Shown: piece after piece, positions 1-42,372 of the stretch
How positions within the stretch are numbered: the first letter of the stretch is position 1
Layout of the letters: each line of letters opens with the position of its first letter
Origin: Pelagibacteraceae bacterium AG-410-N23
GTDB lineage: Bacteria > Pseudomonadota > Alphaproteobacteria > Pelagibacterales > Pelagibacteraceae
Assembly (NCBI GenBank): GCA_003215055.1
Contig: QCKW01000007.1
Span: forward strand, 1-42,372
Length of the DNA: 42,372 nucleotides
Direction: 5' to 3'
Notes under the pieces: generated by a model
What the model was told of the DNA's origin: nothing
The model's input: only the letters and a program-made list of their open reading frames with translations
Databases searched by the model: none
Made by a program: the position numbers and the translations under genes

Positions 1-1
1 A

Positions 2-919
2 TTATCTGCCCCTAGAGGTTTTTGTGCTGGAGTTGAAAGAGCTATAGAGATTGTAGAAAAATCAATTCAAAAGTATGGAGCACCTGTTTATGTTAGACAT
101 GAAATAGTTCATAACAAATATGTAGTTGATGATTTAAAAAATAAGGGAGCAATCTTTGTTGAAGAACTTGAAGAGATAGAAGATAAATCAAGACCAGTAA
201 TTTTTTCTGCTCACGGTGTCCCTAAAAAAATACCAGATGATGCAAAAAATTATAATATGACTTATGTTGATGCTACTTGCCCTTTAGTATCAAAAGTTCA
301 TAGAGAGGCTGAAAATCTTCATAAATCTGGTTACCATCTAATTTTAATTGGTCATCAAAATCATCCAGAGGTCATTGGCACAATGGGCCAATTACCTAAT
401 GGATCAATAGATCTTATTCAAAATGAAGATGAGGCAAAAAAATATAATTTAAAAAATAAAAATAAAATTTCATATGTAACTCAAACAACTCTATCTGTAG
501 ATGATACAAAGGAAATCATTAAAATTTTAAAAGAAAGATTTCCAAATATTAAAGAACCTCAAAAAGATGATATTTGTTATGCTACAACGAATAGACAAAT
601 GGCAGTAAAAAATATTGCGAAAAAATGTGATTTGTTTTTTGTTATTGGAAGTAGGAATTCATCGAACTCGGTTAGATTAGTTGAAGTTGCTAAAAAATCA
701 GGATGCCAAAATTCTTTATTAATCCATTCTCAAAGTGAAATTCCATATGAACTTATCGAAAAATCTAATACAATCGGAATTTCATCGGGTGCTTCAGCTC
801 CTGAAATTTTAGTGGACAATTTTATAAGTAGCTTAAAAAAAAGATTTACAGTCAATATAGATGAAGTAGAGGCAATAAAAGAAAACGTTGTTTTTAAAAT
901 TCCAAAGAAATTAAATTAA
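2..919 (+). CDS. ispH: 4-hydroxy-3-methylbut-2-enyl diphosphate reductase (IspH), 5' end cut by window
   Basis: Last enzyme of the MEP isoprenoid pathway, reducing HMBPP to IPP and DMAPP with a [4Fe-4S] cluster. The reading frame is open from base 2. The first visible residues contain PRGFCAG, the N-terminal cluster-cysteine motif that lies about residue 12 in E. coli IspH, so only a handful of residues are missing. All three cluster cysteines are visible: PRGFCAG, DATCPLVS and DICYATTNRQ. The SRNSSNSVRL substrate-binding motif is also present. The stop is directly followed by the thrB ATG with no gap, so the two are probably co-transcribed. The only defect is truncation by the window edge. 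Identity is very secure. Confidence 0.97.
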   Translation, partial: LSAPRGFCAGVERAIEIVEKSIQKYGAPVYVRHEIVHNKYVVDDLKNKGAIFVEELEEIEDKSRPVIFSAHGVPKKIPDDAKNYNMTYVDATCPLVSKVHREAENLHKSGYHLILIGHQNHPEVIGTMGQLPNGSIDLIQNEDEAKKYNLKNKNKISYVTQTTLSVDDTKEIIKILKERFPNIKEPQKDDICYATTNRQMAVKNIAKKCDLFFVIGSRNSSNSVRLVEVAKKSGCQNSLLIHSQSEIPYELIEKSNTIGISSGASAPEILVDNFISSLKKRFTVNIDEVEAIKENVVFKIPKKLN

Positions 920-1885
920 ATGGCTGTTTATACGAAAATAAATAAAAAAAATCTTAGTTATATTAATAATAAATTTAGATCTAAAAGATTTATTAGTTTT
1001 AAGGGAATTAAACAAGGAATTGAAAATACAAACTATCTACTAAGAACAAAAAATGAAAAATTTATTTTGACTATTTTTGAAAAGAGAGTGTCAAAAAAAG
1101 AATTGCCTTTTTTTATGAAACTTATGGATCAATTAAATAATTCTAAAATAAATTGTCCTAAACCTTTGAGAAATAATGAGGGTAATTATTTGATCAAATT
1201 AAAAAATAAAAGTGCATGTATAGTTTCTTTTCTTAAGGGAAAAGATAAAAAAATACTTAATTATAAAAATTGTTATGATGTTGGCAAAATTATTGCTGAA
1301 ATGCATTCATCCACTAAAAAGATCAAACTTTATAGAAAAAATTCAATGGGTATAAAAAATCTAAATCCTCTTTTAAATAATATTAAATTTAAATCAAAAA
1401 AATTTACTAATATAGAAAAATTTTTAAGAATAAACTTCTTAGATATAAAAAATAAATGGCCAAAGAAATTACCAAGTGGAATAATACATGGAGATTTATT
1501 CATAGATAATATTTTTTTTAAAAAAAATAAGATCTCTGGAATTATAGATTTTTATTTTGCTGCGAATGATTATTTTATGTATGAAATCGCAATATGTATA
1601 AACGCATTATGTTTCGATAAAAAAAACCTCCAATTTAGATTGAATAAAAAGAAGGTAAAAAATTTTATTAAAGGATACGAGAGTATAAGAAAAATTTCAC
1701 TAAAAGAAAAAAAATCACTAAATATTCTATGTCGTGCTGCCGCAATGAGATATTTTCTTACAAGACTTTATGACTACACCAATACCCCAAAAACAGCCTT
1801 AATAAAAATTAAAGATCCAAGAGAATATTATCAAAAATTGATAGTTCACAATAATTTAAAAAAATATAAAGATTATTTATTTTAA
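920..1885 (+). CDS. thrB: Homoserine kinase, ThrB type II (APH/choline kinase fold)
   Basis: Phosphorylates L-homoserine to O-phospho-L-homoserine, the substrate of threonine synthase (thrC is encoded about 0.9 kb away on the other strand). The protein has 321 residues, the usual length for the alphaproteobacterial/pseudomonad ThrB that belongs to the aminoglycoside phosphotransferase superfamily, not the GHMP kinases. The catalytic loop is visible as HGDLFIDNIFF (H190, D192, N197), followed by the metal-binding IIDF (D210). An N-terminal GIENTNYLL segment fits the nucleotide-binding lobe. The ATG abuts the ispH stop, and its own stop overlaps the rnhA start by one base (TAATG), giving an ispH-thrB-rnhA transcription unit. 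Very lysine- and asparagine-rich, as are most proteins here. Confidence 0.94.
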   Translation: MAVYTKINKKNLSYINNKFRSKRFISFKGIKQGIENTNYLLRTKNEKFILTIFEKRVSKKELPFFMKLMDQLNNSKINCPKPLRNNEGNYLIKLKNKSACIVSFLKGKDKKILNYKNCYDVGKIIAEMHSSTKKIKLYRKNSMGIKNLNPLLNNIKFKSKKFTNIEKFLRINFLDIKNKWPKKLPSGIIHGDLFIDNIFFKKNKISGIIDFYFAANDYFMYEIAICINALCFDKKNLQFRLNKKKVKNFIKGYESIRKISLKEKKSLNILCRAAAMRYFLTRLYDYTNTPKTALIKIKDPREYYQKLIVHNNLKKYKDYLF

Positions 1886-2307
1886 TGATCAAAATTTATA
1901 CTGATGGTTCATGTATTGGAAACCCAGGCAAAGGAGGTTGGGCAGCAATAATATTAAATGATGGTAAGAAAACTGAAATAAAAGGAAGTAAAAAAGATAC
2001 TACAAATAATCAGATGGAATTATTAGCGCCTATAGAAGCTCTTAAAAAAATTCCAAAAGGAAGCAAAGTTCAAATTTTTACAGACTCTAAATACGTAAAG
2101 TCTGGAATAACAGAATGGATATATAATTGGAAAAAAAATGGATGGAAAACTACAAACAAAAAAGATGTGAGTAACAAAGAACTTTGGACAGAATTAGATT
2201 TATTAAATAGTGAATTTGAAATAAGTTGGAATTGGGTAAAAGCACATTCAACAGATAAATTAAATAATGAAGTAGATTTACTTGCTAAAGATGCCGCCAA
2301 CTTATAA
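1885..2307 (+). CDS. rnhA: Ribonuclease HI
   Basis: Cleaves the RNA strand of RNA-DNA hybrids. The protein is 140 residues long, slightly shorter than E. coli RNase HI (155). The full DEDD active site is present: D7 (YTDGS), E45 (NNQMELLA), D67 (FTDSKY), H121 (VKAHS) and D131 (NEVDLLA), keeping a constant offset of three from E. coli. The start overlaps the thrB stop by one base (TAATG), suggesting translational coupling. The last two codons lie in a TTATAA palindrome that also encodes the stop of the convergent peroxiredoxin gene. Confidence 0.97.
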   Translation: MIKIYTDGSCIGNPGKGGWAAIILNDGKKTEIKGSKKDTTNNQMELLAPIEALKKIPKGSKVQIFTDSKYVKSGITEWIYNWKKNGWKTTNKKDVSNKELWTELDLLNSEFEISWNWVKAHSTDKLNNEVDLLAKDAANL

Positions 2308-2790
2308 TAGATTATTTAGTAAATTTTCTGCAGAAGTTAAACTACACTCTTTAGTCTCTTTTTCTACATGAATATTAACAACTGTGGAGTTTTCAATAAC
2401 CATCAAATAACGATTTGATCTAATTCCCATTCCTTTTGCATTTCGATCAACTTCTGCACCAATTGCTTTAGTAAATAATAAATAAGGATCACATAACATT
2501 TTAATTTTATTTTCAGTGTTATTAATCTCTCCCCATGCATTCATTACATAAGGATCATTTACTGATAAACAAAATATATTTTCTATTCCTTTTGCTTTAA
2601 TTTTATCTGCATTTGCTACAAAACCTGGCAGATGAAGTTTTGAACAAGTTGATGTAAATGCTCCAGGTAATCCAAATAAAACAATTTTTCCATCACCTAT
2701 AACTTCTTTTAATTTTTTTTTTTGAGGCTCTCCATCAACAAGTTGAAAAATTTCTGTATTTGGTATTTGATCTTTTATTTTAATTTTCAT
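2302..2790 (-). CDS. Peroxiredoxin, Prx5/redoxin type
   Basis: Thiol peroxidase reducing H2O2 and organic hydroperoxides in the cytoplasm. The 162-residue protein carries the peroxidatic-cysteine motif of the Prx5 (atypical, glutaredoxin-linked) subfamily: PGAFTSTCS with C49, followed by LPGF. Further cysteines occur in the CLSVND, CDPYLL and CSLTS contexts, so a resolving cysteine is possible but not assignable here. The ATG overlaps the thrC stop (ATGA), making this the last gene of the cox-surf1-thrC run. The 3' end overlaps rnhA convergently by six bases. The reductant (glutaredoxin or thioredoxin) cannot be read from sequence. Confidence 0.92.
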   Translation of the reverse strand: MKIKIKDQIPNTEIFQLVDGEPQKKKLKEVIGDGKIVLFGLPGAFTSTCSKLHLPGFVANADKIKAKGIENIFCLSVNDPYVMNAWGEINNTENKIKMLCDPYLLFTKAIGAEVDRNAKGMGIRSNRYLMVIENSTVVNIHVEKETKECSLTSAENLLNNLL

Positions 2791-4160
2791 ATGGAATTCA
2801 TTACATATTTTTTAATTTTTTCAATATCATTTGAAAGAATTTCGAATTTTTCTTTTCTGTCATTAATATACTGGAGACTATCTGGTAAATTTTCAGTTTT
2901 TGAAATTGCATCTTCTATTGCTTTTGGAAATTTGCACGGGTGAGCAGTCGATAATACAACACAATTTTTTTCCAATCCTAATTTTCTCACAGCACCGATA
3001 CCCACTGCAGTATGAGGATCAATTACCATCTGATGTTCATCATTAATAATCTTTATCATTTCAACAGTTTCATTTTCATCAAGCATCTCAGATATAAAAT
3101 TTTTCTTAATTTTATCTAAATCGTTTTTATCAATTTTATAAGTATTTTTTTTTATTTCAGCCATTACATCTTTTGTAACTTCTGAGTTACAATCTTTTAT
3201 GTCATATAAAAGTCTTTCGAAATTACTTGCTATTTGTATATCCATACTTGGAGTATTTGTTTCCTCAACTTTCTTTTGAGTATAATCACCTCCTGATATT
3301 GCTCTATGAAGTATGTCATTTTTATTAGTAGCAACGATTAATTTATCAATTGGAAGTCCTAGTTTTTTTGCTAAATAACCAGCATAAATATCTCCAAAAT
3401 TACCTGTTGGAACACTAAAGGATAGAGATTGACCTTTCCCAACTTTAAAGTAAGCATAAAAATAATACACAGTTTGGGCAATAATTCTTGCCCAATTAAT
3501 TGAGTTTACACCGGACATATTAATTGTTTTAGAAAATTTTTCATCATTGAACATTGCTTTTACCAAATTTTGACAATCATCAAAGTTACCTTCTACAGCA
3601 ATGTTAAAAACATTGCTCTCTTCATGTATTGTCATTAGTTTTCTTTGTACCGGTGAAATTCTATTATTTGGGTGTAATACAAAAACATTTAAATTATTTT
3701 TTCCTTTTAAAGCATCTATAGCAGCTGCACCTGTATCACCTGAAGTTGCTACTATTATGTTAATTTTTTTTTGATTTTGTCCTAAATGATATTGATAAAA
3801 ATTACCTATTAATTGCATTGCGATATCTTTAAAAGCCAGTGTAGGGCCATGAAACAATTCTAAAACTTTTAAATTTCCTAAATTAGAGATTTTAACAACC
3901 TCATTAGTTCTGAAATTTGAGTATGATTTTGATATCAATAAATTTAATTCATCTTTAGATATGAAATCTCCAATAAATGGATAAATTATTTCAGCCGCTA
4001 AATCATTGTAACTAAGATTTTTTAAATTATGTAATTCTTCTTTTTTAAATGGTTTGATTAATTTAGGGACAAATAGCCCTCCATCATCTGCTAGACCTTT
4101 GAGAAAAACTTCCTTAAAAGTAAAGTTTTTCTGATTATTCCTTGTACTAATGTAATTCAT
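2787..4160 (-). CDS. thrC: Threonine synthase
   Basis: PLP enzyme converting O-phosphohomoserine to L-threonine, the step after ThrB. The length of 457 residues matches the long, E. coli-like class. The PLP lysine is K111 in GPTLAFKD, and the phosphate-binding SGDTGAA loop follows at about residues 155-161. The N-terminal YISTRN...DGGLFVP signature is also present. The ATG directly follows the surf1 stop, and the stop overlaps the peroxiredoxin start (ATGA). Sitting at the end of the cytochrome oxidase run, it is probably transcribed at least partly from the cox promoter. Confidence 0.96.
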   Translation of the reverse strand: MNYISTRNNQKNFTFKEVFLKGLADDGGLFVPKLIKPFKKEELHNLKNLSYNDLAAEIIYPFIGDFISKDELNLLISKSYSNFRTNEVVKISNLGNLKVLELFHGPTLAFKDIAMQLIGNFYQYHLGQNQKKINIIVATSGDTGAAAIDALKGKNNLNVFVLHPNNRISPVQRKLMTIHEESNVFNIAVEGNFDDCQNLVKAMFNDEKFSKTINMSGVNSINWARIIAQTVYYFYAYFKVGKGQSLSFSVPTGNFGDIYAGYLAKKLGLPIDKLIVATNKNDILHRAISGGDYTQKKVEETNTPSMDIQIASNFERLLYDIKDCNSEVTKDVMAEIKKNTYKIDKNDLDKIKKNFISEMLDENETVEMIKIINDEHQMVIDPHTAVGIGAVRKLGLEKNCVVLSTAHPCKFPKAIEDAISKTENLPDSLQYINDRKEKFEILSNDIEKIKKYVMNSI

Positions 4161-4814
4161 TTAATAGTTCTTTTTTCTAAAATATAAATATAGCAAAAGA
4201 ATTGAAATCGCTAATGAAAACCATGTAATTGCGTATTTTTTATGATTATTTGAAATATTGGCAGTAATTTTTTTCGGTCTTGGAAATTGATAATTTCCAT
4301 CCAAATAAATTATGTATTTGGAAAATTTTTTACCAGTAAATTTTAAGATATCATCTCTGTTCAAGCTAAACCAATAATTTTCTTTAATATCATTATCTGG
4401 TTTAAAAATATTTTTTCTTCCCTGAGTTTTGAGAGTTCCTATTATATTATTTTGGTCTAATATATTAATTTCTGGATTATCCTTTTTTTCGAATGGTATC
4501 CAGCCTCGATTAATCAGATAATTTTCATTATTGATAGAAATTGGATTAATTACTTCAAATCCTGGCGTACCAGAGTCATTCAAATTATATAGATAAATTT
4601 GTTTTTCAAAATCAATATTACCTGATGTTTTAATTTTTAGAAAATTTTCTTTATTGGATTGAGAAAGTTCTATTGGAGGATTTTTTAATGACTCTTCAAT
4701 TTCTAAAATCAGATTATTTTTCCAATTTAATCGAATTATTTGCCAAGTACCTAATGCAATAAAAACAAATATAAAAAAAATTGTAAAAACAGAAAATAAA
4801 AACTTATGTTTCAA
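4161..4814 (-). CDS. surf1: SURF1 family cytochrome c oxidase assembly protein
   Basis: Inner-membrane factor for heme a insertion or assembly of aa3 oxidase. The 217-residue protein has the SURF1 layout: an N-terminal membrane helix (about residues 6-24) ending in LGTWQIIRLNWK, a periplasmic domain with NRGWIPF, and a C-terminal helix preceded by HKKYAITWFSLA. The start codon must be TTG at 4814: an in-frame TAA stop lies four codons upstream, and the next methionine is far inside the protein. It begins 9 bases after the ctaE stop and abuts thrC. Identity is firm from motifs plus position. Confidence 0.93.
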   Translation of the reverse strand: MKHKFLFSVFTIFFIFVFIALGTWQIIRLNWKNNLILEIEESLKNPPIELSQSNKENFLKIKTSGNIDFEKQIYLYNLNDSGTPGFEVINPISINNENYLINRGWIPFEKKDNPEINILDQNNIIGTLKTQGRKNIFKPDNDIKENYWFSLNRDDILKFTGKKFSKYIIYLDGNYQFPRPKKITANISNNHKKYAITWFSLAISILLLYLYFRKKNY

Positions 4815-4823
4815 AGAGTGAAA

Positions 4824-5612
4824 TTAACTTCCCCAAATATATATAGCTGCAAATAAGAATAACCATACAACATCAACAAAGTGCCAATACCAAGCCGCAG
4901 CTTCAAAACCGAAATGATGATCCTTATTAAAGTGACCTAATTTTCCACGCCATAAACATACTGCTAAAAAAATTGTTCCCACAATAACGTGAAAACCATG
5001 AAATCCTGTTGCCATATAAAATACTGATCCATAAATATGATCTGAAAAAGCAAATGTTGCATGGTGATATTCGTAAGCTTGTAAAGCTGTAAAGCAAACC
5101 CCAAGAATTACTGTTAAAATTAAGCCGTTTATGAAACTTTCTCTATCATCTTCTAAAAGAGCATGATGGGACCAAGTAACAGTTGTTCCTGATAACAATA
5201 GTACCAGTGTATTAATTAATGGAATATCCCAGGGATCAAAAGTTTCAATATCTTTCGGTGGCCATACATTTCCGACAAATTCATTTGGAAAAAGACTTAC
5301 ATCAAAGTAAGCCCAAAACCATGCTACAAAAAACATAACCTCTGAAGCAATAAATAATGTCATTCCATAACGATGATGAATTTGTACCACTGGAGTATGA
5401 TGTCCTTGATGTTCAGCTTCAATTACGACATCTCTAAACCACATGTAGGCTCCATAAATTAATAGAGCTAAACCTAAATACATTCCCCATGATACATCTG
5501 CATGCATATAATAAACTGCACCTAAAGCTAAAACTAAGCATGAGAAAGAGGTATAGATTGGCCATGGGCTTGGATCTACAAGGTGATAATCGTGTTTTTT
5601 TTCAGCTGACAT
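4824..5612 (-). CDS. ctaE: Cytochrome c oxidase subunit III
   Basis: Core membrane subunit of the aa3-type terminal oxidase. The 262-residue protein begins with HDYHLVDPSPWP, the typical bacterial and mitochondrial subunit III N-terminus. It contains about seven hydrophobic helices and family blocks such as SEVMFFVAWFWAYF, GTTVTWSHHALL, GFHGFHVIVGT and a C-terminal WYWHFVDVVWLFLF. The family's conserved acidic residue in SEVMFF is present. It lies between ctaG and surf1 with gaps of about 9 bases on each side. It is less A+T-rich than the enzymatic genes around it, as expected for a strongly constrained protein. Confidence 0.98.
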   Translation of the reverse strand: MSAEKKHDYHLVDPSPWPIYTSFSCLVLALGAVYYMHADVSWGMYLGLALLIYGAYMWFRDVVIEAEHQGHHTPVVQIHHRYGMTLFIASEVMFFVAWFWAYFDVSLFPNEFVGNVWPPKDIETFDPWDIPLINTLVLLLSGTTVTWSHHALLEDDRESFINGLILTVILGVCFTALQAYEYHHATFAFSDHIYGSVFYMATGFHGFHVIVGTIFLAVCLWRGKLGHFNKDHHFGFEAAAWYWHFVDVVWLFLFAAIYIWGS

Positions 5613-5621
5613 TTTTTTGGA

Positions 5622-6155
5622 TTATGATTGTTTATAGTAATCTGTCGAGAAAAAAGTATACGACATAGTTACATCCTCTAAGTTTTTCACGGTAGGATCA
5701 TTGACCATTTCGGGGTCTAAATAAAAAGTCATTACGTAAGTTGCTTTTTCACCAGCTTTTAACTCCTGTTTTTCAAAACAAAAACATCCCAATTTACTAT
5801 AATATTTTCCAAAGCTTGCAGGTGAAACATTGAAACTTGCCACTCCGGCTGTTGGTTCATCACTGTAATTTGATACTTCAAACTCTATTTTGTTAACTTG
5901 ACCAACTTTTACATCAATAACATTTGATTTGGCTTTGAAATCCCATGGCAAGTTATTTACGTTAGTATCAAATCTGACACTTACAACTTTATCTAACACT
6001 ATTTTTGGTGCATTATTAGACACTTGAGTAGTTCCTCCAAAGCCAGTAACTCTACAAAAAAGATCATATAAAGGTACTGCTGCATAAGACAAACCTAGCA
6101 TTAAAACAAAAATACCAGCTAAGACTATTGGAGTTAATTTTTTTTTTTCAATCAT
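5622..6155 (-). CDS. ctaG: Cytochrome c oxidase assembly protein CtaG/Cox11 (CuB insertion)
   Basis: Membrane-anchored copper chaperone delivering Cu to the CuB site of subunit I. The 177-residue protein has one N-terminal helix (about residues 9-28), then AAVPLYDLFCRVTGFGG with C34, and a periplasmic domain with the copper-binding LGCFCFEKQ (C124, C126). The C-terminal VTMSYTFF block is family-typical. Its ATG overlaps the stop of the preceding tiny coxF-like gene (ATGA at 6152-6155), implying translational coupling. Confidence 0.96.
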   Translation of the reverse strand: MIEKKKLTPIVLAGIFVLMLGLSYAAVPLYDLFCRVTGFGGTTQVSNNAPKIVLDKVVSVRFDTNVNNLPWDFKAKSNVIDVKVGQVNKIEFEVSNYSDEPTAGVASFNVSPASFGKYYSKLGCFCFEKQELKAGEKATYVMTFYLDPEMVNDPTVKNLEDVTMSYTFFSTDYYKQS

Positions 6156-6277
6156 ATGGCCCTATCAAATACTCCCGTATTATATAAAGTAAAAAAGAAA
6201 AGAAAAATCATAAAGGCAATAATTGCTAGTGCCGTAATAATGTTCTTTTTTTTAGTTTTTTTATCAGGTGTTATCAT
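6152..6277 (-). CDS. coxF: Small single-pass membrane protein, coxF-like, between ctaB and ctaG
   Basis: A 41-codon gene. The product is one membrane helix (about residues 12-31, rich in I, A, F and L) preceded by a very basic TPDKKTKKKN N-terminus and followed by LYNTGVFDRAI, suggesting an N-in, C-out topology. Both ends are fixed by four-base ATGA overlaps: the ATG overlaps the ctaB TGA (6274-6277), and its TGA overlaps the ctaG ATG (6152-6155). Small proteins called CoxF occupy this slot in other alphaproteobacterial cox operons. The name rests on position and topology rather than on a recognised motif. A role in oxidase assembly is inferred. An opposing + frame over the same bases is judged spurious. 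Confidence 0.75.
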   Translation of the reverse strand: MITPDKKTKKKNIITALAIIAFMIFLFFFTLYNTGVFDRAI

Positions 6278-7185
6278 ATTATTTTATCTATCAAAAAAAG
6301 GACAAAAATTAAAAATAAATAAAGTATTGAATATCCAAATATTGTTTTAGCCTTTTTCGGATTAAACTTATTTTTCTTATAGTTGTATAGTTCGTAGCAT
6401 AAAAAATTGTAATAAAATGTTAACAATAATGATGGAAGTAAAAAAGTTAATCCAACAAAATTTATTAGATAAGGAAAAATTATAACTGGCAACATTAACA
6501 AAGAATAAACAAATATATTTATTTTTGTACTTTCAACTCCATTTGTTAAAGGAAGCATTGGTATATTAGCTTTTTTATAATCATCAGATTTATATAAACT
6601 CAAAGCCCAAAAGTGTGAAGGTGTCCAAAAAAATATAATTAAAAAGAAAGTCAGTGGTTCAATAGATATCGAGCCAGTTGCAATAGTCCATCCAATAACT
6701 GGTGGAAATGCTCCAGCGGCTCCACCAATGACAATATTTTGTGGTGTTCGTCTCTTCAACCAAATTGTATAAACAAAAACATAGAATAAAATTGTCAAAA
6801 GTAATATTGCTGCTGAAATTCTATTTGTAAAATAGTCTAATGCTACTACTGAAACAATTGATAAAGTGACTCCAAATATAAAAGCTTGATTTCTGTTTAT
6901 TTTTCCTGTTGGTATAGGTCTCAAACAAGTTCTTGTCATAAGTGCATCAAGATCAGATTCGTACCACATATTCAATGCACCAGCTGCTCCTGCTCCAAGT
7001 GAAACTAAAAGAATTCCAATAATTGCGTCTTTTGTTGAAATAATTATTGGTGCAGTTAGTAAGCCAACAGCACATGTAAAAATCACCAAAGACATAACTC
7101 TTGGTTTCATTAACTTAAATAATTCTGAAAAATTAAATAAATCTTCTTGTGATAAACTTCTTTTTTTTAACTTTGAATTATCCAT
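6274..7185 (-). CDS. ctaB: Protoheme IX farnesyltransferase (heme O synthase)
   Basis: UbiA-superfamily prenyltransferase making heme O from heme B and farnesyl diphosphate, the first step to heme A for the oxidase encoded alongside. The 303-residue protein has about nine hydrophobic segments. The first aspartate-rich motif is NMWYESDLDALMTRT...RPIP (N72, D78, D80, R85), and a second polar loop contains TPSHFWALSLYKSDDYKKA. One Asp position of the usual motif is Glu (E76), a conservative change. Its TGA overlaps the coxF-like ATG. Heme A synthase, the next enzyme, is not in this window. Confidence 0.96.
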   Translation of the reverse strand: MDNSKLKKRSLSQEDLFNFSELFKLMKPRVMSLVIFTCAVGLLTAPIIISTKDAIIGILLVSLGAGAAGALNMWYESDLDALMTRTCLRPIPTGKINRNQAFIFGVTLSIVSVVALDYFTNRISAAILLLTILFYVFVYTIWLKRRTPQNIVIGGAAGAFPPVIGWTIATGSISIEPLTFFLIIFFWTPSHFWALSLYKSDDYKKANIPMLPLTNGVESTKINIFVYSLLMLPVIIFPYLINFVGLTFLLPSLLLTFYYNFLCYELYNYKKNKFNPKKAKTIFGYSILYLFLIFVLFLIDKII

Positions 7186-7205
7186 TATTTTTTTTAGCTT
7201 TTATT

Positions 7206-8852
<1,647 letters not shown>

Positions 8853-9665
8853 TTATTTACTCGCTAGTTTAAGTTCATCATTTTCAATTTCTTCTTTTGC
8901 AAATTTTTCTTTTGCCTCAGATAACCACTCTTCATATTCTTCATCACTTACTACTCTAACTGTGATCGGCATAAATGCATGCTTAATTCCACAAAGTTCT
9001 GAACATTGACCATAATAAGTTCCAACTTTTTCAGCTTTAAACCAAGTTTCATTTATTCTTCCTGGAACCGCATCTCTTTTTACCCCAAATGATGGTAATG
9101 CCCATGCATGTAAAACATCATTGGCGGTGATTAAAACTTTTACAACTTTATCAACTGGAACTACCACTTCATTATCTACTGCTAATAACCTTGGTTGATC
9201 TGCTTTTAAATCTTTTTCTTCAATCATGTAAGAATCAAAAATTATATTTTCATCTGGATATTCGTAACCCCAGTACCACTGATAACCAATAGCTTTGATT
9301 GTTAAATCTGCTTTTGGTATTGTGTCTTGTTTATATAGAATCTTAAACGAAGGGACTGCCATTACAATTAAAATTAGACAAGGAATTAGCGTCCATAAAA
9401 CTTCCACTGTAACATTGTGTGTTCTTTTTGAAGGATTTGGATTTGCTGATGCTCTAAATCTTACACATGCATATAGCATTAAAAATAAAACGAATACACT
9501 TATTGCAATAATAATTGGTAATAAAAGTTTATCGTGGAAAGCTACAATTTCTCGCATAGACTCTGACGCAGCTTTTTGAAATCCCAACTGCCAATCAACT
9601 GGTTGATTAGCTAAAGCACTTTGCGATATAAAAATTCCTAAAAATATGTAAAAAATTTTTTTCAT
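8853..9665 (-). CDS. ctaC: Cytochrome c oxidase subunit II (CuA)
   Basis: Receives electrons from cytochrome c at the binuclear CuA site. The 270-residue protein has a signal peptide (residues 1-19, ending SALA), two membrane helices (about 47-69 and 86-106) and a periplasmic cupredoxin domain. All CuA ligands are visible: H186, then C221, E223, C225, H229 and M232 in GQCSELCGIKHAFM. The aromatic electron-entry patch is GYQWYWGYEYPD. It is the first gene of the oxidase run, 60 bases downstream of rsmE. No cytochrome c domain is fused at the C-terminus. Confidence 0.98.
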   Translation of the reverse strand: MKKIFYIFLGIFISQSALANQPVDWQLGFQKAASESMREIVAFHDKLLLPIIIAISVFVLFLMLYACVRFRASANPNPSKRTHNVTVEVLWTLIPCLILIVMAVPSFKILYKQDTIPKADLTIKAIGYQWYWGYEYPDENIIFDSYMIEEKDLKADQPRLLAVDNEVVVPVDKVVKVLITANDVLHAWALPSFGVKRDAVPGRINETWFKAEKVGTYYGQCSELCGIKHAFMPITVRVVSDEEYEEWLSEAKEKFAKEEIENDELKLASK

Positions 9666-9725
9666 TTTAATTAGCTATATAAAGCCCTTTTATAAAAATT
9701 ACACTTTAGTTTTCGCGACAATTTA

Positions 9726-10427
9726 TCAATTAATCACATAATTTATGATTGAAATAGCTGATATCACAGCAGTTTCTGATCTTAAGATATTTTTATTAAT
9801 ATTAATAGGTTGAACCCCTTGAAAATTAAGAATCTCTTCTCTTTCAGCCTCAGAAAAGTCACCCTCGGGACCAATAATTATACAAACAGGTTTGTCAGTA
9901 AATTTTGATTTATCAATTTTTTTATTATTTGAATTCAAGTCTGTAAAAATTAAATCCATAGAATTAATTTTTAAAAATTTTTTTAAATTTTGAGCTTTTT
10001 CTATTTCAGGCACATTTAAACGATTTGATTGTTCACTTGCTTCAATAACTACTTTTTCTAAACGTTCTATATTAATTTTTCTCACTACTGTTCGATCAAA
10101 AATAATTGGCAAAAATTTTGTAACACCTAGCTCAGTTGCTTTCTGAATCATAAAATTCTGATAATTTGATTTAATAGGTGAAAATGCTAACCATAATTCT
10201 TTTGTATTTTCTTTTTGTCTAAGTTGTTTAATTATTTTAAATTTAACTATACCTTTAGAAGCTCCTAAAATTTTTGCTTCCCACTCTCCATTTTTGTTAA
10301 ATAAAGAGAAAGTTTGATTTTCTTTAACTCTCATTACTTTAATAAGATAATGTGATTGAGGCTTATTTAGCTTATCAATTATTTCAGTAGATAGCGTACT
10401 AGAAAAAAATAATCTAATATTACTCAT
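9726..10427 (-). CDS. rsmE: 16S rRNA (uracil1498-N3)-methyltransferase
   Basis: SPOUT-class methyltransferase of 233 residues that modifies U1498 of 16S rRNA with SAM. The N-terminal PUA-like region contains QSHYLIKVMRVKE. The knotted SAM site is visible as CIIIGPEGDFSEAEREE and the C-terminal ILRSETAVISAISIINY. The region ATELGVTKFLPI is also family-specific. It lies upstream of, and on the same strand as, the cox operon. It is divergent from a HAD-family gene only 17 bases away, so at least one of the two promoters must lie inside the neighbouring coding region. Confidence 0.95.
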   Translation of the reverse strand: MSNIRLFFSSTLSTEIIDKLNKPQSHYLIKVMRVKENQTFSLFNKNGEWEAKILGASKGIVKFKIIKQLRQKENTKELWLAFSPIKSNYQNFMIQKATELGVTKFLPIIFDRTVVRKINIERLEKVVIEASEQSNRLNVPEIEKAQNLKKFLKINSMDLIFTDLNSNNKKIDKSKFTDKPVCIIIGPEGDFSEAEREEILNFQGVQPININKNILRSETAVISAISIINYVIN

Positions 10428-10444
10428 TTATGTTAAGTTAGTTT

Positions 10445-11110
10445 ATGAGAAATATTAAAGCAATAATTTTCGATGCTTATGGAACATTGTTTGATGTCAA
10501 TTCTGCTGCTGAAAAATGTAAAGATAAAATTGGTGGCAAGTGGGAAGCTTTTGCTAATTTTTGGAGAACTACACAACTAGAATACACTTGGCTTCGAAGC
10601 TTAATGGAAAGACATAAAGATTTTTGGCTAGTTACCGAGGATAGCTTAGATAAGTCAATGAAAGCTTTTGATATAGATCTTTCAATGAAAGATGAATTAC
10701 TTAATTTATATAAAGTTCTATCACCATACAAAGAAGTTCCAGAAACTCTAAAAACCCTTAAAGAAAAAAATTTTAAGTTAGCTATACTTTCAAATGGTAC
10801 CCCCTCATTACTAAATGAATTGGTTAAAAGTAATAATTTAGAAAATTTATTTGATGATATATTTTCAATTGAAGAGGTTGGAATTTATAAACCCAGCTAT
10901 AAAGTTTATAATATTCCAATTAAAAAATATCATATTGAAAAAAGTGAAGTTGCTTTTTTAAGTGCCAATACTTGGGATGTTTCCGGTGGTGGAAATTATG
11001 GTTATCAATCTATTTGGATTAATAGAAACAACAATATTTTTGATAAACTTGATTATAAACCAAAATATGAATTGGATAATTTAAACAAATTGATTTCTTT
11101 ACTGAGTTAA
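10445..11110 (+). CDS. Haloacid dehalogenase, type II (HAD superfamily)
   Basis: A 221-residue HAD hydrolase. It resembles (S)-2-haloacid dehalogenases, which hydrolyse 2-haloalkanoic acids to hydroxy acids with inversion. The nucleophile is D10 in IIFDAYGTLFDV. Motif II is LSNGTP, the motif III lysine lies in KPSYKVY, and the terminal block SANTWDVSGGGNYG...IWINR matches the family's SANxWD...G...WxNR signature. The cap region carries LEYTWLRSLM and FW. Substrate specificity is not proven by sequence, since such enzymes in marine bacteria may act on other small acids. It is followed after 17 bases by the sugar cassette, with which it has no obvious functional tie. Confidence 0.87.
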   Translation: MRNIKAIIFDAYGTLFDVNSAAEKCKDKIGGKWEAFANFWRTTQLEYTWLRSLMERHKDFWLVTEDSLDKSMKAFDIDLSMKDELLNLYKVLSPYKEVPETLKTLKEKNFKLAILSNGTPSLLNELVKSNNLENLFDDIFSIEEVGIYKPSYKVYNIPIKKYHIEKSEVAFLSANTWDVSGGGNYGYQSIWINRNNNIFDKLDYKPKYELDNLNKLISLLS

Positions 11111-11127
11111 ATATATATACACACTTT

Positions 11128-12336
11128 ATGAAAAAATTTATCTCTTATGGAAAAAATGTTTATGATCATGCAGAAATAAATGCTGTCATAAAAACTTTAA
11201 AAAACTCTACACAGATGGGAAAATCTGTTTCTATTTTTGAAAAAAAAATTGCAAGTATGTTTGGCAAGAAATATGGTTTGATGGTTAACTCAGGATCTTC
11301 TGCTTTAGTTTTAGCTTTTAAATCATTAAATTTAAAAAAAGGTAGTGAAGTAATCACTCCATGTCTAAATTTTGGAACTGCAGTGTCCTCAATTATGTTA
11401 AATGATTTGGTGCCTGTATTAGTAGATGTAAATATTAGAACATTACAAATAAATCCTGAATTAATAAAAAAAAAAATTACCAAAAAAACTAAAGCTATTC
11501 TAATACCGAATTTGATTGGAAACATACCTGATTGGAAAAAAATAAAACAAATAGCAAAAAAAAATAATTTATGGATAATTGAAGACTCGGCAGATACGCT
11601 GGGTGCAAAGATAGATAATAAACCAACTGGCACTTTTAGTGATATTTCAATTACTAGTTTTTATGGTTCACATGTAATCAGTTGTGCAGGAAATGGTGGA
11701 ATGCTTGTTACTAATAATAAAAATATTTTTACGAAATCAAAAATCTTGAGAAGTTGGGGAAGACTATCAACTTTGATGAAAGATTCTGAAAATATTAAAG
11801 ATAGATTAAAGATTAAACTGAAAGGATTTGATTTTGATAGAAAATTCGTTTTTTCAGAAGCGGGTTATAATTTTGAACCCTCTGAAATTGGTGCCTCTTT
11901 TGGTTTAGTTCAGTTAAGTAAATTTAAATATTTCAGTTCATTGAGAAATAAAAATTTTAAATTTCATCTCAAATTTTTCAAGAAAATTGAAAAATTTTTT
12001 TTTACACCTGATATAAATAGCAATGTTTATACAAATTTTTTAGCTTACCCAATAATATTAAAACCAAATAAGTATTTTAAAAGGAAAGATCTACAAATTT
12101 TTTTAGAAAATAATAAAATTCAGACTAGACCAATATTTAGTGGAAATATTCTAAGGCATCCTGCTTTTACAAAAATTATTTCAAAACAAAATAAAATAAA
12201 CCAATTTAAAAATGCAGATTATATAATGCAATATGGTATTTTAATTGGTTGTCACCAGGGACTCAAAAAAAAAGATTTAAATTTCATACATAATACAATT
12301 ATTAAATTTTTAAAATCAAAAAGTGTCAAATATTAA
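11128..12336 (+). CDS. RfbH/ColD-like PLP-dependent sugar dehydrase (DegT/DnrJ/EryC1/StrS fold), Fe-S cysteines absent
   Basis: A 402-residue member of the DegT aminotransferase superfamily. The usual PLP-lysine position is His (H182 in SFYGSH), the hallmark of the CDP-4-keto-6-deoxyglucose 3-dehydrase (RfbH/E1) and ColD branch, which remove the C3 hydroxyl instead of aminating. Supporting blocks are NSGSSAL, VITPCLNFGTAV, EDSADTLGAK and TGTFSD, then SWGR, AGYNFEPSEIGASFG and TRPIFSGNILRHPAF. After SWGR, where RfbH carries its [2Fe-2S] cysteine cluster, this protein has none. It may therefore work like ColD, or be a different dehydratase. The partners RfbG-like and RfbF-like follow downstream. 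It overlaps the glycosyltransferase start by 14 bases. Family is sure; exact reaction is not. Confidence 0.8.
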   Translation: MKKFISYGKNVYDHAEINAVIKTLKNSTQMGKSVSIFEKKIASMFGKKYGLMVNSGSSALVLAFKSLNLKKGSEVITPCLNFGTAVSSIMLNDLVPVLVDVNIRTLQINPELIKKKITKKTKAILIPNLIGNIPDWKKIKQIAKKNNLWIIEDSADTLGAKIDNKPTGTFSDISITSFYGSHVISCAGNGGMLVTNNKNIFTKSKILRSWGRLSTLMKDSENIKDRLKIKLKGFDFDRKFVFSEAGYNFEPSEIGASFGLVQLSKFKYFSSLRNKNFKFHLKFFKKIEKFFFTPDINSNVYTNFLAYPIILKPNKYFKRKDLQIFLENNKIQTRPIFSGNILRHPAFTKIISKQNKINQFKNADYIMQYGILIGCHQGLKKKDLNFIHNTIIKFLKSKSVKY

Positions 12337-13027
12337 ATATTCAATAATATGTTGTTACTATAATGAGATAAATGTTCTTAAAAAGAAATTTGTTCCTTTA
12401 TTAAATGAAATAAAAAATTTACCTTTTTCGTTTGAAATATTCATTTGTGATAATAATTCTAATGATGGTTCTAAAGAATTCTTAAGAGAGATCGAAACTA
12501 AGCAAATGAATGATGTAAAATTTGTATATAATGAAAAAAATCTTGGAAAAGGAGGATCTATTAAAAAATGTATCTCTCTCTCCAAGGGAGAATTTATAGT
12601 AATTTTTGATGTCGATGAATATCTTATTGATGATTTAATTAAAGCGGATAATTTTTTGAATATAAATAAACAAACTCAATTTTTAGTAGGATCAAGAGTA
12701 ATGCACCAAAAAAGATTTATTTATAAAAAAAATTATTATGGTGTAAGAATAATGACAATGTTGATTAATTTTTTGTATAAAACTAAAATTTCAGATTCTG
12801 CTGGAGCTACAAAAATATTTAAAAAAGAGATATATGATGGTTTGAGTATAGCAACTAATGGTTTTAATTTTGAGTTCGAAGTTTTGTGTAAATTTGCAAA
12901 AAAAGGTTATAATGTCTCAGAATTTCCAATAGAGTACTTTCCAAGATCAATAGCTGAAGGAAAAAAATTACGAGCCTTTAAGGATGGATCTTTAATTTTA
13001 TGGACAATATTAAAAAATTATTTTTAA
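12323..13027 (+). CDS. Glycosyltransferase family 2 (GT-A fold)
   Basis: A 234-residue soluble GT2 enzyme. The N-terminal nucleotide-binding strand is YSIICCYYNE, followed by ICDNNSNDGS, the GKGGSIKKCI region and the metal-binding DxD motif FDVDEY (D96, D98). The layout resembles dolichol-phosphate-mannose-synthase-like and polyprenyl-phosphate sugar transferases, but there are no C-terminal membrane helices. The likely start is GTG at 12323, inside the end of the preceding gene; no better in-frame ATG precedes the conserved strand. It lies in the middle of a CDP-sugar cassette, so it probably transfers a sugar during lipopolysaccharide or exopolysaccharide assembly. Donor and acceptor cannot be deduced. 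Confidence 0.85.
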   Translation: MSNIKYSIICCYYNEINVLKKKFVPLLNEIKNLPFSFEIFICDNNSNDGSKEFLREIETKQMNDVKFVYNEKNLGKGGSIKKCISLSKGEFIVIFDVDEYLIDDLIKADNFLNINKQTQFLVGSRVMHQKRFIYKKNYYGVRIMTMLINFLYKTKISDSAGATKIFKKEIYDGLSIATNGFNFEFEVLCKFAKKGYNVSEFPIEYFPRSIAEGKKLRAFKDGSLILWTILKNYF

Positions 13028-13028
13028 A

Positions 13029-14015
13029 ATGAATAATAAAAATATACTTGTAACTGGTGGTCTTGGTATTTTAGGATCTGCACTTGTCAAAAAATTAAAT
13101 CAAAAAAAGATATATAATATTTTTATTTTAGATAGATCTAAAAATATAAAAAAAATAAAAGTTTTAGAGCTTGGTAATTTAAAAAAAGTAAATATTATTA
13201 AAGGAAACTTTAATGATTATAAAACTGTATTTAAAGTGATTAAAAATAAAAATATAAGCACGATATTTCATCTTGGTGCAATCACACAAGTAATTGATGC
13301 CTATAAAAGTCCAATGGAAACATTCAATTCAAATATCATTGGAACAATAAATATTTTAGAGAGTATAAGAAACTTAAAAAAAAAAATAAATCTGATATTC
13401 AGTTCATCAGACAAAGCATATGGCTCTCTCGTTGGAAATTCTTATCTAGAAAATCACCAACTAAAAGGAAATTTTCCTTATGATGTCTCAAAATCTGCAT
13501 CAGATTTAATTGTTCAAAGTTATGTAAAAACTTACAATCTAAAAGCTGGGATTATCCGATCAGGGAATATTTATGGACCTGGTGATCTAAATATGGATCG
13601 TTTAGTTCCTCATGTAATAATTTCATCAATATTAAAAAAAAGATCTATTTTAAGATCAAATGGAAAATTAATACGAGACTACATATATGTTGATGATGTT
13701 GCTAATGCTTATTTTATGTTGATGAAAAAAATGATTAATTCTAAAGAAAGATTAAGAATTTATAATGTTGGCTCAAAAGAAAATTTAACAGTAAAAAATT
13801 TTGTAAAATTGATTACTATTATGATTAATAAAAAAGAAATTTACCCAATTATAAAAAATAATTCTAAAATTGAAATTTATAAACAAAAACTCAATTATAT
13901 AAAAATTAAAAGAGATTTGAAGTGGGCACCAAAATCTAATTTCAAAAAATCTTTAAAAAATACAATTGAATGGTATAAAAAGAATATTGATTTTTTTAAT
14001 GGTAAATTAAATTAA
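13029..14015 (+). CDS. rfbG: NAD-dependent sugar 4,6-dehydratase, CDP-glucose 4,6-dehydratase (RfbG)-like
   Basis: Extended short-chain dehydrogenase of 328 residues. The NAD-binding motif is VTGGLGILGSAL (residues 8-19). The active site reads FSSSDKAYG (D128, K129) and YDVSK (Y151, K155). The Ser-Asp-Lys triplet, SPMETFNSNIIGT, GNIYGPGDLNMDRLVP and RDYIYVDDV blocks are those of CDP-glucose 4,6-dehydratases rather than dTDP-glucose ones. It would convert CDP-glucose to CDP-4-keto-6-deoxyglucose using the product of the RfbF-like gene downstream. It begins one base after the glycosyltransferase stop. A GDP- or UDP-sugar relative cannot be excluded, but the adjacent cytidylyltransferase supports the CDP assignment. 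Confidence 0.82.
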   Translation: MNNKNILVTGGLGILGSALVKKLNQKKIYNIFILDRSKNIKKIKVLELGNLKKVNIIKGNFNDYKTVFKVIKNKNISTIFHLGAITQVIDAYKSPMETFNSNIIGTINILESIRNLKKKINLIFSSSDKAYGSLVGNSYLENHQLKGNFPYDVSKSASDLIVQSYVKTYNLKAGIIRSGNIYGPGDLNMDRLVPHVIISSILKKRSILRSNGKLIRDYIYVDDVANAYFMLMKKMINSKERLRIYNVGSKENLTVKNFVKLITIMINKKEIYPIIKNNSKIEIYKQKLNYIKIKRDLKWAPKSNFKKSLKNTIEWYKKNIDFFNGKLN

Positions 14016-14035
14016 AATAATCTAATTAATTAAAT

Positions 14036-14761
14036 ATGCATACAGTATTTTTAGCAGGAGGAATGGGCACTCGCCTATCTGAAGAAACTCATAAAATTCC
14101 TAAACCAATGATCAAAATTGGAAAATATCCAATTCTTTTTCATATTATGAAACATTATTCAGATTTCAATTTTAATAAATTCATAGTCTGTGGAGGATAT
14201 AAATATAATTATATTAAAAACTTTTTTCTTCAAAATAAAAAACTCATAAAGAAAAAAAAATTTAAATGGGATGTGAATATTATAAATACAGGACTTAAGA
14301 CACAAACAGGTGCAAGAATAAAAAAAATAAAAAGATATCTCAAAGATGAAAAATTATTTTTTATGACCTATGGTGACGGAGTTGCCAATGTTAATATAAA
14401 AAAAATTTTGCAATTTCATAAAAAACACAAAAAAATTGCTACATTAACTGCTGTAAGACCACTTCCAAGATTTGGAAATATTACTCTAAACAAAAATAAA
14501 GTTTCAAGTTTCAGTGAAAAAGATAGACTTCAGGAGGGATGGATTAATGGTGGTTTTTTTGTTCTCAATAGAGAAGTTTTTGACTATATTGACAACAGGG
14601 TAAATTGTATTTTTGAAAAAGAACCTCTCCAAAATTTATCTAAAAATGGTCAACTAATGGCTTTTAAACATGAGGGTTTTTGGCACCCAATGGATACTCT
14701 TAGGGATAAGAATTATTTAAATGCATTGTGTAAAAACAAAAAATTAAATTGGTTAAAATAA
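14036..14761 (+). CDS. rfbF: Glucose-1-phosphate cytidylyltransferase (RfbF-like)
   Basis: Makes CDP-glucose from CTP and glucose-1-phosphate. The 241-residue protein has the nucleotidyltransferase signature LAGGMGTRLSEET (from residue 6) and KPM, then INTGLKTQTGARIKKIK, MTYGDGVANV and LTAVRP. It ends with WINGGFFVL, FEKEPLQNLS and HPMDTLRDKNYL. The EKEPL, TGGR/TGAR and PMDTLRDK blocks are diagnostic for the cytidylyl branch and separate it from dTDP-glucose (RmlA) and UDP-glucose (GalU) enzymes. It is the last gene of the sugar cassette, 20 bases after the RfbG-like gene. Together they give the first two steps of CDP-deoxyhexose synthesis. Confidence 0.92.
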   Translation: MHTVFLAGGMGTRLSEETHKIPKPMIKIGKYPILFHIMKHYSDFNFNKFIVCGGYKYNYIKNFFLQNKKLIKKKKFKWDVNIINTGLKTQTGARIKKIKRYLKDEKLFFMTYGDGVANVNIKKILQFHKKHKKIATLTAVRPLPRFGNITLNKNKVSSFSEKDRLQEGWINGGFFVLNREVFDYIDNRVNCIFEKEPLQNLSKNGQLMAFKHEGFWHPMDTLRDKNYLNALCKNKKLNWLK

Positions 14762-14790
14762 AATTTGATATATAGGTGTGGATAGCAATT

Positions 14791-15159
14791 ATGATTAAAA
14801 TTTTAGATTTAATTGGAAGAGTTTTAATTTCTGGTATTTTTCTGTTAAGTGGTTTTAATAAAATTGGAAATTACGACGGAACAGTCGGATGGATGGAAGG
14901 TTTTGGCCTTCCAGGATTTTTATTAATACCAGCTATAATTTTAGAAATCGTTGCACCAATTTTGATTATTATTGGTTATCAAACTAAAGTTGCAGCGGCA
15001 GCTTTGAGCCTATTTTGTATTGCTACTGCAATAATATTTCATAATGATCTTGGTGATCAAATGCAATTAATAGCCTTTATGAAAAATATTGCTTTAGCTG
15101 GTGGTTTTTTATTTTTAGTTGTTAATGGTTCTAGAGGTTTTTGTTTAGACAAAAAGTAA
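14791..15159 (+). CDS. DoxX family membrane protein
   Basis: A 122-residue protein with four predicted membrane helices, matching the DoxX family (LIGRVLISGIFLLSGFNKI at the N-terminus, then GLPGFLLIPAIILEIVAPILI). DoxX-family proteins are quinone-linked or redox-associated membrane proteins of mostly unknown function. I choose the ATG at 14791. An in-frame GTG at 14776 would add only WIAI-type residues. The next genes encode a pirin and a quinone oxidoreductase, a grouping that suggests a redox or electrophile-stress theme, though this is inference. Confidence 0.85.
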   Translation: MIKILDLIGRVLISGIFLLSGFNKIGNYDGTVGWMEGFGLPGFLLIPAIILEIVAPILIIIGYQTKVAAAALSLFCIATAIIFHNDLGDQMQLIAFMKNIALAGGFLFLVVNGSRGFCLDKK

Positions 15160-15195
15160 CCTTGAATCAAATTTTAAACTCATTATTTATCACTA

Positions 15196-16032
15196 ATGAA
15201 AAATATTGAAGTAAAACAAATTATAGATCCTATTCCCGCCTCCGATGGTGCTGGTGTAAAATTAAAAAGGAGTATTGGCGTCAACCCAAACTACTTTGAT
15301 CCATTTTTGATGTTGGACGAATTTGGTTCAGAAAAAAGTGAAGATTATATTGCAGGTTTTCCTCCACACCCTCATAGAGGCATCGAAACAGTTACCTATA
15401 TGCTTGCAGGAAATTTCGAACACAAAGATAGCACTGGCGGTGAAGGGAGAATGACGGCTGGAGATGTTCAATGGATGAAAACAGGAAGCGGAATTATCCA
15501 TTCAGAAATGCCTGCTATGAAAGAAGGTAAACTTCACGGTTTTCAATTATGGATTAATATGCCAGCAAAATTAAAAATGAGTAAGCCTGAGTATATTTAT
15601 ATTGATGCTGATGAAATGAGTGTTCATATAGATGATGATAAACAAGTAAAAGTTATTGCTGGTAAATTTGAAAAAGCAGAAGGACCTGTAAAGGGACATA
15701 ATGTTGAACCTATTTATCTCGATGTTGAACTAAACAAAGAAAAAGAATTTAACTTTAATATACCTTCTATGCACAATACCTTTGTTTATTTAATTAATGG
15801 TGAAATAGAAATTGGAAGTAAAAAACACGATAATGTTAAAGATAGTACTTTAATCCTGCTTACAAATGGTGAAGAATTAAAAGTAAAAGCAAAATCGAAA
15901 GCGAAATTTTTAGTTATATCTGGCAAACCAATTAATGAGGAAATTGCAAGAGGAGGCCCTTTTGTAATGAATACTAAAGCAGAAATCTTGCAAGCAGTTC
16001 AAGATTATCATAATGGTACATTTGTAAAATGA
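15196..16032 (+). CDS. Pirin family protein (bicupin)
   Basis: A 278-residue two-domain cupin. Metal ligands typical of pirins are visible: H58 and H60 in PPHPHRGIET, then H102 and E104 in GIIHSEM. The blocks GGEGRMTAGDVQWM and HGFQLWINMP complete the N-terminal cupin, and the C-terminal half ends with GGPFVMN. Bacterial pirins such as YhhW have quercetin 2,3-dioxygenase activity in vitro, but the physiological role is unclear. The ATGA overlap with the following quinone oxidoreductase (16029-16032) argues for joint expression. Confidence 0.92.
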   Translation: MKNIEVKQIIDPIPASDGAGVKLKRSIGVNPNYFDPFLMLDEFGSEKSEDYIAGFPPHPHRGIETVTYMLAGNFEHKDSTGGEGRMTAGDVQWMKTGSGIIHSEMPAMKEGKLHGFQLWINMPAKLKMSKPEYIYIDADEMSVHIDDDKQVKVIAGKFEKAEGPVKGHNVEPIYLDVELNKEKEFNFNIPSMHNTFVYLINGEIEIGSKKHDNVKDSTLILLTNGEELKVKAKSKAKFLVISGKPINEEIARGGPFVMNTKAEILQAVQDYHNGTFVK

Positions 16033-17000
16033 AAGCTGTAACAATTTCAAGAAATGGTGGACCTGAAGTTTTAGAACTTAAAGATATAAAATTAGGTGAT
16101 CCAAAATCTGATGAAGTTTTAATTAAGAACGAGGCTATTGGCTTAAATTATATCGATACTTATCACAGATCAGGCCTTTACCCTGTTGAGTTACCATCAA
16201 ATATTGGAATTGAAGGAGCCGGCATCATTGAAAAAATTGGTTCAGATGTAAAAGACTTTAAAGTTGGAGATAAAGTAGCTTATGCATCTATGCCTATTGG
16301 TTCTTATGCAACGCATAGAATTTTTCCTACCAAAAAATTAGTAAAAGTACCAAATGAAATAAAATTAGAAAATGCTGTTACTTTAATGACTAAAGGTTTT
16401 ACAGTATTTTATCTTCTTCATAAAACTTATCCAGTTAGACCAGGTGAAACTATTTTGTTTCATGCGGCTGCTGGAGGTGTTGGACAAATATTTTGTCAAT
16501 GGGCTAAAAGTTTAGGTTGCAAAGTAATTGGCACCGTTGGGTCTGATGAAAAAATTGAGATCGCAAAAAAAAATGGTTGTGAACATGTAATTAATTATTC
16601 AAAAGAAAACTTTGCGGAGAAGGTTAAAAAAATAACTAATGGAGTTGGAGTTCCAGTGGTTTATGACGGTGTAGGAAAAAAAACATTTGATGGTTCAATA
16701 GAATGTTTAAAAGTAAGAGGAATGATGGTTTCATTTGGAAATGCATCTGGTCCTGTAGAACCATGCAATGTTGCAAAATCACTAGCACCGAAAGGTTTAT
16801 ATTTGACTAGACCTAGTATTGCTCATTATACGACAACAAGGGAAGAACTTGATGAAGCAGCAAATAAAGTTTTTGAAATGTTTATTTCAAAGAAATTTGA
16901 ATTAAATATTTTCAAAAAATATTCACTCACTGATATTGTCAAAGCTCACCAAGATTTAGAAAATAGAAAAATTTTAGGACCCGCCGTAATTATTCCTTAA
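16029..17000 (+). CDS. NADPH:quinone oxidoreductase (zinc-free MDR family, QorA-like)
   Basis: A 323-residue medium-chain dehydrogenase/reductase. The N-terminal GroES-like domain shows GLNYIDTYHRSGLYP and GIEGAGIIEKIG; the Rossmann domain shows HAAAGGVGQIFCQWAKSLG and VINYSKENF. The zinc-binding cysteine pattern of alcohol dehydrogenases is absent. GLNYIDTYHRSG is highly characteristic of QorA-type enzymes, which reduce quinones with NADPH. Its start overlaps pirin (ATGA), and its stop shares a TTAA with the convergent DUF2721 gene. Quinone reduction is the family function; the true substrate is unknown. Confidence 0.93.
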   Translation: MKAVTISRNGGPEVLELKDIKLGDPKSDEVLIKNEAIGLNYIDTYHRSGLYPVELPSNIGIEGAGIIEKIGSDVKDFKVGDKVAYASMPIGSYATHRIFPTKKLVKVPNEIKLENAVTLMTKGFTVFYLLHKTYPVRPGETILFHAAAGGVGQIFCQWAKSLGCKVIGTVGSDEKIEIAKKNGCEHVINYSKENFAEKVKKITNGVGVPVVYDGVGKKTFDGSIECLKVRGMMVSFGNASGPVEPCNVAKSLAPKGLYLTRPSIAHYTTTREELDEAANKVFEMFISKKFELNIFKKYSLTDIVKAHQDLENRKILGPAVIIP

Positions 17001-17401
17001 TCAACATTAACATCCATATCTGACATATGAAGTTTTAAAGCATTTGTTGATAAATGAATTTCTCTTATAAAAAATAAAATTGAAATTATCATAGACAAAC
17101 AGCAAGATCCAAAAATTAGTCTAGCTACAAAAATTTCATTTAAATAGAGACCTAAGACAGTTAGCATATTAAATAAAAAACCAAATGCGGCAAACATAAT
17201 TGTCCATCTTAACAATGTTATTCTGCCACTTAAATTAATAAATTGTTTCTTCCATTCAGGTGGAATATGTTTTTCATAAACATGCTCATCATGCAATTCT
17301 CTTATTAATTTACTTAAAGTGTGAAATCTATTGCTGTAAACGCTCATTAACAGCGGAATAGCCGGAAACATTAATGCAGTTACAGTGTAATCTATATTCA
17401 T
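16997..17401 (-). CDS. DUF2721 family membrane protein
   Basis: A 134-residue inner-membrane protein with a hydrophobic start (VTALMFPAIPLLMSVYSNRF), a polar stretch containing SKLIRELHDEHV, and two further helices (about residues 50-75 and 80-105). FPAIPLLMSVYSNRF followed by LIREL fits the DUF2721 family, whose function is unknown. I choose the ATG at 17401; an alternative TTG at 17422 would add seven residues before the conserved block. The stop overlaps that of the quinone oxidoreductase (TTAA), and the 5' end is divergent from ubiA. Confidence 0.75.
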   Translation of the reverse strand: MNIDYTVTALMFPAIPLLMSVYSNRFHTLSKLIRELHDEHVYEKHIPPEWKKQFINLSGRITLLRWTIMFAAFGFLFNMLTVLGLYLNEIFVARLIFGSCCLSMIISILFFIREIHLSTNALKLHMSDMDVNVD

Positions 17402-17452
17402 ACGAATCAGTTTGATTATCAATCTTGCGTTTGTTATTTACAAGTAAATTTT

Positions 17453-18319
17453 ATGAACCAATTTAACTTATTTTTAGAACTTACAAGACTTAAAAGGCCC
17501 ATAGGTTACATGTTGCTTTTCTGGCCATGTGCTTGGGGTCTGACATTAGCTTATGATTTTACTAAAGATTTAAAACTATATTTTTTTTATCTTTTTCTAT
17601 TTCTTTTAGGATCTATTTTAATGAGATCAGCTGGATGTATTATTAATGATGTTGTTGATAAAGAAATCGATAAAAAAGTTCTAAGAACAAAAAATAGACC
17701 CATTGCCTCTGGCAGAGTGCCTGTAAGGCTTGCTTTAATTTATTCTTTAATCTTATGCTTAATAGCACTTTTAGTTTTAATTAATTTTAATAATCTAACT
17801 ATTATTTTAGCCTTTTGTTCAATGCCCTTAGCATTTACTTACCCGTTAATGAAAAGATATACTTACTGGCCACAACTATTTTTGGGAATAACTTTTAATT
17901 ATGGGCTAATTTTAGGATGGACCTCGATTGAAAACTCAATAAACTTAATACCAATTATACTTTATTTTGGAGCCATATTTTGGACACTTGGATACGACAC
18001 TATCTATGGATATCAAGATATTACAGATGATGAAATAATAGGAGTTAAGTCAACATCAATAAAATTTAAAGAAAGTCCAAAAAAATTTTTAAATATGAGT
18101 TACTTAATATTTTTTTTATCACTAATTAGTGTCGGTTTAATATCTAAAATGAATATTTTATTTTTCTTCCTATCAATAGTATTATTTTATCACTTATTCT
18201 TCTTGCAAGTTAAAAAATTTAATAAACAAGACACTACAAATTGTTTTAAGATTTTTAAAAGTAACAATTTTTTAGGTTTTTTAGTTTTTGCAAATTTATT
18301 AATTAATAAAATAATTTAA
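17453..18319 (+). CDS. ubiA: 4-hydroxybenzoate polyprenyltransferase
   Basis: Membrane prenyltransferase that attaches the isoprenoid tail to 4-hydroxybenzoate in ubiquinone synthesis. The 288-residue protein begins with LTRLKRPIGYMLLFWPCAWGL. It carries the first Asp-rich motif NDVVDKEID...RTKNRPIASG (from N65) and the second motif YGYQDITDDEIIGVKSTS, with eight or so hydrophobic helices. The RPIG...WPC entry block is typical of UbiA rather than of heme O synthase. Its last base is the A of the following transporter's ATG (TAATG), so it leads the lipid A block transcriptionally without a metabolic link. Confidence 0.94.
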   Translation: MNQFNLFLELTRLKRPIGYMLLFWPCAWGLTLAYDFTKDLKLYFFYLFLFLLGSILMRSAGCIINDVVDKEIDKKVLRTKNRPIASGRVPVRLALIYSLILCLIALLVLINFNNLTIILAFCSMPLAFTYPLMKRYTYWPQLFLGITFNYGLILGWTSIENSINLIPIILYFGAIFWTLGYDTIYGYQDITDDEIIGVKSTSIKFKESPKKFLNMSYLIFFLSLISVGLISKMNILFFFLSIVLFYHLFFLQVKKFNKQDTTNCFKIFKSNNFLGFLVFANLLINKII

Positions 18320-20061
18320 TGAGAGAAAATTTACAAATTATAAAAAGACTTTACAAAAGTTATACAGTTAAACACTATAAAAAAATTATTTGGGCAGTTT
18401 TTTTTTCAATATTGGTTGCAGGTAGTACATCATCGATTGCATATCTATTAGATCCAGCTATAGAAAAAATTTTTATAGATCAAGATGTTAAATTGATGTA
18501 TTTAATTCCAATAGTAATTGTTGTTGCCTTTTTCTGTAAAGGAATGTCTTTATACCTTGCTAAAGTTTTAATGATTCATGTGTCTCAAGAATTGAAAGCA
18601 GATGTTCAAAAGGACATGATGAAATCTCTAATATCTACTGATACAAAATTTATTGATAAAATGCATACAGGTAAATTTGTTTCCAACTTAACACTTGACG
18701 TTGGTCTCTTAGTTAATCTTATAAGCACGGCGCTTTTGAATATTTTTAAAGATACTTTAAGTTTAATAGGGTTGCTAAGTGTAATGTTTTTTCAAAATTG
18801 GAAGTTATCTTTAATTGCAATAGTAATGATCCCTTTAGCTACTATTGTTGCTAGAGTTCTTGGAAAAAGAATGACCAAAGCAACAGAGCAAACAATGGAA
18901 ACATCAGGGATTTTTACAAAAAGATTAATTGAAATATTTAAAAATCACAGAATAATTAAAAGTTTTCAAACAGAAGAATTTGAAAATAAAAGAGCTTCGA
19001 TTGATATCAAAAATTTAAAAGATAAAGCAATTAAAATGACAGAAATTTTTCAAAGAAATACTCCAATTATGGAAACTTTAACTGGGGTTATGATCGGTAT
19101 CTTAATTTTCTACTCTGGAATTTTAATTCAAAATGATGAATTGGAAGTAAACAATTTCTTCTCTTTTTTGGCTGCAATGATGCTAGCTTATCAACCTGTT
19201 AGATCCTTAGCTGGTTTGAATATAGCAGTTAACCAAGGAATAAGTGCAGCAAAAAGAGTGCTTCCAGTGATTGATAGAGTATCTGACATAAAAGATAAAT
19301 CAAATGTAGGTGACCTTAGAATTAATAAAGCTGATATAGGGTTTAAAGATGTAAATTTCGCATACGAAACCACTGAAAAATCAGCATTAAAAAATATCAG
19401 TTTAAATATGGAAGGTGGACGAATGACTGCATTAATCGGACTAAGTGGTGCAGGTAAATCTACAATATTAAATTTAATACCAAGATTTTATGATTGCAAT
19501 TCTGGTAACATATCGATTGATGGCAAATCAATTTATGAAGTATCACTTTTTTCCTTAAGGAAAAATATTTCACTAGTAAGCCAAGATACTTCTCTGTTTG
19601 ATGATACAATTAAAAATAATATTAGATATGCAAACCTTAATGCTTCAGATGAGGAAATATATCAATCCTCTAAAGACTCGTTTGCACATGAATTTATTGA
19701 AAAACTACCTAACGGATATGAGACAATTATTGGTGAAAATGGCGTTAGACTATCTGGAGGAGAGAAGCAAAGAGTATCAATAGCGAGAGCAATGTTAAAA
19801 AAAAGTCCAATTATTCTCTTAGATGAAGCAACATCATCATTGGATTCTGAAACTGAAAGTAAAATCCAAATTGCTATAAAAGAACTAACAAAAAATAAAA
19901 CAACAGTTGTGATTGCACATAGATTGTCAACAATTCTGAATGCTCACACAATTTATATAATAGAAGATGGAAAAATATTAGAAAAAGGAACTCATGAAAG
20001 TTTATTAAGTGATTCTAAAACTTATAAAAATTTCTATGAAAAACAAATCAAAAAAAATTAA
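18319..20061 (+). CDS. msbA: ABC transporter, fused permease/ATPase, MsbA-type lipid A flippase
   Basis: A 580-residue half-transporter: six membrane helices (about residues 20-310) followed by an ABC domain with Walker A GLSGAGKST (374-382), signature LSGGEKQR (about 478), Walker B IILLDEATSSLD (about 499) and the H-loop AHRLST. MsbA exports core-lipid A across the inner membrane. The specific assignment rests on context: it is followed, with a TAATG overlap, by waaA, lpxK and an lpxL-like gene. Domain content alone would also suit other type IV exporters. Confidence 0.86.
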   Translation: MRENLQIIKRLYKSYTVKHYKKIIWAVFFSILVAGSTSSIAYLLDPAIEKIFIDQDVKLMYLIPIVIVVAFFCKGMSLYLAKVLMIHVSQELKADVQKDMMKSLISTDTKFIDKMHTGKFVSNLTLDVGLLVNLISTALLNIFKDTLSLIGLLSVMFFQNWKLSLIAIVMIPLATIVARVLGKRMTKATEQTMETSGIFTKRLIEIFKNHRIIKSFQTEEFENKRASIDIKNLKDKAIKMTEIFQRNTPIMETLTGVMIGILIFYSGILIQNDELEVNNFFSFLAAMMLAYQPVRSLAGLNIAVNQGISAAKRVLPVIDRVSDIKDKSNVGDLRINKADIGFKDVNFAYETTEKSALKNISLNMEGGRMTALIGLSGAGKSTILNLIPRFYDCNSGNISIDGKSIYEVSLFSLRKNISLVSQDTSLFDDTIKNNIRYANLNASDEEIYQSSKDSFAHEFIEKLPNGYETIIGENGVRLSGGEKQRVSIARAMLKKSPIILLDEATSSLDSETESKIQIAIKELTKNKTTVVIAHRLSTILNAHTIYIIEDGKILEKGTHESLLSDSKTYKNFYEKQIKKN

Positions 20062-21299
20062 TGATTTATATTTATAGAATATTAATAAATTTCATACTCT
20101 TAATTTCTCCAATAATAATTTTAATAAGATTAATTTCAAAAAAAGAAGATCCAAAAAGATTTTTAGAAAAATTTGGGTTTTTTTCAAAAAAAAGGAAAGG
20201 GGGGAAAGTTCTGTGGTTTCATACTGTAAGTGTTGGTGAGCTTTTAAGTGTCATATCTATTATTGATAAACTTGAAAAAGATAAAAGAATTTCGCAAATC
20301 TTGGTAACAACAACAACTTTAACTTCTGCAAAATTATTTCAAAAATTTAATTTTAAAAAAACAATTCATCAATTTTTTCCTATAGATAATGACCTAATAA
20401 CCAAAAAATTTATTAAATATTGGAAACCATGTTTGGCAATTTTTGTTGACTCAGAAATATGGCCAAATATGCTTACAAATTTAGATAAACAATCAATAAA
20501 AAAAATTCTTTTGAATGCAAGGGTCTCAAAAAGATCATATAGAAAATGGAAATTACTTGGGAAATTTTCAAAAAATCTTTTTAAGAAATTTGATTATACG
20601 TTTCCACAAAACTTAGAGTCTAGAAGATATCTTAAAAAACTAGAGGTTAAAAAGATAAGATTTTTAGGTAACTTAAAATTTTCTCAAAAGAAAATTTTAA
20701 ATGATAAATTGGACAGAAAAATAATTAAACTTATCAGGACAAAAAAAGTTTGGTGTGCTGCAAGTACTCATGATGGTGAAGAAAATATTTGTTTAAAAGT
20801 GCATAACAAACTTATAAAAAAATATAAAAATCTTATGTTAATAATAATTCCAAGACATATTGTTAGGGTAAACAGTATTTTAAAAGATATATCTACATTA
20901 AATTTAAAACCACACTTACACAGCAACAAAGGTAAGACTGATCCAAAAACTAATGTGTATTTGGTAGATACTTATGGTGAAACTGAGTTATTTTTTAACT
21001 TATGTAAGAATGTTTTTATTGGAAAATCTTTAACCGCTTTTGGGGGTCAAAATCCACTTGAACCTGCAAGACATAATTGTTCAATAATACATGGTCCAAA
21101 TGTGTCTAATTTCACAGAAATTTACGAATTCTTAGATAGAAAAAAAATTTCAATTAAAGTTAAAAATGAGAGTCAACTTTATAATAAAATCTATAAACTA
21201 ATTGGTAGAAAGAATTCAGTAAATATTAAGGATAAAATTAACTTTATTGGATTAAAAATTTTAAATAAAAATTTAATGGAAATAAAATCTTTAATTTAA
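20061..21299 (+). CDS. waaA: 3-deoxy-D-manno-octulosonic acid (Kdo) transferase
   Basis: GT30 enzyme transferring Kdo from CMP-Kdo to lipid IVA at the inner membrane. The 412-residue protein has an N-terminal anchor helix (about residues 5-24) and the catalytic-base region WFHTVSVGE with E60. It also has FVDSEIWPNML, the GNLKF motif, AASTHDGEE, IIPRHIVR, and the C-terminal FGGQNPLEPARH signature. Whether it adds one or two Kdo residues cannot be read from sequence. It overlaps msbA by one base and precedes lpxK by 3 bases. Confidence 0.96.
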   Translation: MIYIYRILINFILLISPIIILIRLISKKEDPKRFLEKFGFFSKKRKGGKVLWFHTVSVGELLSVISIIDKLEKDKRISQILVTTTTLTSAKLFQKFNFKKTIHQFFPIDNDLITKKFIKYWKPCLAIFVDSEIWPNMLTNLDKQSIKKILLNARVSKRSYRKWKLLGKFSKNLFKKFDYTFPQNLESRRYLKKLEVKKIRFLGNLKFSQKKILNDKLDRKIIKLIRTKKVWCAASTHDGEENICLKVHNKLIKKYKNLMLIIIPRHIVRVNSILKDISTLNLKPHLHSNKGKTDPKTNVYLVDTYGETELFFNLCKNVFIGKSLTAFGGQNPLEPARHNCSIIHGPNVSNFTEIYEFLDRKKISIKVKNESQLYNKIYKLIGRKNSVNIKDKINFIGLKILNKNLMEIKSLI

Positions 21300-21302
21300 A
21301 AT

Positions 21303-22232
21303 ATGCTAAATAAACCAAAATTTTGGGATAAAAAGCATGAGAGTTTTTATAGTTTAATTTTTTTACCTCTCACAATTTTATTAATATTAAAAAATTGGCT
21401 TTCACAATTTATTGATAAAAAGAAATTTAAAATAAAAACAATCTGTGTAGGTAATATTTATATTGGCGGAACAGGTAAAACGCCTCTTACAATTGAAATT
21501 TTTAAAATTTTAAAGGCACTCAAACAAAAGTCTGTAATTATAAAAAAAGATTATAAAAATCAAAAAGATGAGCAAAAATTATTAAGCAAAATAGGTCCTA
21601 TTATTTCACATAATTCAAGAGTAGTTTCTTTAACTCTAGCTGAAAAACAAGGATACAAAATGGCTGTAATAGATGATGGATTACAAGATAAAAAAATTAA
21701 TTATAATTTAAAAATAGTTTGTTTTGACAAAGAAGTTTTTTTCGGAAATGGTAGATTATTACCAGCAGGACCATTGCGAGAAAGTTTAAATAGTTTAAAA
21801 AATTATGATGTAGTTTTTTTTAATGGTGTAAGTAATTTAAAAAAAGAATACAGAGATGAAATAAAAAAAATTAATAATAATATTGAAATATTTGAAACAT
21901 ATCAAAAACTTTTAAATATAAAAAAAATTAAAAAAAATAAAAATTATTTAATATTTTCTGGTATAGGAAATCCATCAAATTTTAAAAGCTTACTTTTAAA
22001 GAATAAAATTAAGGTAAAGAAAACATTAGTATATCCAGATCATTACAATTATTCTTTGAATGATTTAAAATTTATTGAAAATCTGGCTAAAAAATTAAAA
22101 TTAAAGATTATAACAACAGAAAAAGATTATCTACGAATTAATAATTTTGAAAAAAAAAATATTGAATTTGTTAAAATGAAACTTGAAATTAAAAGAAAAA
22201 AATCTTTAATACAATTGATAAGAAAAATATGA
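21303..22232 (+). CDS. lpxK: Tetraacyldisaccharide 4'-kinase
   Basis: Phosphorylates the 4' position of the lipid A disaccharide to give lipid IVA. The 309-residue protein has an N-terminal membrane-associated segment (SLIFLPLTILLILKNWLSQF), the P-loop GNIYIGGTGKTPL (GGTGKT at 55-60), IDDGLQDKKI, GNGRLLPAGPLRE and ITTEKDYLR near the C-terminus, all family signatures. The protein is extremely lysine- and asparagine-rich. It overlaps the acyltransferase start by four bases (ATGA). Confidence 0.95.
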   Translation: MLNKPKFWDKKHESFYSLIFLPLTILLILKNWLSQFIDKKKFKIKTICVGNIYIGGTGKTPLTIEIFKILKALKQKSVIIKKDYKNQKDEQKLLSKIGPIISHNSRVVSLTLAEKQGYKMAVIDDGLQDKKINYNLKIVCFDKEVFFGNGRLLPAGPLRESLNSLKNYDVVFFNGVSNLKKEYRDEIKKINNNIEIFETYQKLLNIKKIKKNKNYLIFSGIGNPSNFKSLLLKNKIKVKKTLVYPDHYNYSLNDLKFIENLAKKLKLKIITTEKDYLRINNFEKKNIEFVKMKLEIKRKKSLIQLIRKI

Positions 22233-23089
22233 AAATAATCAAATATTTTTTTCAATTTTTATTCATTTGTATATTCTTTTTTATTTGTAAAATATTAGGT
22301 TATAAAAAATCATCAAATTTTGGTGCTAAATTTGGAGAATTTTTTGGTCCAATCTTTAGGTCAAAAAAAACTATTTCAAAAAATCTTAAAATTGCTTTGC
22401 CGCAAATATCTAATGATGAAATAAAAAATATTTCAAAAAATATGTGGAAAAACTATGGGAGAATTTTGGCTGAGTATATGTACATTAAAGATTTTAGGAA
22501 TCTTAAACTTAAAAAATTCATTGAGATTGAAAATTCTAATATTTTAGAGGATTTAAATAAAAAAAATAAACCAGTTATTTTTATTTCTGGTCATTTCAAC
22601 AACTTTGAACTTTTGGCGATGGTAATAGAAATGACTGGTATAGATTTGGCTGCACTTTATAGACCATTAAATAATCTATTTTTAAATAAAATTATGATCA
22701 AGATTAGAGCGAAATATATTTGTAAAAATCAAATTCCAAAAGGAATTTCCGGGGTAAAATCAATGGTCAATTTGTTTAAAAATGGAACTTCACTAGCAAT
22801 GATGATTGATCAGAGAGTAAGCCAAGGAGAAAAAGTTTCTTTTTTTAATTCACCGGCCTTAACCACAACAGTGCCAGCTCAATTTGTAAAAAAATATAAT
22901 TGTCAAATAGTTCCTCTCTATATTGAAAGAATAGACAAATATTATTTCAAAGTAAAAGTCGATAAACCTTTTGAGCTTAATCAAAATGATTCTATTGAGC
23001 AAATTTCTGAGACATTAAATAGGTGGTTAGAAAAAAAAATACTAAATAATCCAAATCAATGGATTTGGTCTCACAATCGCTGGAAATAA
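22229..23089 (+). CDS. lpxL: Lipid A biosynthesis lauroyl/secondary acyltransferase (LpxL/HtrB family)
   Basis: Transfers a secondary acyl chain to lipid A at the inner membrane. The 286-residue protein has one N-terminal helix (about 6-22). The HX4E catalytic motif is present as GHFNNFE (H122, E127), followed by ALYRPLNN, MMIDQRVSQG, the TTVPAQFVKKYNCQIVPLYIER block and the C-terminal NPNQWIWSHNRWK. Whether it is LpxL or LpxM is undecided. It is the last gene of the ubiA-msbA-waaA-lpxK run, and its stop directly abuts the stop of the convergent DUF2093 gene. Confidence 0.92.
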   Translation: MKIIKYFFQFLFICIFFFICKILGYKKSSNFGAKFGEFFGPIFRSKKTISKNLKIALPQISNDEIKNISKNMWKNYGRILAEYMYIKDFRNLKLKKFIEIENSNILEDLNKKNKPVIFISGHFNNFELLAMVIEMTGIDLAALYRPLNNLFLNKIMIKIRAKYICKNQIPKGISGVKSMVNLFKNGTSLAMMIDQRVSQGEKVSFFNSPALTTTVPAQFVKKYNCQIVPLYIERIDKYYFKVKVDKPFELNQNDSIEQISETLNRWLEKKILNNPNQWIWSHNRWK

Positions 23090-23287
23090 TTATTTTTTTT
23101 TTAAACTTTCTCTTTTTAATTGAGCTTCTTTAGCAGAAAAATAGGCCTCTTGTAACTCTACATTCCAATAATTCAGTCTATCTAAGGAAATCTTTTTTCC
23201 TGAAACTGCACAATTAATATAATCTCCATCTTCAATTATTTGAAAATTATTTGGTAAAAATTTTATTTTAGCTAATTTTTTAAACAT
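23090..23287 (-). CDS. DUF2093 family small protein
   Basis: A 65-residue soluble protein with the conserved core FLPNNFQIIEDGDYINCAVSGKKISLDRLNYW followed by VELQEAYFSAKEA, here described in parts. The DGDYINCAVSGKKI stretch and the NYW...QEAY pairing match DUF2093, a family found widely in alphaproteobacteria and without a known function. The single cysteine lies in the conserved CAVSG. It is a stand-alone minus-strand gene between lpxL and purD, with a 24-base divergent gap to purD. Confidence 0.82.
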   Translation of the reverse strand: MFKKLAKIKFLPNNFQIIEDGDYINCAVSGKKISLDRLNYWNVELQEAYFSAKEAQLKRESLKKK

Positions 23288-23311
23288 TTTTAGTTTATAA
23301 AATATTTATAT

Positions 23312-24574
23312 ATGAAAGTTGGAATAATTGGTAGTGGTGGTAGAGAGCACTCTATTTGTGAGATCATCAAAAAATCAAATAAGGTTAATCAGATATTTTG
23401 CTTTCCAGGAAATGCTGGAACCAAAAATATATCAAAAAATGTAAATCTAAATTTAGAAAATTTTACTGAAATAAAAGATTTTATTTTAGAAAATGGTATT
23501 GACTTAATTATTGTAGGGCCTGAAAAGCCATTAGTCGACGGAATTGTTGACTATTTAGAAAAATTTAATATTAAAGTTTTTGGACCTAACAAGACAGCTT
23601 CCCAATTAGAAGGTTCGAAAATATTCACAAAAAAAATTTGTGAAGAATTTAAAATTCCAACTGCTAAATTTCAAATATTTGAAAAAATTGATAATGCAAA
23701 AAATTATTTAAAAAAAGTAAATTTTCCCATTGTAATTAAAGCTGACAATCTTGCTTCAGGAAAAGGTGTTTATATTTGTACAAATTATAATGACTCTTCA
23801 AATGCAATTGATGAAATTTTTGGAGGTAAATTCGGTAAAGCAAAAAATGTTTTAATTGAAGAATTCTTAGATGGTGAGGAAATGAGTTTTTTTATTATTA
23901 GCGATGGAATATCTTTCAAAAGCTTTGGAACAGCTCAAGATCACAAAAGAGTTTTAGAAGGAGATAAAGGAAAAAACACTGGTGGCATGGGGGCTTATTC
24001 TCCATCTAGATTAATTTCAAATCTTTTAGAAAAGAAAATTGTTAATAGGATAATAAAACCAACTCTGAATGCGCTAAAAAAACTTAATACTGAATATAAA
24101 GGTTTTTTGTATGCTGGCTTAATGATCAAGAATGATGATCCATACTTAATTGAATATAATGTAAGAATGGGAGATCCAGAATGTCAAACTATACTTCCAA
24201 AATTAGAGACAGATTTTATTGAAATAATTAAAAATTGTTGTGAAAAAAAATTAGAACAAACTAAAATAAAATGGAATAAAAAAAAAAGTTTATGTGTTGT
24301 TTTAAGTAGTAAAGGTTATCCAGATAAGTTCAAAAAAAATATTGAAATAAAGAATATTGAAAAGATTATTTTAGATAATAACAATTATTTATTTCATGCT
24401 GGCACAATTGATAAAGATAATAAAATTCTATCTAATGGTGGAAGAGTATTAAACTTTGTTTCTTTATCAGAAAATTTTTCTGAAACAAAAAAAAATGTTT
24501 ATAATAATTTAAAGATTTTAAATTGGTCAGAAGGTTATTATCGTAGAGATATTGGATTTAAGGTTACTGACTAA
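23312..24574 (+). CDS. purD: Phosphoribosylamine-glycine ligase
   Basis: ATP-grasp enzyme of purine biosynthesis, joining glycine to phosphoribosylamine. The 420-residue protein begins [15 protein letters not shown] and carries the family blocks [64 protein letters not shown] (described in parts) and [10 protein letters not shown]. The carboxy end [10 protein letters not shown] is also typical. It overlaps rsmD by one base (TAATG). No purM or purN is fused or nearby. Confidence 0.97.
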   Translation: [420 protein letters not shown]

Positions 24575-25140
24575 TGAGAATTATTTCTGGATTATTCAAA
24601 GGAAAAAAAATTCTACAGCCTGCTGATAAAATGACCCGGCCACTCAAGGATTTGACAAAAGAGTCAGTATTTAATGTAATTAAACATTCAAATAAATTTT
24701 CAATTAATATTAAAGACTCTATCATTTTAGATTTGTATTCTGGAGTAGGATCTTTTGGTTTAGAATGTCTATCAAGAGAAGCTAAATATGTTACTTTTAT
24801 TGAAAATTATAAAGGTGTTTTACCAATTTTAAAAAAAAATTTATTCAGTCTTAAAAATATAAATAATTACGAAATCTTAAATCAAGATATAAATTTAAAA
24901 AGTGAAATAATATTGAGTAAATTAAAACAAAAAAATGATATAATTTTTTTAGACCCACCCTTTAAAGATAAGAATTTAGAGAGAATTTTAAGCAATATTA
25001 ATAACAACAAAATCTTAAAAAAAGATGGGATTGTGATAATTCATCGTCATAAAAAAGAAAATGACAATTACCCAGAAGATTTTAAAATTTTAGAAAAAAA
25101 AATATATGGAATTTCAAAAATTATTTTTGGACTATTCTAA
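24574..25140 (+). CDS. rsmD: 16S rRNA (guanine966-N2)-methyltransferase
   Basis: SAM-dependent methyltransferase of 188 residues that acts on G966 of 16S rRNA. It starts with the family-typical MRIISGLFKGKKI and TRPLKDLTKESVFNV. The SAM-binding motif I is ILDLYSGVGSFGLE, and the catalytic motif IV is FLDPPF. It is coupled to purD by TAATG, and its stop overlaps that of the convergent pgi gene (CTAA at 25137-25140). Confidence 0.94.
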   Translation: MRIISGLFKGKKILQPADKMTRPLKDLTKESVFNVIKHSNKFSINIKDSIILDLYSGVGSFGLECLSREAKYVTFIENYKGVLPILKKNLFSLKNINNYEILNQDINLKSEIILSKLKQKNDIIFLDPPFKDKNLERILSNINNNKILKKDGIVIIHRHKKENDNYPEDFKILEKKIYGISKIIFGLF

Positions 25141-26300
25141 ATTAACTTTTTAACTGTTTCTTTTTTTATTAGTTCTACTGCTGGCTGATCATATGGATTG
25201 ATTTTGAGAACAGATGCAATCAAAATTGTCTCTAAAATAAAAAACGTAAACAATTCTCCTAAAGCCTCTTCATTTCTCTTAAATATTCTGAAGCTTCTAA
25301 AGGGTATTTTTTTATTTAAAAATATTTTTTCTGTCGCTATTTTTTGAGCAAAGATAATTTCATTTAAATTTTTATTCTTAAGAACTTTATAGGTATCAAG
25401 AATTGATTTATTATTTATTTTATTTGATTTCTTCTCATCTACATAAAAAAATGTGTAAAAATTATTTTTTGGTCCATCTAAATAAAGCTGCATCAAACTA
25501 TGATTGTCTTTTGGCATAGATGAAATTATTGGAAAAATCCCAAATTTTTTTTTTCCTAAACTTTCTGCAACTAATTGCTGGTACCACTTTAAAAAATCGT
25601 TTGATCTTGTATCATAATTCATAATTACTGAATTATATTTCTTTTCTTTGGTTAAAAATAAGATATTCGCAACATTTGAAATAAGCTGATTAATAAAATT
25701 TTTATTATTTACAAGTTTATTAAATACCTTAAACTTATTTTCTTTAAGACCCATTAAACTTGATGGCAACATACCTACCTCAGATAAAACAGAATACCTG
25801 CCACCAATAAAATTATTATGAGAAACAACATCAGATTTTAATTTTTCTGCTAATAATTTCAAATAGCTCTGTTTATTCTCAGTAATGAAAATATTTCTAT
25901 CCTTTTTTTTTATCAAAATATTTGAATTAGCAATAGTCTCGAGTGTGTTGCCAGATTTTGAAATAATCAAATTTAGAAACTTTTGATCCTTATAATTATT
26001 AAGTTTAGGATTTAAATTATCAAAAAAGTATAATTTTTTTTTTGATTTAAAATCTAAAAAATTAAAAATAGCTTTTGTGCCTAAAATAGAGCCTCCCATT
26101 CCAATTAATCTAATTTTGTTATATTTTTTTTTTAGATCGTTTAAAAATTTTTTTGAATAGGAATACTTATAATTCAACTTCAAAGAGTTTATAATTTCAT
26201 TATTTTTTTGATTAATTAGTAATGATAGATTTTTTTTGATCAAATTTGAGTTTCTTTTTTTTTGAAAACATTTAAATTCTATGTTTTTTGAAAAAATCAT
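25137..26300 (-). CDS. pgi: Glucose-6-phosphate isomerase, compact form
   Basis: Interconverts glucose-6-phosphate and fructose-6-phosphate. At 387 residues it is much shorter than the E. coli enzyme (about 550), yet the active-site blocks are retained: GGSILGTKA, ISKSGNTLET, GGRYSVLSEVG, QLVAESLGKK (catalytic Glu), DNHSLMQLYLDGP (catalytic His) and C-terminal NPYDQPAVELIKK (catalytic Lys). It therefore appears to be a compact but complete member of the PGI family rather than a fragment. The start overlaps the BamF-like stop (ATGA), and it ends the HAD-ribF-ileS-lspA-bamF chain. Confidence 0.92.
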   Translation of the reverse strand: MIFSKNIEFKCFQKKRNSNLIKKNLSLLINQKNNEIINSLKLNYKYSYSKKFLNDLKKKYNKIRLIGMGGSILGTKAIFNFLDFKSKKKLYFFDNLNPKLNNYKDQKFLNLIISKSGNTLETIANSNILIKKKDRNIFITENKQSYLKLLAEKLKSDVVSHNNFIGGRYSVLSEVGMLPSSLMGLKENKFKVFNKLVNNKNFINQLISNVANILFLTKEKKYNSVIMNYDTRSNDFLKWYQQLVAESLGKKKFGIFPIISSMPKDNHSLMQLYLDGPKNNFYTFFYVDEKKSNKINNKSILDTYKVLKNKNLNEIIFAQKIATEKIFLNKKIPFRSFRIFKRNEEALGELFTFFILETILIASVLKINPYDQPAVELIKKETVKKLI

Positions 26301-26611
26301 TTTTTCTTCAATATATTTTGAATTGATTTTTCTAAATCACTAGGTAGAGTTTCTTTATCTAATCCATCTTTTTTCTCAAGAACTTTTGTTAAATCTATGT
26401 TGTCATCTTGGGAAACTTCATCTTCATTATTTTTTCTTGGTTCTGGAAGTTTTGAAAACTCTGGTGGTAAAATAAGAGGATTTTTTTTTTCAATTAAAAA
26501 CTCATCAATATTTTGTTTTTTTTTCATACTTAAAGTTTCTCTTACATTTTGACAACCGCTTAAGAAAATAAATATTAAAAGATTAAAAAAAATTAATTTA
26601 GTTAGTAGCAT
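26297..26611 (-). CDS. bamF: DUF3035 lipoprotein, BamF-like
   Basis: A 104-residue outer-membrane lipoprotein candidate: signal sequence residues 1-19 with lipobox LSGC (C20), then a mostly disordered, charged chain. The segment NIDEFLIEKKNPLILPPEF followed by LPEP fits the DUF3035 pattern (an aspartate-glutamate-phenylalanine block, then PL and PP before the first Pro-rich turn). DUF3035 proteins are described as BamF, an alphaproteobacterial subunit of the beta-barrel assembly machine. Placement immediately after lspA, the lipoprotein signal peptidase, supports this. I choose the ATG at 26611; an in-frame TTG at 26641 would place ten extra residues before the signal helix. Confidence 0.72.
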   Translation of the reverse strand: MLLTKLIFFNLLIFIFLSGCQNVRETLSMKKKQNIDEFLIEKKNPLILPPEFSKLPEPRKNNEDEVSQDDNIDLTKVLEKKDGLDKETLPSDLEKSIQNILKKK

Positions 26612-27095
26612 AATTTTGTTTCTTAAAAAAAATATCGACAATTAACAATAATAAAATTCCTACAGTTATAAATATATCTGCAATATTAAAAATAAACCAG
26701 TGAAATTCACCAAAATGAAAATCTATAAAATCAGGAACAGCATTAAAAACAACACGATCATAAAAATTTCCAAATGCTCCACCTATTACACACAAAAGTG
26801 CTAATCTTTTTAATTTTTTAGCATTTAATAACATTGCTATTAAAACAATTATTACAATTGCAATAATTATTGTAACCAAATTATAACCAAAACTTTCATT
26901 GAAAGATAACAGCCCAAATGCAACACCTTCATTCCAAATTAAAAAAATATTTAAATATTTAGACTCAAATAATTCAGCCGATAAACTTTTTTCATTTTCA
27001 GAAATCACATAGAGTTTTGTAATTCTATCAAAAGCGAAGATACCCAGAATAATAAAAAAATTTGTTACAAAATTTTTATTTAAATATCTTGTCAT
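26598..27095 (-). CDS. lspA: Lipoprotein signal peptidase (signal peptidase II)
   Basis: Aspartyl protease that removes signal peptides from prolipoproteins in the inner membrane. With the start at 27095 the protein has 165 residues, the family's usual length, and four hydrophobic helices. Signatures are FAFDRITKLYV, NEGVAFGLLS, GGAFGNFYDRV and the catalytic aspartates D122 (VPDFIDF) and D140 (FNIAD). The start overlaps the ileS stop (TAATG); an alternative ATG at 27116 would add seven residues and a 22-base overlap. The following gene encodes a lipoprotein, a likely substrate. Confidence 0.95.
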   Translation of the reverse strand: MTRYLNKNFVTNFFIILGIFAFDRITKLYVISENEKSLSAELFESKYLNIFLIWNEGVAFGLLSFNESFGYNLVTIIIAIVIIVLIAMLLNAKKLKRLALLCVIGGAFGNFYDRVVFNAVPDFIDFHFGEFHWFIFNIADIFITVGILLLLIVDIFFKKQNYATN

Positions 27096-29812
27096 TACTT
27101 GGGGTGTCTCTTGCATTGATCAACACTAATTTTCCAACAGACAGGACATTTATTGCCTAATGCTTTTTTTGTCTTAACTAAAATATCTGATCCTTTATCA
27201 AAATTAATGTTAGTCTTTGACACAATACAAAGTTCGGACAAATCAATATCTCCAATTATCTCCTTATATTTTTCATTAAGTTTGATATCAAGGTCTGCCT
27301 CCAAACTTGACCCAATTTCTTTACTTGCCCTTTTTTCCTCAATACTAATATTGCAGATATTTCTAATTTTTATTAGTTCTGACCATTTCTCCTCAAGCTT
27401 TTGATTTTTAAATTTGTTTGGAAATTTTAAAAACTTTTCTAAGTGAATACTTGTATTTTTTCTAGATACTAATTGGTAAATTTCTTCAGTTGTAAATGAT
27501 AAAATTGGAGCAAACCATCTAAGCAAAGACTTTAGCAAAATATTTAAAATTTTTACACATGACTTTCTTTTTTCAGAATTAATTGAGTCACAGTACAAAG
27601 CGTCTTTCCTAATATCAAAATAAAATGCTGACAAATCTACAGTGCAAAAATTTAATAACTCTTTATAAAGGTTGTGAAAATCATATTTTTGAAAATATAT
27701 TTCGAATTTTTTATTCAGAGAATGCATCTTGCTAAGCATATATTTCTCTATCTCTGGTAAACTCTCAATATCTAATTCATCCAAATTAATATCTTCAAAT
27801 TTATCATTTATATTTCCCAATAAATACCTAAACGTATTTCTTATTTTACGGTATGATTCTGAATGCTGATCCAGTATAGAATAATCTATTCTTAAATCCT
27901 CAGCATAGTTTGATGCTGCTACCCAGATTCTTAAAATATCAGCACCATATTTTTTTAAAATATCCTCTGGGGCAATTACATTTCCAAGAGATTTAGACAT
28001 TTTAAGACCTTTTCCATCCACCACAAATCCATGTGATAAAATAGATTCAAATGGGGCTTTACCTCTTGTTCCACAGGATTCTAATAAAGAAGAGTGGAAC
28101 CAGCCTCTGTGTTGATCCGAGCCCTCTAAATACATTGATGCAGGCCATTTGAGATCTTTTCTTTTCTCTAAAACAAAAGAGTGTGTTGATCCACTATCAA
28201 ACCACACTTCAACAATATCACTTAGCTTATCAAAATCTTCTGCTTTATATTTATTTCCTAAAAATTTTTGAGGGTCATCAGAAAACCAACAATCCGAACC
28301 TTGTTTTTCATAAATATTTGCAATGTTTTCAAATATTTCATCATCTATCAAAATTTCATTAGATTTTTTATGTACAAAGATAGGAAGCGGTACACCCCAT
28401 ACTCTTTGCCTTGATACACACCAATCTGGTCTCGTCTCAATCATTGATCTCAACCTCTCTTTACCTTTGCTTGGATAAAAAGTTGTATCATCTATTGCCT
28501 TTAAAGCTTTACTTCTGAGTTTATGACTTTCCATAGAGATAAACCATTGCGGTGTTGCCCTATGAACTAAAGGTGCTTTTGATCTCCAAGAATGAGGATA
28601 TGAATGAACCAATTCACCATTTGAAAGGAGATTGTTTTGCTCTTTCAATTTTTCAATAACAATTGGATTAGCCTTAAAAATATGTAAACCTTCAAACAAA
28701 GAAACATTTTTTGTATATTTTCCATCATCATCAACTGTCTCAATAGCTTTTATACCGTTATTCAAACAAAGATTGAAATCATCAGGTCCATGACTTGGCG
28801 CACAATGAACAATACCTGTGCCTTGTTCTGTAGTAACAAAACGAGCTTCTAACATTGGGATATTATGGTCGTAACCTAAATCAAAAAATGGATGCTGGCA
28901 GATAGTATCTTTAAAATCTTTACCTTTAAATTTCTTTAAATTCTTAAATTCTTTTATTTCACAATTTTTTAAAACTGAGTCTAATAATGCCTCTGCAACA
29001 ACGATCTTTTTATTTTTAAAATTTCCCTCATCACTTATCTGAATTATCAAATAATCTAAGCTTTCATTGTAAGCTAAAGCTTTATTTGCTGGTATTGTCC
29101 AAGGAGTGGTTGTCCAAATAACAACACTACAATTATTTAGTTCCTTTATTTTTGATGATTTTATTGGGAAGCAAGCATAGATCGTATCAGATTTGTGATC
29201 TTGATATTCAACTTCAGCATCAGCCAAGGCAGTTTTTTCTACTGTTGACCATAAAACTGGTTTGAATCCCCTATAAAGACTCCCCTCTTTTAAAAATTTT
29301 CCTAGTTCTCTTACAATTTGTGCCTCTGCATCGTAACTCATTGTTGAATAATAATTTTCCCAATCACCAACAACACCTAATCTTTTAAATTGGTCTTTAT
29401 GAACTTCTATCCATTTTTCCGCAAATATTCGACATTCTTTTCTAAATTCTACAATTGGAACATCGTTTTTATTTTTTTTATTTTTTTTATATTGTTCTTC
29501 TATTTTCCATTCAATAGGTAAACCATGACAATCCCAACCTGGCACGTAAACAGAGTCTTTACCATCCATTTGATGAAATTTTACGATGATATCCTTTAAA
29601 ATTTTGTTCAAAGCAGTACCCATATGTATGTTTCCATTTGCATACGGAGGACCATCATGTAAAACAAATTTTTCTTCTCCTTTTCTTGAATTCCTTAATT
29701 CCTTGTAAAGATCAATTTTTTTCCAAAATTCTAAAATTTCTGGTTCTCTAGTTGGTAAATTAGCTTTCATTGAAAAAGCTGTTTTGGGTAAATTAATTTG
29801 GTTTTTACTCAT
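27095..29812 (-). CDS. ileS: Isoleucyl-tRNA synthetase
   Basis: Class I synthetase of 905 residues charging tRNA-Ile. The ATP-binding first signature reads NIHMGTALNK, where the canonical HIGH is HMGT, so the last histidine is replaced. The second signature is an exact KMSKS (GLKMSKSLGN). WTTTPWTIPANKA and WSRQRVWGVPLP-type blocks (here CVSRQRVWGVPLP) mark the IleS editing and catalytic regions. The C-terminus has a zinc-binding CPVCW...C with a histidine nearby, which is short but recognisable. It overlaps ribF (ATGA) and lspA (TAATG). Confidence 0.97.
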   Translation of the reverse strand: MSKNQINLPKTAFSMKANLPTREPEILEFWKKIDLYKELRNSRKGEEKFVLHDGPPYANGNIHMGTALNKILKDIIVKFHQMDGKDSVYVPGWDCHGLPIEWKIEEQYKKNKKNKNDVPIVEFRKECRIFAEKWIEVHKDQFKRLGVVGDWENYYSTMSYDAEAQIVRELGKFLKEGSLYRGFKPVLWSTVEKTALADAEVEYQDHKSDTIYACFPIKSSKIKELNNCSVVIWTTTPWTIPANKALAYNESLDYLIIQISDEGNFKNKKIVVAEALLDSVLKNCEIKEFKNLKKFKGKDFKDTICQHPFFDLGYDHNIPMLEARFVTTEQGTGIVHCAPSHGPDDFNLCLNNGIKAIETVDDDGKYTKNVSLFEGLHIFKANPIVIEKLKEQNNLLSNGELVHSYPHSWRSKAPLVHRATPQWFISMESHKLRSKALKAIDDTTFYPSKGKERLRSMIETRPDWCVSRQRVWGVPLPIFVHKKSNEILIDDEIFENIANIYEKQGSDCWFSDDPQKFLGNKYKAEDFDKLSDIVEVWFDSGSTHSFVLEKRKDLKWPASMYLEGSDQHRGWFHSSLLESCGTRGKAPFESILSHGFVVDGKGLKMSKSLGNVIAPEDILKKYGADILRIWVAASNYAEDLRIDYSILDQHSESYRKIRNTFRYLLGNINDKFEDINLDELDIESLPEIEKYMLSKMHSLNKKFEIYFQKYDFHNLYKELLNFCTVDLSAFYFDIRKDALYCDSINSEKRKSCVKILNILLKSLLRWFAPILSFTTEEIYQLVSRKNTSIHLEKFLKFPNKFKNQKLEEKWSELIKIRNICNISIEEKRASKEIGSSLEADLDIKLNEKYKEIIGDIDLSELCIVSKTNINFDKGSDILVKTKKALGNKCPVCWKISVDQCKRHPK

Positions 29813-30738
29813 TTTGTTTTTTTCGCGATTAAAAGATCAGAATTAATTTGTTTTTTTAATTGATCTATATTTTTGAACTTTTTTTCAGCTCTTATAAATT
29901 TTAAAAATTCAATTCTTAAATACTTATTATATAAATTTCCATAAAAATTAAATAAATGAACCTCTAATAATATTTTTTTTCCATTAAATGTGGGTCGATA
30001 TCCTAAATTGGCTACACCTTTGATATAATTTGAATTTTTCATTTTTCTAGCTTTAACTGCATAAACACCTGGTTTTGCCAAAATATAATCTTTAATATCT
30101 ATATTGGCTGTTGGAAAACCAATTTTTTTTCCTATCTGTCTACCTTTTTGAACTTTTCCATCAATTGACCAGTTTCTTTTTAAAAGTTTATTTGCATCAT
30201 TAAGTTTTCCATTCTGTAAATATTTTCTTATTAAAGAAGACGAAATAATTTGTTTTTTTATTGATAAAGGTTGTGGTTTAATTATCTTATATTTGCATAA
30301 TTTCTCATACTCAATTAATTGTTTTACGTTTCCTTCTCTTTTGTTTCCAAACCTAAAATTATTACTTACAAAAATAAATTTTGGATTTAATTTTTTGCCT
30401 AGAATCTCATTAATAAATGAAATTGATTTTGTTTTTGAAAATTTATGATTGAATTGCTTAATTATAACAAAATCGACATTAAGCTTACTTAAATTTTCAA
30501 TTTTTTGATTTAAATTTGATAGTCTAAAGTTTTTTAAACCTGAGTTAAAAAACATTTTTGGTATCGGCTCAAAAGTTAAAACACCAATTTTTGACGAATA
30601 TTTCTTTTTATACTTTTTTGCAAGCTTAAATAATTTCTGATGTCCTAGATGAAGTCCATCAAAATTACCAATTAAAATAATTGAGTTTTTATGATTTTTT
30701 TTTATATTAAAACTATTATATAATTTCATTTTTACCAT
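29809..30738 (-). CDS. ribF: Bifunctional riboflavin kinase / FAD synthetase
   Basis: Makes FMN and then FAD from riboflavin. The 309-residue protein has an N-terminal FMN adenylyltransferase domain with the nucleotidyltransferase motif GNFDGLHLGHQKLF and FRFGNKREGN. It has a C-terminal flavokinase domain with GRQIGKKIGFPTANI and GVANLGYRPTF. The start at 30738 overlaps the upstream HAD gene by seven bases; an ATG at 30729 (MKLYNSF) is equally plausible and would leave a two-base gap. The stop overlaps ileS (ATGA). ribF-ileS-lspA adjacency is common in proteobacteria. Confidence 0.95.
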   Translation of the reverse strand: MVKMKLYNSFNIKKNHKNSIILIGNFDGLHLGHQKLFKLAKKYKKKYSSKIGVLTFEPIPKMFFNSGLKNFRLSNLNQKIENLSKLNVDFVIIKQFNHKFSKTKSISFINEILGKKLNPKFIFVSNNFRFGNKREGNVKQLIEYEKLCKYKIIKPQPLSIKKQIISSSLIRKYLQNGKLNDANKLLKRNWSIDGKVQKGRQIGKKIGFPTANIDIKDYILAKPGVYAVKARKMKNSNYIKGVANLGYRPTFNGKKILLEVHLFNFYGNLYNKYLRIEFLKFIRAEKKFKNIDQLKKQINSDLLIAKKTK

Positions 30739-31550
30739 TTTAAATCAGATTGAATATAGTTACATATTGTTTCATAGGATTTAGCTGTTGCTTCAATTCC
30801 TTTTTCTTTAATTTCATTTTTATGAATACCATTTGAGATAATTAGAGAGTCATAGTTCAAAAGATTTGCTCCTTTAATATCAGTATTTAAATTATCACCA
30901 ATTGAAAGAATTTTTTTTTCTTTGTTGTTGATAGATAAATTATAAACCTCAGGATATGGTTTACCAAAGTATATTACTTTACCCCCCATTTTTTCAAAGA
31001 CCATAGCTACTGATCCCGCGCAAAGTTCTCTTTTATTTCCTCTATCCACGATTAAGTCCGGATTTGTACAAATCATTTTTTTTTCTATATTTTCTTTGAA
31101 TAAATCATTGTAATAATTAAGATTATTATCGAACTCTTCGAACAAACCAGTGCACAATATATAATCACTATCATTAATATTATCTGACTTCATTTTAATA
31201 AAATCATTAAATAAATCAAAATCTCGTGGTGGTCCTATATGAAAGAATTTTTGAGTCGATTGATTTTTTTTAAGATAATTTAATGAAGCTTGTCCAGATG
31301 TAAAAACATGATCTCTTATTTCTTTATCCATGCCCATTTTTTCTAAAAAAGATTTAACTACATCATTGGGTCTTGGTGCATTTGTTAAAAGAATATACTC
31401 TTTTCCTTTATTTGATATTTCATTTAAAACTTTAATAGCTTCTTTATGAAGATTTATACCATTGTGAATTACACCCCATAAATCTATGTAAAATAACTGA
31501 TAATTATCAACTATCGAGCAGAAACCATCTTTATCTAAATTTTTAGTCAT
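30732..31550 (-). CDS. HAD-superfamily class IIA hydrolase (TIGR01459-like)
   Basis: A 272-residue HAD phosphatase. The nucleophile is D23 in YIDLWGVIHNG, the variant first motif (DxWG instead of DxDG) typical of the TIGR01459 subgroup found mainly in alphaproteobacteria. Motif II is LLTNAPRP, and the motif III/IV region includes GKPYPEVY and GDNLNTDIKGAN. The substrate is unknown; related class IIA enzymes act on small sugar- or pyridoxal-phosphates. I choose the ATG at 31550 over the preceding in-frame TTG. It is the first gene of a six-gene minus-strand chain and is divergent from groES across a 124-base region. Confidence 0.88.
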   Translation of the reverse strand: MTKNLDKDGFCSIVDNYQLFYIDLWGVIHNGINLHKEAIKVLNEISNKGKEYILLTNAPRPNDVVKSFLEKMGMDKEIRDHVFTSGQASLNYLKKNQSTQKFFHIGPPRDFDLFNDFIKMKSDNINDSDYILCTGLFEEFDNNLNYYNDLFKENIEKKMICTNPDLIVDRGNKRELCAGSVAMVFEKMGGKVIYFGKPYPEVYNLSINNKEKKILSIGDNLNTDIKGANLLNYDSLIISNGIHKNEIKEKGIEATAKSYETICNYIQSDLKW

Positions 31551-31619
31551 CAAATTAATCTATAACCCAAAAAATCCTTAATTTCCTTTATTTTTTGAGA
31601 AAGTTATTTTTATCTATAT

Positions 31620-31647
31620 CTTGAAATAGTGTTACCAATCTCTATAT
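31620..31647 (+). promoter_or_regulatory. Putative sigma-32 (RpoH) heat-shock promoter of groESL
   Basis: CTTG (31620-31623, continuing as CTTGAAA) is followed by a 17-base spacer and TCTATAT (31641-31647). This fits the alphaproteobacterial heat-shock promoter pattern CTTG-N17/18-CYTATNT in all but one -10 base. It lies about 30 bases upstream of the groES start, leaving a short leader with a strong ribosome binding site. No CIRCE inverted repeat is visible in the 124-base intergenic region, so HrcA control is not suggested. Confidence 0.6.
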
Positions 31648-31662
31648 GAAGTTCATATTTAT

Positions 31663-31669
31663 AAAGGAG
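31663..31669 (+). promoter_or_regulatory. Strong Shine-Dalgarno site for groES
   Basis: AAAGGAG ends five bases before the groES ATG. This near-perfect anti-16S match is notable because most starts in this window have no recognisable Shine-Dalgarno sequence. Confidence 0.8.
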
Positions 31670-31674
31670 TATTT

Positions 31675-31965
31675 ATGAAATTTAGACCCTTGCACGATCG
31701 AGTTCTAATTGAAGTTTTAGATAGCAGTGAAAAAACAGCTGGTGGAATAATAATACCTGATACAGCTCAGGAAAAACCTCAAGAAGGTAAAGTTGTTGCC
31801 GTAGGTGGAGGTGCAAAAACAGAGGATGGAAAAATTATTCCTATGGACGTTAAAATTGGTGACAAAGTTCTGTTTGGAAAATGGTCAGGAACTGAAGTCA
31901 AAATTGATGGTAAAGAATACAGCATAATGAAAGAGTCTGACATTATGGGTATTTCTAGTAAGTAA
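31675..31965 (+). CDS. groES: Co-chaperonin GroES
   Basis: The 96-residue heptameric lid of the GroEL chaperonin. It begins [13 protein letters not shown], carries the mobile loop ([13 protein letters not shown], which contacts GroEL) and ends with DIMGISS-type residues. All family blocks, including [12 protein letters not shown], are present. It is preceded by a strong Shine-Dalgarno site and a sigma-32-like promoter, and followed by groEL after 24 bases. Expression is expected to be high and heat-inducible. Confidence 0.98.
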
Positions 31966-31968
31966 TAA

Positions 31969-33651
<1,683 letters not shown>

Positions 33652-33676
33652 CCCAATAACTCCTAATCAAAATTCT

Positions 33677-33708
33677 AAAAGGGCAGTTTTTACTGCCCTT
33701 TTTTTTTG
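33677..33708 (+). terminator. Rho-independent terminator after groEL
   Basis: A GGGCAGT/ACTGCCC stem (33681-33687 with 33692-33698) encloses a four-T loop. It is extended by flanking A/T pairing and followed by a run of about ten T residues. It closes the groESL operon. The A-run on the 5' side means the structure could also work on the minus strand. It is the only unambiguous intrinsic terminator I see in the window. Confidence 0.88.
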
Positions 33709-33739
33709 CTTAAAAAATTTGTAATATAGAATTATTATT

Positions 33740-33856
33740 ATGTCGAAAAGATATAGTGGAAAATCGTTTAAAGACTCTAGTGTCAAAAAAAAACCTAAAT
33801 TAAGTTTTAAAGAAAAAAGAAAACTTAAATGCGAAAAGCGAAAAAAATAAAAATTA
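33740..33856 (+). CDS. Very small basic protein, unrecognised
   Basis: A 38-codon frame starting ATG TCG AAA AGA. The product is highly basic (SKRYSGKSFKDSS, then repeated Lys/Arg/Glu-rich stretches), with one cysteine near the end and no membrane segment. I do not recognise a family. The first half reads as ordinary protein with varied residues, and a 38-codon frame ending at a TAA in a 290-base gap is suggestive but not conclusive, because A-rich DNA easily yields lysine-rich frames. It lies beyond the groEL terminator and 85 bases before typA. There is no good Shine-Dalgarno site. Confidence 0.4.
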
Positions 33857-33941
33857 AAAAAAAATCCTTAATTTATTCAAGCCTAGTGTAGTTTTTTTTA
33901 AGTTTTCAAAAGTATTTAAATATGTATAAGAACCCAGATTT

Positions 33942-35768
33942 ATGAATAATGCTATAAGAAACATCACCATAATTGCCCATGTTGATCATGGTAAAACAAC
34001 CCTAATTGATAACCTGATGAAACAAAGTGGCTCATTTAGAGAAAATGAGGTTGTTGATGAAAGGTTAATGGACTCTGGTGAATTAGAGAAAGAGAGAGGT
34101 ATTACAATATTAGCTAAACCTGCCTCGATTAATTGGAAAGATTCTAGAATAAATATAATTGATACACCTGGCCACAGAGATTTTGCTGCTGAAGTTGAAA
34201 GAGTGCTTAGCATGGCTGATGGAGCTTTGTTACTAATAGACTCTGCTGAAGGTGTAATGCCTCAAACAAAATTTGTTTTGGCAAAGGCATTAAAACAAGG
34301 ATTAAAGCCAATTGTGGTTATAAACAAACTAGATAAAGCCGATCAAAGAGCTAACGAAGTTCTGGATGAAACATTTGATTTATTTGTAAGTTTAGATGCT
34401 AATGAGGAACAACTAGATTTCCCCGTTTTATATGCCAGTGGAAGATCTGGATGGGCAGATATAGAGGTGGATGGCCCTAGAAAAAATTTAAGCCCTTTGT
34501 TAGACAAAATTATTGAACATGTACAGCCTGCTGAATTAGATAAATCAAAGCCATTTGCTATGTTGTCAACACTTCTTTACGCAGATAGTTTTTTAGGAAG
34601 AAGTTTGGTTGGAAGAATTACTCAAGGTACAGCTAAAGCTAACCAAGCTATCAAAGCAATTAATTTAAAGGGTGAAAAAGTTGACGAAGGTAGACTTACT
34701 AAAATTTTTAGATACGAAGGAACTAAAAAAGTTCCAATTGAAGTTGGTGAAGCTGGAGATATTGTGGTTGTTGCGGGTTTAGAAAAAGCTAACGTTGCAG
34801 ATACTATTTGTGATCTTGAAGTAAACGATCCAATAGAAGCTACTCCTATAGATCCTCCAACTATGTCAATTACAATTACAGTAAATACATCACCTTTGGC
34901 TGGCACAGAGGGTAAAAAACTTACAAGTACACAGATAAGAGATCGATTAGTTCAAGAGGCACAAAACAACGTTGGAATTACATTCACTGAAAATGAGGGA
35001 AATGATTCTTTTGTGGTTAGTGGTCGTGGTGAACTAATGTTGGAAATTTTACTTACCCAAATGAGAAGAGAAGGCTTTGAAATGACAGTGAGCCCTCCAA
35101 AAGTTCTTTACAAAAAAGATGAAAATGGAAACAAGCTTGAGCCACTAGAAGAAATTACCATGGATCTTGACGAAGAACATTCATCAAAGATAATTGATTC
35201 AATGAATAGAAGAAAAGGAAAACTGATAGAATTAAAAGATACTGGTAAAAATAAAAAGAGACTTATATTTCATGCACCGACAAGAGGTTTAATGGGATAT
35301 ACAAGTAGATTTTTAACACTTACAAAAGGAAATGGTGTAATCAATAGAATTTTTCATGAGTATGGTCCATTTGAAGGTGAAATGGAAGGAAGAAGAAATG
35401 GTGCCCTAATTTCTATGGAACAAGGAAAGGCAGTTGCTTTTGCAATCTTTAATCTTCAGGCTAGAGGAGAAATGTTTGTTACTCATAACGATCCTGTTTA
35501 TCCAGGAATGATTGTAGGACTATCACCTAAGCCAGGAGATATGATTATTAATGTAATGAAGGGAAAAAAATTAACTAATATGCGTACACAAGGTACGGAT
35601 GAAAATGTTGTCTTAACTCCAGTTAGGAAAATGTCAATTGCTGAACAACTAAGTATGTTAAATACTGATGAAGCTTTAGAAATAACTCCTGAGTCTTGTA
35701 GGTTAAGAAAAGCTATTCTTGATCCTCATGAAAGAAAAAGAAGTGAAAAATCAGGCGCTGCTGCCTAA
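33942..35768 (+). CDS. typA: Ribosome-associated translational GTPase TypA/BipA
   Basis: A 608-residue translation-factor-like GTPase that binds the ribosome, involved in stress response and 50S assembly in other bacteria. G motifs are AHVDHGKTTL (G1), the switch I Thr in ERGITI, DTPGHRDF (G3) and NKLD (G4), followed by EF-G-like domains and the TypA-specific C-terminal domain with THNDPVYPGMIVG and TNMRTQGTDENV. The length is family-typical. The stop overlaps that of the convergent membrane protein gene by four bases (CTAA). Confidence 0.97.
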   Translation: MNNAIRNITIIAHVDHGKTTLIDNLMKQSGSFRENEVVDERLMDSGELEKERGITILAKPASINWKDSRINIIDTPGHRDFAAEVERVLSMADGALLLIDSAEGVMPQTKFVLAKALKQGLKPIVVINKLDKADQRANEVLDETFDLFVSLDANEEQLDFPVLYASGRSGWADIEVDGPRKNLSPLLDKIIEHVQPAELDKSKPFAMLSTLLYADSFLGRSLVGRITQGTAKANQAIKAINLKGEKVDEGRLTKIFRYEGTKKVPIEVGEAGDIVVVAGLEKANVADTICDLEVNDPIEATPIDPPTMSITITVNTSPLAGTEGKKLTSTQIRDRLVQEAQNNVGITFTENEGNDSFVVSGRGELMLEILLTQMRREGFEMTVSPPKVLYKKDENGNKLEPLEEITMDLDEEHSSKIIDSMNRRKGKLIELKDTGKNKKRLIFHAPTRGLMGYTSRFLTLTKGNGVINRIFHEYGPFEGEMEGRRNGALISMEQGKAVAFAIFNLQARGEMFVTHNDPVYPGMIVGLSPKPGDMIINVMKGKKLTNMRTQGTDENVVLTPVRKMSIAEQLSMLNTDEALEITPESCRLRKAILDPHERKRSEKSGAAA

Positions 35769-36412
35769 TCAAAAATTTTATCAACTAAAAACAAACCTAG
35801 TGCAACACACGGACCAATACCAAAAGCGAATAAAAGAGTTCCGACACCTACTGTTCCACCTAAATACCAGCCAATACTTACAACAGAAATTTCTAAAAAA
35901 GCTCTAACGGCTGCCACTGGTAAATTAGTTACTTTTTGTAAACCAATCATCAATCCATCTCTAGGTCCTGCACCAAGATTAGAAACTAAATAAATGCCCC
36001 CACCTATTCCAACCATCATTACAGAAATTACTGCTAGAATTAATTGATTAAGATAATTAGACGGGGTTGGTACAAACTTAATACAAAGATCAATCATAAA
36101 GGCTATTATTAAGGCATTAAATATTGTGCCCATTCCTGGTTTTTGACCAAGAGGAATCCATAAAATTAAGACAGCAATACTTATTAAAAGAGTGATTGTT
36201 CCAATACTTAAATTAACATTTAAGGAAATACCTTGAGCTAAAACACTCCACGGAGAAGCGCCTGTAAAAGAAACAATCAATAACCCTTCACCAAGACCAA
36301 ACAACGTCAGACCAAAGCATAAAAAAAAGAAAGTGGAAAATTTTGGTTTAAAATTATATGGCTTGTCAGAACTCCAATTTACTTTTGGTATTTTCTTTAT
36401 TTTTAAAAACAT
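35765..36412 (-). CDS. YczE/YyaS/YitT family membrane protein
   Basis: A 215-residue integral membrane protein with about five to six hydrophobic helices. Glycine-rich conserved turns such as FGLGEGLLIVSFTGASPWSVLAQG, GIGGGIYLVSNLGAGPRDGLM and GGTVGVGTLLFAFGIGP are characteristic of the YczE/YitT family (cited here in parts). Function is unknown in most members. A soluble N-terminal tail of about 28 residues precedes the first helix. It is convergent with typA and divergent from the DUF6134 gene, so it probably has its own promoter in the 50-base gap. Confidence 0.85.
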   Translation of the reverse strand: MFLKIKKIPKVNWSSDKPYNFKPKFSTFFFLCFGLTLFGLGEGLLIVSFTGASPWSVLAQGISLNVNLSIGTITLLISIAVLILWIPLGQKPGMGTIFNALIIAFMIDLCIKFVPTPSNYLNQLILAVISVMMVGIGGGIYLVSNLGAGPRDGLMIGLQKVTNLPVAAVRAFLEISVVSIGWYLGGTVGVGTLLFAFGIGPCVALGLFLVDKIFD

Positions 36413-36462
36413 CTTAATAAGTTATTTCTATTATAGATAAAGTCTACTAATGTAATAGCCAA

Positions 36463-37143
36463 ATGAAAAAATTTATAGTCATTTTATTTATTGTAATTTT
36501 CCCAGTTATTTCCATGGCACATATAGGTCACTACAATAAATATAACAAAATTGAAATGGAGATTTTTAGAAATGGTGAATTAATTGGATACAATTATTAT
36601 TTTTTTGAGAGAAATGGTGAGGAAACCATTATAACAAATCAATTTAAATTTTCTGTTGTTATCTTAGGTGCCAAAATTTTTGAGGTCGAATCTTATAGTG
36701 AAGAAAATTATATCAAAGATCAGTTGATATCATTTAATTCTAAAACCCTTCAAAATAATAAAGAAAAATTTGTAAATTTAAATTTAAATAAAAATAGTAA
36801 AAAATTTGATATTAAAGGCTCTTCATTCAATGGCGAGGCTAACCTTAATAACGTTATTGGAAATTGGTGGAATCATAAAATTTTACAGGCAGGGTCTCAA
36901 ATAAGCCCAATATCTGGAAGTATTAAAGAACAGGTTGTTACTTTTATAGGAAAAGAAAAAATTGATCTTTATGGAAAAATTTATGATGCTGATCATTTTA
37001 CACTTAAATCTAAAGATATGAATATTCCTAAAAATAAACGATTAGACTTTAATATTTGGTACGATCAAAAAAATTTAAGAATTTTAAAAGTGACTTACTC
37101 AAGGATGGGTAATTGGGAATACAGATTGAAAAGCTTTGAATAA
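36463..37143 (+). CDS. Secreted/periplasmic protein, DUF6134-like
   Basis: A 226-residue protein with a clean signal peptide (KKFIVILFIVIFPVISMA, residues 2-19) and a soluble, mostly beta-rich remainder. Recognisable blocks are EIFRNGELIGYNYYFFER near the start, an IGNWWNHKIL segment in the middle and a C-terminal RLDFNIWYD...YSRMGNWEYRL. These fit DUF6134, an alphaproteobacterial family of unknown function, although I am not certain of the family number. The signal suggests periplasmic location. Its stop lies one base from the stop of the convergent FAD oxidoreductase. Confidence 0.7.
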   Translation: MKKFIVILFIVIFPVISMAHIGHYNKYNKIEMEIFRNGELIGYNYYFFERNGEETIITNQFKFSVVILGAKIFEVESYSEENYIKDQLISFNSKTLQNNKEKFVNLNLNKNSKKFDIKGSSFNGEANLNNVIGNWWNHKILQAGSQISPISGSIKEQVVTFIGKEKIDLYGKIYDADHFTLKSKDMNIPKNKRLDFNIWYDQKNLRILKVTYSRMGNWEYRLKSFE

Positions 37144-37144
37144 T

Positions 37145-38116
37145 TTATCTTGAAATTTTTTTAAATAAGTCCTGTGCACTTATCCACCCTGACTCTAGTC
37201 TTGGCCCTACAAACCAATCAGCACAAACACCTATTTTTTTCTTTGGATCCCAATAACTTTTAATTTTAAAAGGTTTTGAATTGGAAGAATATTTCCAACC
37301 ATGGTTAAGAGAAAAATTAATTTTTGTTTTTTTAATATTTGAAAGTTGAAAGAACTTATTGATCATAATTTTTGAATTCTCTTTCTTATTATCTTTATTT
37401 TGATTAATCTTTTTATTTGCCCAATTAAAAGTACTTTGAAGGGTCCATAAATCATATTTTGATTTAAATCTTTTTTTCGAGTTTTCATTACCCGCCCAAC
37501 CAAGAATTGGATCTTCGAAAAGATAGCTACTATTTGATTTCTTGTTTTTTTTAATAGCAATCATAGTAGTTATATTCGCATCCATTTTTATTGATTTTTT
37601 TAAAAAAGAATTATTTATGAATCTTTTAGAGAGTCTTTTTAATTGTGGAAAAGGACAGGTCAAAATAATACTTTTAAAAGATTTTAATTTTCCATCAGCA
37701 AATGATAAATGCCAAAATTTATTTTTATAATGAATTTTTTTTAATTCACTTTGATAGTTGCACTTAATTTTTTTTAATAAGTACTTGCTAATATCATTGT
37801 TTCCATTTTTACCTATAATTTTTAGATGTTTTTTATTTTCTTTTTTTTTGGAGTTAAGAAAAACGTGTTTGCCACCCCAAACCTTTAAAATTCTTTTTTT
37901 AATTAAATCTTTGGTAAATTTTTTAAATTCTGAGGTTTTTGGCGAAAAGTATTGAGTACCATGATCAAAGCCTATATTGCCTTTCATTCTTTTGAAAGAT
38001 GCACGTCCTCCTGGACCTCTTGCTTTATCAAATAGGATTACTGAATTTTTTTTATTAAGAAGATTCGCAATTGTAGCTCCTGAAATACCTGATCCGATTA
38101 CACAAAATTCACTCAT
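37145..38116 (-). CDS. FAD/NAD(P)-binding oxidoreductase, renalase/amine-oxidase-like
   Basis: A 323-residue flavoprotein. The N-terminal Rossmann motif is VIGSGISGATIANLL (G8, G10, G13), followed by LFDKARGPGGRASFKR and FDHGTQYF, the flavin-contact pattern of the renalase-like NAD(P)-dependent family. The C-terminus carries KIGVCADWFVGPRLESGWISA, typical of the FAD-closing GD/SG motif. The substrate is unknown. Its start overlaps the tldE stop (ATGA), so it is co-transcribed with the tldD-tldE pair, although no functional link is established. Confidence 0.85.
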   Translation of the reverse strand: MSEFCVIGSGISGATIANLLNKKNSVILFDKARGPGGRASFKRMKGNIGFDHGTQYFSPKTSEFKKFTKDLIKKRILKVWGGKHVFLNSKKKENKKHLKIIGKNGNNDISKYLLKKIKCNYQSELKKIHYKNKFWHLSFADGKLKSFKSIILTCPFPQLKRLSKRFINNSFLKKSIKMDANITTMIAIKKNKKSNSSYLFEDPILGWAGNENSKKRFKSKYDLWTLQSTFNWANKKINQNKDNKKENSKIMINKFFQLSNIKKTKINFSLNHGWKYSSNSKPFKIKSYWDPKKKIGVCADWFVGPRLESGWISAQDLFKKISR

Positions 38117-39429
38117 TTACCAGCAACTACCATACCCTCAATCATCATGGTAGGTGAATTTGTTGCATATTTGAACTCTAGATCATTTGCGAGGGTAATA
38201 TTTTTAAACATGTCTTTAAAATTACCTGCAATAGTAATTTCATTTATAGGATATTTAAATTCTCCATTTTCAATAAGAAAACCTGTGGCACCAACAGAAT
38301 AGTCACCAGTTACTACATTGCTTCCATGACCTATAGTTTCAGTTATATAAAGACATTTTGAATTAGCATTTAAAAGATCTTTGTAAGAAATATTTCCATT
38401 TTCAAAATAAAGATTACTTGTCCCTCCACACCTTCCATTTGATTTTTGATTTAATTTTTTTCCATTATAAGTATCTATCAAATAATGCTTTAATACTCCC
38501 TGCTCCACTAAATTTAAAGTTTCAGTTTTTACACCTTCTAAATCAAAACTTCTTGATCCCAAACCTTTTAATAGATCTGGTTTATCCACAATATTTATTT
38601 TATCTGAAAATATTTTTTGATTAATTTTATCTTTTAAAAAAGATGTTCCTCTCGAAATAGCTGAAGATGTTATTGCGCTAGCAAAAGTTCCTAAAATTCC
38701 TTTTGCTATTCTTTTGTCAAATATTAAAGCAATTTTTTCGCTACCAATTTTTTTAGGACTTAGTTTTCTAATTGTTTGATCTGCAGCTAATTTTCCTAAT
38801 ACTTCCGCATCTTTTATATCTTTAAGGTGACATTTGTTTGTATATTCATAATCACGCTCCATACTCTTTTCATCTTTTGCAACGGTAACGCTAGAAGCTA
38901 CAAATGATGAGTCTTTATAACCTTTGCAAAAGCCATCACTGTTAGCTAAAATAAAATTTGATTTATCTTCAGAAAAACTAGACTCAGTATTAACAATTTT
39001 TTTATTTACAGATGCCGAGGTTTCTAATCTTTTTAAATATTCAATCTTTTCCTCATTTTTTATGTGGTTATTATCAAACAAATTCAAATCTTTTACTTCA
39101 TTAGCAAGTAAATCTTTATCTGGCAAAGAGTTAAATTCATCTTCTGGAGTATTTTTTGTAGTTTCAATACATTTTTCAATAAGAGTGTCTAAATTTTCTT
39201 TTAATAGATTAGAAGATGATATTGTTGATTTTTTTTTACCAATATAAGTTGTTATACCAATAGCAAGATTATCTGATCTATAAGATTCATCTAATTTTTT
39301 ATTTCTAAAGTTTACTGTTTCAGAAATTGAATTACTCACAACCACACTTGAGTCTGTCGCTCCTAGTTTTTTTGCAAGATCTAAGCAATAGGTTGCCTTT
39401 TCAGATAAATATTCCTGATCTTTAATCAT
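38113..39429 (-). CDS. tldE: TldE/PmbA-type modulator of the TldD-TldE metalloprotease
   Basis: A 438-residue partner of TldD. In E. coli the TldD/TldE heterodimer degrades unfolded peptides and matures microcin B17 and letD-type substrates. Family blocks include ATDSSVVVSNS, the VNFRNKKLDES region, GLGSRSFDLEGV, the GGTSNLYFENG motif and the C-terminal GDYSVGATGFLIENGE, ITIAGNFKDMF. It lacks the HExxxH metal motif, as expected for the TldE subunit. It overlaps tldD by one base (TAATG) and the FAD gene by four. Confidence 0.94.
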   Translation of the reverse strand: MIKDQEYLSEKATYCLDLAKKLGATDSSVVVSNSISETVNFRNKKLDESYRSDNLAIGITTYIGKKKSTISSSNLLKENLDTLIEKCIETTKNTPEDEFNSLPDKDLLANEVKDLNLFDNNHIKNEEKIEYLKRLETSASVNKKIVNTESSFSEDKSNFILANSDGFCKGYKDSSFVASSVTVAKDEKSMERDYEYTNKCHLKDIKDAEVLGKLAADQTIRKLSPKKIGSEKIALIFDKRIAKGILGTFASAITSSAISRGTSFLKDKINQKIFSDKINIVDKPDLLKGLGSRSFDLEGVKTETLNLVEQGVLKHYLIDTYNGKKLNQKSNGRCGGTSNLYFENGNISYKDLLNANSKCLYITETIGHGSNVVTGDYSVGATGFLIENGEFKYPINEITIAGNFKDMFKNITLANDLEFKYATNSPTMMIEGMVVAGK

Positions 39430-40841
39430 TAGAGTTTTGTACCACCCACTGTCATCTTGTTAATTAATATTGAAGGTTGGGCTACTCCAACAGGAACACC
39501 TTGACCAGCTTTGCCACAAGTTCCAATACCTGGATCTAACATCATATCATTTCCAACCATTGAAACTTCTTTTAATATAGACGGACCATCACCAATAAGT
39601 GTTGCACCTTTGATAGGTGATCCAATTTTACCATTAATGATCTCATATGCCTCTGTACAATTAAATACAAATTTACCTGAAGTAATGTCAACTTGTCCTC
39701 CACCAAAACTGACTGCAAAAATTCCATTATCAACTGATTTAATCATTTCATCTTGTGTGTGATTTCCATTCAACATCATTGTATTTCTCATTCTTGGAAG
39801 CACTATATGCCTATAATTTTCTCTTCTGCCACTGCCTGTAGATCTAGTTTTCATCAATCTGGCATTTAATCTATCTTGCATGAAATTTTTTAATATTCCA
39901 TTTTCAATTAAAACTGTTTTTTCCGTTGGAGTTCCCTCGTCGTCTATTGTGAGACTGCCTCTTCTATTATCTATTGTTCCATCATCAACGATAGTTACAC
40001 CTTCGCTTGCAACTTTTTGGCCCATTAAATTATGAAATGCCGAAGTTTTTTTTCTGTTAAAATCACCTTCTAAACCATGACCTACAGCTTCATGAATTAA
40101 AATAGCAGGCCAACCAGGACCTAATACAACTTTCATTTCTCCTGCTGGAGCTGGTTTACTCTCTAAATTTACAGAGGCTATTCTTAAAGCTTCATCACAA
40201 ACGTTTTTCCAATTGTCATTTTTTAGATAAGCGTCATATGATTTTCTTCCTCCAATACCATAAACACCCGTCTCTTTTCTTCCATTTTTTTCAAGCATTA
40301 CCGTTACATTAAATCTAACTAGAGGACGAATATCAGTAAGTGTTTCACCGCCAGATCTGATTATTTCGATAGACTTTTGTTCTCCAAGAAAATTTGCTGT
40401 TACTTGCTTAACATTCTTATCTTTTGTTCGAAGATATTGATTTACATTGTTCAAAATCTCTACTTTTTCATTAAGTGTTTTTTGATCAATAGGATTAATA
40501 TTATCATAATATCTTTTATTAGATTTGGGTATTTCATGATTATAGACGCCCTGAGATGATTTTAATGTTGATCTTAAATTTTCAGAGGATTGTCTTAGGG
40601 AATTTTTCGATATCTCGTTAGAATGAGAATAAGCAACAACTTCATCTGAAATAGCTCTGAAACCAAAACCTAGGTCTGAGCTAAAACTAGAATTTTTAAT
40701 TTTATTATCATCTAATAAAATAGACTCTGATTTAGAATTTTCTAAATACAACTCACCATCATCACATTTCTGTAGTGTATCCGAAATTATATTTTCTGCA
40801 TCACTTCTTGATAAATCTGATTTTTCAAAGAAATCACTCAT
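39429..40841 (-). CDS. tldD: Metalloprotease TldD
   Basis: Catalytic subunit of the TldD/TldE peptidase. With the start at 40841 the protein has 470 residues, close to the E. coli length of 481. The zinc-binding HExxxH is visible in ILIHEAVGHGLEGD, together with family blocks YGIGGRKSYD, GGETLTDIRPLVRFNV and the C-terminal GIGTCGKAGQGVPVGVAQP. An upstream in-frame ATG at 40919 would add 26 residues with no similarity to the usual N-terminus and would run into the neighbouring gene region, so I prefer 40841. It is divergent from the DCC-family gene across 90 bases. Confidence 0.94.
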   Translation of the reverse strand: MSDFFEKSDLSRSDAENIISDTLQKCDDGELYLENSKSESILLDDNKIKNSSFSSDLGFGFRAISDEVVAYSHSNEISKNSLRQSSENLRSTLKSSQGVYNHEIPKSNKRYYDNINPIDQKTLNEKVEILNNVNQYLRTKDKNVKQVTANFLGEQKSIEIIRSGGETLTDIRPLVRFNVTVMLEKNGRKETGVYGIGGRKSYDAYLKNDNWKNVCDEALRIASVNLESKPAPAGEMKVVLGPGWPAILIHEAVGHGLEGDFNRKKTSAFHNLMGQKVASEGVTIVDDGTIDNRRGSLTIDDEGTPTEKTVLIENGILKNFMQDRLNARLMKTRSTGSGRRENYRHIVLPRMRNTMMLNGNHTQDEMIKSVDNGIFAVSFGGGQVDITSGKFVFNCTEAYEIINGKIGSPIKGATLIGDGPSILKEVSMVGNDMMLDPGIGTCGKAGQGVPVGVAQPSILINKMTVGGTKL

Positions 40842-40931
40842 AGTTACAATACATAGTTTGTTTAATAGAATTTTCAACATGTGTATTTTACGCATATACA
40901 TAACTTCATTTTTTTGCAATTAATTGACTTA

Positions 40932-41279
40932 ATGAAAGTTTATTTTAATAATTCGTGTAAAATATGTAAGGCTGAAATTGACTTATATAAAAAAGAAAAA
41001 ATTCAAGATATTGATTGGATTGATATTACGGATAATACTTTAGCCACAAAAGAAACTTCTAAAAACGATAAAGAGCTTCTTCGAAGACTTCATGTCAAAG
41101 ATGGTGAAAAAGTTTTAGAAGGAGCAGAAGCTTTTTTATTAGTTTGGAAAAAAATACCAAAATATAAATTTCTATATAATTTCTTTAGATTACCAATAAT
41201 TTTTAATATTTTCTCGTTTGCTTATGAAATAATCGCTTTCTTTCTTTATCTAAAAAATAAAAAACAATTAAAAAACTAA
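40932..41279 (+). CDS. DCC-family thiol protein (DUF393)
   Basis: A 115-residue protein beginning KVYFNNSCKICKAEIDLY, the DCC/DUF393 thioredoxin-like pattern with a CxxC at C9 and C12. Family members are predicted thiol-disulfide oxidoreductases. The middle part LRRLHVKDGEKVLEGAEAFLLVWKKIP and a C-terminal hydrophobic segment (about residues 85-105) match the usual layout. The ATG at 40932 places the conserved strand directly at the N-terminus; an upstream in-frame start at 40881 adds an unrelated hydrophobic stretch. Its stop overlaps the convergent small membrane protein (CTAA). Confidence 0.85.
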   Translation: MKVYFNNSCKICKAEIDLYKKEKIQDIDWIDITDNTLATKETSKNDKELLRRLHVKDGEKVLEGAEAFLLVWKKIPKYKFLYNFFRLPIIFNIFSFAYEIIAFFLYLKNKKQLKN

Positions 41280-41569
41280 CTTGTAAAAAATATCAAAAAT
41301 TTACTTAACACACCCATTGAGACAATAAACATAATAAGAACTATTGCATACATCATCAAGATAACTTTATTTTTTTTTCGTCTAAGTCTAACAAAATCTT
41401 TATCATCTAAATCTGAAACATCTCGTTCTCCAACAACAGGATAATCATAAGTAAATCGCCAAGTACTATCTCCAAGTCTAGCATCTAAATTATTATAATA
41501 TGTTATCCAAGCGATAATATATCTTAGCAACAAATATAAGATGATTAAAAAAATTGTTCCAAAAGCCAT
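41276..41569 (-). CDS. Small membrane protein, unrecognised
   Basis: A 97-residue protein with two hydrophobic helices: one near the N-terminus (GTIFLIILYLLLRYIIAWI, about residues 4-22) and one at the C-terminus (about 69-94). They are separated by a soluble segment with RLGDSTWRFTYDYPVVGERDVSDLDD. I do not recognise a family. The middle segment is compositionally ordinary protein, so the frame is credible. It lies 30 bases downstream of the coiled-coil gene at the window edge on the same strand, so the two are probably co-transcribed and may act together, which is inference only. Confidence 0.7.
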   Translation of the reverse strand: MAFGTIFLIILYLLLRYIIAWITYYNNLDARLGDSTWRFTYDYPVVGERDVSDLDDKDFVRLRRKKNKVILMMYAIVLIMFIVSMGVLSKFLIFFTS

Positions 41570-41599
41570 TTAAGATAATACCTAATTGGAGATTGTTTT

Positions 41600-42372
41600 T
41601 TAATTAATATTTTTGTCTCTTTTTCTTGCAATAAGTTGTGTTAAAGAGTCGACCATTGTATCTGAGGCCTTGAATATATCTACACTTCTAAACTCATGGG
41701 AAATATTTTTTTCTGGATTTGTTTTATCTTCTATAACAATACCTTTATCAGGAGAGTTGTCTTTAATATATATTAATAGTAACCACTCTTCATCATCTGA
41801 CTCATCGAATTTTATAAAAATCTCGCCTGTTTCAAATCTTCTATCTATACAACGAAAAATAGACATTTCTCTCGAAATATGTCTCCTATTTAATTGAAAC
41901 ACTAAACTACTTGCACTTCTATAAAAACTTTCTAAAGCAAACTCAATTTTTTGTCTTGCTAAAGTGTACTCTTTTTCTTTTAATAATAAAGTTTCTCTAT
42001 CTTCATTTCCTTGAAGTTTAACTCCAAGAGCCTCAACTCTTTCTTTAATTTTTTGATCTCTAATAAGTCGATACTTTTCTTTAAGTTTATCAATCCTTTC
42101 TTGTAATCCCGCATAGTCGTCTCTTTTTTCTTTTAATGAAATTTTTTCTAATCTTTCTAATTCTTTAACCTCCCTAATCCTGAATTTTTCTATCTGTTTA
42201 TCTAATCTTAATTGAGTCAAAAATTGCTTTTGTTTTTTAGCTTGTTCAATTCTCAAAAGAGCTTGTTCTTTTCTCAGAAATAATTTTATATCTTTCGTTC
42301 TCTGTTTTTCTAATCTAGCTTCTTCTCTAAGTTCTTGTTCTTTAAGTTTTACTCTTAAATTATCTTCCTCCT
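41600..42372 (-). CDS. Charged coiled-coil protein, 5' end beyond the window
   Basis: The frame is open to the right edge of the window, so the N-terminus is missing; at least 257 codons are visible. The visible N-terminal part is a long, highly charged coiled coil (about the first 150 residues, dense in Glu, Lys, Arg, Gln and Leu). It is followed by a compact C-terminal domain with SMSIFRCIDRRFETGEIF-type beta strands (here EMSIFRCIDRRFE) and EEWLLLIYIKD. There is no signal peptide or membrane segment in the visible portion. I do not recognise the family. Apparent internal starts such as the TTG at 42256 are not needed, because the same frame continues upstream without a stop. Confidence 0.75.
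   Translation of the reverse strand, partial: EEDNLRVKLKEQELREEARLEKQRTKDIKLFLRKEQALLRIEQAKKQKQFLTQLRLDKQIEKFRIREVKELERLEKISLKEKRDDYAGLQERIDKLKEKYRLIRDQKIKERVEALGVKLQGNEDRETLLLKEKEYTLARQKIEFALESFYRSASSLVFQLNRRHISREMSIFRCIDRRFETGEIFIKFDESDDEEWLLLIYIKDNSPDKGIVIEDKTNPEKNISHEFRSVDIFKASDTMVDSLTQLIARKRDKNIN

Follow-up and report, generated by a model that had tools for sequence, protein, structure and literature searches.

A His-type DegT-fold enzyme without iron-sulfur cluster ligands in a SAR11 sugar islet: a proposed CDP-4-keto-6-deoxyglucose 3-dehydratase

Introduction

Can a CDP sugar lose its C3 hydroxyl through an enzyme of the E1 (RfbH) kind that has no ligands for an iron-sulfur cluster? 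The question is raised by P0001, an open reading frame in a 42,372-nucleotide stretch (the window) of Pelagibacteraceae bacterium AG-410-N23, which forms the start of contig C7 in an assembly of 923,408 bases and 36 contigs that is about 80% complete. E1, the known enzyme for this step on CDP sugars, depends on an iron-sulfur cluster and a partner protein. For GDP sugars, a C3 dehydration is established that uses PMP and a His base, releases its product by hydrolysis and regenerates PMP with glutamate, all without a reductase (PMC8987622, PMC10440746). A survey of the open-licence literature found no description of a cluster-free CDP-sugar 3-dehydratase, and papers on an octose ketoreductase, paulomycin and a macrolactam, considered as prior art, do not describe this combination. 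A sequence-only reading of the locus had proposed that P0001 performs ColD-like dehydration on a CDP sugar. The follow-up reported here upholds the His-type, cluster-free nature of the enzyme and its CDP-glucose context, but not a kinship with ColD in particular. It is considered probable that P0001 is a cluster-free CDP-4-keto-6-deoxyglucose 3-dehydratase with a ColD-like, glutamate-recharged PMP chemistry, the substrate, the reaction and the mode of release all being predicted.

The gene and its islet

P0001 begins with ATG and encodes 402 amino acids (Table 1), and the RfbH-like sequence blocks quoted in the earlier reading are all present in its translation. The protein is a member of the DegT/DnrJ/EryC1/StrS superfamily (PF01041, 253.5 bits, gathering score 19.8), and a search of PDB sequences returned E1 first (3bcx, 213 bits) and ColD next (about 162 bits). 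Against the E1/RfbH profile NF011936 it scores 299.1 bits, which is below the cut-off of 423; four Cys-bearing E1 controls reach 673-784 bits. PDB entry 9wvy, a putative NDP-4-keto-6-deoxyglucose-3-dehydratase, was rejected as a close match, its 100-107 bits being less than those of perosamine synthase and other aminotransferases.

Four genes, coding for P0001, a glycosyltransferase, an SDR and a cytidylyltransferase, constitute an islet located between HAD and DoxX/pirin genes at a variable site (window 10445-15196). In a comparison of the best 19 of 46 other matching genomes, 18 of the 19 same-genus pirin loci have HAD and pirin no more than about 1.3 kb apart, without any of the four islet genes in that interval; the nineteenth locus ends at a contig edge. 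The HAD gene (10445-11110) was rejected as a cassette member, since it is a flanking gene also found at the cassette-free site in these 18 of 19 relatives' loci. The islet is present at the pirin site in the window and in the nearest named loci, those of Pelagibacteraceae AG-422-B19 and AG-916-A10 (L005 and L006, 76-77% identity). Both of these islets add a 457-aa PMT_2-like gene. Neither a ThDP enzyme gene nor a clear 4-ketoreductase gene was found in the window islet. A second His-type paralogue with SFYYSHQITAGEGG occurs in the same genome (L003, G000 contig C4:9-791), where it is ended by the contig edge.

Table 1. Features of the window and of P0001, with positions in the window
Feature	Position	Strand	Basis or remark
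P0001, His-type DegT-fold enzyme of the D clade; proposed CDP-4-keto-6-deoxyglucose 3-dehydratase without Fe-S cluster	11128..12336	+	predicted from sequence
Ala155 codon, column of E1 cluster ligand Cys193	11590..11592	+	alignment
His182 codon, PLP-lysine position (E1 His220)	11671..11673	+	alignment
Residues 212-240, counterpart of the E1 cluster loop, no Cys, lower model confidence	11761..11847	+	alignment, model
Family 2 glycosyltransferase, GTG start	12323..13027	+	14-base overlap with P0001 3' end
P0002, extended SDR, proposed CDP-glucose 4,6-dehydratase, SSDKAY triad	13029..14015	+	below TIGR02622 cut-off
P0002 Asp128-Lys129 codons, Asp-Lys of the RfbG triad	13410..13415	+	
P0003, RfbF-like glucose-1-phosphate cytidylyltransferase	14036..14761	+	profile and PDB sequence matches

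Active site and cluster-ligand columns

The two central features proposed for the active site were borne out. A His occupies the PLP-lysine position, His182 of P0001 aligning with His220 of E1, and none of the four E1 ligand columns holds a Cys: at columns 193, 251, 253 and 261 the alignment places A155, S214, L216 and I223, and the three cysteines of the protein (79, 186 and 375) all lie outside the E1 cluster positions. The earlier reading had located the four E1 cysteines between the WGR and GYN blocks; this is correct for 251, 253 and 261, but C193 belongs to the IEDCC block. The spacing of the cluster cysteines in E1 is C-X57-C-X1-C-X7-C, a motif that Agnihotri reportedly gave in the same form in 2004. 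At the level of sequence, P0001 is confirmed as a His-type enzyme without [2Fe-2S] ligands.

The AlphaFold2 model of P0001 has a mean pLDDT of 92.0 and a pTM of 0.91. Foldseek places E1 first (TM 0.90), with ColD at 0.87, and the Z scores are 51.3 for E1, 50.6 for perosamine synthase and 49.5 for ColD; since the three are within 2 Z units, fold comparison was rejected as a discriminator. The loop of residues 212-240 is nearly of E1 length; only the last two residues are modelled with less confidence than this loop, whose block means are 64-79.

Three classes of His-type enzymes

Homologues were compared at the PLP position and at the cluster columns in a set of 162 distinct proteins of at least 340 aa, a count that leaves out shorter proteins and duplicates, the end-cut paralogue L003, a partial protein (L083/L106) and loci added later. 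The PLP position is His in 101 and Lys in 61. Three classes of His-type proteins were distinguished: E1 (39 proteins), with Cys at 193, 251, 253 and 261; the ColD type (16, the E. coli enzyme among them), where Arg occupies 251; and a class here called D (46, P0001 among them), in which 251 is Ser and neither 253 nor 261 is Cys. The classes were drawn by the 251 column, so that Ser251 is true of D by definition; a partial set of the loop cysteines (251/253/261) was found in none of the 101 His-type proteins, and no protein fell outside the three classes. The E1 controls come from the same sources as D, four of them from SAR11 itself (L084-L087), which argues that neither lineage nor sequencing explains why the cysteines are missing. 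A lone Cys193, as in ColD types, is present in six of the 46 D proteins, the S. meliloti protein and some actinobacterial ones being among the six. Outside the cluster site, Cys375 of P0001 (in LIGCHQG) is kept in 43 of the 46.

Two further columns separate His-type from Lys enzymes. Arg and Gly, at E1 positions 374 and 379, are invariant in the His-type proteins (101/101), whereas among the 61 Lys enzymes Arg is found at 374 in 21% and Gly at 379 in none. This distribution speaks for a dehydratase and against an aminotransferase that has lost its Lys.

In a tree of 94 rows (with 20 of the 39 E1 and 14 of the 61 Lys rows, L006 and L178 being omitted as near-copies), each class forms one clade, with SH-aLRT values of 100 for D, 100 for E1, 91 for the ColD type and 99 for Lys. 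A 55-row tree, which is a subset of these rows with half of the E1 rows, gives 100/100 for D, 100/100 for E1, 99/96 for the ColD type and 100/99 for Lys; in it P0001 falls outside both the E1 clade and the ColD-type clade, and the His-type enzymes are jointly separate from the Lys enzymes (100/99). No Lys enzyme was found inside the D clade in either tree. Clustering with ordinary aminotransferases, which the earlier reading had named as a refuting outcome, did not occur, D standing apart from the Lys class. A special closeness to ColD was not recovered: D is its own clade, and clades of D+E1 (p-AU 0.569) and of D+ColD (p-AU 0.245) are both not rejected. Being its own clade, D is not E1 with a recent loss of the cluster.

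Gene context of the D class

The D clade comprises two subclades with 22 tree rows each, D-I (the window type) and D-II. In D-I, 14/22 loci have RfbF and/or RfbG no more than 8 kb away, or 15/22 when the window's own RfbF is counted (the short window locus cuts this gene off), and eight of the 22, the window's own short locus among them, have no CDP-glucose gene in the available flank; RmlA or RmlB was found within 8 kb in none of the 22. In D-II the picture is reversed, with RmlA or RmlB in 13/22 and RfbF or RfbG in 0/22. The Fisher p values for these contexts (5.6e-6 and 1.9e-5) exaggerate the contrast, because related loci are treated as independent and the flanks are unequal. Several relatives have such operons: rfbF-rfbG-D-methyltransferase-SDR-GT2 in L132, L133 and L137, and rfbF-rfbG-D-SDR-GT2 in a row on pSymB of S. 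meliloti (L131; protein matches in an unannotated record), while in Ensifer (L197) the RfbF, RfbG, D and GT2-like matches are consecutive and an SDR match is present in the flank. In L193 the genes rfbF, rfbG and D are accompanied on the same strand by those of an RmlD-like SDR and of a flavoprotein from the old-yellow-enzyme family, a possible reductase (3455-5436, minus strand).

Within the window islet, P0003 scores 290.9 bits against TIGR02623, just below the cut-off of 300.25, and 237 bits against the sequence of PDB 1tzf, the next PDB sequence reaching 66. P0002 is also below its cut-off (171 bits against TIGR02622, cut-off 278.45); it is the best score in the assembly, where, at about 80% completeness, no protein passes the cut-off. 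An RfbG over the cut-off was found in each of the five other D-I genomes searched. The triad of P0002 reads SSDKAY, and [ST]DK is common to every RfbG-like protein examined; in the 9/14 RmlB-like proteins in which the pattern could be located, it reads TDE. We infer from its sequence that P0002 carries out the RfbG step. The CDP-sugar setting claimed earlier for the locus is therefore supported by an RfbF in the islet, by the RfbG-type triad of P0002 and by relatives in rfbF-rfbG operons.

Another link is with ThDP enzymes. Four of the closest D-I genes to P0001 run directly into ThDP genes (L088, L193, L194 and L195). The D gene of L088 overlaps one for a 599-aa acetolactate-synthase-like (YerE-like) protein; in L194 and L195 the two halves of a split transketolase come next, and in L193 its N-terminal half, where the contig ends. 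E1 loci have such partners as well, TPP proteins occurring within 8 kb in 10/28, and in Desulfobaculum a split transketolase follows rfbH. Placed in a tree of ThDP enzymes, the L190 partner clusters with E1-context enzymes (100/99), and the L088 partner has one E1-context enzyme as its neighbour (84/97, not starred). A separate clade (97/96), which excludes both partners, is made up of true acetolactate synthases, the L088 genome's own among them. This tree is to be read with the caveats that the E1-context enzymes are not monophyletic, that L011, of neither context, falls among them and that it carries a long-branch warning. The L190 ThDP gene occupies two reading frames, of 510 and 117 aa (12301-13833, and 13739 onward). 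YerE transfers acetaldehyde to CDP-3,6-dideoxy-4-keto-D-glucose, the product of E1/E3 (PMC12247030).

The loci of D-II are often accompanied by dTDP-glucose genes (L089, L090, L093, L106, L191 and others), with the order RmlB-RmlA-SDR-D-RmlC in L089. The D-II gene context suggests dTDP-3,6-dideoxyhexoses as products.

The reductase question

It had been stated that no reductase gene is present in the window, and this holds for PF00175, which represents the NAD-binding domain that RfbI-type reductases carry: it has no match in the assembly, window included (about 80% complete). The use of this absence as evidence was not sustained. The same domain is missing from 13/13 SAR11 genomes, four of them with true E1, and is found in 10/14 control genomes; a search with the RfbI protein gave 0/13 in SAR11, no genome of that set being positive. 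RfbI lies within 8 kb in only 5/28 E1 loci and in 0/44 D loci, with a Fisher p of 0.007 that counts related loci as independent. Since E1-bearing SAR11 genomes also have no PF00175 match, a cluster-free mechanism cannot be argued from the absence of a reductase, but it can from that of the ligands. The SAR11 loci L107-L110 have a true four-Cys E1, and in their incomplete assemblies PF00175 finds no E3-type reductase.

Proposed reaction and its alternatives

In the reading preferred here, CDP-glucose would be made by the RfbF-like P0003 and converted by P0002 into CDP-4-keto-6-deoxyglucose. PMP bound by P0001 would be joined to the C4 ketone of this sugar, and His182 would deprotonate PMP, which leads to loss of the C3 hydroxyl. 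The intermediate would then be freed by hydrolysis, as in ColD, to give CDP-4-keto-3,6-dideoxyglucose, ammonia and PLP; hydrolytic release is proposed as neither a [2Fe-2S] cluster nor an E3-type reductase was found. Glutamate would convert PLP back to PMP, and glycosylation of the product would follow at once or after another reaction whose gene lies elsewhere.

The most serious rival, although an improbable one, is that P0001 dehydrates CDP-4-keto-6-deoxyglucose like E1 and that another flavoprotein reduces the PMP-sugar intermediate, with no hydrolysis. An Oxidored_FMN family gene is indeed part of the D operon of the close relative L193, the D loop at the cluster site is nearly as long as in E1, and the D+E1 clade is not rejected. 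However, among the wide loci scanned such a flavoprotein is found near D in L193 only, and the electrons of E1 pass via its own cluster (PMC8987622), for which D has no ligands.

Less probable still is some other C3 reaction on a CDP-4-keto sugar, such as epimerisation or the release of an unsaturated keto sugar, that would feed C-methylation or ThDP branching. The next gene in L132, L133 and L137 is of the C-methyltransferase type, which needs a keto sugar and not a 3-deoxy one; but the E1 loci share these kinds of partners (TPP in 10/28, C-methyltransferases in L214 and L221) and the E1 product is 3-deoxy, and D keeps the Arg and Gly common to all His-type enzymes examined. It is very unlikely that P0001 is a 3-dehydratase acting here on another nucleotide, for example on dTDP-4-keto-6-deoxyglucose: although RmlA or RmlB accompany the sister subclade D-II in 13/22 loci, P0001 belongs to D-I (0/22) and the islet nucleotidyltransferase is RfbF-like. 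Least credible of all is a C4 aminotransferase using His, or a dead paralogue, since, although databases name the relatives of D aminotransferases, the D clade has no Lys enzyme and the His-type enzymes stand apart from Lys (100/99), an aminotransferase would remove the C4 ketone that operon partners such as the ThDP enzymes require and so deprive them of their substrate, and the intact reading frames and numerous invariant residues speak against decay.

Relation to known enzymes

The cluster-free 3-dehydratase proposed here resembles two known systems in different respects. With E1/RfbH/DdhC, P0001 shares the fold (Foldseek TM 0.90), His for Lys and the D194 and Y217 columns, and D shares the WGR and GYN blocks, the CDP-glucose gene context and the ThDP partners. 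Unlike E1/RfbH, P0001 has neither Cys193/251/253/261 nor the N-terminal extension of about 30 residues, and it is only 31.6% identical to Salmonella RfbH, the two falling in separate clades. With ColD/WbdK it would share the proposed chemistry, and with ColD also His for Lys and the lack of an Fe-S cluster. On the other hand, ColD is 31% identical to P0001, belongs to the GDP pathway and differs at columns 194 (E) and 251 (R), and D lies outside the ColD clade; in place of the GDP-mannose pathway of ColD, the window islet has a cytidylyltransferase-like gene. P0001, which belongs to a separate clade, appears to unite the substrate context of E1, the substrate itself being a prediction, with the cofactor economy of ColD.

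The GDP-heptose C3-dehydratases of C. jejuni, also of a GDP pathway, would likewise share the proposed chemistry with P0001. SpnQ-type dTDP-sugar 3-dehydratases also have His and deoxygenate C3, but they carry a cluster; a Streptomyces protein that is likely of this type (L198, whose gene neighbours one for a 2,3-dehydratase) belongs to the E1 clade and has all four Cys. D-II would use dTDP as SpnQ-type enzymes do, but has no cluster Cys. GDP-perosamine synthase has a similar fold (Z 50.6) and a Lys at the active site, as do the Lys DegT aminotransferases, which form a separate clade.

As a tentative extension, which is held to be possible rather than probable, D may represent a third independent lineage of His-type 3-dehydratases, working with PMP and glutamate only, in which D-I replaces E1/E3 on CDP-4-keto-6-deoxyglucose and D-II deoxygenates dTDP-4-keto-6-deoxyglucose. 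To our knowledge, a route to dTDP-3,6-dideoxyhexoses via a D-II-type enzyme has not been described. If the proposal for P0001 is true, E1-type deoxygenation of CDP sugars would be possible without an iron-sulfur cluster or a reductase, and the question of E1 reduction against ColD hydrolysis would become testable on one substrate with two natural enzymes. It would also correct the misnaming of D proteins as aminotransferases in annotated records, and 3,6-dideoxy or branched sugars might be expected on the SAR11 cell surface. Recombinant E1/E3 failed to yield CDP-paratose in the hands of one group, a dysfunctional iron-sulfur cluster being suspected (PMC7851689); a cluster-free enzyme would be useful because the E1/E3 pair is hard to use.

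Occurrence

Hosts of D include SAR11, rhizobia, roseobacters and actinobacteria. In the family sample P0001 has a match in 24/147 genomes (E <= 1e-60), of which four are Cys-bearing E1 and the others D, one of them partial. The class sample has matches in 13/385 genomes, L176 and L177 being E1, and the phylum sample in 29/398 (1e-50), where all but the window are E1. D was also found on plasmids of Sinorhizobium, Ensifer, Roseibium, Leisingera, Palleronia, Rhodococcus and Embleya, one of each having been checked for class. Finally, E1-related enzymes with a WGRGCYC...C motif occur in Synechococcus phage S-H68 (L246) and in the marine virus AG-345-D19 (L247), at about 3.9-5.2 kb; these phage enzymes have a longer Cys spacer and look like Fe-S types.
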